DNA of 64,000 nucleotides. Source: Halorubrum sp. CSM-61 (lineage in GTDB: Archaea; Halobacteriota; Halobacteria; Halobacteriales; Haloferacaceae). Shown here piece by piece: positions 1-64,000 of the stretch (position 1 is its first letter; every line of letters begins with the position of its first letter). Location of the stretch: positions 2,098-66,097 of the forward strand of contig NZ_RJJW01000009.1 of the NCBI RefSeq assembly GCF_003781945.1, given 5' to 3'. Position numbers and translations under genes: made by a program. The notes below the pieces were generated by a model. It did no database searches. It saw only the letters and a program-made list of their open reading frames with translations, and had not been told where the DNA came from.

Positions 1-198
1 ATGGGATTCAGAGGTACTTCTTACTGTACCCGAACACTACAACAGAAAGGGTGCTTTCTGTGTGTGGTCGGGAATCCCGATATTGTCCGATTAAGTGGGC
101 GGATAGACCGCCTCGGATAACTATTAATACAACGATCACTCAGTTAAAACACCCGACCAGAAGTTCGTGGTTACTGGAGAGAATTGTCGGATTCATCC
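1..198. other. AT-richer intergenic sequence, no gene seen
   Basis: I see no credible coding region here: the long plus-strand frame that begins near position 51 is only the antisense shadow of katE. The stretch is less GC-rich than the genes around it and contains ATTAATAC and TTAAAAC tracts that could be promoter debris for something left of the window. Its right part continues directly into the 40-nt TnpB-type end module described next. Confidence 0.5.
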
Positions 199-238
199 CC
201 GCGCTGAAGCGCGAGGCTTTCTCCTTGATTCTCCGTAA
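199..238 (-). mobile_element. Orphan IS200/IS605 (TnpB-type) right-end module, copy 1
   Basis: Read on the minus strand this 40-nt block begins TTACGGAGAATCAAGG and ends in the hairpin CCTCGCGCTTCAGCGCGG, followed by GGATGAATCC. It matches the block at 7981-8020 at 39 of 40 positions. The hairpin plus trailing GGATGA resembles the right end of haloarchaeal IS200/IS605-group elements, where the 3' end of tnpB and its overlapping guide-type RNA lie. No tnpB is present. It sits about 30 nt after the katE stop codon, on the same strand as katE. The element assignment rests on recalled end sequences, so a conserved terminator-like RNA tail is the alternative. Confidence 0.55.
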
Positions 239-269
239 AACCGGCAGTCGGTCCGCGACCTCCGGTTTA

Positions 270-2564
270 TCAGGCGGGCACTTCCGTTTCCTCGCGCTCC
301 CAGTGTCGGTGTGCGGCGATGGCGTCCCTGAATTGCTGGGCGAACTCGTCGAGATCTCCGGCGCCGCGGCTGGTGACGACACCCCGGTCCGCGACGAGTC
401 CGCCGTCGTCGCCTGCGAGGTCGACGTCCGGCAGGTCCACCGCCTCGAACAGCTCCACCGCCTCGCCGAGCGCGGCGATCGGCTTCTTGTGCTTGAACGC
501 TTCCGCGAGGAAGTGTCTGACGTCGCCCTGTTCCAGCAGGGCGTCGACGCTGTCCTCGCCGCCGGGGACGAACACGGCGTCGAAGAGGATAGAGCCGGTC
601 GTCGAGTGGCTCTCGTCCGCTTCGACGGAGTCGCCGCCCGCGCTCTCCCTGTCGCCGAGCACCTTCGAGACGATCTTCACCCGGGCGCCCTCGTCTTCGA
701 GCGTCGATACGACGGTTTCGAGGTGGTCACTGTCGAAGCCGTCGTCGACGAGGACGGCGACTTTCCGCGTCTCTATCGTGTCGACATCGCGCTTGTTCAT
801 GCTCAGCGTCGGGTCCTCGGCGTCGTGATCGGGCAGTTCCTCGCCCGGCTCCTCGGGCGGCTCGACGCCGATTCCCTCCGCCACCCGCCGAGCGAACTCG
901 TGGTCGACGTTGTTGAACAGGTCGTAGACCATCCGCTCGCGGATCTCCATGCGATCGACCTTGCCCAACTCGAAGTGGGCGGCGTCGACGATGTTCTCCC
1001 GCTCGGGTTCGGTCATCGAGTTCCAGAACAGCCGCGCCTGCGAGAAGTGGTCCCCGAAGCTCTCGCTGCGGTTGCGTATCTTCTCCCCGCCGATCTTCTC
1101 GGCGAAATGGCCGTATCCGTCCTCACTCTCGGGAACTTCCCGCGGGTCGTCGCCGCCGATGGAGTTCGGCTTGTAGGAGACCTTACTGTCGTTGATCTCC
1201 TTGCGCATGAACCCGTCGCGCTGGTTGTTGTGCCGTTCGGCGAGGGATCGGTTGATCGGGATCTCGTCCCAGTTCGCGCCCCCGAAGCGGTTGATCTGCG
1301 TGTCCTGGTAGGAGAACAGCCGGCCCTGCAGCAGCGGGTCGTTGCTGAAGTCGACGCCCGGCACGACGTTCCCGGGATGGAACGCGACCTGTTCGACCTC
1401 GGCGAAGAAGTTGTCCGGGGTCTCGTTCAGGACCATCTTGCCGAGCGGTCGAACCGGGACCTCGGTCTCGGGAACGAGCTTCGTGGGGTCGAGGACGTCG
1501 AAGTCGAACTCCTCGGCCTGCGCCTCGTCGAATATCTGGACGCCCAGTTCGAACTCCGGCTCGTACCCCGCCTCGATGACGTCGTAGAGGTCCTTCCGGT
1601 TGAAGTCGGGGTTCTTGCCCGCTATCTTCTGCGTCTCGTCCCAGACCAGCTGACTCACGCCGAGCGTGGGCGTCCAGTGGAACTTGACGAACGCGGACTC
1701 GCCGTCGTCGTTCACGAGCCGGAAGGTGTGGACGCCGAAGCCGTCCATCATGCGGTAGGCCCGGGGGAGCGCGCGCCCCGAGAGGACCCACAGGATCATG
1801 TGCGTGATCTCCGGTTTCAGCGAAGCGAAGTCCCAGAACGTATCGTGAGCCGCCGACGCCTGCGGAATCTCCTTGTCGGGTTCGGGCTTGATGGCGTGGA
1901 CGAGGTCCGGGAACTCCATCGCGTCTTGGATGAAGAAGACCGGGATGTTGTTGGCGACGAGGTCCCAGTTGCCGTCGGTGGTGTAGAACTTCGTGGCGAA
2001 TCCCCGGACGTCCCTGACCGTGTCGGCCGAGCCGCGCGAGCCGACGACCGTCGAGAAGCGAACGAACACCGGCGTCTTCTGGTCCGAATCGGTCAACACC
2101 GAGGCCTTCGTGAGCTCGGAGACGTCGTCGTACTCGCCGAGGTCCGGGTCCTCGTAGGGCTGGAAGTAGCCGTGAACGCCCGTCCCGCGGGCGTGGACGA
2201 CCCGTTCCGGGATGCGCTCGTGGTCGAAGTGCGTCATCTTCTCCCGGAAGTGGAAATCCTCCATGATCGTCGGCCCGCGTTCGCCGGCCTTCAGCGAGTT
2301 GTCCGTGTCGCTGATCTTGAGGCCGTGGTCGGTCGTCAACTCCTCTCCGTCCGGGTTCTCGCGCACGTCGTCGAGTTGGCGCTGCTTGCTCCGCTCGTCG
2401 ACGCCCTCCTCGTCGCCGCTCGTTCCCGTTCGGTCCGACCCCTCGTCCGTCATCTCGCTCCGACTCCCTTCGCCTCCGTTATCGGCTTCAGACGCGCCCT
2501 CAGGATTTTCTACGGCGTTCTCTCCGGCCTCCGTGTCGTCCGAGCCTGGATCCTTCTCTGACAT
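270..2564 (-). CDS. katE: Large-subunit catalase (HPII/KatE type) with C-terminal DJ-1-like domain
   Basis: Heme catalase that breaks down hydrogen peroxide in the cytoplasm. The 764-residue protein has an acidic, disordered N-terminal arm (about 1-80), then the catalase fold. Catalytic His124 lies in VVHARG, the distal Asn lies in [10 protein letters not shown] (about 205), and the proximal heme ligand is Tyr419 in [10 protein letters not shown] flavodoxin/DJ-1-like C-terminal domain (about 610-750, starting KVAVLVDDG) is the hallmark of large-subunit clade 2 catalases and explains the length. The ATG has no competing in-frame start with better context. It stands alone, divergent from nothing, with the flavoprotein gene upstream on the same strand. 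Haloarchaea more often carry a bifunctional KatG, so a monofunctional HPII type here is a useful trait. Confidence 0.95.
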
Positions 2565-2740
2565 GATTCGTTCCTCGGAGGAGAAGACGAAAGATAACCG
2601 AATAAGCGTCCACCCGGAGAATGCAAGCAGTTGACGGTCACCTATCGCGTCGTCACGGTTCGCACGTTACCTCCGACCGACGGAGCTTCCGCGCGACCGC
2701 GAGTCGGGACGCGTCACGCGGGAACAGCGGGACTGTCGGG

Positions 2741-3817
2741 TCAGTCGTCGTCGGCGGTCTGCGTTTCCGCGTCCGCCTCGATCCGCTCCTCGCGCGGACC
2801 GTCCGCGTGCCCCTCGTGGGCGACGGCGGTCGCCATGAGCTCCGGCGAGATGGCGGGCACCTCGTCGGGTCCGACCGGGCCGTCCGCCTCGATCGCCTCC
2901 TTCGAGCGCGGGAACTCGCGGATCTCCTTGTGGATCGCGAGGCCGGCCTTCGCGCCCTGTCCCATCGCGACGGGCACCTGATTGTGGCCGGGGGTGACGT
3001 CGCCGACCGCGAACACGCCGTCCTCGCTGGTGCGGCCGTGGTCGTCGACGTCGATCTCGCCGCCCTCGGTCAGGTCGCAGCCGAGCCCCTCCGCCAAGGC
3101 GGTGTTGTAGTCGGAGCCGTACATCGGGAAGCCGCCGCGGTACTCGCGGCGGGCCCCGTCTTCGAACTCCAGCGCCTCGAGCCAGCCGGAGTCGGGGTCG
3201 TTCTCGACGCCGGTCACGCCCTCGCGGACGATGTCGATCGGGTGCGCCTCTAACTGCGCCGCGGTCTCGTCGCTCCACGTCGGCTCCTCGCCGCGGGTCA
3301 GGAGATCCACGTCGTCGGTCACGTTGAGCATGATCATCGCGACGTGGGCGGCCGCCTCGCCGTGGCCCATCACGTACACCGGCTCGTCGACGAACATGTA
3401 GGCGTCGCAGTGGAGACAGTAGTGGAGCCCCTTGCCCGTCCGCGGGAGCGGCGGGTCCGGGCGCTCGTCGGAGAAGCCGGTCGCGAGCACGACGCGGTCC
3501 GCGAGGAGTTCGGCGTCGGTCGTCGAGAGCCGGAACCGACCGTCGTCGGTGCGCTGGACGTCGGTGACGAAGCCGCGCTCGAACGCGCCGCCGTACGACT
3601 GCACCTGTTCGCGGCCGGTCTGGAGGAACTCGTTGCCGGAGGTCTCCTCCGTGACGCCGATCACGTTGTGCGTGTCGGCCATCATCGCCGCGCGCCCGCC
3701 GCCGCGGTCGATCAGCACCGTTTCGTGCCCGAGCCGGGCGCCGTACAGCGCGGCCGTCAGCCCAGCGGGGCCGCCGCCGACAACCGCGATCTCGTACTCG
3801 TCATCGGACGAACTCAT
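2741..3817 (-). CDS. Thioredoxin-reductase-like FAD/NAD(P)H oxidoreductase
   Basis: A 358-residue flavoprotein of the thioredoxin reductase / alkyl hydroperoxide reductase F-like family. The N-terminal FAD-binding Rossmann motif is GGGPAGLTAA (14-23). The redox-active dithiol is CLHC (Cys134/Cys137), placed as in thioredoxin reductases. The second FAD motif GVFAVGDVTPGHNQ lies near the C terminus. Unlike classical TrxR the NADP-binding loop reads GHGEAAAHVA rather than GGGDSA, so the electron donor or partner may differ. The last 50 residues are a haloarchaeal acidic tail beyond the catalytic core. It lies just upstream of katE on the same strand with a gap of about 175 bp, which suggests a shared oxidative-stress setting but not a tight operon. 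Confidence 0.88.
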   Translation of the reverse strand: MSSSDDEYEIAVVGGGPAGLTAALYGARLGHETVLIDRGGGRAAMMADTHNVIGVTEETSGNEFLQTGREQVQSYGGAFERGFVTDVQRTDDGRFRLSTTDAELLADRVVLATGFSDERPDPPLPRTGKGLHYCLHCDAYMFVDEPVYVMGHGEAAAHVAMIMLNVTDDVDLLTRGEEPTWSDETAAQLEAHPIDIVREGVTGVENDPDSGWLEALEFEDGARREYRGGFPMYGSDYNTALAEGLGCDLTEGGEIDVDDHGRTSEDGVFAVGDVTPGHNQVPVAMGQGAKAGLAIHKEIREFPRSKEAIEADGPVGPDEVPAISPELMATAVAHEGHADGPREERIEADAETQTADDD

Positions 3818-3970
3818 TACCGGATCGTACGCGTCGCGCCGGTTTAAAAGGAGCCGTGCTGTGCGCGCGTCGCGGCCAGCCCGTGTTCGCTCGGCCGGAG
3901 CGCCCGACTGGGCCGCGTCGTTCGATCTCCGACGCTCCCCGGAAGCTTATTACGGATTATCACGTGCGCT

Positions 3971-4294
3971 GTGGCAGTGCCATCACGACTCGCCGCCGCC
4001 GTCGCGCTCCTCCTCGTCGGCGCCGTCGCCGACATCGCCTCGACGTACGCGGCCATCTCCGGCGGCCAGTACGTCGAGGGGTCACCGGTCGGCGCCGCGT
4101 TCATCGCGACGTTCGGCCTCCTTCCCGGCATGCTGCTCACCAAGGCCGCCGGGATGGTCATCATCGGGATCCCCGTCGCGGTCGCGGGCGGGACCCGCCG
4201 GCTCGTCGCGACGCTGATGTGCGCCGGCGTCGGCGTCCTGTCGCTCGCGACCGCGGCCCGGAACGCCCTCCTCGTGGCGGGCGTCTGGCCGTGA
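3971..4294 (+). CDS. Small three- or four-helix membrane protein (DUF5658-like)
   Basis: A 107-residue hydrophobic protein with an N-terminal helix, the motif ADIASTYAAI, a second helix around FGLLPGMLLTKAAGMVIIG and a third near the C terminus. The D-x-x-S-T-Y pattern and the buried Lys resemble the DUF5658 family of small haloarchaeal membrane proteins, which have no known function; that assignment is from memory. The start is GTG, 25-30 nt after the TATA-like CTTATTACGG, which fits a leaderless transcript. It is convergent with the phosphoesterase gene downstream. Confidence 0.7.
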   Translation: MAVPSRLAAAVALLLVGAVADIASTYAAISGGQYVEGSPVGAAFIATFGLLPGMLLTKAAGMVIIGIPVAVAGGTRRLVATLMCAGVGVLSLATAARNALLVAGVWP

Positions 4295-4345
4295 TTCGGT
4301 CGGCCGCTCAATGCCGGCACCGGCTCGTCGCCCGCCCCGCTCCCG

Positions 4346-5017
4346 TCACTCCCCCTTATAAAGCCGCGCGGCGGTCCGCTCGGGGAGCCCCGCGTCGGCG
4401 ACCGCCTCGCTCACGCGATCGACGTCGTACGCGACGCGCCGGAGGTCGATCTCGCCGGTCTGCGCGTCGAGCACGGCGTACCCCGCGTCCGGATCGCCGT
4501 CGCGCGGCTGGCCGACGCTCCCCGGGTTGACCACGACGTCGCCCGCGACCGCGCGCGTCCCCTGCACGTGGGTGTGTCCGAGCACGATCCCGTCGTACTC
4601 GCCCATGTGGCGGTCGAGGGTCGGGAACTCCTCGGGGTAGACGTAGGCGTCCTCGCGCTCGGCCGCTGGGTGGGAGTGGACGAGGAGGTACCGGCCGCCC
4701 GCGAACGTCTCGGTGCGCGGGAGCCCGTCGAGCCACGCGCGCTGGTCGTCCGACAGCGAGGCCTTCGCGTGTTCGAGGCCCGCCTCGGCCATGCGGTTGG
4801 CCCGGTAGCGCTCGGGGGTTCCGACGGTGCGGTCGTGGTTGCCGCGGACGGTCTTGGTCGCGACCTCGCGCACGCGCTCGACGCACTCGGCCGGCCACGG
4901 GTTGTACCCGATCACGTCGCCGGCGCAGACGACCCGGTCGACCGCGGGCATGTCGTCGAGGACGGCTTCGAGCGCGGGCAGGTTCGCGTGCACGTCCGAG
5001 ATGAGCCCCACCTTCAT
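4346..5017 (-). CDS. Metallophosphoesterase, YfcE/MJ0936 type
   Basis: A 223-residue calcineurin-like phosphoesterase. Metal-binding motifs appear in order: DVHAN near the N terminus, GDVIGYNP, GNHD and later the LGHTHV histidines, the complete binuclear site. The GDVIGYNPWP and NPGSVGQPR signatures match the YfcE/MJ0936 branch, whose members hydrolyse phosphodiesters in vitro; the physiological substrate is unknown. The start MKVGLISD was chosen because it places the first metal motif at the family's usual distance. The frame is open 31 codons further upstream but that extension runs into the repeat element. A TATA-like TTTATAAG on the minus strand near 5112-5119 could drive it. Confidence 0.9.
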   Translation of the reverse strand: MKVGLISDVHANLPALEAVLDDMPAVDRVVCAGDVIGYNPWPAECVERVREVATKTVRGNHDRTVGTPERYRANRMAEAGLEHAKASLSDDQRAWLDGLPRTETFAGGRYLLVHSHPAAEREDAYVYPEEFPTLDRHMGEYDGIVLGHTHVQGTRAVAGDVVVNPGSVGQPRDGDPDAGYAVLDAQTGEIDLRRVAYDVDRVSEAVADAGLPERTAARLYKGE

Positions 5018-5107
5018 CGGGTCGTGGTTCGGGAGCGAGGCCCGAATAGGTTCGGCCGATACGTGGTGTCGTACGCGGCTGGGTGTGGGAGTGTTGAAGA
5101 TGTTGAT

Positions 5108-5471
5108 CACTTATAAATAGGAATAGCTGACCGTGGATCGACGACGGAGATCGACAAGGCCCCCGTCGCTCGCTTATAAGTTGTTGGTGCCGGATCGACG
5201 ATGAACACCTCCAAAGCCCCAGCCGCGACGGCTCGCGTGACTCGCTGCGCTCCTCGTCACTCGCTCCGCTCGTTCCTGCGGTGCTTGCGTCGTCAGGCGT
5301 CGCCCTCGCGGCTGCCCCTTTGAACCCCTCCCCGCACAGCACCGCAGCCTCACGCCTCCCCAGCCTCGTCGCTGGCGCCTTATAAGGCGCCAGCGACTCC
5401 CTCGCACCGTCGGTTCGCGGCCCTCCGGGCCGCTCACCGGGGTGCGCCACCGCAACTCCGTTTATAAATAG
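5108..5471 (+). repeat. Structured intergenic repeat, copy A
   Basis: First of five copies in the window. Three hairpins occur in the family order. Hairpin 1 pairs CAAAGCCCCAGCCGCGA (from 5212) with TCGCGGCTGCCCCTTTG (to 5322), leaving a C-C internal loop. Hairpin 2 is a perfect 30-bp palindrome at 5368-5397 centred on TTATAA. Hairpin 3 occupies 5404-5445. The invariant spacer CTCCCCAGCCTCGTCG joins hairpins 1 and 2. TTATAAAT at 5111-5118 and TTTATAAAT at 5461-5469 bracket the copy. The terminal inverted repeat seen in copies B and D is absent, so this copy looks end-truncated. It fills the gap between two minus-strand genes. Confidence 0.85.
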
Positions 5472-5487
5472 CTGCGACGCCGCTTCC

Positions 5488-6153
5488 TCACTCCACCTTC
5501 GTCGACACCGCGAGCCCGGAGCCGACCGGGAGGATCGCGGTCTCGACGGCGTCGTCGGAGCGCACGGTGCCGACGTACTCGCCGACTCCGCGGGTCTCCC
5601 CGTCGATCTCGGAGTCGGGAAGGGGCGCGCCGTCCTCGAAGTGCGCGACGAGGTCGCCGAAGTCGATCGGCCCTCTGGTGACGTTGTCGGCGACGATCAC
5701 GCCGCCCGTCCGGACCTTCGGGAGGACGGCGCGGTAGGCCTCGGCGTACCGGTGCTTCTGGTGATCGATGAGGACCACGTCGAAGGGGCCGTCGTAGCGC
5801 TCGACCGTCTCCATCGCGTCGCCGACCTCGAAAGTGACGCTGTCGGCGTAGCCGCCGTCGGCGGCGAACCGGACGCCGCGCTCGGCCTCCTCCTCGTCGA
5901 ACTCGGTGCAGACCACGGCGTCGGCGCCGCCCCGAAGGAACCACGTCGCGGAGTAGCCGAAGCCGGAGCCGAACTCGAAGACGCTCCCGGCGTCGGTCAG
6001 GCGGGCGAGCAGCCGGAGGACCGCGCCCGCTTCCGGCCCGATGATGGGAAAGCCCCAGTCGTCCGCGAGGGCCGCCATCTCCGCCTGCGTCGCGGTGTGC
6101 TCGGGCGCCGTCGCGGCGAGGAAGCGCTCCGTGGCGTCGGGGAGAACGTCCAT
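5488..6153 (-). CDS. SAM-dependent O-methyltransferase (class I, COMT-like)
   Basis: A 221-residue class I methyltransferase of the YrrM/caffeoyl-CoA O-methyltransferase family. The SAM-binding glycine loop is FEFGSGFGYSA, the acidic residue that binds the ribose follows in VCTEFDEEE, and the DVVLIDHQKHRY segment carries the metal-binding Asp and His typical of divalent-cation-dependent O-methyltransferases. KVRTGGVIVADNV is the post-catalytic strand. The start MDVLPDATERF was chosen because it leaves the usual short helical N terminus; the open frame upstream crosses the divergent mutase promoter. The acceptor substrate cannot be read from the sequence. Confidence 0.88.
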   Translation of the reverse strand: MDVLPDATERFLAATAPEHTATQAEMAALADDWGFPIIGPEAGAVLRLLARLTDAGSVFEFGSGFGYSATWFLRGGADAVVCTEFDEEEAERGVRFAADGGYADSVTFEVGDAMETVERYDGPFDVVLIDHQKHRYAEAYRAVLPKVRTGGVIVADNVTRGPIDFGDLVAHFEDGAPLPDSEIDGETRGVGEYVGTVRSDDAVETAILPVGSGLAVSTKVE

Positions 6154-6295
6154 GGCCCGCGTTCGACCGGACGACACTTGAAACCGACCGTCGGCGGGGG
6201 TTCGGGGCGCTCGTGGCGTTCGAGAGGGACGGAAACGACGACGCCCCCCGAGCCCCCGAAAAGTGTTAAGTCGCGCTCGCGCGACCCGTTTACCA

Positions 6296-7972
6296 ATGTA
6301 CGATCCTGAGGAACTGGACGCGATCCGGGACGCCAAGGAGTCGTGGGAGGAGGGGACCTACGGCGAGACGGTCGACCGGTTCGGGGAGCGCAAGGAGTCG
6401 TTCACCACGGATACGGGCGGGCAGGAGGTCGATCCGCTGTACACGCCCGCCGACGTGGCCGATCACGACTACCGCGAGGACCTGGGGAACCCGGGCGAGG
6501 AACCGTACACGCGCGGCGTCTACTCGACGATGCACCGCGGGCGGCTCTGGACGATGCGCCAGTACGCGGGGATGGGCACTGCGAGGGAGACCAACGAGCG
6601 CTTCAACTACCTCATCGATCAGGGCTCCTCCGGGCTCTCGATGGCCTTCGACCTCCCGACTCAGATGGGGTACGACTCCGACGCCGCGATGGCCGAGGGC
6701 GAGGTGGGTCGCTCGGGCGTCGCCATCGACACCTTGGACGACTTCGAGACCGTCTTCGACGGGATACCGCTCGACGAGGTGTCCACGTCGATGACGATCA
6801 ACGCCCCCGCCGCGGTCCTCCTCGCGATGTACGTCGCGATGGGGGACGAGCAGGGCGTTCCCAGAGAGGATCTCCGGGGGACGATCCAGAACGACATCAT
6901 GAAGGAGTACGTCGCGCGGAACCTCTACATCTACCCGCCGGAGCCCTCGATGCGCCTTATCACGGACATCTTCGACTTTTGCGCCGCCGAGACCCCCAGC
7001 TTCAACACCATCTCCATCTCGGGGTACCACATCCGCGAGGCGGGCTCGACCGCCGCACAGGAGGTCGCGTTCACGCTCGGCAACGGGATCGAGTACGTCG
7101 AGGCCGCGATCGACGCCGGGCTCGACGTCGACGAGTTCGCCCCGCAGCTCTCCTTCTTCTTCAACGCGCACAACAACATCTTCGAGGAGGCCGCGAAGTT
7201 CCGCGCCGCCCGCCGGATGTGGGCGCAGATCATGGACGAGCGGTTCGACGCCCAGAACCCCAAATCGAAGCAGCTCAAGTTCCACACCCAGACCGGCGGC
7301 TCCACCCTCACGGCCCAGCAGATCGAGAACAACGTCGTCCGGGTGGCGTACCAGGCGCTCGCGGCCGTTCTGGGGGGGACCCAGAGCCTCCACACGAACG
7401 GGAAAGACGAGGCGCTGGCGCTCCCGACCGAGCAGTCGGTCCGCACCGCGCTCCGCACCCAGCAGATCCTCGCGCACGAGTCTGGCGCCGCCGACACGAT
7501 CGACCCGCTCGCGGGCTCGTACTACGTCGAGAACCTCACCGACGGGATCGAGGAGGACGCCTTCGAGATACTGGAGGAGGTCGACCGCCGCGGCGGCATG
7601 CTGGAGGCGGTCAAGAGCCAGTGGGTCCAGCGGCAGATCCAGGACGTGGCCTTCGAGCGCCAGCGCGAGATCGAGGACGGCGAGCGCGTCATCGTCGGCG
7701 TCAACGAGTTCGAGGTGGACGAGGAGCCGGAGATGGACCTCGAAGAGGTCGACCCGGAACAGGAGCGGAACCAGCGCGTGCGCCTTCAGGAGGTGAAGGC
7801 CGACCGCGACGGCGACGCCGTCGACGACGCGCTTTCGTCGCTTCGCGAGGCCGCGCAGGGCTCCGAGAACGTGATGCCGCACATCGTCGACGCCGTGAAG
7901 GCGTACGCGACGGTCCAAGAGGTGTCTGACGTGCTCCGCGACGAGTTCGGCGAGTACAAGCCGGGTCGTTGA
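6296..7972 (+). CDS. mutA: Methylmalonyl-CoA mutase, large (catalytic) subunit without B12 domain
   Basis: Catalyses the isomerisation of succinyl-CoA and (R)-methylmalonyl-CoA on adenosylcobalamin, linking propionyl-CoA and odd-chain or branched metabolism to the citric acid cycle. The 558 residues cover the TIM-barrel substrate domain: [14 protein letters not shown], the [15 protein letters not shown] segment and the [13 protein letters not shown] motif are the family's CoA- and substrate-contact signatures. The cobalamin-binding domain (DxHxxG) is absent, as is normal in archaea, where it is a separate small subunit that must lie outside this window. TTAAG about 30 nt before the ATG suggests a leaderless transcript. 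The epimerase that acts before it is encoded 1.4 kb downstream. Confidence 0.94.
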
Positions 7973-7980
7973 CATCCTCA

Positions 7981-8020
7981 CCGCGCTGAAGCGCGAGGCT
8001 TTCTCCTCGATTCTCCGTAA
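7981..8020 (-). mobile_element. Orphan IS200/IS605 (TnpB-type) right-end module, copy 2
   Basis: On the minus strand it reads TTACGGAGAATCGAGG, then CCTCGCGCTTCAGCGCGG, and it differs from copy 1 at a single position in 40. The following bases are TGAGGATGTCA, another end variant I recall from haloarchaeal TnpB elements. It starts 10 nt after the stop of the ybjQ-like gene and on the same strand, and lies 9 nt beyond the stop of the opposing mutA gene. There is no transposase or tnpB reading frame nearby. Confidence 0.55.
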
Positions 8021-8030
8021 GGCCGCCGGC

Positions 8031-8345
8031 CTACCGCAGGCGAACCGCGGTGCCGTACGCGAGGATCTCCGCGCCGCTGTCGGCGATCGAGGAGGTAGTG
8101 AACCGGACGTTGATCACGGCGTCGGCACCCAGCTCCTCGGCCTCCTCGATCATGCGATCTTGGGCCTGATTGCGAGCGTCGGTCATCAGCTCGGTGTAGC
8201 CCTTCAGCTCGCCGCCGGCGAGGTTGCGGAGACCTTGAGTGATGTCGCGGCCGACGTTGCGTGCACGGACCGTGTTGCCGCGGACGACGCCGAGCGTTTC
8301 GACCACTTCCCTGCCCGCGATCGACTCGGTGTTGGAGAGCTCCAT
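8031..8345 (-). CDS. YbjQ/UPF0145 family protein
   Basis: A 104-residue protein matching the YbjQ (UPF0145, putative heavy-metal-binding) family along its full length. The family pattern GxVxGxxVRARNxxRDI is seen as LGVVRGNTVRARNVGRDI, followed by the helix GELKGYTELMTDAR and the strand ADAVINVRF. Proteins of this family form a pentameric dodecin-like ring. A metal or flavin role has been proposed but not shown, so no function is assigned. The gene is minus-strand, convergent with mutA, and its stop is followed directly by the TnpB-type end module. Confidence 0.9.
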   Translation of the reverse strand: MELSNTESIAGREVVETLGVVRGNTVRARNVGRDITQGLRNLAGGELKGYTELMTDARNQAQDRMIEEAEELGADAVINVRFTTSSIADSGAEILAYGTAVRLR

Positions 8346-8422
8346 GTCGTTCCGCTTCCCGGGGAACGCACTTAAATATCGACTGCGAGCGACCGGTCTC
8401 CCCACCGACCGCTCCCGTCGCC

Positions 8423-9226
8423 TCAGTTCGCGCCGCGAACGACGTGCCCGTACTTCAGCAGCGCGACGAACACCCCGCCGCCGAAGGCGTTGCCGATCGT
8501 CGCCAACACGAGGAACGCGGCGTAATCGGCCGGCGTGATCGCGGAGGAGACGAGCAGTCCGAACAGCACCTCGACGTTGCCCGCGATCGAGTGCGGGAGG
8601 TGGAGGAGGCCGATCGTCCCGGTGACGATCAACACGAGGAGGATCCGGCTCGTCGTGTCCTGCGCCGCCGTCACGAGCCACGCCAGCAGCCCCATCAGCC
8701 ACCCGGCGAAGACGCCGCCGACGAACAGCCACGGGAGGTCGTGATCGACGAGCTTCAAGGCGATCGTCTCGAACGACTGCGGGTCGACGACGCCGAGCTC
8801 CGGCATCAACAGGGTCACGAGCAGGGTGAAACACAGGCCGCCGACGATGTTCCCGGCGTACACCAGCCCCCAGAGCCGGCCCAGATCTCGGAGCGACGCC
8901 TGCCGGTCGATCACCGGGATCACCGCTAGCGTCGTGTGTTCGGTGAACAGCTCCGAGCGGCCCAATATCACGAACATGAAGCCGATGGAGTAGACGCTGG
9001 CGAGCAGTAGCTCGGTCCCCAGATCGCCGAAGCTCCCGGGCGAGAGCGTCAGGACCACCGCCATTATCAGCGGGCCGAACCCGATGTCGAGCCCCGCCGA
9101 CAGCCCCGAGAGCAGGAGCCCGAAGCGGTCCCGATGCATCTCGTGGAGCCCGGTCTCGAGCAGCGAGTCGAGGATGTTCCGGGACGACATCTGCGCCGTC
9201 GACGGATCGGTCTGTGAGTCGCTCAC
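8423..9226 (-). CDS. Formate/nitrite transporter (FNT) family channel
   Basis: A 267-residue polytopic protein with about six transmembrane helices: the first around LLLSGLSAGLDIGFGPLIMAV is cut at 20 residues here as LLLSGLSAGLDIGFGPLIM, followed by helices at VYSIGFMFVIL, LVYAGNIVGGLCFTLLV, LPWLFVGGVFAGWLMGLLAW, RILLVLIVTGTIGLLHL and YAAFLVLATIGNAFGGG. The duplicated half-helix signatures GLSAGLD and GNIVGG, and IGNAFGGGV at the end, are FNT hallmarks. The pore His sits in LLHLPHSIAGN. The substrate could be formate, nitrite or another small anion. I start at GTG (SDSQTDPS); a longer start 13 codons upstream adds a basic peptide and cannot be excluded. Confidence 0.85.
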   Translation of the reverse strand: MSDSQTDPSTAQMSSRNILDSLLETGLHEMHRDRFGLLLSGLSAGLDIGFGPLIMAVVLTLSPGSFGDLGTELLLASVYSIGFMFVILGRSELFTEHTTLAVIPVIDRQASLRDLGRLWGLVYAGNIVGGLCFTLLVTLLMPELGVVDPQSFETIALKLVDHDLPWLFVGGVFAGWLMGLLAWLVTAAQDTTSRILLVLIVTGTIGLLHLPHSIAGNVEVLFGLLVSSAITPADYAAFLVLATIGNAFGGGVFVALLKYGHVVRGAN

Positions 9227-9320
9227 TGGACGGTTCCCTTTCTCCTTCACCCGGCTCGTACCCAAACCTTTGGGTCCGGGCGGAGAGCGGGAGGGATCCG
9301 TCTCCTCGGCCCCTCGGTCG

Positions 9321-9328
9321 TTATAAGT
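9321..9328 (+). promoter_or_regulatory. TATA box for the epimerase gene
   Basis: TTATAAGT lies 24-31 nt before the ATG of the epimerase gene, the spacing expected if transcription starts at or next to the start codon (leaderless mRNA, common in haloarchaea). The box is near-palindromic and could also serve the divergent FNT gene. Confidence 0.6.
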
Positions 9329-9351
9329 CGCCGGCGCTCGATGCGAGGCGC

Positions 9352-9738
9352 ATGCGATTCGACCACGTCGGCGTCGCGACGCGCGACGCCGCCGACCTCG
9401 CCGACCTGTTCGACGGGCTGCTCGACGCGCCGATCGCCCACGAGGAGACGTTCGACGGGATGGAGGTCGTCTTCCTCGAACTCGACGACGGCGGTTACTT
9501 CGAGCTGCTCGAACCGACCGAAGGCGGCGCGATCGCCGACTACCTCGACCGCGAGGGGCCGGGGATCCACCACGTCGCGCTCGCGACCGACGACATCTCG
9601 GGAGCCCTCGACCGCGCTCGCGACCTCGGGATCGACCTCGTCGACGAGGAGCCGAGACCGGGTGCGTGGGGCCACGAGGTCGCCTTCCTTCACCCGCGCT
9701 CGACGGGCGGGGTGCTCGTGGAGTTCGTCGAGCACTGA
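9352..9738 (+). CDS. mce: Methylmalonyl-CoA epimerase (VOC superfamily)
   Basis: Converts (S)- to (R)-methylmalonyl-CoA, the form used by the mutase. The 128-residue protein has the two beta-alpha-beta-beta-beta modules of the VOC fold. The metal ligands are seen as His5 in FDHVGVA, the Glu of LELLEPT-type strand (FELLEP), His in IHHVALAT and the terminal Glu in LVEFVEH. The order and spacing match epimerases rather than glyoxalase I. A nearer upstream ATG at 9341 is out of frame. Proximity to mutA supports the assignment. Another VOC enzyme remains possible but less likely. Confidence 0.88.
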   Translation: MRFDHVGVATRDAADLADLFDGLLDAPIAHEETFDGMEVVFLELDDGGYFELLEPTEGGAIADYLDREGPGIHHVALATDDISGALDRARDLGIDLVDEEPRPGAWGHEVAFLHPRSTGGVLVEFVEH

Positions 9739-9790
9739 GGGCGGCGCAGCTCTCGCCGGATTTTACCCGTCGCGGCCCTCATCTCCGGCC

Positions 9791-10480
9791 GTGTTCCGCG
9801 ACCTCTCGCGACCGATCGAAACGGGGATGCCGACGTATCCGGGCGACCCCGAGGTGACGCTCGCGCCCGACGCGACCCACGAGGCCGACGGCTACGCGAC
9901 GGGCGAGCTTCGGACGGGGACCCACGCGGGGACTCACGTGGACGCGCCGCGACACACGCTCTCCGACGGGACGACGATCGACGAGGCCGATCCGGGTCGG
10001 TTCGCGTTCGACGCCCGTTTCGTGGACCTCCGGGCGTTGGCGCCGCGGGAAGCAATAGGGACCGAGGCGCTCTCAGGGGCCGTCGGAGACGGAAGTGGCA
10101 CGCTCGGGGACGCAGTCGACCTCCTCGTCCTCCGGACCGGTTGGGCCGCCCGCTGGGGAACCGACCGGTACCGTGACCACCCCTACCTGACCGAGGCGGC
10201 CGCCGCGTGGTGTCGGGACCGAGGGGTCGGCGTCGGGCTCGATACGTTCGGTCCGGACCCGACTGCCTCCGGGTCGGGGAGCGACGTCACGGCCGCGAGC
10301 GACGAGCCTGACGGCACCCCCGCCCACGACGCCCTTCTGAGCGACTCTCTGCCGATCGTCGAGAACCTGTGCGGGCTCGACGACCTCCCCACGCGGTTCC
10401 GGCTGTACGCCTTCCCGCTCCGGCTCCGCGGGGGGGACGGGTCGCCGGTGCGGGCGGTCGCGGAGTGGGAGAGAGGGTGA
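9791..10480 (+). CDS. Cyclase family protein (kynurenine formamidase-like hydrolase)
   Basis: A 229-residue metal-dependent hydrolase of the cyclase / KynB family. The signature metal-binding motif is HAGTHVDAPRH (about residues 44-54), preceded by the substrate-loop start RPIETGMPTYPGDP. Further conserved elements are VLRTGW and GVGLDTFGPDP, and the C-terminal ENLCGLDDLP holds the conserved Glu. Family members include arylformamidases and isatin hydrolases, so the exact substrate is open. The start is GTG (FRDLSRPIE), at the normal distance from the first motif. It follows the epimerase after about 50 bp and may be cotranscribed. Confidence 0.88.
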   Translation: MFRDLSRPIETGMPTYPGDPEVTLAPDATHEADGYATGELRTGTHAGTHVDAPRHTLSDGTTIDEADPGRFAFDARFVDLRALAPREAIGTEALSGAVGDGSGTLGDAVDLLVLRTGWAARWGTDRYRDHPYLTEAAAAWCRDRGVGVGLDTFGPDPTASGSGSDVTAASDEPDGTPAHDALLSDSLPIVENLCGLDDLPTRFRLYAFPLRLRGGDGSPVRAVAEWERG

Positions 10481-10563
10481 CGCGGAGCGCGTCCCGCCGC
10501 CCCCGAGCCAGACCAAACCCGTTTTAAGCGTCGGCGACGAACCGCGATTCAAGGTCGATATCC

Positions 10564-10845
10564 ATGGAGATGCCACGTCGTTTCAACACGTACTGTCCAC
10601 ACTGTGACTCCCACCAGGAGCACGAAGTGGAGAAGGTTCGATCGGGTCGGGCGACCGGAATGAAACGCGACGCGCGCCAGCGACGCCGCGCGCTCGCGAC
10701 GATCGGCAACGCCGGCGGGTACTCGAAGGTGCCCGGTGGCGACAAGCCGACCAAGAAGACCCACCTGAAGTACCGCTGCGGCGACTGCGGCAAGGCCCAC
10801 ATGCGCGAGGGCTGGCGCGCCGGCCGGCTCACGTTCCAGGAGTAA
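10564..10845 (+). CDS. rpl44e: 50S ribosomal protein L44e
   Basis: Archaeal/eukaryal large-subunit protein located near the E site. The 93 residues contain the four-cysteine zinc ribbon YCPHC (11-14) and [10 protein letters not shown], and the basic core [16 protein letters not shown], all strongly conserved. It heads a block with rps27e, aIF2-alpha, nop10 and a PAC2 protein that is conserved in archaea. TTTTAAGC about 40 nt upstream is a plausible TATA element. A second ATG two codons later is equally possible as start. Confidence 0.96.
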
Positions 10846-10847
10846 GC

Positions 10848-11021
10848 ATGGCGGGAAGCTTCCACCGCGTCGCCTGCGGCGACTGCGAGAACGAACAGGT
10901 CGTCTTCGGCAACGCCTCCTCGACGGTGTCGTGTGCGGTCTGCGGTACGACCCTCGCGACCCCGACCGGCGGGGAGGCCGAGCTCCACGGCGAGATCGTC
11001 GAAACCGTTGAGGCGCGGTAA
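10848..11021 (+). CDS. rps27e: 30S ribosomal protein S27e
   Basis: A 57-residue zinc-ribbon ribosomal protein of the small subunit. It shows CGDC (10-13) and CAVCGTTLATPTGG (29 onward), a typical two-knuckle ribbon, starts MAGSFHRVAC and ends EIVETVEAR. Its ATG lies two bases after the L44e stop, so the two are translationally linked. It is short and easily missed by gene callers, but the sequence match to S27e is clear. Confidence 0.95.
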   Translation: MAGSFHRVACGDCENEQVVFGNASSTVSCAVCGTTLATPTGGEAELHGEIVETVEAR

Positions 11022-11039
11022 CCGCCTCACTACCCCCGT

Positions 11040-11840
11040 ATGAAGTACAGCGGCTGGCCCGAACCCGGCGAGTTAGTGGTCGGCGACGTCGACGAGATCG
11101 CCGACTTCGGCGTGTTCGTCGACCTCGACGAGTACGAGGACAAGCGCGGCCTCTGTCACATCAGCGAGGTCGCCTCCGGCTGGATCAAGAACGTCCGCGA
11201 CCACGTCCGCGAGGGACAGACGGTCGTCGCGAAGGTGCTCGACGTCGACGAGTCGGCGAACCAGATCGATCTCTCGATCAAAGACGTCAACGAACACCAG
11301 CGCAAGGACAAGATACAGGACTGGAAGAACTCGCAGAAGGCCGACAACTGGATGCTGATCGCGCTCGGCGAGGACGTCGAAGACGACCGCTACACCGAGG
11401 TCGCCAACGCGCTGCTCGCCGAGTACGACTCCCTGTACGACGCCTTCGAGGCGGCCGCGATCAGCGGCGAGGAGGCGCTCGAGGACGTCGAGATCGACGA
11501 CGACGCCCTCGACGCGGTCGTCGAGGCCGCCCGCGACAACGTCTCGGTCCCGTACGTCGACGTGACCGGTTACGTCGACCTCGAGTCCGCGGCCCCCGAC
11601 GGGGTCGACGACGTGAAGGAGGCCCTCGAAGCGGCCGAGGGCAACGGCGAGGTCCCGGACGGCGTCGACCTCGAGGTCGGCTACGTCGGCTCGCCCGAGT
11701 ACCGGATCAAGGTCCGCGCGCCCGACTACAAGACGGCCGAGACCCAGCTCGAGGCCGCCGCGGCCCGCGCCCGCGAGGCCATCGAGGCCGCCGGCGGCGC
11801 CGGCGAGTTCCACCGCGAGCGCCGCGAGGACGACGAGTAG
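11040..11840 (+). CDS. eif2a: Translation initiation factor aIF2 subunit alpha
   Basis: Alpha subunit of the heterotrimeric archaeal IF2, which delivers initiator Met-tRNA to the ribosome. The 266 residues show an N-terminal S1/OB domain ([19 protein letters not shown] to about residue 85), a helical middle domain, and a C-terminal alpha-beta domain (about 175-260) that contacts the gamma subunit and Met-t[19 protein letters not shown] is the final helix. The eukaryotic regulatory Ser51 loop region reads [15 protein letters not shown]. It follows rps27e by 18 bp in the same operon. Confidence 0.95.
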
Positions 11841-11889
11841 TCGCCAGCGGTTCGTCCCCCACCGGTTTTACCCCCTCCACCCCGAACCC

Positions 11890-12075
11890 GTGAAATCCGA
11901 CATCCGCGTCTGTGCGAACTGGGAGACCGCCCACGACCGCCCGGTGTACGCGCTCGGCGACCGCTGCCCGGAGTGCGACGGGGCGACCGAGAACAGCGCG
12001 CCGGCGCCGTTCAGCCCGGAAGATCCCTACGGAGAGTATCGACGCCGGGCGCGGCGCCGTCGCGGCTCCGAGTGA
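11890..12075 (+). CDS. nop10: H/ACA ribonucleoprotein component Nop10
   Basis: Small scaffold protein of the H/ACA pseudouridylation complex, binding Cbf5 and L7Ae. The 61 residues begin with the zinc-ribbon region IRVCANW and CPECDGATEN, and continue with the linear segment PAPFSPEDPYGEYRRRARR that wraps Cbf5. Only part of the archaeal four-Cys zinc site is evident. The GTG start is the only one that keeps the N-terminal strand. It sits between aIF2-alpha and the PAC2 gene, its standard archaeal position. Confidence 0.93.
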   Translation: MKSDIRVCANWETAHDRPVYALGDRCPECDGATENSAPAPFSPEDPYGEYRRRARRRRGSE

Positions 12076-12155
12076 CCCGTCGGAGGCTCGGTGCCGTCCC
12101 GACCCCAACGCCGGAATAGCCACCCTCTTGTGAGCGCCGCCCGGAGTACCCCGGT

Positions 12156-12908
12156 ATGGACGACATCGAGATCGACGAGGTCGCGACGCCGGAGCTCGAC
12201 GACCCGGTGCTCATCGAGGGGCTGCCGGGCGTCGGCCACGTGGGGAAGCTCGCGGCCGAGCACCTCTTAGAGGAGTTCGACGGCGAGTTGGTCCGCCGCG
12301 TCTACACCACGGAGTTCCCGCCGCAGGTGAACGTCGACGGCGACGGCGTCGCCGAGCTGACCTGCGCGGAGTTCCACGCTGTCGAGACCGACGGCGCCGA
12401 CCTGCTGGTGTTGACCGGCGACCACCAGGCCGGGTCGAACAAGGGCCACTACACGCTCACCACGACGTTCCTCGACGTCGCCGAGGAGTTCGGCGCGACC
12501 CGCGCGTACGCGCTCGGCGGCGTGCCGACCGGCGAGCTCGTCGAGGAGTACACCGTGCTCGGCGCGGTCTCTAACGGCGACCTCGTCGACGAGCTGAAGG
12601 ACGTCGGCGTGGAGTTCCGGCCGGACGAGCCCGCGGGCGGCATCGTCGGCGTCTCCGGGCTCGTGCTCGGGCTCGGCGGCCGACGCGGCTTCGACGCCGC
12701 CTGCCTGATGGGCGAGACCAGCGGCTACCTCGTCGACCCGAAGAGCGCGCAGGCGGTGCTGGAGGTGCTCGCGGACCGCCTCGAGTTTGCCGTCGACTAC
12801 GAGAGCCTGGAGGACCGCGCCGAGGAGATGGAGGAGGTCGTCGGCAAGATCCAGGAGATGCAGGACGGGCCGGCGGTGCCGGACGACGACCTGCGGTACA
12901 TCGGGTAG
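12156..12908 (+). CDS. Proteasome assembly chaperone family protein (PAC2)
   Basis: A 250-residue PAC2-fold protein; family members in eukaryotes chaperone proteasome alpha-ring assembly. The conserved N-terminal motif is LIEGLPGVGHVGKLAAEHL, followed by LVLTGDHQ, YALGGVPTGE and VSGLVLGLGGRRGFDAACLMGETSGY, spaced as in archaeal homologues. The C-terminal helix is charged. It closes the L44e - S27e - aIF2-alpha - Nop10 block. The archaeal function is inferred only from fold and context. Proteasome alpha itself is encoded far downstream at 56-57 kb. Confidence 0.88.
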   Translation: MDDIEIDEVATPELDDPVLIEGLPGVGHVGKLAAEHLLEEFDGELVRRVYTTEFPPQVNVDGDGVAELTCAEFHAVETDGADLLVLTGDHQAGSNKGHYTLTTTFLDVAEEFGATRAYALGGVPTGELVEEYTVLGAVSNGDLVDELKDVGVEFRPDEPAGGIVGVSGLVLGLGGRRGFDAACLMGETSGYLVDPKSAQAVLEVLADRLEFAVDYESLEDRAEEMEEVVGKIQEMQDGPAVPDDDLRYIG

Positions 12909-13004
12909 CGACCTGCGGTACAGCGAACAGCCCGGCGACCTCGATATCGACGGTCCTCCACCGGTTCCGGCAGGGATAAACCGGTCCCCGATCATCGTTC
13001 GTGT

Positions 13005-14171
13005 ATGACCGACGTACGCGTCGCCGGAGTCGGGCTCACGCGCTTCGGGAGCCACCCGGACCGGACCGGCCGCGACCTCTTCGCGACCGCCGCGCTACGG
13101 GCGTTCGAGGACGCGGGGGTCCCCCGCGAGGACGTCGAGGAGCTCAACTACGGCAACTTCATGGGCGCGCTCGCCGAGCACCAGGGCCATCAGGCCCCGC
13201 TGATGGCCGAGGCGGCCGGCGTGAACTGCCCGGCGACGCGCTACGAGGAGGCGTGCGCCTCGGCCGGCGTCGCGGTCCGCGAGGCGGTCCGGACCGTCCG
13301 CGCCGGCGAGGCCGACGTGGCGCTGGCCGGCGGGATGGAGCGCATGACCAACCTCCCGACCGACGAGGTGACCGAGGGGCTCGCCATCGCCGCCGACGAC
13401 CTGTTCGAGGTGCGGGCCGGGGTGACGTTCCCCGGCGCGTACGCGCTGATGGCGACCGCCTACTTCGACGCGTACGGCGGGAGCCGCGAGGATCTGGCGC
13501 ACGTCGCCGCGAAGAACCACGCGAACGCGGTGCCCAACGAGTACGCACAGTACCGCGAGGAGGTGTCCGTCGAGGAGGCGCTGGAAGCCCCGCCCGTCGC
13601 CGAGCCGCTCCACCTCTACGACGCCTGCCCGATCACGGACGGCGCGAGCGCGCTCGTGATCGTCTCCGAGGAGTACGCGGCCGAGAACGACGTGGACGCC
13701 CCGGTCGCGGTGACGGGGACCGGACAGGGGACCGACCGGATGGCGCTCGCCGACCGCGATCACCTCGCTCGCACGCCCGCCGCCGACGACGCGGCCGACG
13801 CGGCCTACGCCGACGCCGGGATCGGTCCGGACGAGGTCGACGTGGCGGAGGTCCACGACTGCTTCACCATCGCCGAGGTGCTCGCGCTGGAGTCGCTCGG
13901 CCTCTTCGAGCCCGGCGAGGGGATCGGGGCTGCACACGATGGGATCACGACCGCCGACGGCGACCTCCCGGTGAACCTCTCGGGCGGGCTGAAGGCGAAG
14001 GGGCACCCGGTCGGCGCGACCGGCGGCTCGCAGATCGCGGAGCTCACCCGACTGCTGCGCGGCGACCACCCGAACAGCGAGCACGTCGCCGACGCCGAGG
14101 TCGGCGTCGCGCACAACGCGGGCGGGACGGTGGCCAGCGCGGTCGTTCACGTGCTGGAGGTGGCCGAATGA
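13005..14171 (+). CDS. Thiolase-family acyltransferase (SCP2/acetyl-CoA acetyltransferase-like)
   Basis: A 388-residue thiolase-fold enzyme. The nucleophilic Cys lies in EEACASAGVAVREA (about residue 83), and the catalytic His residues lie in EVHDCFTIAE and KGHPVGATG. NAGGTVASAVVHVL ends the protein. This pattern marks the archaeal thiolase branch that works with a separate DUF35 OB-fold partner, which is encoded directly downstream with an ATGA overlap. In archaea such pairs form acetoacetyl-CoA for the mevalonate route or act in lipid breakdown. GGATAAACC about 30 nt before ATG supports a leaderless start. Confidence 0.92.
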   Translation: MTDVRVAGVGLTRFGSHPDRTGRDLFATAALRAFEDAGVPREDVEELNYGNFMGALAEHQGHQAPLMAEAAGVNCPATRYEEACASAGVAVREAVRTVRAGEADVALAGGMERMTNLPTDEVTEGLAIAADDLFEVRAGVTFPGAYALMATAYFDAYGGSREDLAHVAAKNHANAVPNEYAQYREEVSVEEALEAPPVAEPLHLYDACPITDGASALVIVSEEYAAENDVDAPVAVTGTGQGTDRMALADRDHLARTPAADDAADAAYADAGIGPDEVDVAEVHDCFTIAEVLALESLGLFEPGEGIGAAHDGITTADGDLPVNLSGGLKAKGHPVGATGGSQIAELTRLLRGDHPNSEHVADAEVGVAHNAGGTVASAVVHVLEVAE

Positions 14172-14581
14172 GCGACGACGCCCCGGCGCCGGCGGACAAC
14201 GCCGGCTACGACGAGTGGCTCGACGCCCTCGCGGACGGCGAGGGGTACGCCCTCGTCTGCCCGGACGGACACGGGTCGCTTCCCCCGCGCCGGGTGTGTC
14301 CGGAGTGCGGGGCCGCGGCGCTCGCCGAGGAGCCGCTCGCCGAGACGGGGAGCGTCGAGACGCACAGCGTCGTCCACGTCGCCGGGCCGCGGTTCGCCGA
14401 CGACACCCCCTACGCGAACGCGATCGTCGACTTCGGACCGGTCCGGCTCACGGGCGTCCTGCGCGGGGTCGAACCCGGGACCGACGCCGTCGCGATCGGC
14501 GACCGGGTCGCGGTCGGCGTCGAGGAACGCGACACCGACGGGGAGCCGCTCGTCGCCTTCCGGCCGACGGACGGGAAGTAG
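14168..14581 (+). CDS. DUF35 OB-fold protein with rubredoxin-like zinc ribbon, thiolase partner
   Basis: A 137-residue protein with an N-terminal helix (DNAGYDEWLDALADGE), a zinc knuckle of which CPDG and CPECGAAAL are seen, and a C-terminal OB fold ending LVAFRPTDG. DUF35 proteins bind the neighbouring thiolase and, in thermophilic archaea, channel acetoacetyl-CoA toward HMG-CoA synthase. One of the usual four zinc cysteines appears replaced (CPDG instead of CxxC), so zinc binding may be weakened. The ATGA overlap with the thiolase implies coupled translation. Confidence 0.87.
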   Translation: MSDDAPAPADNAGYDEWLDALADGEGYALVCPDGHGSLPPRRVCPECGAAALAEEPLAETGSVETHSVVHVAGPRFADDTPYANAIVDFGPVRLTGVLRGVEPGTDAVAIGDRVAVGVEERDTDGEPLVAFRPTDGK

Positions 14582-14641
14582 GGACCGATCGGTCGGAGAC
14601 GGTCCAAACGGTTATGGCGGGGTCACGAGTAGTCGGAATCC

Positions 14642-17437
14642 ATGAGTGACCGCATCCGCGTGCTCCACGTCGAGGACGACCCGGATCTCGCGGAGATCAC
14701 GGCGTCGTTCCTCGAGCGAGAGGACTCGCGGATCGCGGTCGAGACGGCTCCGAACGCCACCGAGGGGCTCGAACGCCTCGACGACCCGGACGCCGAGGTC
14801 GACTGTATCGTCTCCGACCACGACATGCCGGGACCGAACGGGATCGAGTTCTTAGAGCGGGTCCGCGAGCGCGACCCGGAGATCCCCTTCGTCCTCTACA
14901 CCGGGAAGGGGTCGGAGTCGGTCGCCAGCGAGGCCATCTCCGCGGGCGTGACGGACTACCTCCAGAAGGGCGGCGGCACGGAGCAGTACGAGATCCTGGC
15001 GAACCGCGTCGTCGACGCCGTCGAGAAGTGCCGGATCGAACGCGAGGCCGACCGGACGCGGGCGCACCTGCAGGCGATCACCGATCACTCGATGGACGCG
15101 ATCGTCACCATCGACGCCGACAGCCGGATCCGGTTCGCGAACCCGGCGGTCGAGCGGCTGTTCGGCTACGCGCCCGCGGGGCTGGAGGGAGAGCCGCTGG
15201 CGACGCTGATGCCGGAACGGGAGCGGGAGGCGCACCGCGAGGGCCTGACGCGGTACTGCGAGACCGGCGAGCGCTCGATCGACTGGTCGGCCGTCGAGTT
15301 TCCCGGGAAGCACCGCGACGGCCGCGAGATCCCGCTGTCGATATCCTTCGGAGAGTTCGAGGAAGGCGGCGAGCGACGCTTCGTCGGGATCGTCCGCGAC
15401 GTGGCGGAACGCGAGCGTCACCGAGCGTTCGTGGAGCAGTCCAGCGACATCGTCACCGCGCTCGACGCGAACGGGACGTTCCAGTACGCGAGTCCCTCGG
15501 TCGAGCGGATCCTCGGTCACGACCCGACGGATCTGGTCGGGGAGTACGCGTTCTCGTACGTCCATCCGGAGGACCGCGAGCGAGTGGTCGAGACGTTCGC
15601 GCGGTCGGTCACCGGCGACGGGCCCGATCCGACGGTCGAATACCGGCTAGAGAATGCGGACGGCGGCTACCTGTGGGTGGAGTCCGTCGGGAGCAACCGG
15701 CTCGACGACTACGGCGTCGGCGGGTTCGTGATCAACACCCGCGACATCTCGGACCGCAAGCGGCGCGAGGAGAAGCTGTCGCGGCTCCGCGAGTGGACGC
15801 GGGACCTCAACTACACGCGGACGGCGGCGGAGACGACGCAGCTGGCGGTCGACGCCGCGGACGAGATCGTCGGCGCGGGGCTGAGCGGGGTCCACCTCGT
15901 GAACGAGGACGGCGACGCGCTCGAGCCCGCCGCGCTCGCCGAGTCGGTGCCGGCGCTCTTCGACGAACAGCCGGTCTACGACCGGGACGCCCCCGCCGGG
16001 ACGCGCGCGGCCCTCGCGTGGGAGGCGTACCGCGGGGACGAGCCGCTCTCCGTCGGCGCCCTGTCGGCGTTCGACCGGCTCGACGAGGAGACGCCGGCCG
16101 AGAGCATCGTCCTCCACCCGATCGGCGACCGCGGGCTGTTCGTCATCTCCTCGTCGGAGCCGCGCGCGTTCACCGAGACGGACGTGCTCATCGCGGAGAT
16201 CCTCGCGAACCACCTCGAAGCCGCGTTGGATCGCGTCGCCCGCGAGACCAGCTTGGAACGGCTTCACGACGCGACCCGAGGCCTGATCCGGGCCGACTCT
16301 CCCGAGGAAATCGCCGAGCGCGTCGTCGACGCCGCCGAGGAGGTGCTCGGGTTCTCCGTGGTCACCGTTCGGCTGTACGACGAGGACGCCGGCGGGCTCG
16401 TCCCCGTCGCGGTCTCGGAGGCGGTCGAAGCGGTGCTCCCCGACCGGGAGGTGTTCACCCCCGACGGCGGGAGCCTCAACTGGGACGCCTTCGAGGCGGG
16501 CGAGGCCCAGGTGTACGACGACATCGAGACCGCCGGCGCGCTCGACACCGGGACCGGCCTCCGGAGCCTGATGATCCTCCCCGTCGGCGAGCACGGGACC
16601 ATCTCCGTCGGTGAGATGGAACCCGGCGTCTTCGACGGGACCGACGAGCACCTCGCGCGGATCCTCGCGACCGCGGCCGAGACGGCGCTCAACGCGGCGG
16701 CGCGGACCAGCCGCCTCCACGAGCGGAGCGCGGAGCTGGAGCGCCAGAACGACCGGTTGGCGGAGTTCGCCAGCGTCGTCTCACACGACCTCCGAAACCC
16801 GCTGAACGTGGCGCAGGGACGGATCGAGCTGGCCCGCGACGAGTGCGACAGCGACCACCTCGACGCGGCCGCGGGCGCCCACGAGCGGATGGACACGCTG
16901 ATCGCCGATCTGCTCACGCTCGCTCGCGAGGGCGAGCGGGTGAGCGAGACGGAGCCGGTCCGGCTCTCGGTCGTCGTCGAGTCCTGCTGGCAGACGGTCG
17001 AGACCGCGGACGCGACGCTGACCGTCGACGAGGACCTGTGGCTCCGGGCCGACGAGAGCCGACTCAGGCAGCTCGTCGAGAACCTGGTGCGGAACAGCGT
17101 GGAACACGGGGGCGACGACGTGGCGATCACCGTGGGCGCGCTGGGCGGTGGGGAAGAGGACGGAGGCGGGACGGAGGACGGAGGCGGGCCGGGGGGCGAG
17201 GCGAACGGGAGCGACGAGATCGGGTTCTTCGTCGAGGACGACGGGCCGGGGATCCCGGCGGCGGACCGCGATCAGGTGTTCGACGCCGGCTACTCGACCT
17301 CGCAGGAGGGGACCGGTTTCGGCCTGCGGATCGTCGAGCAGGTGGCGACGGCTCACGGCTGGTCGATCCGGGTCACGGAGGGACGTGACGGCGGTGCGCG
17401 GTTCGAGGTTACGGGTGTAGAGCAGGCGGGCGAGTGA
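14642..17437 (+). CDS. Hybrid sensor histidine kinase: receiver - PAS - PAS - GAF - GAF - HisKA - HATPase
   Basis: A 931-residue soluble signalling protein. The N-terminal receiver (1-125) has acceptor Asp59 in SDHDMPGPNG. Two PAS domains follow (about 140-260 and 262-375, the latter with the PAC segment GYLWVESVGSNR). Two GAF-type domains (about 400-540 and 550-690, the first weak) precede the dimerisation box FASVVSHDLRNPLN with the phosphorylated His near residue 713. The ATPase domain has the N box LVRNSVEH, FVEDDGPGI and GTGFGLRIV. A Gly/Glu-rich insert (about 830-860) interrupts the ATPase domain. No membrane segment is seen, so the signal is cytoplasmic. No cognate regulator is adjacent. 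Confidence 0.9.
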   Translation: MSDRIRVLHVEDDPDLAEITASFLEREDSRIAVETAPNATEGLERLDDPDAEVDCIVSDHDMPGPNGIEFLERVRERDPEIPFVLYTGKGSESVASEAISAGVTDYLQKGGGTEQYEILANRVVDAVEKCRIEREADRTRAHLQAITDHSMDAIVTIDADSRIRFANPAVERLFGYAPAGLEGEPLATLMPEREREAHREGLTRYCETGERSIDWSAVEFPGKHRDGREIPLSISFGEFEEGGERRFVGIVRDVAERERHRAFVEQSSDIVTALDANGTFQYASPSVERILGHDPTDLVGEYAFSYVHPEDRERVVETFARSVTGDGPDPTVEYRLENADGGYLWVESVGSNRLDDYGVGGFVINTRDISDRKRREEKLSRLREWTRDLNYTRTAAETTQLAVDAADEIVGAGLSGVHLVNEDGDALEPAALAESVPALFDEQPVYDRDAPAGTRAALAWEAYRGDEPLSVGALSAFDRLDEETPAESIVLHPIGDRGLFVISSSEPRAFTETDVLIAEILANHLEAALDRVARETSLERLHDATRGLIRADSPEEIAERVVDAAEEVLGFSVVTVRLYDEDAGGLVPVAVSEAVEAVLPDREVFTPDGGSLNWDAFEAGEAQVYDDIETAGALDTGTGLRSLMILPVGEHGTISVGEMEPGVFDGTDEHLARILATAAETALNAAARTSRLHERSAELERQNDRLAEFASVVSHDLRNPLNVAQGRIELARDECDSDHLDAAAGAHERMDTLIADLLTLAREGERVSETEPVRLSVVVESCWQTVETADATLTVDEDLWLRADESRLRQLVENLVRNSVEHGGDDVAITVGALGGGEEDGGGTEDGGGPGGEANGSDEIGFFVEDDGPGIPAADRDQVFDAGYSTSQEGTGFGLRIVEQVATAHGWSIRVTEGRDGGARFEVTGVEQAGE

Positions 17438-17458
17438 GATAGCGGCTCCTCCGTGGCT

Positions 17459-17953
17459 GATAGCGGGAGTGGGTATAGCACATTTGTGAGGTAGTTGTTT
17501 ATAAATGGTCGAGTGACGTTGCTGGCGGCTGTTTATACCTGATCGGCGACTCTGCGGTGAAGACCCGCAAAGCCCCAGTCGCGCTCGGCTCCCACAGCTC
17601 GCTGCGCTCCTCGTCACTCGCGTTGCTCGTTCCTGTGGTGTCGCCGGCGGCTCCGCCGCCGGCTACCCGTGGCGCGTAGCGCCACGCTGCTTGCGTCGCT
17701 GGGGTTCGCCGAGCGCGACTGCCCCTTTGAGTCCCACCCGCCCCGCAACCGCACAGCACCTCACACCTCCCCAGCCTCGTCGCCCGGCGCTTATAAGCGC
17801 CGGGCGACTCCCTCGCGCGTGCTCCTCGCGCCCAGTGGGCGCTCGGAGGCACGCGCCGACTGCATCCTCTTTATAAACAATCGTCGCTGTCGCTCACAGT
17901 CGTTTAAGTACTGTATCGCCACCACCGATCTGCAATACTCACTCCCGCTATCG
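17459..17953 (+). repeat. Structured intergenic repeat, copy B (complete, with terminal inverted repeats)
   Basis: A 495-bp copy with both ends. The left terminus GATAGCGGGAGTGGGTATAG is the inverted complement, with two differences, of the right terminus at 17931-17953. Hairpin 1 has 22-nt arms at 17568-17589 and 17708-17729 that pair throughout except for three central C-C oppositions. Hairpin 2 is a perfect 30-nt palindrome (17779-17808) with CCGG where other copies have TGGC, compensated on both arms. Hairpin 3 spans 17815-17856. TTTATAAA occurs at 17498 and 17870. It lies between the convergent stops of the kinase and the VOC gene. Confidence 0.88.
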
Positions 17954-18060
17954 CTCGTTCCCATGTCCGTACTAGCCACGTCCAGCCCCAGACGCTCCGC
18001 TATTGCGGACCCCAACAGTACAAAAAGTATCAAGGCTCCGCAAACCGCGAAGCGATCCGA

Positions 18061-18831
18061 CTACTCCCGAGTGACCAGTTCGATCTCGTGTCCGTCCTGG
18101 TCCTTCGTGAACGCGTAGTTGTGGTCGCAGGACTCGGGGTCGCGGTAGTCGGGCGCCTCGCGGGTCATCAGCGTCTCCCACGCCTCGTCGAGGTCGTCGA
18201 CGCGGACCGCGACGTGGCCCCAGCCGTCGCCCATCGTGTACTCGCGGCCGTCGTAGTTGTAGGTGAGCTCCAGTCGCATCGCCTCCTGCGGGGCGTCCTC
18301 GGGGGCCACGAAGTAGTTCGAGAAGCTGTCGGCCTCCCAGCGGCCGGACGGCTGCTCCGCGTACTCGAACTTGCGGGTCCAGTAGCCGAGCGCCTCGTCG
18401 GCGTCCTCGACGCGGACCATCGTGTGGTCGATGCTCCACTTCGCGCCGTGGTCGCGCTTGACGATCTCGATCTCGTGGCCGTCGGGGTCCTTCACGAACG
18501 CGTAGCGGTTCCCGCAGGACTCGGGGTCGCGGTAGTCCTCGACGCCCTCCTCCATCAGCTGGTCGTACGACTCCTGAAGCGCGTCTTCGGGAACGCGAAC
18601 GGCGATGTGGCCCCACGCGTCGCCGATCTCGTAGCTGCGCCCGTCGTGGTTGTACGTGAGTTCGAGGAGCGCGCCGTCCTCGTGGACGTCCTCGGGACCG
18701 AGGAAGACGTTGGTGAAGGTGTCGGCCTCCCAGCGACCCTTCTCCTCGTAGTTCAGGTGGGTCTGATACCAGTCGAGGCTCTCCTCTAAGTCCTCGACGC
18801 GGATCATCACGTGGTCGAAAGTTCCGTCCAT
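18061..18831 (-). CDS. Two-domain VOC family protein (glyoxalase-like)
   Basis: A 256-residue protein made of two similar VOC domains (about 1-125 and 130-256), each starting with a short H-x-M-x-RVED strand: FDHVMIRVEDLEESLDWY and IDHTMVRVEDADEALGYW. Metal-ligand candidates are His in FDHVM and IDHTM, Glu in LLELTYNHDG and RLELTYNYDG, His in GHIAVRV and GHVAVRV, and Glu in GHEIEIV and GHEIELV. Both halves retain full metal sets. The segment DPESCGNRYAFVKDPDGHEIE is repeated almost exactly, so the duplication is recent or strongly constrained. This resembles glyoxalase I or a ring-cleaving dioxygenase; the substrate is unknown. Start MDGTFDH was chosen over an upstream ATG nine codons earlier. 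Confidence 0.88.
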   Translation of the reverse strand: MDGTFDHVMIRVEDLEESLDWYQTHLNYEEKGRWEADTFTNVFLGPEDVHEDGALLELTYNHDGRSYEIGDAWGHIAVRVPEDALQESYDQLMEEGVEDYRDPESCGNRYAFVKDPDGHEIEIVKRDHGAKWSIDHTMVRVEDADEALGYWTRKFEYAEQPSGRWEADSFSNYFVAPEDAPQEAMRLELTYNYDGREYTMGDGWGHVAVRVDDLDEAWETLMTREAPDYRDPESCDHNYAFTKDQDGHEIELVTRE

Positions 18832-19017
18832 ACCCGATCCGTCGGTCGCTCGCCCCAAAAGCGTACTGAAGGGGACGAGGCTGACCGCGATCCGACGCCG
18901 CGGAGCGGATCTCGCGACGAACTGGCCGTGTTTTCTACAGTTAGTTCGGGGATTAATAGATAGTCACGCACTCTGATACGTAATCGGCGGGCGCTCCGAA
19001 CGACCGCTCGCCGACCG

Positions 19018-20259
19018 ATGCAAGACACACGAGACCCGCCGTCGACAGCGATCGACGGCACCGACGAGACGTATCGCGCTGAACCGACTCTCGACGCCGA
19101 GTCGACGGCTCCCGAGGCGGGAGGGATCGGTACCGAAGCGCCGACCGCGACCGGAGCCGCTCCGACCGGAGCGGCGGTCGGGGCACCCCCGACGCGATCC
19201 GCCGAACCGGCCGCGGCCGCGGAACGGACGCCACCCGGTGAGTCGGTTTCGGCCGAACCGGCCGCGACCGGAACGACTGAACCGGCCGCGACCGGAACGA
19301 CCGAACCGACCGCGACCAGTTCCGCCTCCGGGCTCCTGCAGTCGCTCGTCGAGCTCGCGTCCGGCTCCCCGTTCGTCGCCGCCATCGCCGCGGTCGAGAC
19401 GGTCATCGCGACCGTCCTGCTCGGCGTGCCGCTCTCGCCCGCGCCGGCCGTGGTCGGACTCGTCGCGTTCGCGGTGTACACCGTCGACCACGTCGCCGAC
19501 GCGGCCGCGGACGCCCGCTCGACGCCCGGACGCGCGCGGATCGCGCGCCGGTACGGCGATCAGCTGATGCTCGCCGCCGCCCTCGCCTACGGGCTCGCTC
19601 TGGCGCTTTCGGTCGCGGGCGGACCGCTCGCGCTCGGCGTCGCGCTGCTCCCGGGCGCGTTCTGGATCGCGTACGCCTCCGACTGGCTCCCGAACGCCGG
19701 GCGGGCCCTCCGCTCGCTCGCGCCGGACGGTGATCTCGGGACCGGAGTGCGGCTCCCGCGTCTGAAGGAGGTGCCGGTCGTCGGCTCCGCCGTCGTCGCC
19801 GCGGGCTGGGCGATCGCCGTCACCCTCCTGCCGCTGGCGTTCGCCGGGTCCGCGGCCCTCGGCTCCGGCTCGGTCGGCGCCGCGCCGGTCGAACCGGTCG
19901 TCGCGGTCGCGGTCGCCTACTTCTTCCTGCGGTCGTTCGTCGACGCCGAGCTCCCGAACGTCCGGGACGTGGAGGCGGACGCCGCGGCGGGGGTCTCGAC
20001 GCTCCCGATCGCCCTCGGCGTCGCCCGGACTCGTCGCGTGCTGTACGGGGTCGACCTCGCCACGGCGGCGACGCTGGCCGCGGCGACGGCGACCGGAGTC
20101 CTCTCGCCGGGGGTCGCCGCGGCGCTCGGCGTCGGACTCGCGGCGTCGCTCGCGGTCACCGCGCTCGCCGGCCGAGTCGACGACGCCGCGGTGCTCGGCG
20201 TCGCCCCGGACTGCAGCTACCTCGTCGTCGCGGCCGCGCTCGCGGTCGTCGCGGCGTGA
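19018..20259 (+). CDS. UbiA-family prenyltransferase with long low-complexity N-terminal arm
   Basis: A 413-residue membrane protein. Residues about 105-413 form some eight hydrophobic helices with the two Asp-rich motifs of UbiA prenyltransferases: YTVDHVADAAAD after the second helix and DAELPNVRDVEAD in the second half. Such enzymes attach prenyl chains to lipids, quinones or heme; the acceptor is unknown. The first 105 residues are hydrophilic, rich in Ala, Thr, Pro and Glu, and include a tandem EPAATGTT repeat not usual in this family. The true start could therefore lie later, near SGLLQSLVELASG, though the codon pattern looks coding throughout. Confidence 0.8.
   Translation: MQDTRDPPSTAIDGTDETYRAEPTLDAESTAPEAGGIGTEAPTATGAAPTGAAVGAPPTRSAEPAAAAERTPPGESVSAEPAATGTTEPAATGTTEPTATSSASGLLQSLVELASGSPFVAAIAAVETVIATVLLGVPLSPAPAVVGLVAFAVYTVDHVADAAADARSTPGRARIARRYGDQLMLAAALAYGLALALSVAGGPLALGVALLPGAFWIAYASDWLPNAGRALRSLAPDGDLGTGVRLPRLKEVPVVGSAVVAAGWAIAVTLLPLAFAGSAALGSGSVGAAPVEPVVAVAVAYFFLRSFVDAELPNVRDVEADAAAGVSTLPIALGVARTRRVLYGVDLATAATLAAATATGVLSPGVAAALGVGLAASLAVTALAGRVDDAAVLGVAPDCSYLVVAAALAVVAA
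19255..19320 (+). repeat. 24-bp tandem repeat, 2.75 units, in the UbiA gene
   Basis: The unit GAACCGGCCGCGACCGGAAC plus four further bases occurs twice in full (19255-19278 and 19279-19302) and then as a diverged 18-bp partial unit. It encodes EPAATGTT repeats in the disordered arm. A repeat length divisible by three keeps the frame, so copy number could vary without breaking the gene. Confidence 0.85.
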
Positions 20260-20390
20260 TAAACCGACGGAGCTGACGGGTCTGGCTCGCGAGAAGTGGC
20301 GGGGAGGAACGGGTTCCCCTCGCCATCTCACGGTTCTCACCGCGACCGGTTCTCTTTGAAGCCGAATACATCCAATCATTGAAACAAAAT

Positions 20391-20399
20391 GATTTATAT
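20391..20399 (+). promoter_or_regulatory. Strong TATA-like element before second histidine kinase
   Basis: ATTTATATT is embedded in an AT-rich window that is exceptional for this region. It is only 10 nt before the chosen ATG but about 22-30 nt before an in-frame GTG at 20421, so a leaderless transcript starting at that GTG is possible and would shorten the protein by four residues. Confidence 0.5.
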
Positions 20400-20408
20400 T
20401 TCGACCGC

Positions 20409-22268
20409 ATGCAAATAACTGTGATCGGGCTGAGCCCGCTGTCGGTCGCGCTGCTCTCCGCCGTCGTCACCGGTACGTCCGCGGCGATCCTCGCGTGGCG
20501 CGAGCGGCCGGAGGCGGGCGCGACGTGGCTGACGGTGCTGCTCGTCGGGCAGGTCTGGTGGACGACGTTCCTCGTCTTCGAGCTGGAGGCGTCGACGCTG
20601 GCGGCGAAGTCGCTGTGGTACGACGTGCAGTGGATCGGCGTGGTGGTCATCCCGGTGGGGTGGCTGCTGTTCGCGCTGGAGTACACGGGGCGGGAACGGT
20701 ACGTGACGCCCGGGGTCGTGGCGGCGCTCTCGGTCGCCCCCGTCGTCACGCTCGGCGTCGTCGCCGCCGGCGACCCGTGGGGGCTCATCGTCGTCGACCG
20801 GGAGGTCGCGGCGACCGCGGTGGGCTCGTTCCTCCGCGTCGAGACCGGGCCGTGGTACTACGTCATCGCCGGGTACACGTACCTGCTCGGGCTGTTGGGG
20901 TCGGTCCCGATCCTCCGGCTCGTCCGCGACGACGCGCGCCCCTTCCGGGGGCAGAGCGCCGCGCTGCTCGTGGGGACGGCGGCGCCGTGGGCCAGCAGCG
21001 TGTTCCACCTCGCGGGGACGTTCCCGATCGCCGGACTGGACCCGACCCCGCTCGCGTTCGCGGTGTCGGGCGTGGCGTACCTCCTCGCGCTCTCCCGGTT
21101 CCGGCTGCTCACGCTCGCCCCGGCCCCTCGGCGTCGCGCTCGGCAGTTGGTGTTCGAGCACCTCCACGATCCGGCGTTCGTGATCGGGACCGAGGGGTAC
21201 GTGATCGACTTGAACCAGAGCGCCGCGGACACCTTCGGGATCGACCGCCGGGCCGCGATCGGAGAGCCGGCCGACGCGGTCGTCCCGCGGTACGACGAGG
21301 TCTCGGTCGAGGAGTCGGACCGGTCCCCGCTCTCGATCGTGGGGACGAACGGTCGACACCCGTACGACGTCACCGTCAGGCGCATCGCCGACGGGCACGA
21401 CCGGCCGACCGGCGAGGTGGTGGTGTTCCACGACGTGGGCGAGTACCTCGGCCAACAGCAGCGGTTAGACGTGCTCAACCGGGTGTTCAGACACGACGTG
21501 CGGACGGAGACGAACCTGATCCACGGGTACGCCGACCGCCTCCGCGCGGACCCGACCGACGAGCGCGCCCTGGAAGTGGTCAAGCGGAGCGCCTCGCGCA
21601 TCCTCGATCTCAGCGAGCGCACCCGGACCGCGAGCGAGCTGTTCGATCCGATGGCGAAGCCGTCGCCGCCGGTGGCGCTCGACGCCCTCGTCGAGGAAGT
21701 GGCGGAAGAGTGCCGGTCGGAGTTCCCGGACGCGAACGTCTCCGTCGCGGGCGACGTGCCCTCGGTCCGGGTTCCGGCGGTGTTGCGGGTTATCGCGGAG
21801 AGTCTGTGTTCGAACGCGGTGCGGCACAACGACAGCGAGCCCCCCTCCGTGTGGCTCGGCGCCGCCGCGGACGACGGGTGGGTCGAGCTCTCCGTGGCGG
21901 ACGACGGTCCCGGAATCGACGAGGCGGAGCGCGAGGTGCTGAAACGCGGCACCGAGACGCCCCTCGAACACGGCAGCGGGCTGGGGCTGTGGATCGTGAA
22001 GTGGGGCGCCGATCAGGTCGGGGGGAACGTCCGGTTCGAGGACCGAGCGCCCCGCGGGACGGTCGTCACCGTTTCGGTGCCGATCAGGGGCGACGCGGGT
22101 GGGCAGACGCGGACGGGGAGGGCGCGAGCCGCGAGACGGCCCGCGAACGGCACCTCTCCGACGCGGGTCGGTAGGCACTTGTCCGCCGCCGGTCATTCCG
22201 GACCATGGACACGTATCTCCCGTACGCCCTGCTCGCGATGGGCGCGTACGCGTTGGTCTCGCCGCTGA
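20409..22268 (+). CDS. Membrane sensor histidine kinase (7TM - PAS - HATPase)
   Basis: A 619-residue kinase. The first 220 residues hold about seven transmembrane helices matching the haloarchaeal 'histidine kinase N-terminal 7TM' sensor region (VWWTTFLVFELEASTLAAKSLW signature, cut here to EASTLAAKSLWYDVQWIGV). A PAS domain follows (about 240-345, GYVIDLNQSAADTFGID). The His box is VLNRVFRHDVRTETNLIHG, the archaeal HDxR type, near residue 360. The ATPase core shows SLCSNAVRHN, VADDGPGI and GSGLGLWIV. The last 50 residues are Arg/Ser-rich, look non-homologous and overlap the next gene by 64 bp, so the native stop may have been lost or a frameshift may lie near 22100. Confidence 0.85.
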   Translation: MQITVIGLSPLSVALLSAVVTGTSAAILAWRERPEAGATWLTVLLVGQVWWTTFLVFELEASTLAAKSLWYDVQWIGVVVIPVGWLLFALEYTGRERYVTPGVVAALSVAPVVTLGVVAAGDPWGLIVVDREVAATAVGSFLRVETGPWYYVIAGYTYLLGLLGSVPILRLVRDDARPFRGQSAALLVGTAAPWASSVFHLAGTFPIAGLDPTPLAFAVSGVAYLLALSRFRLLTLAPAPRRRARQLVFEHLHDPAFVIGTEGYVIDLNQSAADTFGIDRRAAIGEPADAVVPRYDEVSVEESDRSPLSIVGTNGRHPYDVTVRRIADGHDRPTGEVVVFHDVGEYLGQQQRLDVLNRVFRHDVRTETNLIHGYADRLRADPTDERALEVVKRSASRILDLSERTRTASELFDPMAKPSPPVALDALVEEVAEECRSEFPDANVSVAGDVPSVRVPAVLRVIAESLCSNAVRHNDSEPPSVWLGAAADDGWVELSVADDGPGIDEAEREVLKRGTETPLEHGSGLGLWIVKWGADQVGGNVRFEDRAPRGTVVTVSVPIRGDAGGQTRTGRARAARRPANGTSPTRVGRHLSAAGHSGPWTRISRTPCSRWARTRWSRR

Positions 22269-22633
22269 TGCGCGTCGCGACGACGGGCCCCGACGCGGTC
22301 CCGAGCGACGTGGCCGTCGTCGTCTCGAACACGCTTCTCATCTGCATGGCCGTGGCCGTGCTCGCGTACACCGGGCAGGGGTTCACCGAACACCTCGCCT
22401 CCCCGAAGATCCTGCACGTGCTCGCGGCCGGCGTCTTCCTCGGAATCGGCATCCTGGCGCTGTACCGCTCGCTCGCGCTCGGCCCGGTGAGCGTCGTGAC
22501 GCCCATCTTCGCGATGTTCCTCGTGTTCTCCTCCGTGATCGGCTTCCTCCTCTTGGGCGAGTCGTTCACCGCGCGGAAGGCGCTGGGAATCGCGTTCGCC
22601 GCGGCGTCGGTGTACCTCGTCTCGGGCGCTTGA
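22205..22633 (+). CDS. EamA-type small membrane transporter (half-size DMT)
   Basis: A 142-residue protein with five transmembrane helices and one EamA unit: YLPYALLAMGAYALVSPL, VVVSNTLLICMAVAVLAYTG, ILHVLAAGVFLGIGILALY, VSVVTPIFAMFLVFSSVIGF and the final ALGIAFAAASVYLVSG. The SLALGPVSVVTPIF segment is the typical DMT signature. Half-size members must dimerise. The substrate is unknown; metabolite export is typical. Its first 64 bases are shared in another frame with the kinase tail upstream. Confidence 0.85.
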   Translation: MDTYLPYALLAMGAYALVSPLMRVATTGPDAVPSDVAVVVSNTLLICMAVAVLAYTGQGFTEHLASPKILHVLAAGVFLGIGILALYRSLALGPVSVVTPIFAMFLVFSSVIGFLLLGESFTARKALGIAFAAASVYLVSGA

Positions 22634-22786
22634 GGCCGGTCCGATATCGACGCTCGGGGTCCGGTCTCGGTCCCGGCGCACGAGGGCGTTTTCCGGCCCC
22701 GACGTCGAGTTCGATCTCCCGATCCGGAAACGCCCGCCGCGTGACGAAATCCCTTTACTACCCACGGTGAAAGGAGCGTATCCGCA

Positions 22787-24289
22787 GTGGCCCGCCTTCC
22801 GAACCCCTTCCGCGCGCTAATCCTCTACATCGGTTTCGCCCTCGCGAGGGCGGGGCTGATCGACCGGCACCGCGTGGTCCGGACCACGGACCTCGCGTGG
22901 CCGCGGATCGTCACGGGGATCGCCCGGATGTCGAAGAACGCGGTCGACGTGGCGATGGTCGGCGTCGCCGTCGGCACCAGCGCGGTCGCCGGCGTCGGCT
23001 TCGCCGGCCCCTACTGGGGGCTCGCGTTCGCGCTCGGCGGCGGCGTCGCCGGCGGCACCATCGCCCTCGTCTCCCAGCGCTTCGGCGCGGAGGCGTACGA
23101 GGAGCTCGGCGACGCCGTCCGGGCGAGCGTCCTCCTCGCAATCGTCATCACGATCCCCGTCTCGGCCGCCTTCTGGACGTTCCCGACGCGCTTCATCGAC
23201 GTGCTGAGCAGCAACGAGACCGCGATCGCGTTCGGCGCCGACTACCTCCGGATCGTGGGGCTCGGCGTCCCCTTCGCCGCGCTCAACCTCGTCGGAAGCC
23301 GGGTGCTCGTCGGCTGCGACGACGCGTACACCGCGATGCAGGTCCGGGCGGGCGGCGCGCTGGCGAACATCGTCCTGAGCGCCGCGTTCATCTTCGGGCT
23401 CGGCTGGGGCGTCGAGGGCGCCGCGCTCGGCACCGTCCTCTCGAACGTGCTCGCCGTCGCCGCGTTCACGATCGGCCTCGTGCGAGGTCGGGTCCCCGGG
23501 ATCGGCGAGTTCCCCATTTCGATCAGCCCGTTCGGCTCGTACGTGAACCCGGACATGCTCCGCGACCTCGTCGAGATCGGGCTCCCGGTGGGCGCGCGCA
23601 ACCTCGTCTGGACCGTCGCGGAGTTCCCGATGCTCGCCATCCTCGACGTGTTCGGCGAGAACACCGTCGCCGCGTTCGTCATCGCCCGCCGGATCTGGGG
23701 GATCATGAACGCCCCCGGCTGGGGCTTCGGGCTCGCCTCCTCCAGCCTGGTCGGACAGGAGCTCGGCGGCGAGGACCCCGCGGAGGCGGAGGCCTACGCC
23801 CGCGACATCATCCGCTTCTCCGTGGCGACGTACGTGATCTTCGCGGCGCTGACCGCCGTCTTCGCGACCGACATCGTCACGCTGTTCGCCGAGACGCCGG
23901 AGAGCCCCGAGATCCCGATCGCCGTGAACCTCGTGTACGCGGCCTGCGTCGCGGTCGTTTTTCAGGGGATCTCCGGCGGCGCGGCGGGACCGCTCGACGC
24001 GGCCGGCGACACGAAGATCCCGTTCGCGAGCCAGTTCCTCGGGATGTTCTGCGTGTCGATCCCGCTGGCGTACGTCGGCGCCCACGAGGCGACGCCGGCG
24101 ATCGACGTGCCGGGGATCGGCGTGACGATTCCGGAGGTCGCGCTCCCGGCGATCGGGCTGTGGGGCGTCTACCTCGCGTTCCTCGCCGAGACGACGATCC
24201 CCGCCGCGATCAACTACTGGCGGTTCCACTCCGGGAAGTGGAAGGCGATAAGCGAGGCGTACCGACCTGACGCGCCCGCCGACGATTAG
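22787..24289 (+). CDS. MATE-family multidrug/cation efflux transporter
   Basis: A 500-residue protein with twelve predicted helices in two MATE halves. RIVTGIARMSKNAVDVAMVG is the start of the first half, GTSAVAGVGFAGPYW the conserved second helix, and GGVAGGTIALVSQRFGA the loop with the MATE VSQ motif. The second half starts with the LRDLVEIGLPVGARNLVWTV region (shown as DLVEIGLPVGARNLVW) and contains SSLVGQELGGEDPAEAEAYA. Such transporters exchange sodium or protons for organic cations. The start is GTG; an RBS-like GGAG lies 13 nt upstream. It is convergent with the alcohol dehydrogenase gene across repeat copy C. Confidence 0.92.
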   Translation: MARLPNPFRALILYIGFALARAGLIDRHRVVRTTDLAWPRIVTGIARMSKNAVDVAMVGVAVGTSAVAGVGFAGPYWGLAFALGGGVAGGTIALVSQRFGAEAYEELGDAVRASVLLAIVITIPVSAAFWTFPTRFIDVLSSNETAIAFGADYLRIVGLGVPFAALNLVGSRVLVGCDDAYTAMQVRAGGALANIVLSAAFIFGLGWGVEGAALGTVLSNVLAVAAFTIGLVRGRVPGIGEFPISISPFGSYVNPDMLRDLVEIGLPVGARNLVWTVAEFPMLAILDVFGENTVAAFVIARRIWGIMNAPGWGFGLASSSLVGQELGGEDPAEAEAYARDIIRFSVATYVIFAALTAVFATDIVTLFAETPESPEIPIAVNLVYAACVAVVFQGISGGAAGPLDAAGDTKIPFASQFLGMFCVSIPLAYVGAHEATPAIDVPGIGVTIPEVALPAIGLWGVYLAFLAETTIPAAINYWRFHSGKWKAISEAYRPDAPADD

Positions 24290-24369
24290 GACGATCGTTT
24301 TTAAAGGTGTGATCGAAGTTCTTATCCAGGTGATCGCGGATCAACGGCGAACGGCTTCAAACCCTCAGC

Positions 24370-24873
24370 CGATCGTTTATAAATAGAGAGTCGCGGACCG
24401 ACGACGAACACCGCCAAATCCCCAGCCGCTCGGCCGTACGTGATCGATGGCTCCGCGATGAACACCGCCAAAGCCCCAGCCGCGAGGACTCGCGCGACTC
24501 GCTGCGGTCCTCAGTCGCTCGCATAGCTCGCTCCCTGCGGTCCTTACATCGTCGTGCTTCGTCCTTCCGGGAGACTTCGTCTCCCGTCTTTCCGCTCGCT
24601 CCGCTCGCGGAAATCGCGACTGCCCCTTTGAGCCCCACCCGCCCCGCACAGCACCGCCCCGCGCCTCACGCCTCCCCAGCCTCGTCGCTGGCACCCTCCG
24701 CTTCGCTCCGGGAGCCAGCGACTCCAGCGAGGGACCGGAGGTCCCTCTGGCAGCCGGCGCTACGCGCCGGCGACCTCGCGCGTGCGGCTCACGGCCTTTC
24801 GGCCGCTCGCCGGCACGCGCCACCGCGCGGTCCTTATAAGTGATCGCCGCGGCCGCCAGTAACCGTTTATAAT
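24370..24873 (+). repeat. Structured intergenic repeat, copy C (expanded)
   Basis: Longest copy. Hairpin 1 arms lie at 24469-24485 and 24614-24630. Hairpin 2 keeps GTCGCTGGC (24684) and GCCAGCGAC (to 24722), but its loop is replaced by a 21-nt insert that forms its own small hairpin. Hairpin 3 (24778-24820) carries GGC/GCC in place of the TCC/GGA pair of copies B and D, a paired change. About 46 extra bases, themselves two inverted repeats, separate hairpins 2 and 3. The left block with CCAAATCCCCAGCCGC appears twice (from 24413 and 24468). No terminal inverted repeat is seen. It fills the gap between convergent stops of MATE and alcohol dehydrogenase. Confidence 0.85.
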
Positions 24874-24877
24874 TGCC

Positions 24878-26089
24878 TCACCACGCCTCCCGCAACACGC
24901 CTTCGATCGCCTCGGGCGTCGCGTCGAGGTCGGCTGGCGCGCGGTCCATCGACCAGTCGTCGGCGATGTACTCCGCGATCGCGGGGAAGTCGTCCTCCTC
25001 GACCGGTCCGAGATCGCGGAGCCGCGAGGGGACCGGAAGGGAGTCGCGGACCGCGGCGACCTCGCGCACCACGTCCTCGGCGATCGCGTCGTCGTCGCGG
25101 CCGGCGGTCGCGACGTCGAGCCCGTTCGCGAGCGCCCGCCGGCTCGCGTCCACCTCGTCGAAGAGGAACGCGAGGACGTGCGGCGCGACCACCGCGTGGA
25201 CGGCCCCCTGCTGGACGTCGTACCGGCGGGCGAACCCGTGCCCGAACGCGTGGATCACCGAGATCTTCCGGTCGAGCTGGACGAGCAGCGCGCCGACCAC
25301 GGCGCGGTCCGTCGCCGCCGGGTCGTCGGGGCGGTCGCCGGCGACGTGCGGGAGCGCGTCCCGCAGGAGCCGCGTCCCGTGGACCGCGGTCGCGTCGCTC
25401 ACGGGCGATGGGTCGGCGGCGTACGGCGTCTCGATCCCCTTGTTGAACCCGTTCATCGCCGAGCCCGCGAGCGCCGACCGCGGGGTCGTCTCGAACAGGG
25501 CGGGGTCCGCGAGGTCGACGGTCGGCATCGCGCCCGCGCCGCTGACGGTCATCGGCTGACCGGTGGGCGACGCGTCCGCGGCGAGCACCTCCAGCGAGCC
25601 GCCCGTGGAGACGTCGGCGCCGGCGAACGTCGTCGGGATCACCACGAACGGGAGGGCGGGGTCGGTCTCGGGCGCGAGCTCGCCGAGCGCGTCCGTCCCC
25701 TCCTCCGCGTCCGCCCGGAGGTCGGCGAGGTCCCGCCCGTCGACGTCGAGCAGCGTCGCCTGCCGGGCCACGTCGAGGCTGCTCCCGCCGCCGACCGCGA
25801 CGAGGGAGTCCGCGCCGACCTCGGCCCGCTTGTCGAGGAGGTCGAACGCCTCCTCGACGCGCTTGTCCGGGGTCGTTCCGTCGAAGACCCCCGCGAACCG
25901 GTCGCCGAGCCCCTCGCGTATCGGGTCCATGAGGTCGTCGTTGGCGCCCACGTTCGAGCCGCAGACGACGAGCGCGTCGCCGAGGTTTCGCTCGTCCAGG
26001 ACGTCGCCGAGCTCGGCGACGCGCCCGCGGCCGTACCGGATCTCACAGCCCTGATAGTCGTGTTCGAAGGAGTCCGCGATCGGTAGCAT
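24878..26089 (-). CDS. Iron-containing alcohol dehydrogenase family oxidoreductase
   Basis: A 403-residue group III (Fe-type) alcohol dehydrogenase. The nucleotide-binding motif is VAVGGGSSLDVAR (GGGSxxD), followed by PFVVIPTTFAGADVS, the usual PTTxGTGSE position but altered. Metal ligands are expected in DATAVHGTRLL, in HAFGHGFARRYDV and in GAVHAVVAPHVL, and all His residues are present. The changed TTFAGADVS loop suggests a divergent clade, so the substrate cannot be called. Start MLPIADSFEHDY was chosen because the upstream 17 codons are Arg/Pro-rich and overlap the divergent gene's promoter region. Confidence 0.88.
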   Translation of the reverse strand: MLPIADSFEHDYQGCEIRYGRGRVAELGDVLDERNLGDALVVCGSNVGANDDLMDPIREGLGDRFAGVFDGTTPDKRVEEAFDLLDKRAEVGADSLVAVGGGSSLDVARQATLLDVDGRDLADLRADAEEGTDALGELAPETDPALPFVVIPTTFAGADVSTGGSLEVLAADASPTGQPMTVSGAGAMPTVDLADPALFETTPRSALAGSAMNGFNKGIETPYAADPSPVSDATAVHGTRLLRDALPHVAGDRPDDPAATDRAVVGALLVQLDRKISVIHAFGHGFARRYDVQQGAVHAVVAPHVLAFLFDEVDASRRALANGLDVATAGRDDDAIAEDVVREVAAVRDSLPVPSRLRDLGPVEEDDFPAIAEYIADDWSMDRAPADLDATPEAIEGVLREAW

Positions 26090-26237
26090 CGGGCGTCGGT
26101 ACGCCGGGCGGCGGCTTGTAGCTGTGGGAACGGGCGGCACGCTCGTCGGAACCGTGGCAGCGTCGACTCGCGCCGGCGACCCCCAAGAGCCAACCCCCTC
26201 CGGAACCCACGCTTCGACGACTCACCGTCGCCCAACC

Positions 26238-27107
26238 ATGCGCTCGTTTCCACCCCTCCCCGACGTTCGCGGCTCGCAGGGCACAGAGGACCTCCTCACG
26301 GGTCACCTCTGGCTCCTCGAACTGATCGACGGGACGGGGCTCCGCTTCCGGATGGACGAGTCCGGTCTCCTCCGCTTCGGCGACCCCGAAACAACGTACG
26401 CGGACCCGGACGCGGTTCCGGTCGCGCTCCGGCCCGCCGTCAGGCGCGTTCGGGAGCGGTTCGACCGCGAGGCCTTCCGGGACGCTGTCGACGACCCCGA
26501 GGCGGTGGTCTTCTTCGGCGTCGCCACCCACCACCGGGGGACCGACTACGACTGGGACCGGCTCCCGGCGTTCCTCGGGACCGACGTGTGGGCGGGAGCG
26601 GGAGACGGAGCGTTCCGCCCGCCCGACGCCGCCGGGGCCGCCTTCGAGGGCATCGGGCTCGACGCGGTGAACGCGATCGAGCGCGAGGTGAACGCCCGCG
26701 ACTTCGATCCGTACGAGTACGCCGTCCCCGAGTCCGTGTGGCGCGACGGCCCGGCCGCCGGGGTCGTCGTGCGCAACAAGCGCGGGGGGCGGGGGAAGAT
26801 CCCCGCGGAGGATGCGGTGACCGACGCGGGCGAGGACGGTCCAGACGGCGACCGCGACGCCCCGGAGCTCGACGACCCCGAGACGATCGCCGCGACGTAC
26901 GCCACCGGTGGACGGATCGAGCGCGTCGTCGCGGACCTCGATCGCCGGGGCGAGGGATCGACCGTCGACGCGGTCGCCGACCGGGTCGTCGAGTCGATCG
27001 CGAGGGAGACGCCCGTTCGGTTCGGGGCCGGCGGCGGGAGCGCGGACCCGGATCGGGTTCGCGTCGCGGTCGTCGAGCGGGCGCGAGCCGCGCTCGCCGA
27101 GCAGTAG
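26238..27107 (+). CDS. RNA-ligase-like nucleotidyltransferase with the catalytic residues replaced
   Basis: A 289-residue protein whose layout follows the haloarchaeal RNA ligase (PF09414-like) family: LWLLELIDGTGLRFR (motif I region), VVFFGVATHH (motif III), LPAFLGTDVW (IIIa) and AAGVVVRNKRGGRGKI (IV). The residues that should act are changed: the KxDG lysine is Leu29, the motif III Glu is Val95 and the motif IV Glu is Ala174. The scaffold around each is intact. I infer a protein that keeps the fold but cannot form the enzyme-AMP intermediate, perhaps an RNA-binding or regulatory derivative. It is divergent from the dehydrogenase and 96 bp before gyrB. Confidence 0.72.
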   Translation: MRSFPPLPDVRGSQGTEDLLTGHLWLLELIDGTGLRFRMDESGLLRFGDPETTYADPDAVPVALRPAVRRVRERFDREAFRDAVDDPEAVVFFGVATHHRGTDYDWDRLPAFLGTDVWAGAGDGAFRPPDAAGAAFEGIGLDAVNAIEREVNARDFDPYEYAVPESVWRDGPAAGVVVRNKRGGRGKIPAEDAVTDAGEDGPDGDRDAPELDDPETIAATYATGGRIERVVADLDRRGEGSTVDAVADRVVESIARETPVRFGAGGGSADPDRVRVAVVERARAALAEQ

Positions 27108-33355
<6,248 letters not shown>

Positions 33356-33483
33356 ACGCGTCGACCGAGTCGTCCGATTCGATATCTCGCGGCTCGATCG
33401 CCTTTACCGCGATCCGGCTTCGGCGAGATCCTCAGGTGATTCAGTCTTCTCGGGCTCGATCGACACGGAGACAGCGACGATGC

Positions 33484-33927
33484 ATAGCGGGAGTGGGTAT
33501 TGCACGTGGATTGATCGGTTGTTTATAAGCGATCGAGTGGTGTTGCTGTCGGTTGTTTATAAGTGGTCGACGGTGTTTCGGCGAAGACCTCCAAAGCCCC
33601 AGTCGCTGTGGGCGGCGCACGCTCGCTGCGCGCCTCAGTCGCTCGTTTTACTCGCTCCTTGCGGTGCTTGCGTCGCCTGCGCCGCCCACAGCGACTGCCC
33701 CTTTGAATCCCACCCGCACAGCACCGCAACCGCGCCTCACGCCTCCCCAGCCTCGTCGCTGGCGGCGATCGCCGCCAGCGACTCCCTCGCGCGTGCTCCT
33801 CGCGGCCTGTCGGCCGCTCGGAGGCACGCGCCAACCGCATCGTTCTTTATAAGCGATCGTCGCCGCCGCTCGCGACTGTTTAAATACTCTCTCGCCGCCA
33901 CCGATCTGCAATACTCACTCCCGCCAT
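33484..33927 (+). repeat. Structured intergenic repeat, copy D (complete, best paired)
   Basis: A 444-bp copy bounded by ATAGCGGGAGTGGGTATTGC on the left and its inverted complement (one transition inside GTGAGT, one in ATGG) on the right at 33907-33927. Hairpin 1 has 27-nt arms (33592-33618 and 33679-33705) that pair at every position except the conserved C-C triplet. Hairpin 2 is a perfect 28-nt palindrome (33755-33782) centred on GATC. Hairpin 3 covers 33789-33831, with the same one-base bulge as copy B. TTTATAAG boxes at 33522, 33556 and 33846 and GTTTAAATAC near 33888 flank the core. It lies 128 bp after gyrA. Confidence 0.9.
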
Positions 33928-33985
33928 CGATCGTTCGATCGATCGTGTGCCCGGTGTTCAAGTTCTATCGTGACGATTTCTTACC

Positions 33986-34372
33986 ATGCATCGACGCGAA
34001 CTCCTCGCGGCGACGGCCGCGATGGCGACCACGACCGCGGCCGCCGGCTGTCTCGGACTGGGAGAGACCGACTCCGGCCGACTCGATCTGACCGTCCGGA
34101 ACGACGGCGACGAGCCGGTCGACGTCGACGTGGTCGTCGAGGGTGACGACGGGACGACGTACGCGGAGGAGACCGACCGGATCGACCCCGGCGTCGCCCG
34201 CGCGTTCGAGGCGACGGTCGGCGAGACCGGCCGTCACGAGGTCGTCGTGACCGGCGCCGACTGGGAGGGGCGACTCGCGTGGGACGCCGGGGTCTGCGGC
34301 CTGTACGACGGGACGGTCTCCGTCGACGCCGAGACCGTCTCGGTCGCCGGCGAGTGCGTCGATCCGCGATAA
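33986..34372 (+). CDS. Tat-exported lipoprotein with a beta-sandwich-like domain
   Basis: A 128-residue protein beginning MHRRELLAATAAM, an arginine-pair signal, and a lipobox TAAAGCLG with the likely lipidated Cys27. This is the usual Tat lipoprotein export signal in haloarchaea. The mature part (LDLTVRNDGDEPVDVDVVVE and later strands) is acidic and beta-rich, resembling Ig-like or CARDB modules of archaeal envelope proteins. Two cysteines (in GVCGLY and GECVDP) could form a disulfide outside the cell. I do not recognise the family. It lies between repeat copy D and the synthetase gene. Confidence 0.75.
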   Translation: MHRRELLAATAAMATTTAAAGCLGLGETDSGRLDLTVRNDGDEPVDVDVVVEGDDGTTYAEETDRIDPGVARAFEATVGETGRHEVVVTGADWEGRLAWDAGVCGLYDGTVSVDAETVSVAGECVDPR

Positions 34373-34423
34373 CCGAACGTTCAGGAAAATTACTTACCGT
34401 CACCGCGAAAACTCCCGGACGAG

Positions 34424-36463
34424 ATGGACGAGTACGAGGGGATAGACGAGGTCGTACACGAGCCGAGCGCGGCGTTCGCCGAGTCGACCAACGTCGCCGC
34501 GTTCATGCGCGAGTACGGGATCGACGACTACGAGGAGCTGATCGCTCGGACAACCTCGGAGGTCGCCGGCGAACCCGAGTCCGGCGTCGACTGGTTCTGG
34601 GACGAGATCACTGAGTACCTCGACATCGACTTCTACACCGACTACGACGCCGTCCGAGACGATACTGACGGCCCGCAGTTCACCGACTGGTACCCCGGCG
34701 GCGAGATCAACGTCGCGCACAACGTCGTCGACCGACACGCCGCGGTCGACTCGCCGAACCGCAACCGGGTGGCGCTGATCTGGGAGGGAGATCCCGGCGA
34801 CGTCCGGGAGATAACCTTCCACGAGCTCAAACGCGAGAGCGACCGCGTCGCCAGCTACCTCGAATCCGTGGGGATCGAGACGGGCGACACCGTGGGGCTG
34901 TACATGCCGATGGTGCCCGAGGTCGTCTCGATCCTCTACGGCTGCCTGAAGGTCGGCGCGATCGCGGTGCCGATCTTCTCCGGGTTCGGCACGGAGGCGA
35001 CGGCGACCCGGATCGCGGACGCCGAGCCGACGGTCCTCTTTACCGGAGACGGTTTCTACCGCCGCGGGGACGAGGTGCGGCTGAAAGCGACCGCCGACGC
35101 GGCGATCGAGGAGGCCGGCCACGTCGAGCACACCGTTGTGTACGACCGGCTGGGCGCGACGCCCGCGGGCGACGGGGGAGCCGAGAGCGTCGCCGGCGAC
35201 TCCGAAGACCCGGTCCCGTGGGACTCCGAGCGCGACGCCACGTGGGACGAGGCGGTCGGGTCGCAGCCGGTCGGCTACGAGACGAAGCGGCTCCCCAGCG
35301 ATCAGGAGTCGATGCTGCTGTACTCGTCCGGGACTACCGGCGAACCGAAGGGGATCGTCCACACCCACGCGGGCGTCCTCACGCAGTGCGCCAAGGAGAT
35401 CCACTTCGGCTTCGACCAGAAGCCCGCGGACCGGTTCTTCTGGGTCTCCGACATCGGGTGGATGATGGGGCCGTGGACCCTGATCGGCAACCACGCCTTC
35501 GGCGGGACGGTGGTGATGTACGAGGGCGCGCCGGACCACCCGGAGCCGGACCGGTTCTGGGAGATGATCGATCGGCACGGAATCACGCAGTTCGGCATCT
35601 CGCCGACCGCGATCCGCGCGCTCCGCAAGCACGGGGACGAGTGGGTGGAGGATCACGACCTCTCGAGCCTGCGGATCCTCGGTTCCACCGGCGAGCCGTG
35701 GGACCCGGAGTCCTGGCGCTGGTTCTACGACGCGATCGGCGGCGGGGAGTGCCCGATAATCAACATCTCCGGCGGCACGGAGATCTGCGGCTGCTTCCTG
35801 ATGCCGATGCCGAACCAGCCCCTGAAGCCCTGTACCCTCGGCGGACCGGGGCTCGGAATGGACATCGACATCGTCGACGAGACGGGCGAGTCGGTCAGGG
35901 AGTCCGGCGAGCGCGGCTACCTCGTCGCTCGCGACTCCTGCCCCTCGATGACCAAGTCGCTGTGGTCGGGCGACGAGCGCTACCTCGAGGAGTACTGGTC
36001 GACGTGGGAGGACCTGTGGGACCACGGCGACTTCGCGCAGAAGGACGAAGACGGCTTCTGGTTCCTCCACGGGCGCGCCGACGACGCCCTGAACGTCGCC
36101 GGCCGGAAGGTCGGCCCGGCCGAGATCGAGGGCGTGCTCATCGACCACGACGCCGTCAATCAGGCGGCCGCGGTGGGCGTCCCCGACGACACCACCGGCA
36201 CCGCGGTGGTCGCGTACGTCGTACTCGAACCGGGCGTCGGGCCGAGCGACGACCTGCGGGAGGAGCTGCGGGCGCTGGTCGGCGAGGAGCACGGGAAGCC
36301 GTTCCGGCCGCGCGAACTGCTGTTCGTCGACGCGTTCCCGAAGACGCAGTCCGGGAAGATCATCCGGCGCGCGATCGAGTCGGTGTACAGGGGCGAGGAC
36401 CCCGGCGACCTCTCGTCGATGGAGAACCCGGAGGCGCTAGAGGACCTCCGCGATCCGGCCTGA
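34424..36463 (+). CDS. AMP-forming acyl-CoA synthetase (acetyl-CoA synthetase-like)
   Basis: A 679-residue adenylate-forming enzyme. The P-loop-like motif LLYSSGTTGEPKGIVHTHAG (A3), the core NISGGTEICGCFLMP (A5 region), the hinge GRADDALNVAGRKVGPAEIE (A8) and the C-terminal catalytic lysine in FPKTQSGKIIRRAI (A10) are all intact. Residues 1-110 match the acetyl-CoA synthetase N-terminal cap (WYPGGEINVAHNVVDRH). Length and cap fit the Acs/propionyl-CoA group, but the GGTEICG motif in place of the usual WQTETG suggests a divergent acyl preference. A short AT-rich stretch (AAAATTACTTACC) upstream may hold the promoter. Confidence 0.9.
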   Translation: MDEYEGIDEVVHEPSAAFAESTNVAAFMREYGIDDYEELIARTTSEVAGEPESGVDWFWDEITEYLDIDFYTDYDAVRDDTDGPQFTDWYPGGEINVAHNVVDRHAAVDSPNRNRVALIWEGDPGDVREITFHELKRESDRVASYLESVGIETGDTVGLYMPMVPEVVSILYGCLKVGAIAVPIFSGFGTEATATRIADAEPTVLFTGDGFYRRGDEVRLKATADAAIEEAGHVEHTVVYDRLGATPAGDGGAESVAGDSEDPVPWDSERDATWDEAVGSQPVGYETKRLPSDQESMLLYSSGTTGEPKGIVHTHAGVLTQCAKEIHFGFDQKPADRFFWVSDIGWMMGPWTLIGNHAFGGTVVMYEGAPDHPEPDRFWEMIDRHGITQFGISPTAIRALRKHGDEWVEDHDLSSLRILGSTGEPWDPESWRWFYDAIGGGECPIINISGGTEICGCFLMPMPNQPLKPCTLGGPGLGMDIDIVDETGESVRESGERGYLVARDSCPSMTKSLWSGDERYLEEYWSTWEDLWDHGDFAQKDEDGFWFLHGRADDALNVAGRKVGPAEIEGVLIDHDAVNQAAAVGVPDDTTGTAVVAYVVLEPGVGPSDDLREELRALVGEEHGKPFRPRELLFVDAFPKTQSGKIIRRAIESVYRGEDPGDLSSMENPEALEDLRDPA

Positions 36464-36514
36464 GAGTCGGAGGCGGGCGGTCGGCTGACCGCCCGGAGGG
36501 CGGCGAATCCCTTT

Positions 36515-36985
36515 TTAACTGCTCGCCTCGGCAACCGCCTCGTCGAGCGCGTCGTAGTCCGGTTCCTGCCCCGAGTCGTCCGCGAACCACCGATACGTCA
36601 CGACGCCGTCGCCGTCGATCACGAACACGGCGCGCTGCGCGACCGTGTCGACGCCGTAGCCCTCGAACGACTCGATCGCGTCGTACGCCTCGATCGCGCG
36701 GTGGGCCGGGTCAGCGACGAGCGCGAACGGGAGGTCGTACTGCGCCCGATAGGCGGCCAGCGCGTGCGGGAGGTCGGTGCTCACGCCGAGCAGACTGCAG
36801 CCGTCGCGGTCGAACCCGTCGCGGAGCGCCTCCATCTCGTCGGTACAGGTGTTCGAGAAGGCCGCCGGGAAGAAGGCGAGCACGACCGGCTCCTCGCCGA
36901 GGCGCTCGGACAGGTCGAACGGTTCGATCTCGTCGGTCACGAGCGAGGCGGTGAAGGTCGGAGCGTCGTCGCCGACGTCGGTCAT
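36515..36985 (-). CDS. Peroxiredoxin (AhpC/Prx, AhpE-like)
   Basis: A 156-residue thioredoxin-fold peroxidase that reduces hydrogen or organic peroxides. The catalytic region is VLAFFPAAFSNTCTDEM, with peroxidatic Cys near residue 47 and the PxxxT/S pattern modified to PAAFSNTC. A second Cys is in FDRDGCSLLGVS. The distal Arg lies in TVAQRAVFVID. The conserved tail is YRWFADDSGQEPDYD. Start MTDVGDDAPTF matches the family; the extended frame upstream is rich in Arg and unlikely. It is convergent with the synthetase gene. Confidence 0.92.
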   Translation of the reverse strand: MTDVGDDAPTFTASLVTDEIEPFDLSERLGEEPVVLAFFPAAFSNTCTDEMEALRDGFDRDGCSLLGVSTDLPHALAAYRAQYDLPFALVADPAHRAIEAYDAIESFEGYGVDTVAQRAVFVIDGDGVVTYRWFADDSGQEPDYDALDEAVAEASS

Positions 36986-37174
36986 ACCGATCGGTCGCGG
37001 TAGCGAGGTATCATCGTTTCGTCGTCGGCAGGCGGTTCGCGTCGGTTTTTGGACGAATTTTTTCGAGTGCGATACCGCCATAATCGGTGGTTTCAGCCAC
37101 GTTAAGGGGCATCTACTCCCCCACTCATCGAGGCAAAAAGACTATAGTCGCCAGAGAGCTACGGTCGTATAGAG

Positions 37175-37471
37175 ATGGCAAGTGCGATTCCACTGATCGG
37201 CGGCATCCCGGCGGGCCCGGAGCTCCTCATCATCCTGCTCGTGTTGGTCCTGCTGTTCGGGGCGAACAAGATTCCGAAGCTCGCTCGGTCGACCGGCCAG
37301 GCGATGGGCGAGTTCAAGAAGGGACGCGAACAGGTCGAGGACGAACTACAGCAGATGCAGGGGGACGACGACGAGTCGGCGGTCAGCGCCGACTCGACGG
37401 TCAACGCCGACTCGACGGTCGACGATGACGAGGAGTTCGAGACGGAGACCGAGACAGAGACCAGAGCGTAA
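37175..37471 (+). CDS. tatA: Twin-arginine translocase subunit TatA/TatE
   Basis: Pore-forming subunit of the Tat system, the main export route in haloarchaea. The 98 residues have an N-terminal transmembrane helix (GPELLIILLVLVLLFGANKI), the conserved FG hinge (LLFGANKIPKLARSTGQAMG) and an amphipathic helix, then a variable acidic tail with a tandem DSTVNADSTV repeat ending ETETETETRA. Only the first 55 residues follow the family. No tatC is adjacent. The AT-rich AAAAAGACTATAG 30 nt upstream is a candidate promoter. Confidence 0.93.
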   Translation: MASAIPLIGGIPAGPELLIILLVLVLLFGANKIPKLARSTGQAMGEFKKGREQVEDELQQMQGDDDESAVSADSTVNADSTVDDDEEFETETETETRA

Positions 37472-37523
37472 TCGGCTCCGCGGCGCCGGCCGATCCCCGC
37501 AGCGACGTTTTCTCTCACGCCTC

Positions 37524-37596
37524 GGGCGCGTGGCCTAGCGGACAGGGCGAGAGGTTCCTAACCTCTCGATCGCGGGTTCGAATCCCGTCGCGCCCG
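37524..37596 (+). tRNA. tRNA-Arg (anticodon CCU)
   Basis: A complete 73-nt cloverleaf: acceptor arms GGGCGCG and CGCGCCC pair perfectly, followed by discriminator G. The D arm is GCCT/GGGC with one T-G pair, and the anticodon stem AGAGG/CCTCT encloses loop TTCCTAA. The T arm GCGGG-TTCGAAT-CCCGT has one G-T pair. Anticodon CCT reads the rare arginine codon AGG. CCA is not encoded. No intron is present. The 3' half is partly repeated about 80 bp downstream (see findings). Confidence 0.95.
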
Positions 37597-37722
37597 CTCT
37601 TTCGCTTCGCTCAGTCGCGGGCGCGACTGGCTCCACGCTCGCTTCACCCGCTCGCGTGGATCCCGCCGCGCCCGCTGTCTGCGGGTCCGGATGGGTTCTT
37701 CGATCGCCGGAACCGAAACGCC

Positions 37723-37926
37723 TCACGACGAGAGCCACGCGTACGTCTGGACGGCGCCGAACAGCAGCGCGAGCGCACCGTTTTCCACGATCAACAAGAC
37801 GTTGTCGGCCAGCATCGTCCGAGCGCCCACGGCGAGAACGCCGAACATCGTTGCCAGCAGCAGATTGTACTTTGCGAACGCCACCCAACAGTCCTGATCG
37901 AGTTCGATGAGACCATCGCTACCCAT
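37723..37926 (-). CDS. Small two-helix membrane protein of unknown function
   Basis: A 67-residue protein with two predicted helices, YNLLLATMFGVLAVGA and LLIVENGALALLFGAVQTYA. The short acidic start MGSDGLIELDQD is haloarchaeal in composition. The frame is free of rare codons and ends shortly before the tRNA's downstream region. I do not recognise the family. Being short and hydrophobic, it could also be a chance frame, but its composition and the clean intergenic spaces favour a real gene. Confidence 0.6.
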   Translation of the reverse strand: MGSDGLIELDQDCWVAFAKYNLLLATMFGVLAVGARTMLADNVLLIVENGALALLFGAVQTYAWLSS

Positions 37927-37986
37927 ACGTACCGTTCGTGCTCAGCGGTGACAAGTGACGGGGTCGACGAGGCGGTCGCGCCGAGC

Positions 37987-38688
37987 TCACCTTCCCTCGC
38001 CGAGCCGCCGGAACGACCGGTTCGCGAGCCACACCGATCCGACGCCGATCGCGAGCGTCGCGCCGGCCAGCAGGGGACCGGGCTCGTAGAGGAGCGGCGG
38101 GTGATAGCCGACGCCGTAGTCGAGGGCGACGTTGCCGACGACGAGCGCCAGCGCGAGGGCCAGCGCGCCGCGAGTGGTCCGGCCGAACGCCGGGAACAGC
38201 AGCGCGAGCCCGACGAAACAGAGGTGCGTGCCGAGCACGCCCCAGTAGTAGATCCACGCGTCGGGGGCGGCGACGTAGTCGCCGAACGCGAGGTTCAGCG
38301 AGACGAGCGGCCAGAGCCCGAACTGGACCAGCCACACGAACGCGACGGTCTGGAGGTACGCGAGCCCGCGCGAGGTCGGGGCGTCCGTCACGCCCTCTCC
38401 GCGGCGGACGGTGGGAACGAGGCTCAACAGGGCGACCCCGCCGAGCGCGACCGCGACGGCCGAGTCCGCGTAGAGGGGCCACAGCGGGAGCGGCACCTCC
38501 CCCGCGGTCGGCGCATAGTATCCGATTCCGACCGCGAGCATGAACGCGGTGAACCCGCACACGACGGCGAGGCTCCGGGGGGTACCGAGCAGCTCCTCGG
38601 CGATCGCGTCCCGGACGCGTCGTCTGACTGGCGCGCGCCGGAGCCGACCGAGCGATCGGAGCCCTCGAAAGGCGTCGGGACGTGTCAC
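37987..38688 (-). CDS. DUF1405 family integral membrane protein
   Basis: A 233-residue protein with about six or seven helices. The family pattern Y-G-Y-x-W-Y...P-x-W-L-Y-x-D-S appears as GYYAPTAGEVPLPLWPLYADSAVAVAL (only the part PLPLWPLYADSAVA is quoted as key), followed by VSLNLAFGDYVAAPDAWIYY and a late GVGYHPPLL motif. DUF1405 proteins are widespread in archaea and Firmicutes with no known role. An Arg-rich N terminus keeps that end in the cytoplasm. It lies 53 bp downstream of the TRIC-family gene on the same strand, so the two may form an operon. Confidence 0.87.
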   Translation of the reverse strand: MTRPDAFRGLRSLGRLRRAPVRRRVRDAIAEELLGTPRSLAVVCGFTAFMLAVGIGYYAPTAGEVPLPLWPLYADSAVAVALGGVALLSLVPTVRRGEGVTDAPTSRGLAYLQTVAFVWLVQFGLWPLVSLNLAFGDYVAAPDAWIYYWGVLGTHLCFVGLALLFPAFGRTTRGALALALALVVGNVALDYGVGYHPPLLYEPGPLLAGATLAIGVGSVWLANRSFRRLGEGR

Positions 38689-38741
38689 ATCGCTCGTTTC
38701 GACCGCGACGACCTAAATATCGCCCTCTCGGTTCGATCGGG

Positions 38742-39398
38742 TCACTCCCGTCGGAGGTCCAGGTTCTGCGCGGTCGGGAGGTTCCAGCCGTACGTGACCG
38801 CGGCCAGCCGGGACCCCACCGTCACGGCCGCGCACGCCGCGGCGGCGGTCCCGGGAGTCGCTCCCAGCCCTCCCACGACCCAATACGCGCTGCCGCCGAG
38901 GACGGCACAGCTGGCGTAGAAGTCCTCGAAGAGGATGAAGGGGGCCCGGTCGAGGAGGATGTCCGCGAACGCGCCGCCGCCGACCGCGTTGATCGTCGCG
39001 ATCGCGACGACGCCGAACGCCGACACGCCGACGTCGGTCGCGACGATCGCGCCGGCCGTCGCGAAGGCCGCCAGCCCGATGGCGTCCGAGACGAGGGTAA
39101 CCGGATGCGTCTCCGGAGCGGAGAGCACGGCGTTCAGCCCGATCGCCAAGGCGACACCGAGGAGCCCGAGCCAGATCTCGATCGGCGACTGCAGCGCGAG
39201 CGGCACGCGGGCCACGAGGAGGTCGCGGGTCGCCCCGCCGGCGAACGCCATCGCCAACCCCACGATGACGATCCCCAACAGGTCGAACTCCTCGCGGATC
39301 GCCTTCGAGGACCCGACGAGCGCGAACGCGACCAACCCGATCGTGTTCATCACGGCGAACGGGTCGCCGAACAACACCGTAAGGAGACTCTGACTCAC
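38742..39398 (-). CDS. TRIC-type cation channel family protein (UPF0126/YicG)
   Basis: A 218-residue protein with seven helices and an internal repeat. Each half carries the family glycine motif: FALVGSSKAIREEFDLLGIV then GGATRDLL, and AFATAGAIVATD then GGGAFADILL. These kinked-helix GGxxRD and GGGxxxD segments form the pore in prokaryotic homologues of the trimeric intracellular cation channel. Potassium is a plausible ion in this high-salt cell. The usual Arg of the second motif is replaced by Ala (GGGAFAD). Confidence 0.9.
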   Translation of the reverse strand: MSQSLLTVLFGDPFAVMNTIGLVAFALVGSSKAIREEFDLLGIVIVGLAMAFAGGATRDLLVARVPLALQSPIEIWLGLLGVALAIGLNAVLSAPETHPVTLVSDAIGLAAFATAGAIVATDVGVSAFGVVAIATINAVGGGAFADILLDRAPFILFEDFYASCAVLGGSAYWVVGGLGATPGTAAAACAAVTVGSRLAAVTYGWNLPTAQNLDLRRE

Positions 39399-39674
39399 TG
39401 TCGGCGGCTACGGGCCCGGGGATCTTGAGTGTGCCGAGGCCCCCGCGGAACGCGTCGAGAGCCGTGTGGGATTCCGCCTCGTCGTCGTCGGCCACTGAAC
39501 GCTCCGCGACCGTCCGCCAACTGGCCGTGGTGACCTCGACTTATATATAGCCGACTGACATTTAGTGAGCTTCAAAAACGGTTGTAAATACGCATCACAG
39601 GACTCGAAAACGCGATTATCAGTCGCGGTGTTTTGCGAGACACCTTTTTCAACGGGAGAGGCGTGAATGTGCGT

Positions 39675-42600
39675 ATGACAAGCGAGGACGCCGAGCGTTC
39701 GCCCCTCTCACCCGACGAGACGGCGGGACCGCCGGCGTCCGATCGATCGGCGCCAGATCGCCCGACGGCCGATCGCCCAGCCTCCGATCGCCCGGTGTCG
39801 GTGGGACGGTACTCGTGGCGCTCGTTCCTCCGCGACCGCGGCCGCGACGACGACGCGTCCGAGCTGTACGCCGACATCGGCGAGGAGCCGGTCGTCCCGG
39901 CGACCGCCGTCGACGCCCACGTCGAGGATGGCGTCGATCGGGTGGTCCGTGCCACCGGCGTCGACGAACCGCACGAGGTCGACGGCGACACCGCCGTTCC
40001 GGGACACGGGACGCCCGAGGCCGGCACGCTCGTGATCGGTTCCGACCACGTCGTGCTCAGCGGCACGGCCGTCGTCCCCGCGGGGACCTCGACCGCGGCG
40101 GTGACACCGGAACCCGAGGCGGAGTCGGGTGGCGAGTCGGAGGCCGACGACGGGAGCGAGGGCGAGGACGACGAGAACGGAGGCGACGCTGGCGACGGAG
40201 AAGCTGGTGACGGCGCCGCGAGCGGCGAGGGAGACGACGAGCGAGCAGGCGGCGAGGAAGTGGATGACGGGGACGACGAACCGGCAGACGAAACGCCCGG
40301 CGAACCGGCAGCGATCGAGCCCACAGAACCGGACGAGCCGCAGGATCGCCCCGGCATCGCGGTCGACGGCCCGGGCGTCTCCGGGGTCGTGGTCGCCGCG
40401 AGCGCCGACGTGGAGTCGGTGCCGCGCCGGGCGCCGACCGGCGAGGAGTGGGACCGGATCGGCGTCGACCCGAGCGAGTTCCTCGGGTTCGACCCCTCGG
40501 AGACGGGGTACCGCGTCGGGGCGGCCGCCGCGGTCGGAGACGTTCTCTGGGACCTGTGTTCGGCCCGGTACGACCTGTACTCGGTGCCGGTGCTAAAGGG
40601 GTACTACACGTGGGACGACTACCGCGACGAGTACTTCCTCGACGAGGAGGGGAACCCGCCGACCGAAGTGAACGAGGAGGGGGAAGCGGTGCCGCTGGAG
40701 TTCACGCATGACGACAAGGTCGAGGCGCTGGGGTTCGACCCCGACCGGACCGAGGAGCTGCTTGGGGCGGGCGGGAGCGCCGCGGCCGACCTCGCGGAGC
40801 TGGTCGACGAGCGCACCGTCGACGTGAACCCGGAGGTCGACGAGGACGCGTTCTTCTCGACCGACGAGGGCGACACGACCCTCGCGAACCGGTACGACCT
40901 GGAGAAGGCGGTGCCGATGCCGAAGAAGCGCCACTTCCGCGAGATCGAACGGTACTGGGTGAACAAGCCGTACGCGTTCGTGATCGTGTTCCGGTCGAGG
41001 AAGGAGAACGAGGTGAAGTACTACGCGGTCCAGCCGCACCGGACCGAGATCGAGACCGACCTGGTCGAGTTCTTAACTGGAAAACTCCGGACCTCGATCA
41101 AGTACGCCGACGAGTCGATCGCCGGCGGCGACGAGGCGTTCCGCGAGGACGTGATCGTCGACGAGACGCTGACGCTGCTCGACCGGTACGACCTCTACGA
41201 ACGCGACGACGACGACCGCGGGGTGATCGACGACCTCGTGGACGAGGCGGTCGACCGGTTCGGATTCGACCTCACCGAGGGGATCGCACACCGGATCACC
41301 CAATCGCTCGGCTACGAGCCGCCGACCGAATCGAAGACGGGTCCCGCGAAGATCCTCGCCCGCCCCGAGCCCGCGGTGCTCGCGGAGGACCCGGAGACGC
41401 TCTCGGAGCATCAAGTCGAGAAGCTGCTGTACTACCTCAAGCGGGACTTCATCGGCTACGAGCGGATCGACCCGATCAAGTACGACATCAACGTCGAGGA
41501 CATCTCCTGTGACGGGTACAACTCGCCCGTCTTCGTCTATCACTCCGACTACGAGCAGATCATCACCAACGTCTACCACGGCACCGACGAGCTCGACGAC
41601 TTCGTCGTGAAGCTCGCACAGCGCTCCGGGAAGGGGATCTCGAAGCGGCGGCCGCAGGTGGACGCCACCCTCCCGGACGGCTCCCGCGCCCAGCTCACGC
41701 TCGGCCGCGAGGTCTCCGACCACGGGACCAACTACACGATCCGGCAGTTCAACGACGTCCCCTTCACCCCGATCGACCTGATCAACTGGAAGACGTTCTC
41801 GCTCGACGAGATGGCCTTCCTCTGGCTCTCGATCGAGAACCACAAGAGCCTGATCTTCGCGGGCGGCACCGCCTCCGGGAAGACGACGAGCCTGAACGCG
41901 GTCTCCCTTTTCATCCCCTCGAACGCGAAGATCGTCTCGATCGAGGACACCCGCGAGGTCGAGCTCCCCCAGCGCAACTGGATCGCCTCCGTCACGCGCC
42001 CCTCCTTCTCCGACGACGACAAGGGCGACATCGACGAGTTCGACTTACTGGAGGCCGCGCTCCGCCAGCGCCCCGACTACATCGTGATGGGCGAGATCCG
42101 CGGCGAGGAGGGCCGGACCGCCTTCCAGGTGATGTCCACGGGCCACACCACCTACACCACGTTCCACGCCGACTCGGTCGGCGAGGTGCTCAAGCGGTTC
42201 ACCACCGACCCGATCAACGTCTCGAAGACGATGTTCACCGCGCTCGATCTGGTCTCCGTCCAGACCTCCACGCGGGTGCAGGGCAAGAAGGTGCGCCGGA
42301 ACAAGTCGCTGACAGAGATCAACCACTACGACGCCGAGAACGACGAGATCAACGTCCAGGACGTGTTCCAGTGGCAGGCGGAGACGGACGAGTTCCTCCA
42401 GATGGGCGACTCGAACACTCTCGAGGACATCATGTTCGACCGCGGGTGGAGCCGTCAGACGCTCGACGAGGAGCTCCGGAAGCGCCGCGTCGTGTTGGCG
42501 TACCTCATCGATCGCGGGCTCAACAGTTACGCGCAGGTGGCGGCGACGTTCCAGGCGTTCATCAACGACCCGGAGACGGTGCTCGCGCTGATGGCGAACG

Positions 42601-43472
42601 AGGAGTTAGAGCGATCGCTGGAGGACCTCCGCGAGATGGAGTCGGTGCTGATCAACGTCGACCGCGACAAAGAGGAGATGGTCCCGCGGCCGGACCCCGA
42701 CGAAACGGGCCGCGAGGAGGTCGAGCGGATCCTCGCGGAGGCCGAGGACCTCTTCGCGGAGTACCGCGGCCGCATGCCCGACTCGGTCGCCGACGCCCTG
42801 CTCGACGTCGCGCCGGCCCGTGACGTCGAGGCGGAGCCCGGAGCCGACCGCGAGGCGCTCGCGCAGGCGGCGGACGAGGCCGCGGCGCTGGAGGCGGACG
42901 CGCCGGACGATTCGGGCGTACCGGTCGATTCGGGGGCGCCGGCCGACGCGGACGCACCGATCGACGCGGTATCGGGTGCGTTCGACGAGGGCGGGGGGAG
43001 CGACCAGATCGACGGAAGCGAGGAGCCCGACGAGATCGCTGCGTCCGAGGGATTCGGGTCCGGACCGGCGGCGGAAAATGTTCTCTCTTCCGGAGACGAC
43101 GCGGAAGACGAGAAGAACGCGGAGGACGGCATCGACTTCGACGACCCGTTCGACGAGGGGATCGACGTGCTTGACTCGGACCCGGAAGGAGGAACGAAGC
43201 CGGAACCGGAACCAGATCCGAAACCCGAACAGGAAGCCGAGTCGGAACCGGTAGCGAACTCGCGAGAGGCCGAGTCCGACGTCAGGGCGGACGCCGACGG
43301 GGGAGAGATCCGCGCCGAGGGCGGAGACGGGGTCGCCGGCGAAAGCGACGCCGAGCGTGAGGATGACGCCGCGGGCGGCGAGGACGACGCCGGCGAGAGC
43401 GATGCCGAAGACGACGGCGACGACATCGACGACTGGGGATTCGGCTCCGTCGAGTCCCCGGAGGAGCGGTAG
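39675..43472 (+). CDS. pilB3: Type IV pilus assembly ATPase PilB3 with very long acidic arms
   Basis: Secretion-type ATPase that powers pilus assembly, 1265 residues. The ATPase core (about 560-1010) has Walker A GGTASGKTTS, Walker B DYIVMGEIRGEE and the His box STGHTTYTTFHADS. An N-terminal helical region (EEWDRIGVDPSEFLGFDPSE onward) precedes it, as in haloarchaeal PilB3 and FlaI. The first 250 residues and the last 300 are low-complexity Asp/Glu/Ala/Gly with DGSEGEDDENGG-like runs, much longer than the arms I recall in relatives. The start MTSEDAERS avoids a 14-codon extension that lies under a TATA-like TATATATA about 130 bp upstream. Confidence 0.9.
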   Translation: MTSEDAERSPLSPDETAGPPASDRSAPDRPTADRPASDRPVSVGRYSWRSFLRDRGRDDDASELYADIGEEPVVPATAVDAHVEDGVDRVVRATGVDEPHEVDGDTAVPGHGTPEAGTLVIGSDHVVLSGTAVVPAGTSTAAVTPEPEAESGGESEADDGSEGEDDENGGDAGDGEAGDGAASGEGDDERAGGEEVDDGDDEPADETPGEPAAIEPTEPDEPQDRPGIAVDGPGVSGVVVAASADVESVPRRAPTGEEWDRIGVDPSEFLGFDPSETGYRVGAAAAVGDVLWDLCSARYDLYSVPVLKGYYTWDDYRDEYFLDEEGNPPTEVNEEGEAVPLEFTHDDKVEALGFDPDRTEELLGAGGSAAADLAELVDERTVDVNPEVDEDAFFSTDEGDTTLANRYDLEKAVPMPKKRHFREIERYWVNKPYAFVIVFRSRKENEVKYYAVQPHRTEIETDLVEFLTGKLRTSIKYADESIAGGDEAFREDVIVDETLTLLDRYDLYERDDDDRGVIDDLVDEAVDRFGFDLTEGIAHRITQSLGYEPPTESKTGPAKILARPEPAVLAEDPETLSEHQVEKLLYYLKRDFIGYERIDPIKYDINVEDISCDGYNSPVFVYHSDYEQIITNVYHGTDELDDFVVKLAQRSGKGISKRRPQVDATLPDGSRAQLTLGREVSDHGTNYTIRQFNDVPFTPIDLINWKTFSLDEMAFLWLSIENHKSLIFAGGTASGKTTSLNAVSLFIPSNAKIVSIEDTREVELPQRNWIASVTRPSFSDDDKGDIDEFDLLEAALRQRPDYIVMGEIRGEEGRTAFQVMSTGHTTYTTFHADSVGEVLKRFTTDPINVSKTMFTALDLVSVQTSTRVQGKKVRRNKSLTEINHYDAENDEINVQDVFQWQAETDEFLQMGDSNTLEDIMFDRGWSRQTLDEELRKRRVVLAYLIDRGLNSYAQVAATFQAFINDPETVLALMANEELERSLEDLREMESVLINVDRDKEEMVPRPDPDETGREEVERILAEAEDLFAEYRGRMPDSVADALLDVAPARDVEAEPGADREALAQAADEAAALEADAPDDSGVPVDSGAPADADAPIDAVSGAFDEGGGSDQIDGSEEPDEIAASEGFGSGPAAENVLSSGDDAEDEKNAEDGIDFDDPFDEGIDVLDSDPEGGTKPEPEPDPKPEQEAESEPVANSREAESDVRADADGGEIRAEGGDGVAGESDAEREDDAAGGEDDAGESDAEDDGDDIDDWGFGSVESPEER

Positions 43473-43499
43473 TCCCATGGTCAAAACGGGGTGGGTCGC

Positions 43500-45536
43500 G
43501 TGAGCCTCGACACGGGCGTCGGCGACGGCTCCGTCGACGGGAACCTCCTCGCGGAGCTGTTCTACCCCGTCTTCGAGCTGCTCTTCGACGCCGGCGGCGA
43601 CTTCGTCGGCGACATCGAGCGCAAGCTCGCCGAGGCGCGCATGCCGGATCAGGTGGAGATGTACGTTTCCCGCGCGCTGGGGGTCGGACTGTTGGTCGGC
43701 GGGCTCCTCTGGGCGCTCGGGACGCTGACCGGCTACGGCGTGTTCTCGCTCGGGCTGATCGACCCCGACGCGCTCTCGCTCGGCATGCCCGCGCCGACGC
43801 CGGCGGTCCAGGAGTTCCTGCGCTCGCTCGTCGTGCCCGCCGCGGTCCTCGTCAGCGGGCTCGTGTTCGGGTCGATCGGGTTCGCGATCGGCTTCGGCGG
43901 CGTGCTCGCGATCCCCTACTCTCGGGCGTCGGCGCGGGAACGCGAGATCAACCTCCTGCTCGCGGACTCGGTGTCGTTCATGTACGCGCTGTCGGTCGGG
44001 GGGCTCAACCAGTTGGAAATCCTGCGCTCGATGGCGACGGCGGAGGACACCTACGGCGAGGTGTCCCGCGAATTCCAGAGTATCGTCAACGAGACGGAGT
44101 ACTTCGGCACCGACTACCGGAACGCGATCCGGCAGCAGTCGATGGAGACCCCCTCCGACGAGCTCTCGCAGTTCCTCGCGGACATGCTCTCTATCGTCAA
44201 CTCCGGCGGCGACATGGAGAGCTTCCTGAAGGACAAAAAGGAGAAACACCTCCGCACGTCGAAACAGGAGCGCGAGATGACCTTGGAGACGCTGGAGCTG
44301 TTCGGCGAGATGTACATGACGCTGTCGCTGTTCCCGCTGCTTCTCATCATCATCCTCGTCATCATGGGGATGATGGGCGAGTCGGACGACTTCCTGTTGT
44401 ACGCGACCGTGTACGCCCTCATCCCGCTGACCGGGGTCGGCTTCCTCGTGCTCGTCTCCACCGTCAAGCAGGACGAGCCCGGCGACGGCTACCTCCACCC
44501 CGACGGCGGCAGCGAACGGCTCCGGCAGACCAGCCAAGAGGGGCTGCTCCACTTCGGGCTCATCGAGGCGTTCGTCGGTCAGTTCGGCGTCTTCGACCGG
44601 ATCCGGGACCGAGAGGGGACGTACAAGACCAAACAGATCGTCTCCGCGCCCCACCTGTTCCTCCGGGACAACCCGCTGTACACGCTCGCGCTGACGGTGC
44701 CGACCGCGCTCGTCGTCGTCGGCGTCGCGGTCGCCTCGGGGAACGCGCCGACCTCGTTCGACGGCTGGGTAAATCGCCCGGTGTGGTCGACGTTCGTCTG
44801 GGTGTACCTCCCGGCGTACCTCGTTCTGACGCCGCTCGCGGTGTTCCACGAGTGGAGCCAGCGGTCCAAGCGCGCGATTACCGGGAAGCTCTCGGAGAGC
44901 CTCCGGAAGCTCTCCTCGGCGAACGACACCGGCCAGACGCTGCTCGAATCCGTACAGACGGTGTCGGAGACGTCGAGCGGGAAGCTCGCGGAGGAGTTCG
45001 AGGTGGTCCACGCGAAGGTGAACTACGGGATGAGCCTGCGCGACGCCTTAGTGGAGTTCAACAACAAGTACGCGGTCCCTCGGCTCGCCCGGACGGTGAA
45101 GCTCATCTCGGAGGCGCAGGAGGCGTCCTCGCAGATCACGGACGTGTTGACAACGGCGGCGCAGGCCTCGGAGAACCAGGACGACATCGAGCGCAATCGG
45201 ATCTCGCAGACCCGGATGCAGGTGGCGATCATCGTGATGACGTACGTCACCTTACTCGGCGTGATGGCGATCCTCCAGACCCAGTTCATCGACGTGATGG
45301 GCGGGCTCTCCTCGCAGGCCGACGGCGGCGGCGGCGCTGGCGGCGCCGGCTTCGGGGGCGGCGGCGGCGTCGACCCGGACGTGCTCTCGCTTCTGTTCTT
45401 CCACGCCGTGACGCTGCAGGCGGTCCTCTCCGGGTTCATCAGCGGGTACATCCGGAACGCCGACATCATCTCCGGCGTCAAGTTCGCCGTGGTCCTGATG
45501 ACGCTCGCGCTGGGGGTGTGGATCTATGTGGGGTAG
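43500..45536 (+). CDS. pilC3: Type IV pilus membrane platform PilC3 (GspF/TadC family)
   Basis: Polytopic platform protein that the ATPase turns to extrude pilin, 678 residues. It contains two GspF domains: YSRASAREREINLLLADSV begins the first and YGMSLRDALVEFNNKYAVPR belongs to the second. About nine transmembrane helices include MYMTLSLFPLLLIIILVIMG and the C-terminal FHAVTLQAVLSGFISGYI. A Gly/Ala-rich loop (GGGGAGGAGFGGGGG) lies before the last helices. The GTG start is one of two close candidates (the other is three codons upstream). It follows pilB3 directly and overlaps the next gene. Confidence 0.9.
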   Translation: MSLDTGVGDGSVDGNLLAELFYPVFELLFDAGGDFVGDIERKLAEARMPDQVEMYVSRALGVGLLVGGLLWALGTLTGYGVFSLGLIDPDALSLGMPAPTPAVQEFLRSLVVPAAVLVSGLVFGSIGFAIGFGGVLAIPYSRASAREREINLLLADSVSFMYALSVGGLNQLEILRSMATAEDTYGEVSREFQSIVNETEYFGTDYRNAIRQQSMETPSDELSQFLADMLSIVNSGGDMESFLKDKKEKHLRTSKQEREMTLETLELFGEMYMTLSLFPLLLIIILVIMGMMGESDDFLLYATVYALIPLTGVGFLVLVSTVKQDEPGDGYLHPDGGSERLRQTSQEGLLHFGLIEAFVGQFGVFDRIRDREGTYKTKQIVSAPHLFLRDNPLYTLALTVPTALVVVGVAVASGNAPTSFDGWVNRPVWSTFVWVYLPAYLVLTPLAVFHEWSQRSKRAITGKLSESLRKLSSANDTGQTLLESVQTVSETSSGKLAEEFEVVHAKVNYGMSLRDALVEFNNKYAVPRLARTVKLISEAQEASSQITDVLTTAAQASENQDDIERNRISQTRMQVAIIVMTYVTLLGVMAILQTQFIDVMGGLSSQADGGGGAGGAGFGGGGGVDPDVLSLLFFHAVTLQAVLSGFISGYIRNADIISGVKFAVVLMTLALGVWIYVG

Positions 45537-46098
45537 CGGCTCCGCGGCGGGCGGCCACCGGTCCCCGACGGTCGCCCGCGCGCAGACGCCGATCGACTTC
45601 GCGGTCGGCGCGGGCGTGTTCCTGCTGACGCTCGCGTTCGTGATCGCCTTCGTCCCGACGCTTTTCGACCCCTTCTCGGCGGCGGAAACCGCCTCGCCGA
45701 TGGTGAGCGATCGGGTCGCGGCCGGCGTCGCCGGAGACTTGCTCGCGACGTCACCGGCGGATCCAGGCGTATTAGATCCTCTCTGTACGGTTGCATTCTT
45801 TGCGCCGGAACGTGGCGCACCGGCGAGTGACTGTCGGTTCGACGCTGACGACGACCCCGCGGACCACTTCGGGATCGACGGCGATGTCCAAGTGATCGTC
45901 CACGCACTCAACGAGCGAAATCCCGGAGAGAACCCCGCAAATGTATCGATCGCGACGGCCGAGGAGACTTTCGACGGTGTCGAACTGATCCGGCCCGCGG
46001 ACGGACCGTCGGGGACCGCGGCCGACGATGTCACCGTCTCACAGCGGCTCGTCTCGATAGATGGTGAGCAGTACCGGCTCACGGTGCGGGTGTGGTGA
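45526..46098 (+). CDS. Pilin-like envelope protein 1 of the pil3 cluster (DUF7287-like)
   Basis: A 190-residue protein with one N-terminal helix (FAVGAGVFLLTLAFVIAFVP) preceded by RAQTPIDF, a type IV pilin-like processing region, and a soluble outward domain with two Cys. It overlaps the end of pilC3 by 11 bp. Genes in this position of haloarchaeal pilB3-pilC3 loci are annotated as DUF7287; that name is recalled, not searched. The role is probably a minor pilin or pilus-biogenesis partner. Confidence 0.72.
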   Translation: MWGSGSAAGGHRSPTVARAQTPIDFAVGAGVFLLTLAFVIAFVPTLFDPFSAAETASPMVSDRVAAGVAGDLLATSPADPGVLDPLCTVAFFAPERGAPASDCRFDADDDPADHFGIDGDVQVIVHALNERNPGENPANVSIATAEETFDGVELIRPADGPSGTAADDVTVSQRLVSIDGEQYRLTVRVW

Positions 46099-46100
46099 CC

Positions 46101-46751
46101 ATGAACTCAACGAACGATCGACACAACCGGGCACAGGCGCACACGCTGGAGGCGTTCGCGGCGGCGATCCTGCTCGTCGCGGGGCTCACGTTCGCGCTGC
46201 AGGCGACCGCGGTGACCCCCCTGTCGGCCAGCACGTCGAACCAGCACATCGAGAACCAACAGCGGGCGGTCGCGACCGACCTGTTGGCGACGAGCGCCGA
46301 GAACGGCGATCTGAGAGACGCGATGCTCCACTGGAATCCGGAAAACGAGACGTTCGCGTCGAGCCATCCGGAGTTCGAATACTACACGCGGGCCGCGGGG
46401 CCGAACGGGTTCGCCGCCGCGCTCGGAGGGTTCGGCGAGTCGCTGAATCGGTCGCTCGTCGATCGGCGGATCGCCGTCAACGTGGATCTCCGCCACTACA
46501 ACACCACGGACCGGACGGAGCGGGAGACGACATCGCTGATACACATGGGCTCGCCGAGCAACAACGCGGTGAGCGCGACTCGGACGGTCGCGCTCTCCGC
46601 CGACGCGAACCTGACCGCTCCGGGGTACGAGGAGTCGACGCTCCGGGGGTTGGCCGACGGAACCGATACGGGGGAGTTCTACGCGAACGAGACCGGGTCC
46701 GGGCCGCTGTTCACGTACGTGGAGGTGCGCATCGTCGTATGGCGGATGTGA
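46101..46751 (+). CDS. Pilin-like envelope protein 2 of the pil3 cluster (DUF7288-like)
   Basis: A 216-residue protein with the class III-like N terminus RAQAHTLEAFAAAILLVAGL, where a basic/Gln-Ala region leads into a single hydrophobic helix. The exposed part has several N-glycosylation sequons (NET, NRS, NTT), as in surface proteins. A GTG three codons upstream is an alternative start. It follows its neighbour after two bases and overlaps the next gene, so it belongs to the same transcript. DUF7288 is a recalled label. Confidence 0.72.
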   Translation: MNSTNDRHNRAQAHTLEAFAAAILLVAGLTFALQATAVTPLSASTSNQHIENQQRAVATDLLATSAENGDLRDAMLHWNPENETFASSHPEFEYYTRAAGPNGFAAALGGFGESLNRSLVDRRIAVNVDLRHYNTTDRTERETTSLIHMGSPSNNAVSATRTVALSADANLTAPGYEESTLRGLADGTDTGEFYANETGSGPLFTYVEVRIVVWRM

Positions 46752-47731
46752 GCATCGGACCGCCGGACGGGGACCGCCTCTTCGGCGGCGACGGCGCCCG
46801 CGACGCCGATCGCGCACAACTCCTGCTCGTCGCGGGGCTGGTGATGGCGGTCTCGCTCGTGACGCTGGTCGTGCTTCTGAACGCGACCATTTACAGCGAG
46901 AACGTCGCGACCCGCGGCGTCGAATCGGCCGACGGCGAGGCGCTGGAGGTGAGATCGACCGTGATCGAGGCAACCGGCGAACTGCTCGACGCGACTAACC
47001 GAGCGGAACCGGACACCCACGTCGACGCCGCCACGACCGTCCGAGACGGCGTCGATGACCTCGACAGGGAGGTCTCACGGTCGTACGCGGAACGCGGTGG
47101 CGTGGCGCGTATCGAGCTGCTGGAGATTCGGAACGGGAGCCGGATCACGGGCGATATCGCGGGAAACGGAACGGGCGATCCCGACACCTCGACGCTCGCC
47201 GCCAGCGTCACTCGGACACGCGGCTTCGTGCTCGACGTCGAGTACGAGTCGCTCGCCGATTCGGACGCTGCCGGGCCCCCCGCCGACGCGTTCCACGTCG
47301 ACCTCGACAACTCGACCCGGAGTAGACAGGTGTACGTGTACAACGGCTCCGACGGCAACGTCACCGTCGCGGTGGGCGACGACGGGAACGAGCCCGCGGT
47401 GCGCTGTGAGGCCCCCCCGGACGACCCCGACGGAAACGTCACCGTCGACCTGACCGGCGAACGCCTCGGCGACCGCCCCTGTCCGGGGGTCTGGCCGACG
47501 CTCTTCGTCGTTCCCAGCGATCCCTACGACATCGCTCTCGTGAACGCGAGCGCGACCGATGGCGAGGCGGCCGTGACCGCGCGCCCCGACTCGGGAGACA
47601 CCGTCGACACCGACTTCGCGACGGGGAGACAACCGGCGGTGTACGAGACGACCATCGACCTCCGCTACCGGACCGCAGAACTCCGGTTCGAGACGGCCGT
47701 TCGGGTCGCCCCGGGTGAGCCCGATGCGTGA
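46739..47731 (+). CDS. Pilin-like envelope protein 3 of the pil3 cluster (DUF7261-like)
   Basis: A 330-residue protein, the largest of the set. The N-terminal DRAQLLLVAGLVMAVSLVTL is a pilin-type signal with hydrophobic helix, and the rest is acidic, extracellular and rich in sequons (NAT, NGS, NGT, NST, NVT). Two Cys pairs (CEAPPDDPD and DRPCPGVW) may form disulfides. It overlaps the previous gene by 13 bp and the next by 8 bp. Function is inferred only from location. Confidence 0.72.
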   Translation: MADVSIGPPDGDRLFGGDGARDADRAQLLLVAGLVMAVSLVTLVVLLNATIYSENVATRGVESADGEALEVRSTVIEATGELLDATNRAEPDTHVDAATTVRDGVDDLDREVSRSYAERGGVARIELLEIRNGSRITGDIAGNGTGDPDTSTLAASVTRTRGFVLDVEYESLADSDAAGPPADAFHVDLDNSTRSRQVYVYNGSDGNVTVAVGDDGNEPAVRCEAPPDDPDGNVTVDLTGERLGDRPCPGVWPTLFVVPSDPYDIALVNASATDGEAAVTARPDSGDTVDTDFATGRQPAVYETTIDLRYRTAELRFETAVRVAPGEPDA

Positions 47732-48227
47732 GCCCCGCGACTCCGGCGCGACGCACCTCGTGTGCGACGAGCGCGGCGTGAGCGTCACCGTCGGATACGT
47801 CCTGACGCTCGCGATCGGAGCGGTGTTGCTCTCGGGCGTCGCCATCGGCGTCGGCGGCGTCGTCGATTCCCAGACGGACCGAGCCGTCCGGGGCGACCTC
47901 TCGGTCTTCGGACAGACCGCGGCCGCGAACGTCGAGAGCGCCGACCGGCTCGCCCGCGCGGCGGAGGCCGACCGATCGAACGCGACCGGCGCGGCGAACG
48001 TCTCCGTCGCCGTCGACCTCCCGACCCGAGCGGCGGGAATTCCCTACCGGATCACGGTCGATAACGACGCCGTGACGCTACGCACCACCGACCCCGAGGC
48101 GACGCTGAAAATCCCTCACGCGGCGCGGCTGAACGTCACGGAATCGAGCGTCCGCGGGGGGCCGATACGGATCGAGTACGACCACGACGGCACTGGCACC
48201 GGCAATCTGACGGTGGTCGAGCGATGA
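47724..48227 (+). CDS. Pilin-like envelope protein 4 of the pil3 cluster (DUF7266-like)
   Basis: A 167-residue protein with CDERGVSVTVGYVLTLAIGA, close to the RGVSxxVGxVLx pattern of class III archaeal type IV pilins processed by PibD, then a beta-rich exterior with sequons (NAT, NVS, NVT). Its ATG overlaps the previous stop, and its stop overlaps the next start (ATGA). It may be an actual minor pilin. Confidence 0.75.
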   Translation: MREPRDSGATHLVCDERGVSVTVGYVLTLAIGAVLLSGVAIGVGGVVDSQTDRAVRGDLSVFGQTAAANVESADRLARAAEADRSNATGAANVSVAVDLPTRAAGIPYRITVDNDAVTLRTTDPEATLKIPHAARLNVTESSVRGGPIRIEYDHDGTGTGNLTVVER

Positions 48228-49030
48228 CCGACCGCCGGCGGCCGACCGTTTCGGTCGGCGACGGCGGGCTCGCGGCGTTCGCGGACGACGAGCGGGGCGT
48301 GAGCAACGTCGTCGGCTACGTGCTGGTGTTCTCGCTCGTCACGGTGACTATCGGAACAGTGTTCGCGGTCGGCATCACCGGTATCGAGGACAGACAGGAG
48401 GCCGAACGGGTCGAGAACGTCGAGCGCGCCTTCGACGTGTTCGACGACAATCTCCGAGACGTCCAGCGGTACGGCGACCCGAGCCGATCGACGGAGATCC
48501 GGCTCAGCGACGGAACGCTGTCGATCGGGGAGACGACCCGCGTGGAGCTGCTCAACGCGACCGGTGGCGTGGTTCGCGGGTTCGAGTTCCACAGCCTGAC
48601 GTACACGAACGGGGACACGACCATCGCGTACGAGGGCGGCGCCTGGTTCCGCGGCGACGGCGATGGGGAGGTGATGCGCTCTGAGCCTCGGTTCGTCGCC
48701 GCGGACGGGCGAACGACGCTCCCGATCGTCCGGCTGTACCCGCTCGGACCCGAGACCGTCGACCGAGACGGAACGGTGCAGGTCGCGGCGGACCGACGCT
48801 CACCGCCACGTCTCGTTCAGGTCGCCACCGCTGACGCCAACGACGATCCCTTCACCCTCCGGATCGAGTCACCGCACGCGGAGGCGTGGAAGCGATACTT
48901 CGAGCGGACGGACGGGTTCGACGTCGATTCCGCAACCGACACGGCCAACGACACAGTCGTCGCGAACCTCGATCACGGCGACGAGGTGTTCGTCACGGGC
49001 GCCGCCGTCGACGTCCGGCTCCAGCGCTGA
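48224..49030 (+). CDS. Pilin-like envelope protein 5 of the pil3 cluster (DUF7289-like)
   Basis: A 268-residue protein with DDERGVSNVVGYVLVFSLVT, again the archaeal pilin pattern, and a long extracellular part ending AAVDVRLQR. The helix is followed by a heptad-like stretch (EDRQEAERVENVERAFDVF). It closes the run of five envelope genes after pilC3. DUF7289 is the label I recall for this position. Surface assembly with the previous four proteins is the simplest reading. Confidence 0.75.
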   Translation: MTDRRRPTVSVGDGGLAAFADDERGVSNVVGYVLVFSLVTVTIGTVFAVGITGIEDRQEAERVENVERAFDVFDDNLRDVQRYGDPSRSTEIRLSDGTLSIGETTRVELLNATGGVVRGFEFHSLTYTNGDTTIAYEGGAWFRGDGDGEVMRSEPRFVAADGRTTLPIVRLYPLGPETVDRDGTVQVAADRRSPPRLVQVATADANDDPFTLRIESPHAEAWKRYFERTDGFDVDSATDTANDTVVANLDHGDEVFVTGAAVDVRLQR

Positions 49031-49094
49031 TCGGGGATCACGTCGGAGTCCCCCGAACGCACCACTGAAGCCCGCGGCACCGCAACGACCAGGT

Positions 49095-49931
49095 ATGACC
49101 GAGGAGCTGTACCTCGCGGACGACGCGGTGACGACCTTCGAGGCGACCGTCGAGCGCGCCCTCGACGACCGGGTGGTCCTCGACCGGACGCACTTCTACC
49201 CGACCGGCGGCGGGCAACCGCACGACACGGGGACGCTCCGGGTCGCGGACGCCACTGACCGGCGGTGGCGCGTCGTCGACGTACAGAAGAAGGACACCGT
49301 GTACCACACACTCGAACCGGCGGGAGATGCCACCACCGCGGCCGACCCCGACTCGGCGACCGAGGCCGTCGCGCCGCCCGAGCCCGGGACGACCGTGGTG
49401 GGCGAGGTCGACCCGGCGCGGCGGCGCGCGCACTCCCGGTATCACACCGCACAGCACCTGCTCTCGACGCTGCTCTTGGCGGAGTTCGACGCGCGGACGA
49501 CGGGGAACCAGCTCTACGACGACCACGCGCACCTCGACGCGGCCTACGAGCGCTTCGACGACGGCGACCTCGAGCGGATCGAGGACCGACTCAACGAGCT
49601 CGTGGCCGACGAGCGCCCCGTTCGGAGCTACGCCATGGACCGCGAGGAGGCGGAGGCGACGCTCGACACCGACCGCACCCGGATCGACCTGCTGCCCGCC
49701 TCGATCGCGGAGCTTCGGATCGTCGAGATCGGCGGGGTCGAGAGAGTGGATACCGACGAGGACCTGAGCGACACCGGCGCCGATCCCTACGACCGCACCG
49801 CCTGCGCGGGGACCCACGTGAGAAACACCGCCGAGATCGGCGAGGTCGTCGTCACCGGTCGGGAGACGAAGGGAAGCGACGAGGAGCGCGTCCGGTTCGC
49901 GCTGGCCGAGCACGTCGACGGCGGAAACTGA
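49095..49931 (+). CDS. Alanyl-tRNA editing protein (AlaX-type trans-editing hydrolase)
   Basis: A 278-residue protein homologous to the editing half of alanyl-tRNA synthetase. It clears Ser or Gly mischarged on tRNA-Ala. Zinc ligands are the two His in RYHTAQHLLS and the Cys and His of TACAGTHVRNT. The N-terminal glycine motif FYPTGGGQPHDTG is the AlaRS-like beta barrel. The length fits the AlaX-M/L types. An acidic insert (DATTAADPDSATEAV) extends the barrel. It is monocistronic, 64 bp after the pilus cluster. Confidence 0.9.
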   Translation: MTEELYLADDAVTTFEATVERALDDRVVLDRTHFYPTGGGQPHDTGTLRVADATDRRWRVVDVQKKDTVYHTLEPAGDATTAADPDSATEAVAPPEPGTTVVGEVDPARRRAHSRYHTAQHLLSTLLLAEFDARTTGNQLYDDHAHLDAAYERFDDGDLERIEDRLNELVADERPVRSYAMDREEAEATLDTDRTRIDLLPASIAELRIVEIGGVERVDTDEDLSDTGADPYDRTACAGTHVRNTAEIGEVVVTGRETKGSDEERVRFALAEHVDGGN

Positions 49932-49976
49932 CGGCGGCGGCACGAAGTCGCACTCCTCGGCCCGCGATCCCGCCGT

Positions 49977-49984
49977 TTATATAC
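49977..49984 (+). promoter_or_regulatory. TATA box for the transcription factor S gene
   Basis: TTTATATA centred about 25 nt before the TFS ATG in an otherwise GC-rich gap. This predicts a transcript beginning at the start codon. Confidence 0.65.
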
Positions 49985-50004
49985 GATCCGCGGTTGGTTC
50001 CGCC

Positions 50005-50325
50005 ATGAAGTTCTGCGACGAGTGCGGATCGATGATGAAGTCCGGCGAGGGCGAGGACCACTGGGTGTGCGACTCCTGCGGCCACGAGATCGGGCGCGAG
50101 GACGGTGACGACCAGTGGACGACCGAGTCGCAGGTCGAGTCGGAGATCGTCGACGTGAGCGACGCGGAGGACAAGGGGCTCCCGCAGACGACCGCCCACT
50201 GTCCGGAGTGTGGAAACGACCGCGCGTACTGGTACATGCAGCAGATCCGCTCGGCCGACGAGTCCGAGACCCGATTCTTCGTCTGTACCGAGTGCGAGCA
50301 CAAGTGGCGCGAAGACGACCACTGA
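50005..50325 (+). CDS. tfs: Transcription factor S (TFS, TFIIS-like)
   Basis: Transcript-cleavage factor that rescues backtracked archaeal RNA polymerase. The 106 residues have an N-terminal zinc ribbon (CDECGSMM and CDSCGHE), a linker, and the C-terminal catalytic ribbon (CPECGN and CTECEHKWRE) whose tip carries the Asp-Glu pair in QIRSADESET that reaches into the polymerase active site. All eight zinc cysteines are present, so it should be cleavage-active rather than an inhibitory paralogue. Confidence 0.95.
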   Translation: MKFCDECGSMMKSGEGEDHWVCDSCGHEIGREDGDDQWTTESQVESEIVDVSDAEDKGLPQTTAHCPECGNDRAYWYMQQIRSADESETRFFVCTECEHKWREDDH

Positions 50326-50392
50326 GCGCCCGAACCGCCGACGACCCCCGATCGCCGCTTCCTTTTAGGTACCTCGGCGGCGAACGCCGCCC

Positions 50393-50950
50393 ATGGAACC
50401 GCCCGTCGTTCCGCCCGACCGCCTCGACGGCTGGCGGCGCGTCGACGAGGCGACGGACCGGGCGTTCGCCGCCGGCCCCGTCTCCGTCGACGCGAGCACG
50501 GTGCGGTACGAGCGCGCCGCGTCGACCCCTCCGCGCCCGTTCTGCTTCGCGAGTCGCCTGCGGATCCGCCCGGCGACCGCACCGAACCCGGCCCTCACCG
50601 CCCTCGTTGAGCGGCAGGCGCGGTCGGGGTTCCGAGACCGGCTCGCCGAGCGCGACATCGAGAGCGTCGAGCACCGCGGCGACCGGGAGATCGCGATCGA
50701 CGACCCGGCGGCGTCGCGGGCGACGCTCTCGACGTTCCGCGGCGTCGCGCGCGCCGCTTCCGAGGACGGCCGGCCCGTGCCGGTCGAGGCGCTGCTCGCG
50801 GTGTGGTCGACCGACGAGTACCTGCTCGGCGGCGGCGCGTATCCCCTCGACGGGAGGTCGTATCCCTCGGGGAGGGGGCCCGCGGACGCGCGGCGAGAGC
50901 TGCTCGGGATCGTGCGGGGGATCGGGCCGCCGGTCGACCGCGACGGGTGA
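50393..50950 (+). CDS. Haloarchaeal hypothetical protein, 185 aa
   Basis: I do not recognise this protein. It begins MEPPVVPPDRLDGWRRVDEA and contains the beta-strand pattern VSVDASTVRYERA and FCFASRLRIRP, then a helical middle and LAVWSTDEYLLGGGAYPLDG near the C terminus. It has no signal peptide, membrane helix or Cys motif and looks like a compact cytoplasmic alpha-beta protein. TTTTAGGTACC 25-30 nt upstream is a plausible promoter box. It is convergent with the next gene, with only one base between the stops. Confidence 0.7.
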   Translation: MEPPVVPPDRLDGWRRVDEATDRAFAAGPVSVDASTVRYERAASTPPRPFCFASRLRIRPATAPNPALTALVERQARSGFRDRLAERDIESVEHRGDREIAIDDPAASRATLSTFRGVARAASEDGRPVPVEALLAVWSTDEYLLGGGAYPLDGRSYPSGRGPADARRELLGIVRGIGPPVDRDG

Positions 50951-50951
50951 A

Positions 50952-51527
50952 CTAGCAGGGCACCGCGCCCGCGCTCGATCCGATCGGCGACCCGTCGTCG
51001 CGGTACTCGGAGTCGCCGATCGACCCCTCGAACATCGGGAGCCGCAGCTCGTAGGCGTACAGCACGTCGAACGCCGCGAACGGGTCCACGCCGTTCGCGA
51101 TCGCCTCGCGCGCGGTCAGCCTGACCCCCGCGCCGAGGACCACGATCGGCTCGCCGTCGAGCGTCCCGGCCGCCTCCAGCCCGAACTCGTTTCCGGCGGC
51201 CGGGTCGGTCAACACTGAGAGGTGGACGAGCGCCTCGATCGCGGGGCCGTCCCCGCCGATGGAGATCGGGTACCCCTCGCCGGTGAAGCACCGCGTCGGG
51301 GGATCGACGCGGTCGGCGGGGGCCTCGTCGATTCCGCCGTTCGAGCCCACCGTGGCCGCGTCACCCGCACTGCCCGCGCTCGCGTCGGCCGCGACCCCGT
51401 CACTGCCGCCCGGTGCCGCCGCCGCGGCGCCGACGACCCCCGCGCTCGCGACGGTCGCCACGACCAGGAGGAGCGCGACCGAAATCGCGGCGGGGGCGGT
51501 GAGTCGGGACTGGGAGCGGCGCGTCAT
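50952..51527 (-). CDS. Secreted haloarchaeal hypothetical protein
   Basis: A 191-residue protein with a Sec-type signal peptide (basic MTRRSQSR, hydrophobic AAISVALLLVVATVASAGVVG, quoted in part as ISVALLLVVATVA, then an Ala-rich cleavage zone). A Gly/Ala/Ser linker follows, then a domain of about 110 residues starting PTRCFTGEGYPISIGGDG and ending SSAGAVPC. The two Cys at its ends could make a disulfide closing the domain. The family is unknown to me; a surface or periplasm-like location is likely. Confidence 0.7.
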   Translation of the reverse strand: MTRRSQSRLTAPAAISVALLLVVATVASAGVVGAAAAAPGGSDGVAADASAGSAGDAATVGSNGGIDEAPADRVDPPTRCFTGEGYPISIGGDGPAIEALVHLSVLTDPAAGNEFGLEAAGTLDGEPIVVLGAGVRLTAREAIANGVDPFAAFDVLYAYELRLPMFEGSIGDSEYRDDGSPIGSSAGAVPC

Positions 51528-51645
51528 CGAGAGAGCGTACGCTCGGACGGGGTAAAAACGACGCGGGGTCGGTTATCCCGCCTGATACTCGGGACGGCGA
51601 GGGACGGAGTACGTCAGACCGCGACTGCGAACGCCGCTCCCGCGG

Positions 51646-52017
51646 TCACGGCTCTTCGAGGAGTCCGTCGACGAGCAGTTCGGCGGAGGCGACGTTCGTC
51701 GCGAGCGGGACGTCTTTCACGTCGCAGACGCGCAGGAGCGCGGAGATGTCGGGCTCGTGGGCCTGCGCGGTGAGGGGATCGCGGAGGAAGACGACGCCGT
51801 CGATCGCCCCGTCGGCGATCCTCGCGCCGATCTGGAGGTCGCCGCCGAGCGGTCCGGAGGCCTGCCGGTTCACCGCAAGTCCCGTCTCATCGGCGATGCG
51901 TTTGCCCGTCGTTCCGGTGGTGACGAGTTCGCACTCGCCGAGCGCGTCGGCGTGGGCGGTGACGAACTCGACCATCTCGTCTTTCAGCTCGTCGTGAGCG
52001 ATGAGCGCGATTCGCAT
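51646..52017 (-). CDS. mgsA: Methylglyoxal synthase
   Basis: Converts dihydroxyacetone phosphate to methylglyoxal, a phosphate-releasing bypass of lower glycolysis. The 123 residues follow the family closely: [15 protein letters not shown] (phosphate-contacting start), [15 protein letters not shown], the catalytic Asp in [16 protein letters not shown], and [15 protein letters not shown]. In haloarchaea this enzyme and a route to D-lactate have been noted. It lies divergent from nothing and is followed by a short gap before aCPSF1 upstream on the same strand. Confidence 0.94.
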
Positions 52018-52114
52018 AAACGGACGGTCGCCACGGCGGCGCTTAAAAACTCCCCTCGGCGCGACGCACGGTCGCTCGACCGTGGTCCCGCCGATCCGAA
52101 AACGGAGCGCGAAT

Positions 52115-54040
52115 CTACTTAAACCGGAACGTCTCCAGGTTCTTCGGCGCGAACGTCCGCATGTTGTAGTCGTGATACAGCGCCGACGAGAGGTCCTGTA
52201 CGGAGCGCTCGTCTCCGTGGACGCACAGCACCTTCTCGGGGCGCGGGTTCATCGTCTTCACGAAGTTCTCTAACCCCTGCCGGTCGGCGTGGCCGGAGAA
52301 GCCGTCGACGACCTCGGTCCCCATCTCCAGCGTCAGGGTGTCGCCGCGGCCGCCGCCGCCCCAGCCGTCGACCGGAATCTCGTCCCAACCGTTCTGGATC
52401 CGGCGGCCGAGCGTCCCCTGCGCCTGGTACCCGACGAACACGAGGTTCGAGTCCGGCTCGGGGCCGATGTGGCGGAGCCACGACATGATCGGTCCGCCCT
52501 CGATCATCCCGGAGGTGGAGATGATGATGCACTCCTCGCCGTCGGCGACGTCCTGCCGTTCGTCTTCGCCGCCGTCGATGTGGTTGAACTGCTCGGCGAG
52601 GAACGGGTTCTCGTCGTCGTGGAAGATCCGGTCGCGGAGGTCGTCGCGGAGGTACTCGGGGTAGGTGGTGTGGATCGCGGTCGCCTCCCAGATCATCCCG
52701 TCGAGGTGGACGGGCATCTCCGGGATGTCGCCGTTCCGCATCGCCTCCTCCAAGACGAGCATGATCTCCTGTGACCGCCCCACCGCGAACGCGGGGATGA
52801 CGACCTTCCCGCCCTGCTCGTACGTCTCGTTGATGACCTCCTTGAGCGCCTCCTCGGAGTCGGCCTGATCGGTCTGGTAGTCGTCGCGGCCGCCGTAGGT
52901 GGACTCCAAGACGAGCGTCTCGACGCGCGGGAAGTCGTTGACGGCGCCGTTGAACAGGCGGGTGTCCTCGTAGTGGATGTCACCGGAGAAGGCGACGTTG
53001 TAGAGGCCGTCGCCGATGTGGAAGTGGGTGACGGCGCTGCCGAGAATGTGGCCCGCGTTGTGGAAGGTGAGCTTCACGTCCGGCGCGATGTCGGTCACGT
53101 CGCCGTATTCCAGCGGGATCGTGTGTTTGATCGCCTCGCGGACCTGCGCCGACTCGTAGGGGGGCGTGCGCCCGTCCTTCGCGGCGACGTCGAGGTAGTC
53201 GAGCGTGAGCAGGCCCATCAGGTCGCGGGTGGGCTCGGTGGAGTAGATCGGGCCGTCGTAGCCGTACTTGAAGAGGAGCGGGACGAGCGCCGAGTGGTCG
53301 AGGTGGGCGTGCGTCAGGATGACGGCGTCGAGGGTCGCAGCGCCGGCGCCGAGCGCCTCGGGGACTTGGAGGTACGGCACCTCGCCCTCCGCGCCGGGCT
53401 TGTCGCCGCAGTCGATGAGGATCCGCGTCTCGGGCGTCGAGAGGATGAAGGCCGCGCGGCCGACCTCGCGACAGCAGCCGAGCGTCGTGATCCGGACCCA
53501 CTCGTCGTCGGACATCTCCTCGCGGTGGATCTGCCGGCCGACGCGTTCGAGGATGTCGCGTCGCTCCTCGCGCTCGTTCTTCAGGAAGCCGCGCACGTTC
53601 GAGACGGTGGAGGACTCGATCGGGGGCGTCCGAACGACCTCGGGGGTCCAGCCGACCTCCTGGGTGATCTCCCGGAGCGTCGAGCCGCGGCGGCCGATCA
53701 CCATGCCCGGCTTCTCGGCCTCGATGACGACCTCGCCGGTGTCCTCGTGGAAGTCGAGGTCGGTCACGCCGGCCTCTTCCGGGATCACCTCGCGGACCTC
53801 TTCCTCGGCGCGCGCCGGGGGAGAGAGGGCGCTCGGGTCCGGGCGGACCGTGATCCGCTTCCGGAGCTTGGAGGCCAGCCGGCGGATCAGGTCGCCGTCG
53901 CCGGCGAACTCCTTGGGGTCGCGCGTGTACACGACCAGTTCCGGTCCCTCGTATTTCACGTCGGTGACCGTGATGTCGTTCGGAATCTCCTGTTCGATCT
54001 CTGATTTCAGGGTATCGAGTTGCTTATCGACTTGACTCAT
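52115..54040 (-). CDS. Beta-CASP ribonuclease aCPSF1 (transcription termination factor FttA)
   Basis: Archaeal homologue of CPSF73, an endonuclease and 5'-3' exonuclease that cleaves nascent RNA and ends transcription. The 641 residues have two N-terminal KH domains (about 1-140; [16 protein letters not shown] is the GxxG of the second), then the metallo-beta-lactamase core with [13 protein letters not shown] (motif 2, HxHxDH), the beta-CASP insert and LHxxG-like [19 protein letters not shown] is motif C. All metal ligands are visible. The start is the only ATG that keeps the helical N terminus. It is monocistronic. Confidence 0.95.
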
Positions 54041-54217
54041 ATCTCACCGCGGGTCGCCGCGATCGCCGTCGCCGTCGAGTCGTCTCGCGTTCCGGTACGC
54101 GACTCGGCGCCGAACGGTCGACCGTGACGGGGTAGGCATAGTGGTAGTACTGTCCGTAGGTGGTACCGTGCGGGAACAGCCGGCGAAAACCCGCTTAGCT
54201 GATGATTATCCCGGTCG

Positions 54218-54225
54218 TTATAAAA
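54218..54225 (+). promoter_or_regulatory. TATA box before the 169-aa hypothetical gene
   Basis: TTATAAAA is the best box in this gap. Transcription from it would start near 54245-54252, after the ATG at 54236 but before the one at 54269, which is why I place the start codon at the latter. Confidence 0.55.
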
Positions 54226-54268
54226 CCCTTCGCAAATGGCAAACCCCCTCCCCCCGAACGGCGAGTGC

Positions 54269-54778
54269 ATGCGAATCACGCCCGAGACGGTCCGCGACGA
54301 ACGCGAGTGGGTCCGCGAGCGGGCTCCGGTGATCGTCCCCGCGATCAACGAGACGCGCGAGCGACTGGGTCGGCTCTTCGAGACCGAGGTCGCCCCGGTC
54401 CCGCCCGAGAGTTACCGACGCGAGGTCGACGCGGTGTTCGCGGACGGGGAGGTCGCGGTCAACGTCGCCGGCTGCGTCGCCCTGCTCCGCGAGCTCGACG
54501 TGGCGGGCGACTACCCGGGGTTCGTCGTCGACGAGGTCCTCGGCCGCGAGCTGGCGGCGACGATCGCCGGCGGCCGCCCCCTGTCGCTGCTCGCGCAGGC
54601 GACGTTCCACGTCGCCGACGTGCACGTGAGCGAGGACGCGACCGTCGACGGCGCGGGCGCGGCCGGCGCCGACGACCTCGACGCCGCGCTCGCGGCGGGA
54701 TTTCAGACGCGGCTTCCCGGGTGGGAGTGGCGGGAGGGAGAGAGTCCGTTTGCCGTGAGGCCGCCGGTCGACGACTGA
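54269..54778 (+). CDS. Haloarchaeal hypothetical protein, 169 aa
   Basis: I do not recognise the family. The sequence is acidic and largely helical, starting MRITPETVRDEREWVRERAP. It contains VAGCVALLRELDVAGDYPGF and a C-terminal segment WEWREGESPFAVRPPV. It has no membrane or export signal. Upstream ATG codons exist but conflict with the TATA box position. It is convergent with the SDR gene, whose stop is two bases away. Confidence 0.68.
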   Translation: MRITPETVRDEREWVRERAPVIVPAINETRERLGRLFETEVAPVPPESYRREVDAVFADGEVAVNVAGCVALLRELDVAGDYPGFVVDEVLGRELAATIAGGRPLSLLAQATFHVADVHVSEDATVDGAGAAGADDLDAALAAGFQTRLPGWEWREGESPFAVRPPVDD

Positions 54779-54780
54779 GG

Positions 54781-55683
54781 TCAGCTCGTGAACTTCCGGA
54801 CGAACTCGTACCCGCGATCGAGCACCGCGTCGGGGAGGAACCGCGCGAGCACCCCGATCCGTGCGACCGTGCCGGGCTGGACCCGCGCCGGCGGCTGCGT
54901 CGCGCTCGCGGCGTCGACGATCGCGGCGGCGACGGCCTCGGGCTCTATCGCTCCGGGGCCGTCGCCCCCGATCAGCTGCGTGTCCGCGAAGATCTCGTAG
55001 AACTCCTCGTAGGCGCCGGAGCGGTCGAGTCCGGAGTCGTCCGTCCGGGAACCGTCGGCCGCCTCGCCGTCCGCGTCGCCGGTGCCCGCCTCTCGCTCCG
55101 CGCGCTCCGAGAAGCTCGTCTTGACGGGGCCGGGCTGGACGACGACTACGTCGATCCCGAACTCCGCGACCTCGTTGCGGAGCGCGTCGGACATGGCCTC
55201 GATCGCGAACTTCGAGCCGCTGTACACGCCGCCGCCGGGGAACGACAGCCGGCCGGCGACGGAGGAGAGGTTGACGATCGTCCCGTCGCGCTCGCGGCGC
55301 ATTCCGGGGAGGACGGCCTTGATGAGCCGATGGGGGCCGTACACGTTCACGTCGAACTGCTCGTGGACCTCGGCCGTCGGCACGTCCTCGACCGGCCCGA
55401 ACTGGCCGTAGCCGGCGTTGTTGATCAGCGCGTCGATCGCGCCCTCCTCGTCGAGGATGCGGTCGACGACGCGGTCGATGTCGCTCTGGTCCGTGACGTC
55501 GAGCGTCGCCAGTTCGCAGCCCGCCTCGCCGAGAGTCTCGATGTCCGCGGGGTTCCGCGCGGTCGCGTACACGGTCCACCCCTCGTCGAGGAACGCGCGC
55601 GCCGCTGCGCGCCCGATGCCCGAGGAACAGCCGGTGATGAGTACCGTCTTCTGCACGCGTCGTGCGTCGGTCTCCGGCGGCAT
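54781..55683 (-). CDS. Short-chain dehydrogenase/reductase (classical SDR)
   Basis: A 300-residue SDR. The NAD(P)-binding motif is TGCSSGIGRAA (TGxxxGIG), NNAG is seen in LINNAGYGQFGP, and the catalytic triad is Ser in NLSSVAGRLS with Tyr-x-x-x-Lys in YSGSKFAIE. The Arg of TARNPAD after strand 2 favours NADPH. PGPVKTSFSERA is the substrate-loop start. A haloarchaeal acidic insert (GTGDADGEAADGSRTDD) enlarges that loop. The substrate is not identifiable. It is 51 bp from the GNAT gene in the same direction. Confidence 0.9.
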   Translation of the reverse strand: MPPETDARRVQKTVLITGCSSGIGRAAARAFLDEGWTVYATARNPADIETLGEAGCELATLDVTDQSDIDRVVDRILDEEGAIDALINNAGYGQFGPVEDVPTAEVHEQFDVNVYGPHRLIKAVLPGMRRERDGTIVNLSSVAGRLSFPGGGVYSGSKFAIEAMSDALRNEVAEFGIDVVVVQPGPVKTSFSERAEREAGTGDADGEAADGSRTDDSGLDRSGAYEEFYEIFADTQLIGGDGPGAIEPEAVAAAIVDAASATQPPARVQPGTVARIGVLARFLPDAVLDRGYEFVRKFTS

Positions 55684-55734
55684 AACTCTCCCGACCGGCG
55701 GTCCGTCGCCGGCGCCACGTCCGTCACCCGCCGA

Positions 55735-56187
55735 CTACAGGTCGCCGGCTCGGACCCACATCCCCTTCGAGGCCGGCGCGGAGCGCTCGAACCCCCACCG
55801 CTCGTAGAAGCCGTCGACGTCCGCCAAGAGGTTGACGTACGCGCCCTCCGGCGCGTTCGCTCGGAGCCACGCGACCAGCGCGTCCATCATCGCGGTCCCG
55901 ATCCCGCGACCCTGATGCGGCTCGGCGACCGCCGTGTCGGAGACGTGGAAGACCGACCCGCCGTCGCCGACGATCCGGGCCATGCCGACCGGCTCGCCGG
56001 ACGCCTCCTCGACGACGTGAACCCCGTACGTGGTGTTCGGCAGCCCGCGCGCGACCGCCTCGCGGCTCCGCTCCGCCATCCCGGCCTCCCGGCGGAGACG
56101 GCGGAACGCCGCCACGGACGGCGGGGACTCGCGGAGCGCGTACCCTTCGGGAACCGACCGCAATCCGACGGCGTCGCTGTCGCTCAT
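55735..56187 (-). CDS. GNAT family N-acetyltransferase
   Basis: A 150-residue acetyltransferase. The acetyl-CoA pyrophosphate loop is EPHQGRGIGTAMMDAL (Q/RxxGxG/A), preceded by strand HVSDTAVAEP and followed by FYERWGFERS at the C terminus. The conserved VVEEASGEPVGMARIVGD hairpin is typical of small-molecule or N-terminal acetyltransferases. The chosen start MSDSDAVGLRS gives a normal length. The substrate is unknown. Confidence 0.9.
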   Translation of the reverse strand: MSDSDAVGLRSVPEGYALRESPPSVAAFRRLRREAGMAERSREAVARGLPNTTYGVHVVEEASGEPVGMARIVGDGGSVFHVSDTAVAEPHQGRGIGTAMMDALVAWLRANAPEGAYVNLLADVDGFYERWGFERSAPASKGMWVRAGDL

Positions 56188-56264
56188 ACGCGATCGACGC
56201 CGTCGAACGAAATAGACGTTCCGAGCCGGCACCGGGGCGGCCGCACGGAGAGTGGACCGACGGG

Positions 56265-57065
56265 CTACTCCTCGTCGGAGCTCCCGTCGTCGGCCTCGGC
56301 GTCCGCGTCGTCTGCGTCGCTCGCCTCGCCTTCCTCCTCCGGAAGCAGGTCGCGGTCGGCGAGGATCGCCTCGATCTCGTCGGCCGATCGCTCCGTGTAC
56401 GCCTCGTCGACCGTGATCGTGGCGACGCCGACGCCGTCGGGCGACAGCTCGCCGTCGTTCGACTGTGCGAGGGTGTCGAGCGCGAGCGCGACCGCCTCGT
56501 CGACCGAGAGGCCCTCCTCGTACTCCTCCTCGAGGTAGTCGCGGAGGTCGCTCCGGTCGGAGCCGATCGAGAGCGCCTGCCACTCGTAGGGGGTGCCGGA
56601 CGGGTCGGTCTCGAACAGGCGCGGCTCGCCGTTCTCGATCCCGCCGACGATCAGCGCGACGCCGAAGGGGCGCGCGCCGCCGACCTGCGTGTACTGCTGG
56701 ATGTGGTCGGTGATGTTCTTCGTGAGCGTCTCGATGCCGATCGCCTCGCCGTAGCGCAGGCGGTTCACCTGCGCCTGCCGGCGCGCGAAGTCGATGAGCT
56801 GGCGGGCGTCGGCGACGTGGCCCGCGCTCGCGACGCCGACGTGGTCGTCGGCCTTGTGCAACTTCTCGATGCTCTCCGGCTCCATCAGCGAGGACCGGGC
56901 GCGCTTGTCCGCCGCGAGGACGACGCCGTCCTCGGCGCGGATGCCGACGCTCGCGGTCCCGCGTTTCACCGCCTCCCGGGCGTACTCGACCTGATAGAGC
57001 CTGCCGTCGGGAGAGAAGATTGTGATTCCTCGGTCGTACGCCTGCTGTTGGGATTGGCCCTGCAT
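56265..57065 (-). CDS. psmA: 20S proteasome subunit alpha
   Basis: Forms the outer rings of the archaeal proteasome that gate substrate entry. The 266 residues start MQGQSQQQAYDRGITIFSPD, containing the gate YDR motif and the alpha signature ITIFSPDGRLYQVEYAREAV. The KH-type helix and VGVASAGHVADARQLI follow. The last 30 residues are acidic (EASDADDADAEADD), a frequent haloarchaeal addition. It is the last gene of the rnp3 - methyltransferase - rnp2 - psmA operon, four bases after rnp2. The archaeal activator-binding C-terminal penultimate residue pattern is masked by the tail. Confidence 0.96.
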   Translation of the reverse strand: MQGQSQQQAYDRGITIFSPDGRLYQVEYAREAVKRGTASVGIRAEDGVVLAADKRARSSLMEPESIEKLHKADDHVGVASAGHVADARQLIDFARRQAQVNRLRYGEAIGIETLTKNITDHIQQYTQVGGARPFGVALIVGGIENGEPRLFETDPSGTPYEWQALSIGSDRSDLRDYLEEEYEEGLSVDEAVALALDTLAQSNDGELSPDGVGVATITVDEAYTERSADEIEAILADRDLLPEEEGEASDADDADAEADDGSSDEE

Positions 57066-57069
57066 GATA

Positions 57070-57549
57070 TCACTCGGTGTCGAATCTCGCCGCGCCGACG
57101 TACCCCGACTCGGTCCGCACGTCGCGCGCGTCGCCGCGCACGACCGCGGACCGCTCGGCACCCTCGAACGCGACGTCTCGCTGTGTCGAACTACCGCCCG
57201 CGCGACCCATATATCTTTCCTCACAGGCACGTACCGTCCCCGAAATCCCGCGAACGCGGATCCCGACGGGGTCGTCGTCGACCTCGCTGACGCAGCCGAT
57301 CACCGCGCGCGCGTCGTCGACGTGTCCGTGACGGGCCCGGACGATCGCCTCGCCCTCGCCGTCGGCGTGCGAGAACGAGAGGAGTGTGAGGTCGGCGTCG
57401 GCGCTCCCGGCGTCGCCGAGGAGGTTGCCCGCGGCGTACCACAGCGCGCGCTGGAACGCGCGCCGCCCGAGGTCCGCGTCGGGCCACGTCTCGATCCCGA
57501 CCGCGAGGTACCGCCAGCGCGGCCGGAGGTGTTTGGGGAGGTGTTTCAC
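57070..57549 (-). CDS. rnp2: RNase P protein component 2 (Pop5/Rpp14 family)
   Basis: Protein subunit of archaeal RNase P that pairs with Rpp30 and helps the RNA cleave 5' leaders from pre-tRNA. The 159 residues start MKHLPKHLRPRWRYLAVGIE, the family opening. They continue with the ferredoxin-like fold (FQRALWYAAGNLLGD and IVRARHGHVDDARAVIG), and a variable tail after SGTVRACEERY. It sits seven bases after the methyltransferase stop and four before psmA. Confidence 0.92.
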   Translation of the reverse strand: MKHLPKHLRPRWRYLAVGIETWPDADLGRRAFQRALWYAAGNLLGDAGSADADLTLLSFSHADGEGEAIVRARHGHVDDARAVIGCVSEVDDDPVGIRVRGISGTVRACEERYMGRAGGSSTQRDVAFEGAERSAVVRGDARDVRTESGYVGAARFDTE

Positions 57550-57556
57550 GGCCGGA

Positions 57557-58183
57557 TCACCGGTCCGCCAGCGCCGCGCCGCGCTCCGCGACGATCACCG
57601 CCACCTGATCGTGGACGCGCTCGACCGCGGTCACCGCGAACCCCTCCGCCGTGAACGCCTCGACGAGGGTGCCGACCGTGGCGGGGTCGTCGACCTCGGG
57701 GCCGTAGAAGGGCGCGCCGGGGTCGGGGTCCTCGAAGAAGGCCACGTCGCCGAGGACGATCCGGCGCGCGCCCGTGGCGGCCATCACGCGGATCGCCTCG
57801 CGCTTCTCGTCGTCGGCGAGGTGGTGGAGCGCGAAGTTCGAGGTGACGATATCGATCCGCCGGTCGGAGTCGACCTCGGGCTCGCGGAACTCGCCGTACG
57901 CGAACTCGACGTTCGCGAGGCCGCGCTCGTCGGCCTTGCGGCGCCCCTCGTCCATCATCCCCTCGCTGATGTCCCGGGCGAGCACGCGCTCCGCGTCCTC
58001 GGCGACGGCGAGCGCGATGGCGCCCGTGCCGGCGCCCAGATCGAGGACGACGTCGTCGGCGTCCGGGTCGGCGTAGTCGATAACGAGGCTCGCACAGGCG
58101 TGGTACTCGTCGCTCTTCGAGTCGTCGTACTCGGCGGCCTTCTCGGAGAAGCGCGCGGCGTGCTCCTCAACCGTCTTCTTCAT
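57557..58183 (-). CDS. Class I SAM methyltransferase in the RNase P/proteasome operon
   Basis: A 208-residue methyltransferase. The SAM motif is VLDLGAGTGAIALAVAE, followed by the ARDISEG acidic segment and SNFALHHLADDEKREA, which is the UbiE/small-molecule or tRNA-type pattern. Its N terminus is KKTVEEHAARFSEKAAEYDD. It sits between rnp3 and rnp2, a position kept in other haloarchaea, and its start overlaps rnp3 by 17 bp. Conserved linkage suggests an RNA or ribonucleoprotein substrate, but nothing in the sequence shows it. Confidence 0.88.
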   Translation of the reverse strand: MKKTVEEHAARFSEKAAEYDDSKSDEYHACASLVIDYADPDADDVVLDLGAGTGAIALAVAEDAERVLARDISEGMMDEGRRKADERGLANVEFAYGEFREPEVDSDRRIDIVTSNFALHHLADDEKREAIRVMAATGARRIVLGDVAFFEDPDPGAPFYGPEVDDPATVGTLVEAFTAEGFAVTAVERVHDQVAVIVAERGAALADR

Positions 58184-58922
58184 ACCTGCCACGTCGGACC
58201 CCCGGCTCTATGAAGGCCTCGGAGCGACGCTCCCGGTTTCGGGCCGCGATCTCGCCCCACGCTCGGAGCCCCTCCCTGACCCACTCGGCGTCGAACCCGA
58301 CCGCCTCGGCCGCGGCGACGACCTCGCGCGGCGCCCGGAGCTGGAGGTGCGACCGCGGGTTCGCGCTGACGACGTGGGGCGCGTCGTAGTAGGTCGCGAT
58401 CTCGCGGAGCTTCCGGAGGTCGGCCAGCGCGCGGACCCGCTTCCCGCCCGTCGCGCGGAACAGCGGGCCGAGGTCGAACTCCACGTGGACCCCGTTGTCG
58501 CGGGCGGCCTTCGCGAGGACGTGGTTGAAGTCGCCGGAGCCGTCCATCGGCCGGACCAGCACGTCGACGCGGGGCTCCTCGACCGCGAACCGGTTGAGGC
58601 CGTCGTCGCCCCCGACGACGCAGACCACGGTGCGCTCGGGCCGGTAGTTCCCCACCGCGCCCGAGGCGCTCGTGGCGTCGTCGGCGTCGATCTCGACCGC
58701 GTCGACGGCGTCGATCCCGTATTCTTTGCGGAGGGCGGCGGCCTCCGGGGACCGGTCGCCGACCGCGCCCCCACCGCTTCCGGAGCCGCCGGCGTTGCCG
58801 ACCGGCTCGAGCGCCTCCCGCGTCCGGACGACGACCCCCTCGTACCCGTACTGCGCCGCGGTGGCGGCGTGGCGGGCGGCGGTCGCGTCGCCGTCGGGGC
58901 GGGCGTGGACGGCCTCGTACAT
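58167..58922 (-). CDS. rnp3: RNase P protein component 3 (Rpp30)
   Basis: TIM-barrel subunit of archaeal RNase P, 251 residues. It begins MYEAVHARPDGDATAARHAA and follows the PHP-like barrel of Rpp30: AVEIDADDATSASG, VDVLVRPMDGSGDFNHVLA, VHVEFDLGPLFRATGG and the ISANPRSxxxLRAPRE-type segment VVSANPRSHLQLRAPRE. A Gly/Ser-rich insert (GNAGGSGSGGGAVGD) enlarges one loop. It is the first gene of the rnp3 - methyltransferase - rnp2 - psmA operon. Confidence 0.92.
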   Translation of the reverse strand: MYEAVHARPDGDATAARHAATAAQYGYEGVVVRTREALEPVGNAGGSGSGGGAVGDRSPEAAALRKEYGIDAVDAVEIDADDATSASGAVGNYRPERTVVCVVGGDDGLNRFAVEEPRVDVLVRPMDGSGDFNHVLAKAARDNGVHVEFDLGPLFRATGGKRVRALADLRKLREIATYYDAPHVVSANPRSHLQLRAPREVVAAAEAVGFDAEWVREGLRAWGEIAARNRERRSEAFIEPGVRRGRYEEDG

Positions 58923-59014
58923 GCCCGCCCGTTTCGGCTCCGGGGGTATCGAGGTTGCGTTTCCAGTCTGCGCTCCGCCGACGGGTTTTTGCCCCGCTCT
59001 CCGGAACAGCTCGC

Positions 59015-59299
59015 ATGGCCGCGGATCTCGAGGAGAAGACGGACCGCTACGAGCGGATGCTCGCCGACGCGCTCGCGCTCGCGGAGCCCCGCCCGCCCGC
59101 CGACACCCCCCTCGGCGAGGCCGCCGCCGACGTGCTGGAGATGGCCGAGTCGTACTTCGAGGACGGGCGGCACTTCCGCGACGCCGGCGACCCCGTCAAC
59201 GCGCTCGCGTCGTACTCGTACGGCTACGGCTGGCTCGACGCCGGCGTCCGGATGGGGCTGTTCGCCGTCCCCGACGACACGGAGCTGTTCACGACCTGA
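59015..59299 (+). CDS. DUF357 domain protein
   Basis: A 94-residue all-helical protein. DUF357 features are the N-terminal helix LEEKTDRYERMLADALALAE and the pair AESYFEDGRHFRDAGDPVNAL and SYSYGYGWLDAGVRMGLF (each under 20 residues in its core). The fold resembles a small helical bundle like those of phosphotransfer or RNA-binding adaptors. Function unknown. It diverges from rnp3 across about 90 bp that must hold both promoters. Confidence 0.88.
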   Translation: MAADLEEKTDRYERMLADALALAEPRPPADTPLGEAAADVLEMAESYFEDGRHFRDAGDPVNALASYSYGYGWLDAGVRMGLFAVPDDTELFTT

Positions 59300-59399
59300 A
59301 CCGGTCTCCCCTCCTAGCGGCTTATAAACCTCGCGACGCCCCTCGTCGCTTCCGGGCGCGGGCGTCTTTTACGTCGAGCGCCCCAACGTGGTGCCACGC

Positions 59400-60077
59400 A
59401 TGACCGAGGCGCTATTCGTCGTAAGCGAGGAAGGGTACTGGGCCGAGGAGTGCATCGAGCCGCTGACGACGCTCGAATCGGCGGGCGTCGACGTGACGGT
59501 CGCGACCCCCTCCGGGTCGCCGCCGGTCGTCGACGAGCGGTCGCTCGACCCGGAGGCCGCGGGCGGCGAGGAGCGGGTCGCGGAGCTCCGCGAGGTCGAC
59601 GAGGAGCACCCGGAGCTCAACGACCCCGAGCCGATCGCGACGGTCGACGCCGACGGCTACGACGCGGTCGTGTTCCCCGGCGGCCACGGCACCGTCTGGG
59701 ACGTGAACCAGGACCGGCACGCGCGCCAGCTCTTGTTCGACGCGGTGGCGGGCGAGGAGGGCGTCGCGCTCGTCGTCTGTCACGCGGTCGGCATCCTCGC
59801 GTTCACCCGCGAGGCCGACGGGACGCCCCTCGTCGAGGACCGCTCCGTCACCGGCTTCCCGAACGCGTGGGAGGAGGACATCGTCGACGAGCACGACGTG
59901 ATGCCGGACGGCCGGAAGCTCCCGTACTGGGTGGAAGACGAGGTCGTCATCGCGGGCGCCGACTGGGACGCCGAGCTCGACGCCGACACGAGCGTCACGG
60001 TCGACGGCGACCTGATCACCGCGCGCGGGCCGGGGTCGTCGGCCGAGGCGGCAGAGACGCTGCTGGACGAACTGTAA
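59400..60077 (+). CDS. DJ-1/PfpI-family protein (Hsp31-like)
   Basis: A 225-residue class I glutamine-amidotransferase-fold protein. The nucleophile elbow is VALVVCHAVGILA, with Cys followed by His as in Hsp31/YhbO-type proteins, and the oxyanion region is FPGGHGTVWDVN. NAWEEDIVDEHDVMP lies near the C terminus, as in Hsp31 chaperone/glyoxalase III proteins. The likely job is detoxifying methylglyoxal or glyoxal, or chaperoning. Methylglyoxal synthase is encoded 8 kb away, which makes that pairing plausible. TTATAAAC at 59322-59329 may be the promoter. Confidence 0.9.
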   Translation: MTEALFVVSEEGYWAEECIEPLTTLESAGVDVTVATPSGSPPVVDERSLDPEAAGGEERVAELREVDEEHPELNDPEPIATVDADGYDAVVFPGGHGTVWDVNQDRHARQLLFDAVAGEEGVALVVCHAVGILAFTREADGTPLVEDRSVTGFPNAWEEDIVDEHDVMPDGRKLPYWVEDEVVIAGADWDAELDADTSVTVDGDLITARGPGSSAEAAETLLDEL

Positions 60078-60198
60078 GCGAACCTCGAACGCGACTATAA
60101 ATAGACGCGAAAGCGGCGTGCCGACTTTCCCGACTCTTTGAACTCAGCAGGCGAGATCTGTCGCTCCGGCTCCGGCCAATACAGGAGCCGTGGCGAGC

Positions 60199-60379
60199 GA
60201 TAGCGGGAGTAAGTATTGCAGATCGGTGGCGGCGAGTGAGTGTTTAAACCGACTGTGAGCGACGGCGACGATCGCTTATAAAGAACAACGCGGTGGCGCG
60301 CCCCGGTGAGCGGCCCGTAGGGCCGCGAACCGACGGTGCGAGGGAGTCGCTGGCGGCTATCGCCGCCAGCGACGAGGCT
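60199..60379 (-). repeat. Structured intergenic repeat, copy E (inverted, cut by the insertion sequence)
   Basis: Reverse-orientation copy that keeps the right terminus (GATAGCGGGAGTAAGTATTG at 60199), the TTTATAA box near 60276, hairpin 3 and hairpin 2 (60346-60373, near-perfect 28-nt palindrome). It stops within the conserved spacer, at GACGAGGCT, exactly where the insertion-sequence end CAGTAC begins. Hairpin 1 and the left terminus are missing and do not reappear on the far side of the element. Confidence 0.85.
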
Positions 60380-60395
60380 CAGTACATCACAAAGC
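60380..60395 (+). repeat. Left terminal inverted repeat of the ISH3-type element
   Basis: CAGTACATCACAAAGC; pairs with the right end with one mismatch at position 7. Confidence 0.8.
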
Positions 60396-60426
60396 CGGTT
60401 AGTTGAGACGTCTGCTTGCTGAAGGT

Positions 60427-61593
60427 GTGTCTAATACCAAGCAAGCAGACGGTGAAATTCACGAGGACCAGCTTCTTAACTTCCTCGTCAACTCCCTTGA
60501 CGAGGAAGTTGCCCTCACACTCGCTGAAAACGCTGAACTCGATGCTGAAGACATCTACGAGGTCCTCGTCGGCGCGTGCGCCGACGGGACCTCGGTCTCA
60601 ACGCTCTGTGAGAAAAGCGAAGATGCTCCCCACGAAAATTCGGTTCTCTACCATCTCCGCACCAAGTTCGATCTTGAGACGCTCGAACAAGTCGGAAACG
60701 CGCTCCTTCAGAAGGACGTCCTCGACGTCCTTCCCCAGCAGGTGGAGGTCGTTTCAGACCTCCACCTGCGGCCCTACTACGGCGACGAAGATGGGACAGA
60801 CGGCTTGTATCACTCACAAGCGAAGCGTGGAACGACTGCGTTCCACGCCTACGCCACACTCTACGCGCGTGTGAAGAACAAACGCTACACGCTGGCGGTG
60901 CGCCGTCTCGAAGACGGCGACACCGCCAGCAGTGTCCTCGCAGAGTTTCTCGGTATCCTCGACGGCCTTGACCTCGAGGTCAAGGCCGTCTTTCTTGACC
61001 GCGAATTCTACGACAGCAAGTGTTTGACGCTGCTTCAGGCACACAACCACGCCTACGTCATGCCGATCGTCCGCTGGGGACAGACGATCAAGCAAGAACT
61101 CTCGGAAGGCTGGAGTCGCGTGATTCAACACGACATGACGGCGAAACTCGACGGTCACAGCTGGACCGTCGAGTTTCCCGTCTACATCGACTGTACGTAC
61201 CAAAACGGACGGTACGACGAACATGGAGTGGCGCGTCACGGCTACGCCGCTGACGCGCCGTTCATCAATTCACCACGAGACGCTCGATACCACTACGCGA
61301 AACGCTTTGGTATCGAGGCCAGCTACCGACTCTCCGAGCAAAGTATTGCGACGACCTCGACACAAAATCCGGTCGTACGGCTGCTGTACGTCGTGGTGAG
61401 CTTGTTGTTACAGAACGTCTGGCGGTATTTACACTGGGAGTACGTGGCGACGCCCCGCCGTGGAGGGCGTCGCCTCTGGAAGTGGTCGTTCAAGGAGTTC
61501 ATCAACATGATTCAACGGGCAGCGTGGACGGCCCTCGCGACGCGTCGGGCCGTCCCCGCAAACCGACCACCAGACGACCGGTTTACTCGCTAA
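60427..61593 (+). CDS. ISH3-family DDE transposase
   Basis: Catalyses cut-and-paste movement of the element. The 388-residue protein shows catalytic Asp in VVSDLHLRPYYGDED, the second Asp in AVFLDREFYDS and the Glu in RFGIEASYRLSEQ (YREK-like region), with the C-terminal VRLLYVVVSLLLQNVWRYL typical of ISH3/ISH27/ISH51 transposases. I used the GTG at SNTKQADGE as start; TTG eight codons earlier is also possible. No frameshift or stop is seen, so the enzyme may be active. Confidence 0.9.
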   Translation: MSNTKQADGEIHEDQLLNFLVNSLDEEVALTLAENAELDAEDIYEVLVGACADGTSVSTLCEKSEDAPHENSVLYHLRTKFDLETLEQVGNALLQKDVLDVLPQQVEVVSDLHLRPYYGDEDGTDGLYHSQAKRGTTAFHAYATLYARVKNKRYTLAVRRLEDGDTASSVLAEFLGILDGLDLEVKAVFLDREFYDSKCLTLLQAHNHAYVMPIVRWGQTIKQELSEGWSRVIQHDMTAKLDGHSWTVEFPVYIDCTYQNGRYDEHGVARHGYAADAPFINSPRDARYHYAKRFGIEASYRLSEQSIATTSTQNPVVRLLYVVVSLLLQNVWRYLHWEYVATPRRGGRRLWKWSFKEFINMIQRAAWTALATRRAVPANRPPDDRFTR

Positions 61594-61762
61594 TCTCCGA
61601 CCGGGCTAGCCTCCGCCAGGAGTGGCGACGCTGTCGCGTCGGCGGCAGCCGCCGCCGACAGCGACAGCTCTCCGTCGGTTCGTCGACGATCTTCTCGTCA
61701 AGACCACCCAGCACAACCGCTCCACCACAGAACTCAGGCTTCAGAAACAGCTAGCTGAGGAT

Positions 61763-61778
61763 GCTTTGTGAGGTACTG
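61763..61778 (-). repeat. Right terminal inverted repeat of the ISH3-type element
   Basis: Inverted complement of CAGTACCTCACAAAGC. The bases directly outside continue an open reading frame of the truncated restriction gene. Confidence 0.8.
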
Positions 61779-61780
61779 AG

Positions 61781-62920
61781 TTTGAATCATGTCTTGGACT
61801 AACCCCTTATGACAAACACCAGGGCCATACAGAAGACCAGATAGATAATCGAGTATTCCATTCTACCGAAAAAGAGTCAGAGGACCACCATAGAATTACC
61901 ACCGGAACTGGAATTAGGCGATATAATATTTCTTGGGAAGGTGGGGAATGGATCAGATATGGAGAGCACTTGGGAGCAGCTCGTGAGCGTCGGTTTTTCA
62001 CGGAACCACGTTGTGTCGTCAGACAAATAATTTCTACAGATGGTCGCGGAATTTGTGCTGCTTATTCCGAGGAGGAACTGTTCCATACACAGGTTGGATT
62101 CGTTCTACTTCCAAAGAAAGGACAGAGTGACCTCGCAAAAGCAATTGTAGGACTTCTCAATTCGAAAACAATCGCATTCTATCACAGGAAGAAGTACCTA
62201 GACGAGAATAAGGAGGTTTTCCAGAAGATATTGATTCAAGATGTCGTGGAGTTCCCGCTACCAGATGCTTATTCACCAGATCGACTTGTCGCAGCCGTTG
62301 AGGACATTCAAAAATTAGTTGAAAAGCGTCATCAGTTGAATACAGAAGCATATGATTACTTTTCAACGCACGAATTTAGCCACCCGATCGATGAGTTTGG
62401 TTTGATACAACCACCTCAAGAGAGGATAAAACAACTAGGTAAAACAAAATCAGATCTACACAGCCTCCGCCTTAGTGATGTTGCTGTGGACCGCGAATCC
62501 CCAAACGCTGTCTTGATAAAGGCCACTGCTCGTCACAAGCCGGATCCGAATAAAAAAGGAAAAGACGCTTACACTGAGACCGACCTCCTACCGGCGTTCC
62601 GAATCACGGACCTCACGGAGCGGGAGGCGGACCTGATCGAGCACTTCGTTCCGGTCGCCGTCGACGAGGCGGGCGGGTTCGCGAACTTCCGGGAGACGGC
62701 GACGAAGACGAACTCGCTCGTCGATCGGCTGAAAGCGATCGAGTTGCCCGACGTCGACGACGTGGCCGACGATCTGGAGAACTACTTAAAAACGACAGAG
62801 CGCGCCGAGGAGTTAGACGCCAAGATCGAGCAGACGGACGAGCTTATCGACGAGATCGTCTACGAGCTGTACGGGCTGGCTGAGGAGGAGATCGAGATCG
62901 TCGAGGAGGCGGTTAACTGA
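61781..62920 (+). pseudogene. 5'-truncated type IIG restriction-modification gene (TaqI-like specificity domain and tail)
   Basis: The frame is open from the insertion-sequence edge: YDKHQGHTEDQIDNRVFHS then YNISWEGGEWIRYG and RRFFTEPRCVVRQII, AAYSEEELFHTQVGFVLLPK, LNSKTIAFYHRKKYLDENKE. This is the target-recognition (TaqI C-terminal, PF12950-like) domain of Eco57I-type fused restriction-methyltransferases. The SAM-binding and NPPY catalytic motifs and the endonuclease domain are missing, removed at the insertion-sequence boundary. The gene ends in the coiled-coil tail EELDAKIEQTDELIDEIVYE. The first 780 bp are AT-rich, the last 340 bp GC-rich, with a sharp switch near 62575. It cannot encode a working enzyme as it stands. 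Confidence 0.85.
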
Positions 62921-62922
62921 CG

Positions 62923-63603
62923 ATGGTGAGTCGCGATCCGGCCGAGTTACGCGAGGAACTCGAAGACGTGGACTTCGACGGCGACCCAGAGCAGCTCGCC
63001 GAGTTGCGCTCGGAGGCTCGCGAAACTGTCGATGCACAGCGTGAGACGCTCAACGACATCGATACGAAGGCGAGTAAGATACTCCGGCTTAACGTCGCAC
63101 TGATAGGGATTCTCATCTCTGTGCTGTCCATCGCGATCCAAGTCGGTCCCGACTCCGAGACGGGACTCGGGAACGTCGAGCCGTTCGTAAACGTCTATAC
63201 GGAGATCGGACTCGGTGCGCTGGTCCTTTCGACCGCCTTCGCAGCGATGACGTACACCGCGTCGGAACTCGATGTCGGTGTGAGTTCCGAGAATCTCACC
63301 GGGCTACTTAAAGCCGGCTTCACACGGGAAGAGACCGAAGAGCTGCTCGTACAGAACTACATCATGCGGATCAACTTCAACCGGAGTACGAACCTCCGGA
63401 ACATCCCGTTGATCCAGTTGACGATCGTTCTGATCGTCTCGGCGATCGTCTCGTTCGTGCTCGGGCTCTACCACGGTGTCTCGGGATCCGTTCCGATCTG
63501 GCTCTGGCTGCCGTCGATCGTACTGCTCGGCGGAGTCGTCGCGGTGTCCGGACTGGTCACGCAGGTCCGTCGAGCGATCGCTGACCTTCGAGAGTGGCGC
63601 TGA
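62923..63603 (+). CDS. Four-helix membrane protein with N-terminal coiled coil
   Basis: A 226-residue protein starting two bases after the restriction-gene stop. The first 60 residues are a charged coiled coil (LREELEDVDFDGDPEQLAEL, then ARETVDAQRETLNDIDTKAS). Four transmembrane helices follow in two hairpins: LNVALIGILISVLSIAIQV, IGLGALVLSTAFAAMTYTA, LIQLTIVLIVSAIVSFVLG and WLPSIVLLGGVVAVSGLVTQ. A soluble segment of about 55 residues separates the pairs. This layout recalls SLATT-type proteins found as membrane effectors in conflict systems, but I see no decisive motif. Its place right behind a restriction gene supports a defence role only by association. Confidence 0.7.
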   Translation: MVSRDPAELREELEDVDFDGDPEQLAELRSEARETVDAQRETLNDIDTKASKILRLNVALIGILISVLSIAIQVGPDSETGLGNVEPFVNVYTEIGLGALVLSTAFAAMTYTASELDVGVSSENLTGLLKAGFTREETEELLVQNYIMRINFNRSTNLRNIPLIQLTIVLIVSAIVSFVLGLYHGVSGSVPIWLWLPSIVLLGGVVAVSGLVTQVRRAIADLREWR

Positions 63604-63640
63604 CCCAACGGTTATACACCTCACCGTATAAGTCGGGAGT

Positions 63641-63769
63641 ATGAGCGCAGAAAGTGAGGAACAATCTGACCGAGAAAAGGCGCGTGAGAGCCTTCGTAGC
63701 GGCGGCGAGCGGGTCTCAAAGGGTCGCCAGCGTGACAGCGACGACGCTGACGACACTGACGACACCTGA
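63641..63769 (+). CDS. 42-residue acidic ORF between the two restriction-gene tails
   Basis: ATG-initiated 42-codon frame: MSAESEEQSDREKARESLRS, then GGERVSKGRQR and an Asp-rich end (DSDDADDTDDT). TTATAC and CCGTATAAG lie 12-30 nt upstream, a good archaeal promoter context. Highly charged, no hydrophobic core, probably disordered. The pattern (basic middle, acidic tail) could suit a nucleic-acid- or protein-binding accessory. It may equally be a chance frame. Confidence 0.45.
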   Translation: MSAESEEQSDREKARESLRSGGERVSKGRQRDSDDADDTDDT

Positions 63770-63777
63770 TCGGCCCG

Positions 63778-64000
63778 GCTGTAGCCGAACTGCGTGTATT
63801 CAATTTTCGACAGTTCGAGACGGCGATGAAGACGAACTCGCTCGTCAATCGGGCGAAGGCGATCGAGTTGGCGGCTGTCAACGGCGTGGCTGACGACATA
63901 GAGAACTACTTAAAACCGGAAGAGCGTGCCGAGGAGTTAGATGCGAAGATCGAGCAGACGGACCGGCTCATCGAAGAGATCGTCTACGAACTGTACGGGC
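63778..64000 (+). pseudogene. Second copy of the type IIG restriction-gene tail (fragment, runs off the window)
   Basis: From 63817 to the window end this sequence aligns without gaps to 62693-62876 of the truncated restriction gene (184 bp each). Protein level: FETAMKTNSLVNRAKAIEL and NYLKPEERAEELDAKIEQTD against FRETATKTNSLVDRLKAIEL and NYLKTTERAEELDAKIEQTD. The frame is open through the end of the window. Upstream of 63778 similarity stops, so it is a tail without a body, probably a remnant left when the gene's body was replaced. Confidence 0.8.

What the first reader, a model, noticed from the sequence alone, without database searches (positions are those of the whole stretch)
26238..27107. 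RNA-ligase-like protein with three catalytic positions lost but the fold preserved
Leu29 stands where the AMP-accepting Lys belongs (LELIDGTG), Val95 where the motif III Glu belongs (FFGVATHH) and Ala174 where the motif IV Glu belongs (AAGVVVRN). Flanking residues remain typical. Loss of all three but nothing else suggests deliberate conversion to a non-catalytic protein rather than decay. Its position right before gyrBA and its intact reading frame argue that it is expressed.
Basis: partly seen in the sequence, partly recalled or inferred. Interest (0 to 1): 0.6.

Follow-up and report, generated by a model that had tools for sequence, protein, structure and literature searches.

The report
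Catalytically dead haloarchaeal RNA-ligase family
This gene encodes a protein with the complete shape of an enzyme that rejoins broken RNA, but the residues that do the chemistry have been replaced; the same has happened across a wide clade of salt-loving archaea whose closest cousins still look active, so the protein probably works without joining RNA.

Summary
ORF 26238-27107 (+) encodes a 289-aa protein. Aligned with intact relatives and viral ligases, Leu29, Val95 and Ala174 sit at the motif I Lys, motif III Glu and motif IV Glu of Rnl2-type RNA ligases. AlphaFold gives a confident model (pLDDT 91.7), and Foldseek's best PDB matches are RNA ligases. This is not one broken gene: in a pan-haloarchaeal family (208 of 391 class genomes), 109 distinct members comprise 29 with K/E/E intact, 11 partly eroded and 69 with all three lost. 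All viral relatives and long paralogues checked keep the catalytic residues, so loss is derived. Of 23 positions shared by intact ligases, only these four are erased. Frames stay open, dN/dS is about 0.1-0.3, and an upstream element is conserved in Halorubrum, so this looks like maintained function rather than simple decay. Best reading: a ligase-derived pseudoenzyme, probably an RNA-end or nick binder; RNA binding is inferred, not shown. The gyrB adjacency is Halorubrum-specific and not evidence of expression. The genome holds no other Rnl2/Rnl3-type ligase, only RtcB.

The parts
26238..27107 (+). Pseudo RNA ligase, 289 aa
   Evidence: Open frame; homologues with the same start; AF2 pLDDT 91.7, pTM 0.89; Foldseek to RNA ligases
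26301..26312 (+). Family signature G22-H23-L24-W25
   Evidence: G, H and W 100% in the 69 triple-lost members and 97-100% in KEE members; at most 12% in outgroup and viral ligases
26322..26324 (+). L29, position of the motif I nucleophile Lys (T4 Rnl2 K35)
   Evidence: K in all 29 KEE members and all 16 outgroup and viral ligases
26385..26387 (+).
   Evidence: R in 97% of KEE, 100% of outgroup and viral, 100% of intermediates, 28% of triple-lost members
26520..26522 (+). V95, position of the motif III Glu (T4 Rnl2 E99)
   Evidence: E in all KEE, outgroup and viral ligases
26757..26759 (+). A174, position of the motif IV Glu
   Evidence: E in all KEE, outgroup and viral ligases
26796..26798 (+). 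K187, motif V Lys (aligned with T4 Rnl2 K225), retained here
   Evidence: K in all 16 outgroup and viral ligases; K/V/R mixture in the family sample
26865..27104 (+). Helical C-terminal domain with the YxTxxR element (Y221, T223, R226)
   Evidence: Helices 214-288 in the model; weak match to the T4 Rnl2 C-terminal domain (E 0.13 for A1, 0.014 for A2); T223 70% and R226 81% retained in triple-lost members
26182..26196 (+). Conserved upstream element CCCAAGAGCCAACCC, probable promoter or regulatory site
   Evidence: Present exactly or nearly in 17 of 18 aligned Halorubrum upstream regions, including L022 with a different upstream neighbour; only exact match in the window and extended form single in the genome;

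Best explanation
The gene encodes a pseudoenzyme descended from an intact Rnl2-type ATP-dependent RNA ligase of haloarchaea. It keeps the nucleotidyltransferase fold and helical C-terminal domain but can neither form the lysyl-adenylate nor, very probably, carry out the later steps, because motif I Lys, motif Ia Arg, motif III Glu and motif IV Glu are gone. Shown here by computation: fold, homology, specific erasure of those residues, a graded series of intermediates, purifying selection and clade-wide maintenance. Inferred: the surviving function is non-catalytic recognition of RNA (ends or nicks) or of a partner protein, through the conserved family-specific residues (GHxW, P61, R77, E150, K181, R256, R275) and the C-terminal domain. 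It probably shields, marks or delivers RNA ends for other factors such as nucleases or RtcB, because the genome holds no paralogous Rnl2/Rnl3-type ligase that it could regulate.
For: AF2 pLDDT 91.7. Foldseek hits at E<=0.001 are RNA or tRNA ligases: T4 Rnl2, Pab1020, TbREL1, Naegleria Rnl, T4 Rnl1, fungal Trl1, plus one Aquifex entry titled putative DNA ligase. Relatives L044, L046, L037, L039 pass the PF09414 cut-off. Among 109 distinct members: 29 KEE, 11 intermediate, 69 triple-lost. All 10 viral and 6 long haloarchaeal ligases have K/R/E/E/K. Of 23 ligase-universal positions only K29, R50, E95 and E174 are erased; the others are 70-100% retained, and family-specific GHxW/P61/R77/E150/K181/R256 are 94-100% retained. 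dN/dS of triple-lost pairs: NG86 0.16-0.47, YN00 0.11-0.34. Conserved upstream element. Own genome: no PF09414 or TIGR01209 match, RtcB present. PMC3149579 assigns K35, R55, E99 and motif V Lys of T4 Rnl2 to AMP attachment, ribose contacts and 5'-phosphate recognition.
Against: No experiment shows expression, RNA binding or absence of activity. The gene is patchy (about half of the class; 62 of 116 relatives), one Halorubrum copy (G018) lies in three frame pieces, and one copy (G033:C81) has a stop in the matched stretch, so it is dispensable. Selection looks somewhat weaker than in intact relatives. Rapid substitution in some lost branches fits relaxed constraint.
Confidence: 0.68

Rival explanations
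1. Slow decay: ligase activity became unnecessary, the active site is drifting, and the protein is a relic kept only for a while, with no function.
For: Patchy presence, a frame-broken copy in G018, repeated erosion in many lineages, somewhat higher dN/dS than KEE pairs.
Against: 69 triple-lost members with open frames over long branches; dN/dS well under 1; non-catalytic family positions 94-100% conserved; conserved upstream element.
Confidence: 0.15
2. Partial enzyme: it no longer adenylates itself but joins pre-adenylated RNA ends (step 3) or removes AMP from them.
For: Motif I Lys mutant K97A of MthRnl keeps step 3 (PMC3514331). K187 is still present. HEA/MEA members have lost K but keep the motif III Glu.
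Against: Motif Ia Arg and both Glu are also gone here; motif V Lys is not conserved in the clade. K lost with both Glu kept, the pattern expected of a dedicated step-3 ligase, was not seen in 109 members.
Confidence: 0.09
3. Nucleotide sensor: the old ATP pocket binds a nucleotide without chemistry and the C-terminal domain reports it.
For: Fold and D31, G32, R36 largely retained.
Against: Ribose- and phosphate-contacting residues (E99, R55 equivalents) are replaced by Val and Pro, and the motif I Lys mostly by Leu, which suggests a closed pocket (inference).
Confidence: 0.06
4. The protein is not a ligase relative and the motif match is chance.
For: No Pfam or NCBIfam match of the protein itself; TM-scores to solved ligases are only about 0.5.
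Against: Orthologues at about 45% identity with PF09414 matches and K/E/E; Foldseek list made up of ligases.
Confidence: 0.02

Closest known systems
Haloarchaeal 'RNA ligase family protein' with intact motifs (e.g. Haloterrigena turkmenica WP_012945014.1, K/E/E)
   Same: Same family, length and start, same C-terminal domain, GHxW signature
   Different: Intact motifs I, Ia, III, IV; the window protein has L, P, V, A there
T4 RNA ligase 2 (Rnl2)
   Same: Fold (2hvq E 6.5e-8, TM about 0.5); motif positions; a C-terminal YxTxxR element
   Different: Catalytic residues lost; about 12-14% identity in the structural alignment
HGTV-1 gene 217, RNA ligase of a halovirus (AGM11514.1)
   Same: Homologue of the family, 31% identity to an intact member; PMC8651126 reports two Rnl2-family ligases in this virus
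   Different: Keeps K/R/E/E
Rnl3 archaeal ligase (Pab1020, MthRnl, TIGR01209)
   Same: Foldseek hit 2vug E 9.8e-8; weak motif I alignment with the A2 profile
   Different: No TIGR01209 match for the window protein or in its genome

Membership tests
Rnl2-type ATP-dependent RNA ligase (active enzyme) | Motif I Lys that accepts AMP | tested here: not met
   L29; no adjacent Lys
Rnl2-type ATP-dependent RNA ligase (active enzyme) | Motif Ia Arg (R55 in T4 Rnl2) | tested here: not met
   P50
Rnl2-type ATP-dependent RNA ligase (active enzyme) | Motif III Glu and motif IV Glu | tested here: not met
   V95 and A174
Rnl2-type ATP-dependent RNA ligase (active enzyme) | Motif V first Lys | tested here: met
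   K187 present here, not conserved in the clade
Rnl2-type ATP-dependent RNA ligase (fold and ancestry) | Nucleotidyltransferase ligase fold | tested here: met
   AF2 plus Foldseek
Rnl2-type ATP-dependent RNA ligase (fold and ancestry) | Helical C-terminal domain of Rnl2 | tested here: inconclusive
   Helices and YxTxxR present; hhalign E 0.014-0.13
Pfam PF09414 RNA_ligase | Score above the curated cut-off | tested here: not met
   No match for the window protein; 12 of 41 aligned members match at E<=0.01 and four tested members pass the cut-off
Rnl3 (TIGR01209) | NCBIfam cut-off | tested here: not met
Any RNA ligase | RNA joining or adenylation activity | not testable with these tools
   Needs biochemistry

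The most novel reading that the evidence does not exclude
Ligases of viral type were taken up by haloarchaea and then repeatedly stripped of catalysis to become host RNA-end binders that compete with virus-encoded Rnl2 ligases (as in HGTV-1) and so block viral repair of cleaved tRNA: a dominant-negative antiviral pseudo-ligase. The direction of transfer and the antiviral role were not tested.
Probability: 0.07. Interest if true: 0.85.

Novelty: new variant of a known kind. Interest (0 to 1): 0.55.

Why it matters
Pseudoenzymes are well documented among kinases and proteases (own knowledge); three searches of the held paper library found no description of a pseudo RNA ligase. Here a natural series from intact (K/R/E/E) through partly eroded to fully dead members exists within one order, with well-supported separate erosions, so the order of loss and the function that remains can be tested directly. 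It also corrects annotation: dead members are called hypothetical, and those labelled 'RNA ligase family protein' should be checked for the triad first.

Tried and rejected
Operon with gyrBA: adjacency is limited to Halorubrum plus one gyrA-side case, and gyrB has its own TATA-like box; rejected. Conserved neighbours outside Halorubrum: among 66 loci no neighbour family recurred in more than 5, apart from two clusters that are antisense ORFs of the gene itself. Partner ligase in the same genome: none of Rnl2 or Rnl3 type; the long paralogue gives full-length matches in only about 30 of 391 genomes. Direct sequence link to solved ligases: none significant; only weak profile hits to Pab1020 (E 0.023) and the T4 Rnl2 C-terminal domain. 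Single versus several losses of K29: the best tree with all 72 K-less rows together is 54 log units worse but p-AU = 0.12, so one loss of K is not formally rejected; separate losses of the two Glu rest on well-supported clades. Literature searches for pseudo RNA ligases returned nothing relevant.

Full report
Observation. The reading frame 26238-27107 (+) is open and encodes 289 aa. The protein has no Pfam or NCBIfam match of its own, so the ligase claim had to be tested through relatives. A search of 116 related genomes found 62 with homologues, and a profile search of 391 genomes of the class found 208. Beyond the order the family is nearly absent (one further genome in a sample of 295 of the phylum). 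Several relatives (L044, L046, L039, L037) pass the PF09414 RNA_ligase cut-off with E down to 9e-18. A longer haloarchaeal ligase with intact motifs matches the window protein directly at E 6.6e-6.

The catalytic positions. In the intermediates the motif IV Glu is gone in 9 of 11, the motif I Lys in 3, the motif III Glu in 3 and the motif Ia Arg in none; K lost with both Glu kept was not seen. The order suggested is Glu(IV), then Lys and Glu(III), then Arg. Viral relatives from IMG/VR and the halovirus HGTV-1 and six long haloarchaeal paralogues all have K/R/E/E/K, so the intact state is taken as ancestral. By alignment and the published roles of T4 Rnl2 residues K35, R55, E99, K225 and K227 (PMC3149579), the window protein lacks the equivalents of K35, R55, E99 and the motif IV Glu and keeps that of K225.

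Specificity of the loss. At 23 positions conserved in intact members and in outgroup or viral ligases, only K29, R50, E95 and E174 are erased in triple-lost members; the other 19 are retained at 70-100%. Family-specific positions rare in outgroup ligases (G22, H23, W25, P61, R77, E150, K181, R256) are retained at 94-100%. Some other family positions (H66, S111, H190, P191, L262) are lost. The pattern is focused on the active site and conservative elsewhere. The triad was used to define the group, so its zero retention is by definition; the loss of Arg50 and the retention of the others are not.

Fold. AlphaFold2 on the 41-row family alignment gives pLDDT 91.7 and pTM 0.89. The 38 Foldseek matches at E<=0.001 are RNA or tRNA ligases, led by T4 Rnl2 (E 3.2e-8 and 6.5e-8) and Pab1020 (E 9.8e-8), except that one Aquifex protein is titled putative DNA ligase. 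TM-scores are about 0.44-0.51, perhaps because the two domains sit differently, so fold class is secure and detailed geometry is not. The C-terminal helical domain resembles that of T4 Rnl2 only weakly by sequence.

Maintenance or decay. dN/dS of triple-lost pairs is 0.16-0.47 by NG86 and 0.11-0.34 by YN00, against 0.08-0.23 and 0.09-0.23 for intact pairs. Codon bias at high G+C limits precision. Frames are open in nearly all copies; G018 holds a copy in three frame pieces and G033:C81 one with a stop in the matched stretch. In Halorubrum an element CCCAAGAGCCAACCC lies about 42-56 bases before the start codon in nearly all species while the surrounding intergenic DNA has diverged. It is kept in L022, where the upstream neighbour differs, and its extended form occurs once in the genome. 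This is better evidence of expression than the gyrB adjacency, which only Halorubrum shows apart from one gyrA-side case.

Phylogeny. A tree without the triad columns, rooted on the long paralogues, places K/E/E members near the base and nests most lost members in one 72-row group that still contains two K/E/E rows (94/97 support). Counts of irreversible losses on it are 9 (K29), 11 (E95) and 10 (E174). Well-supported separate events include E95 loss in L118/L123 and E174 loss in L119 inside a 100/100 clade with intact members, and loss of both Glu in L037 inside a 100/98 clade with intact members. A single loss of K29 is not formally rejected (p-AU 0.12), and several branches are long.

Context. 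The window genome has no PF09414 or TIGR01209 ligase; RtcB is present. The pseudo-ligase therefore does not act on a paralogue of its own kind. Motif I Lys mutants of MthRnl still perform step 3 (PMC3514331), so a step-3-only enzyme had to be considered; the loss of Arg and both Glu makes it unlikely.

Conclusion. The finding is a ligase-derived pseudoenzyme belonging to a clade of dead members inside a haloarchaeal ligase family. That catalysis is lost is very likely from sequence (about 0.9). That the surviving role is RNA-end or nick binding is an inference (about 0.5). No wet evidence exists.

Noticed in passing
window 27204-30833: GyrB is 1209 aa and looks intein-split, with a stretch inside resembling an XRE-type helix-turn-helix. 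In most Halorubrum relatives (e.g. L002, L004-L008) the gyrB-gyrA start distance is about 1.9 kb, too short for it; in L003 and L009 it looks longer.
   Followed up: no
L125:4126-6081; also G273:C19 and L110: A short K/E/E ligase of this family lies directly beside a long (357-aa type) intact RNA ligase in G280 and G273, and within 5 kb in G279; HGTV-1 is reported to carry two Rnl2-family ligases. Possibly a two-ligase unit.
   Followed up: partly
L072 (G018): Halorubrum copy of the pseudo-ligase split over three frame pieces: a decayed copy.
   Followed up: partly
window 26182-26196: Element CCCAAGAGCCAACCC conserved upstream of the gene throughout the main Halorubrum clade.
   Followed up: partly
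L166, L169: RefSeq starts for the Haloferax gibbonsii and Natronomonas pharaonis members appear too late, cutting off the N-terminal motif region.
   Followed up: partly
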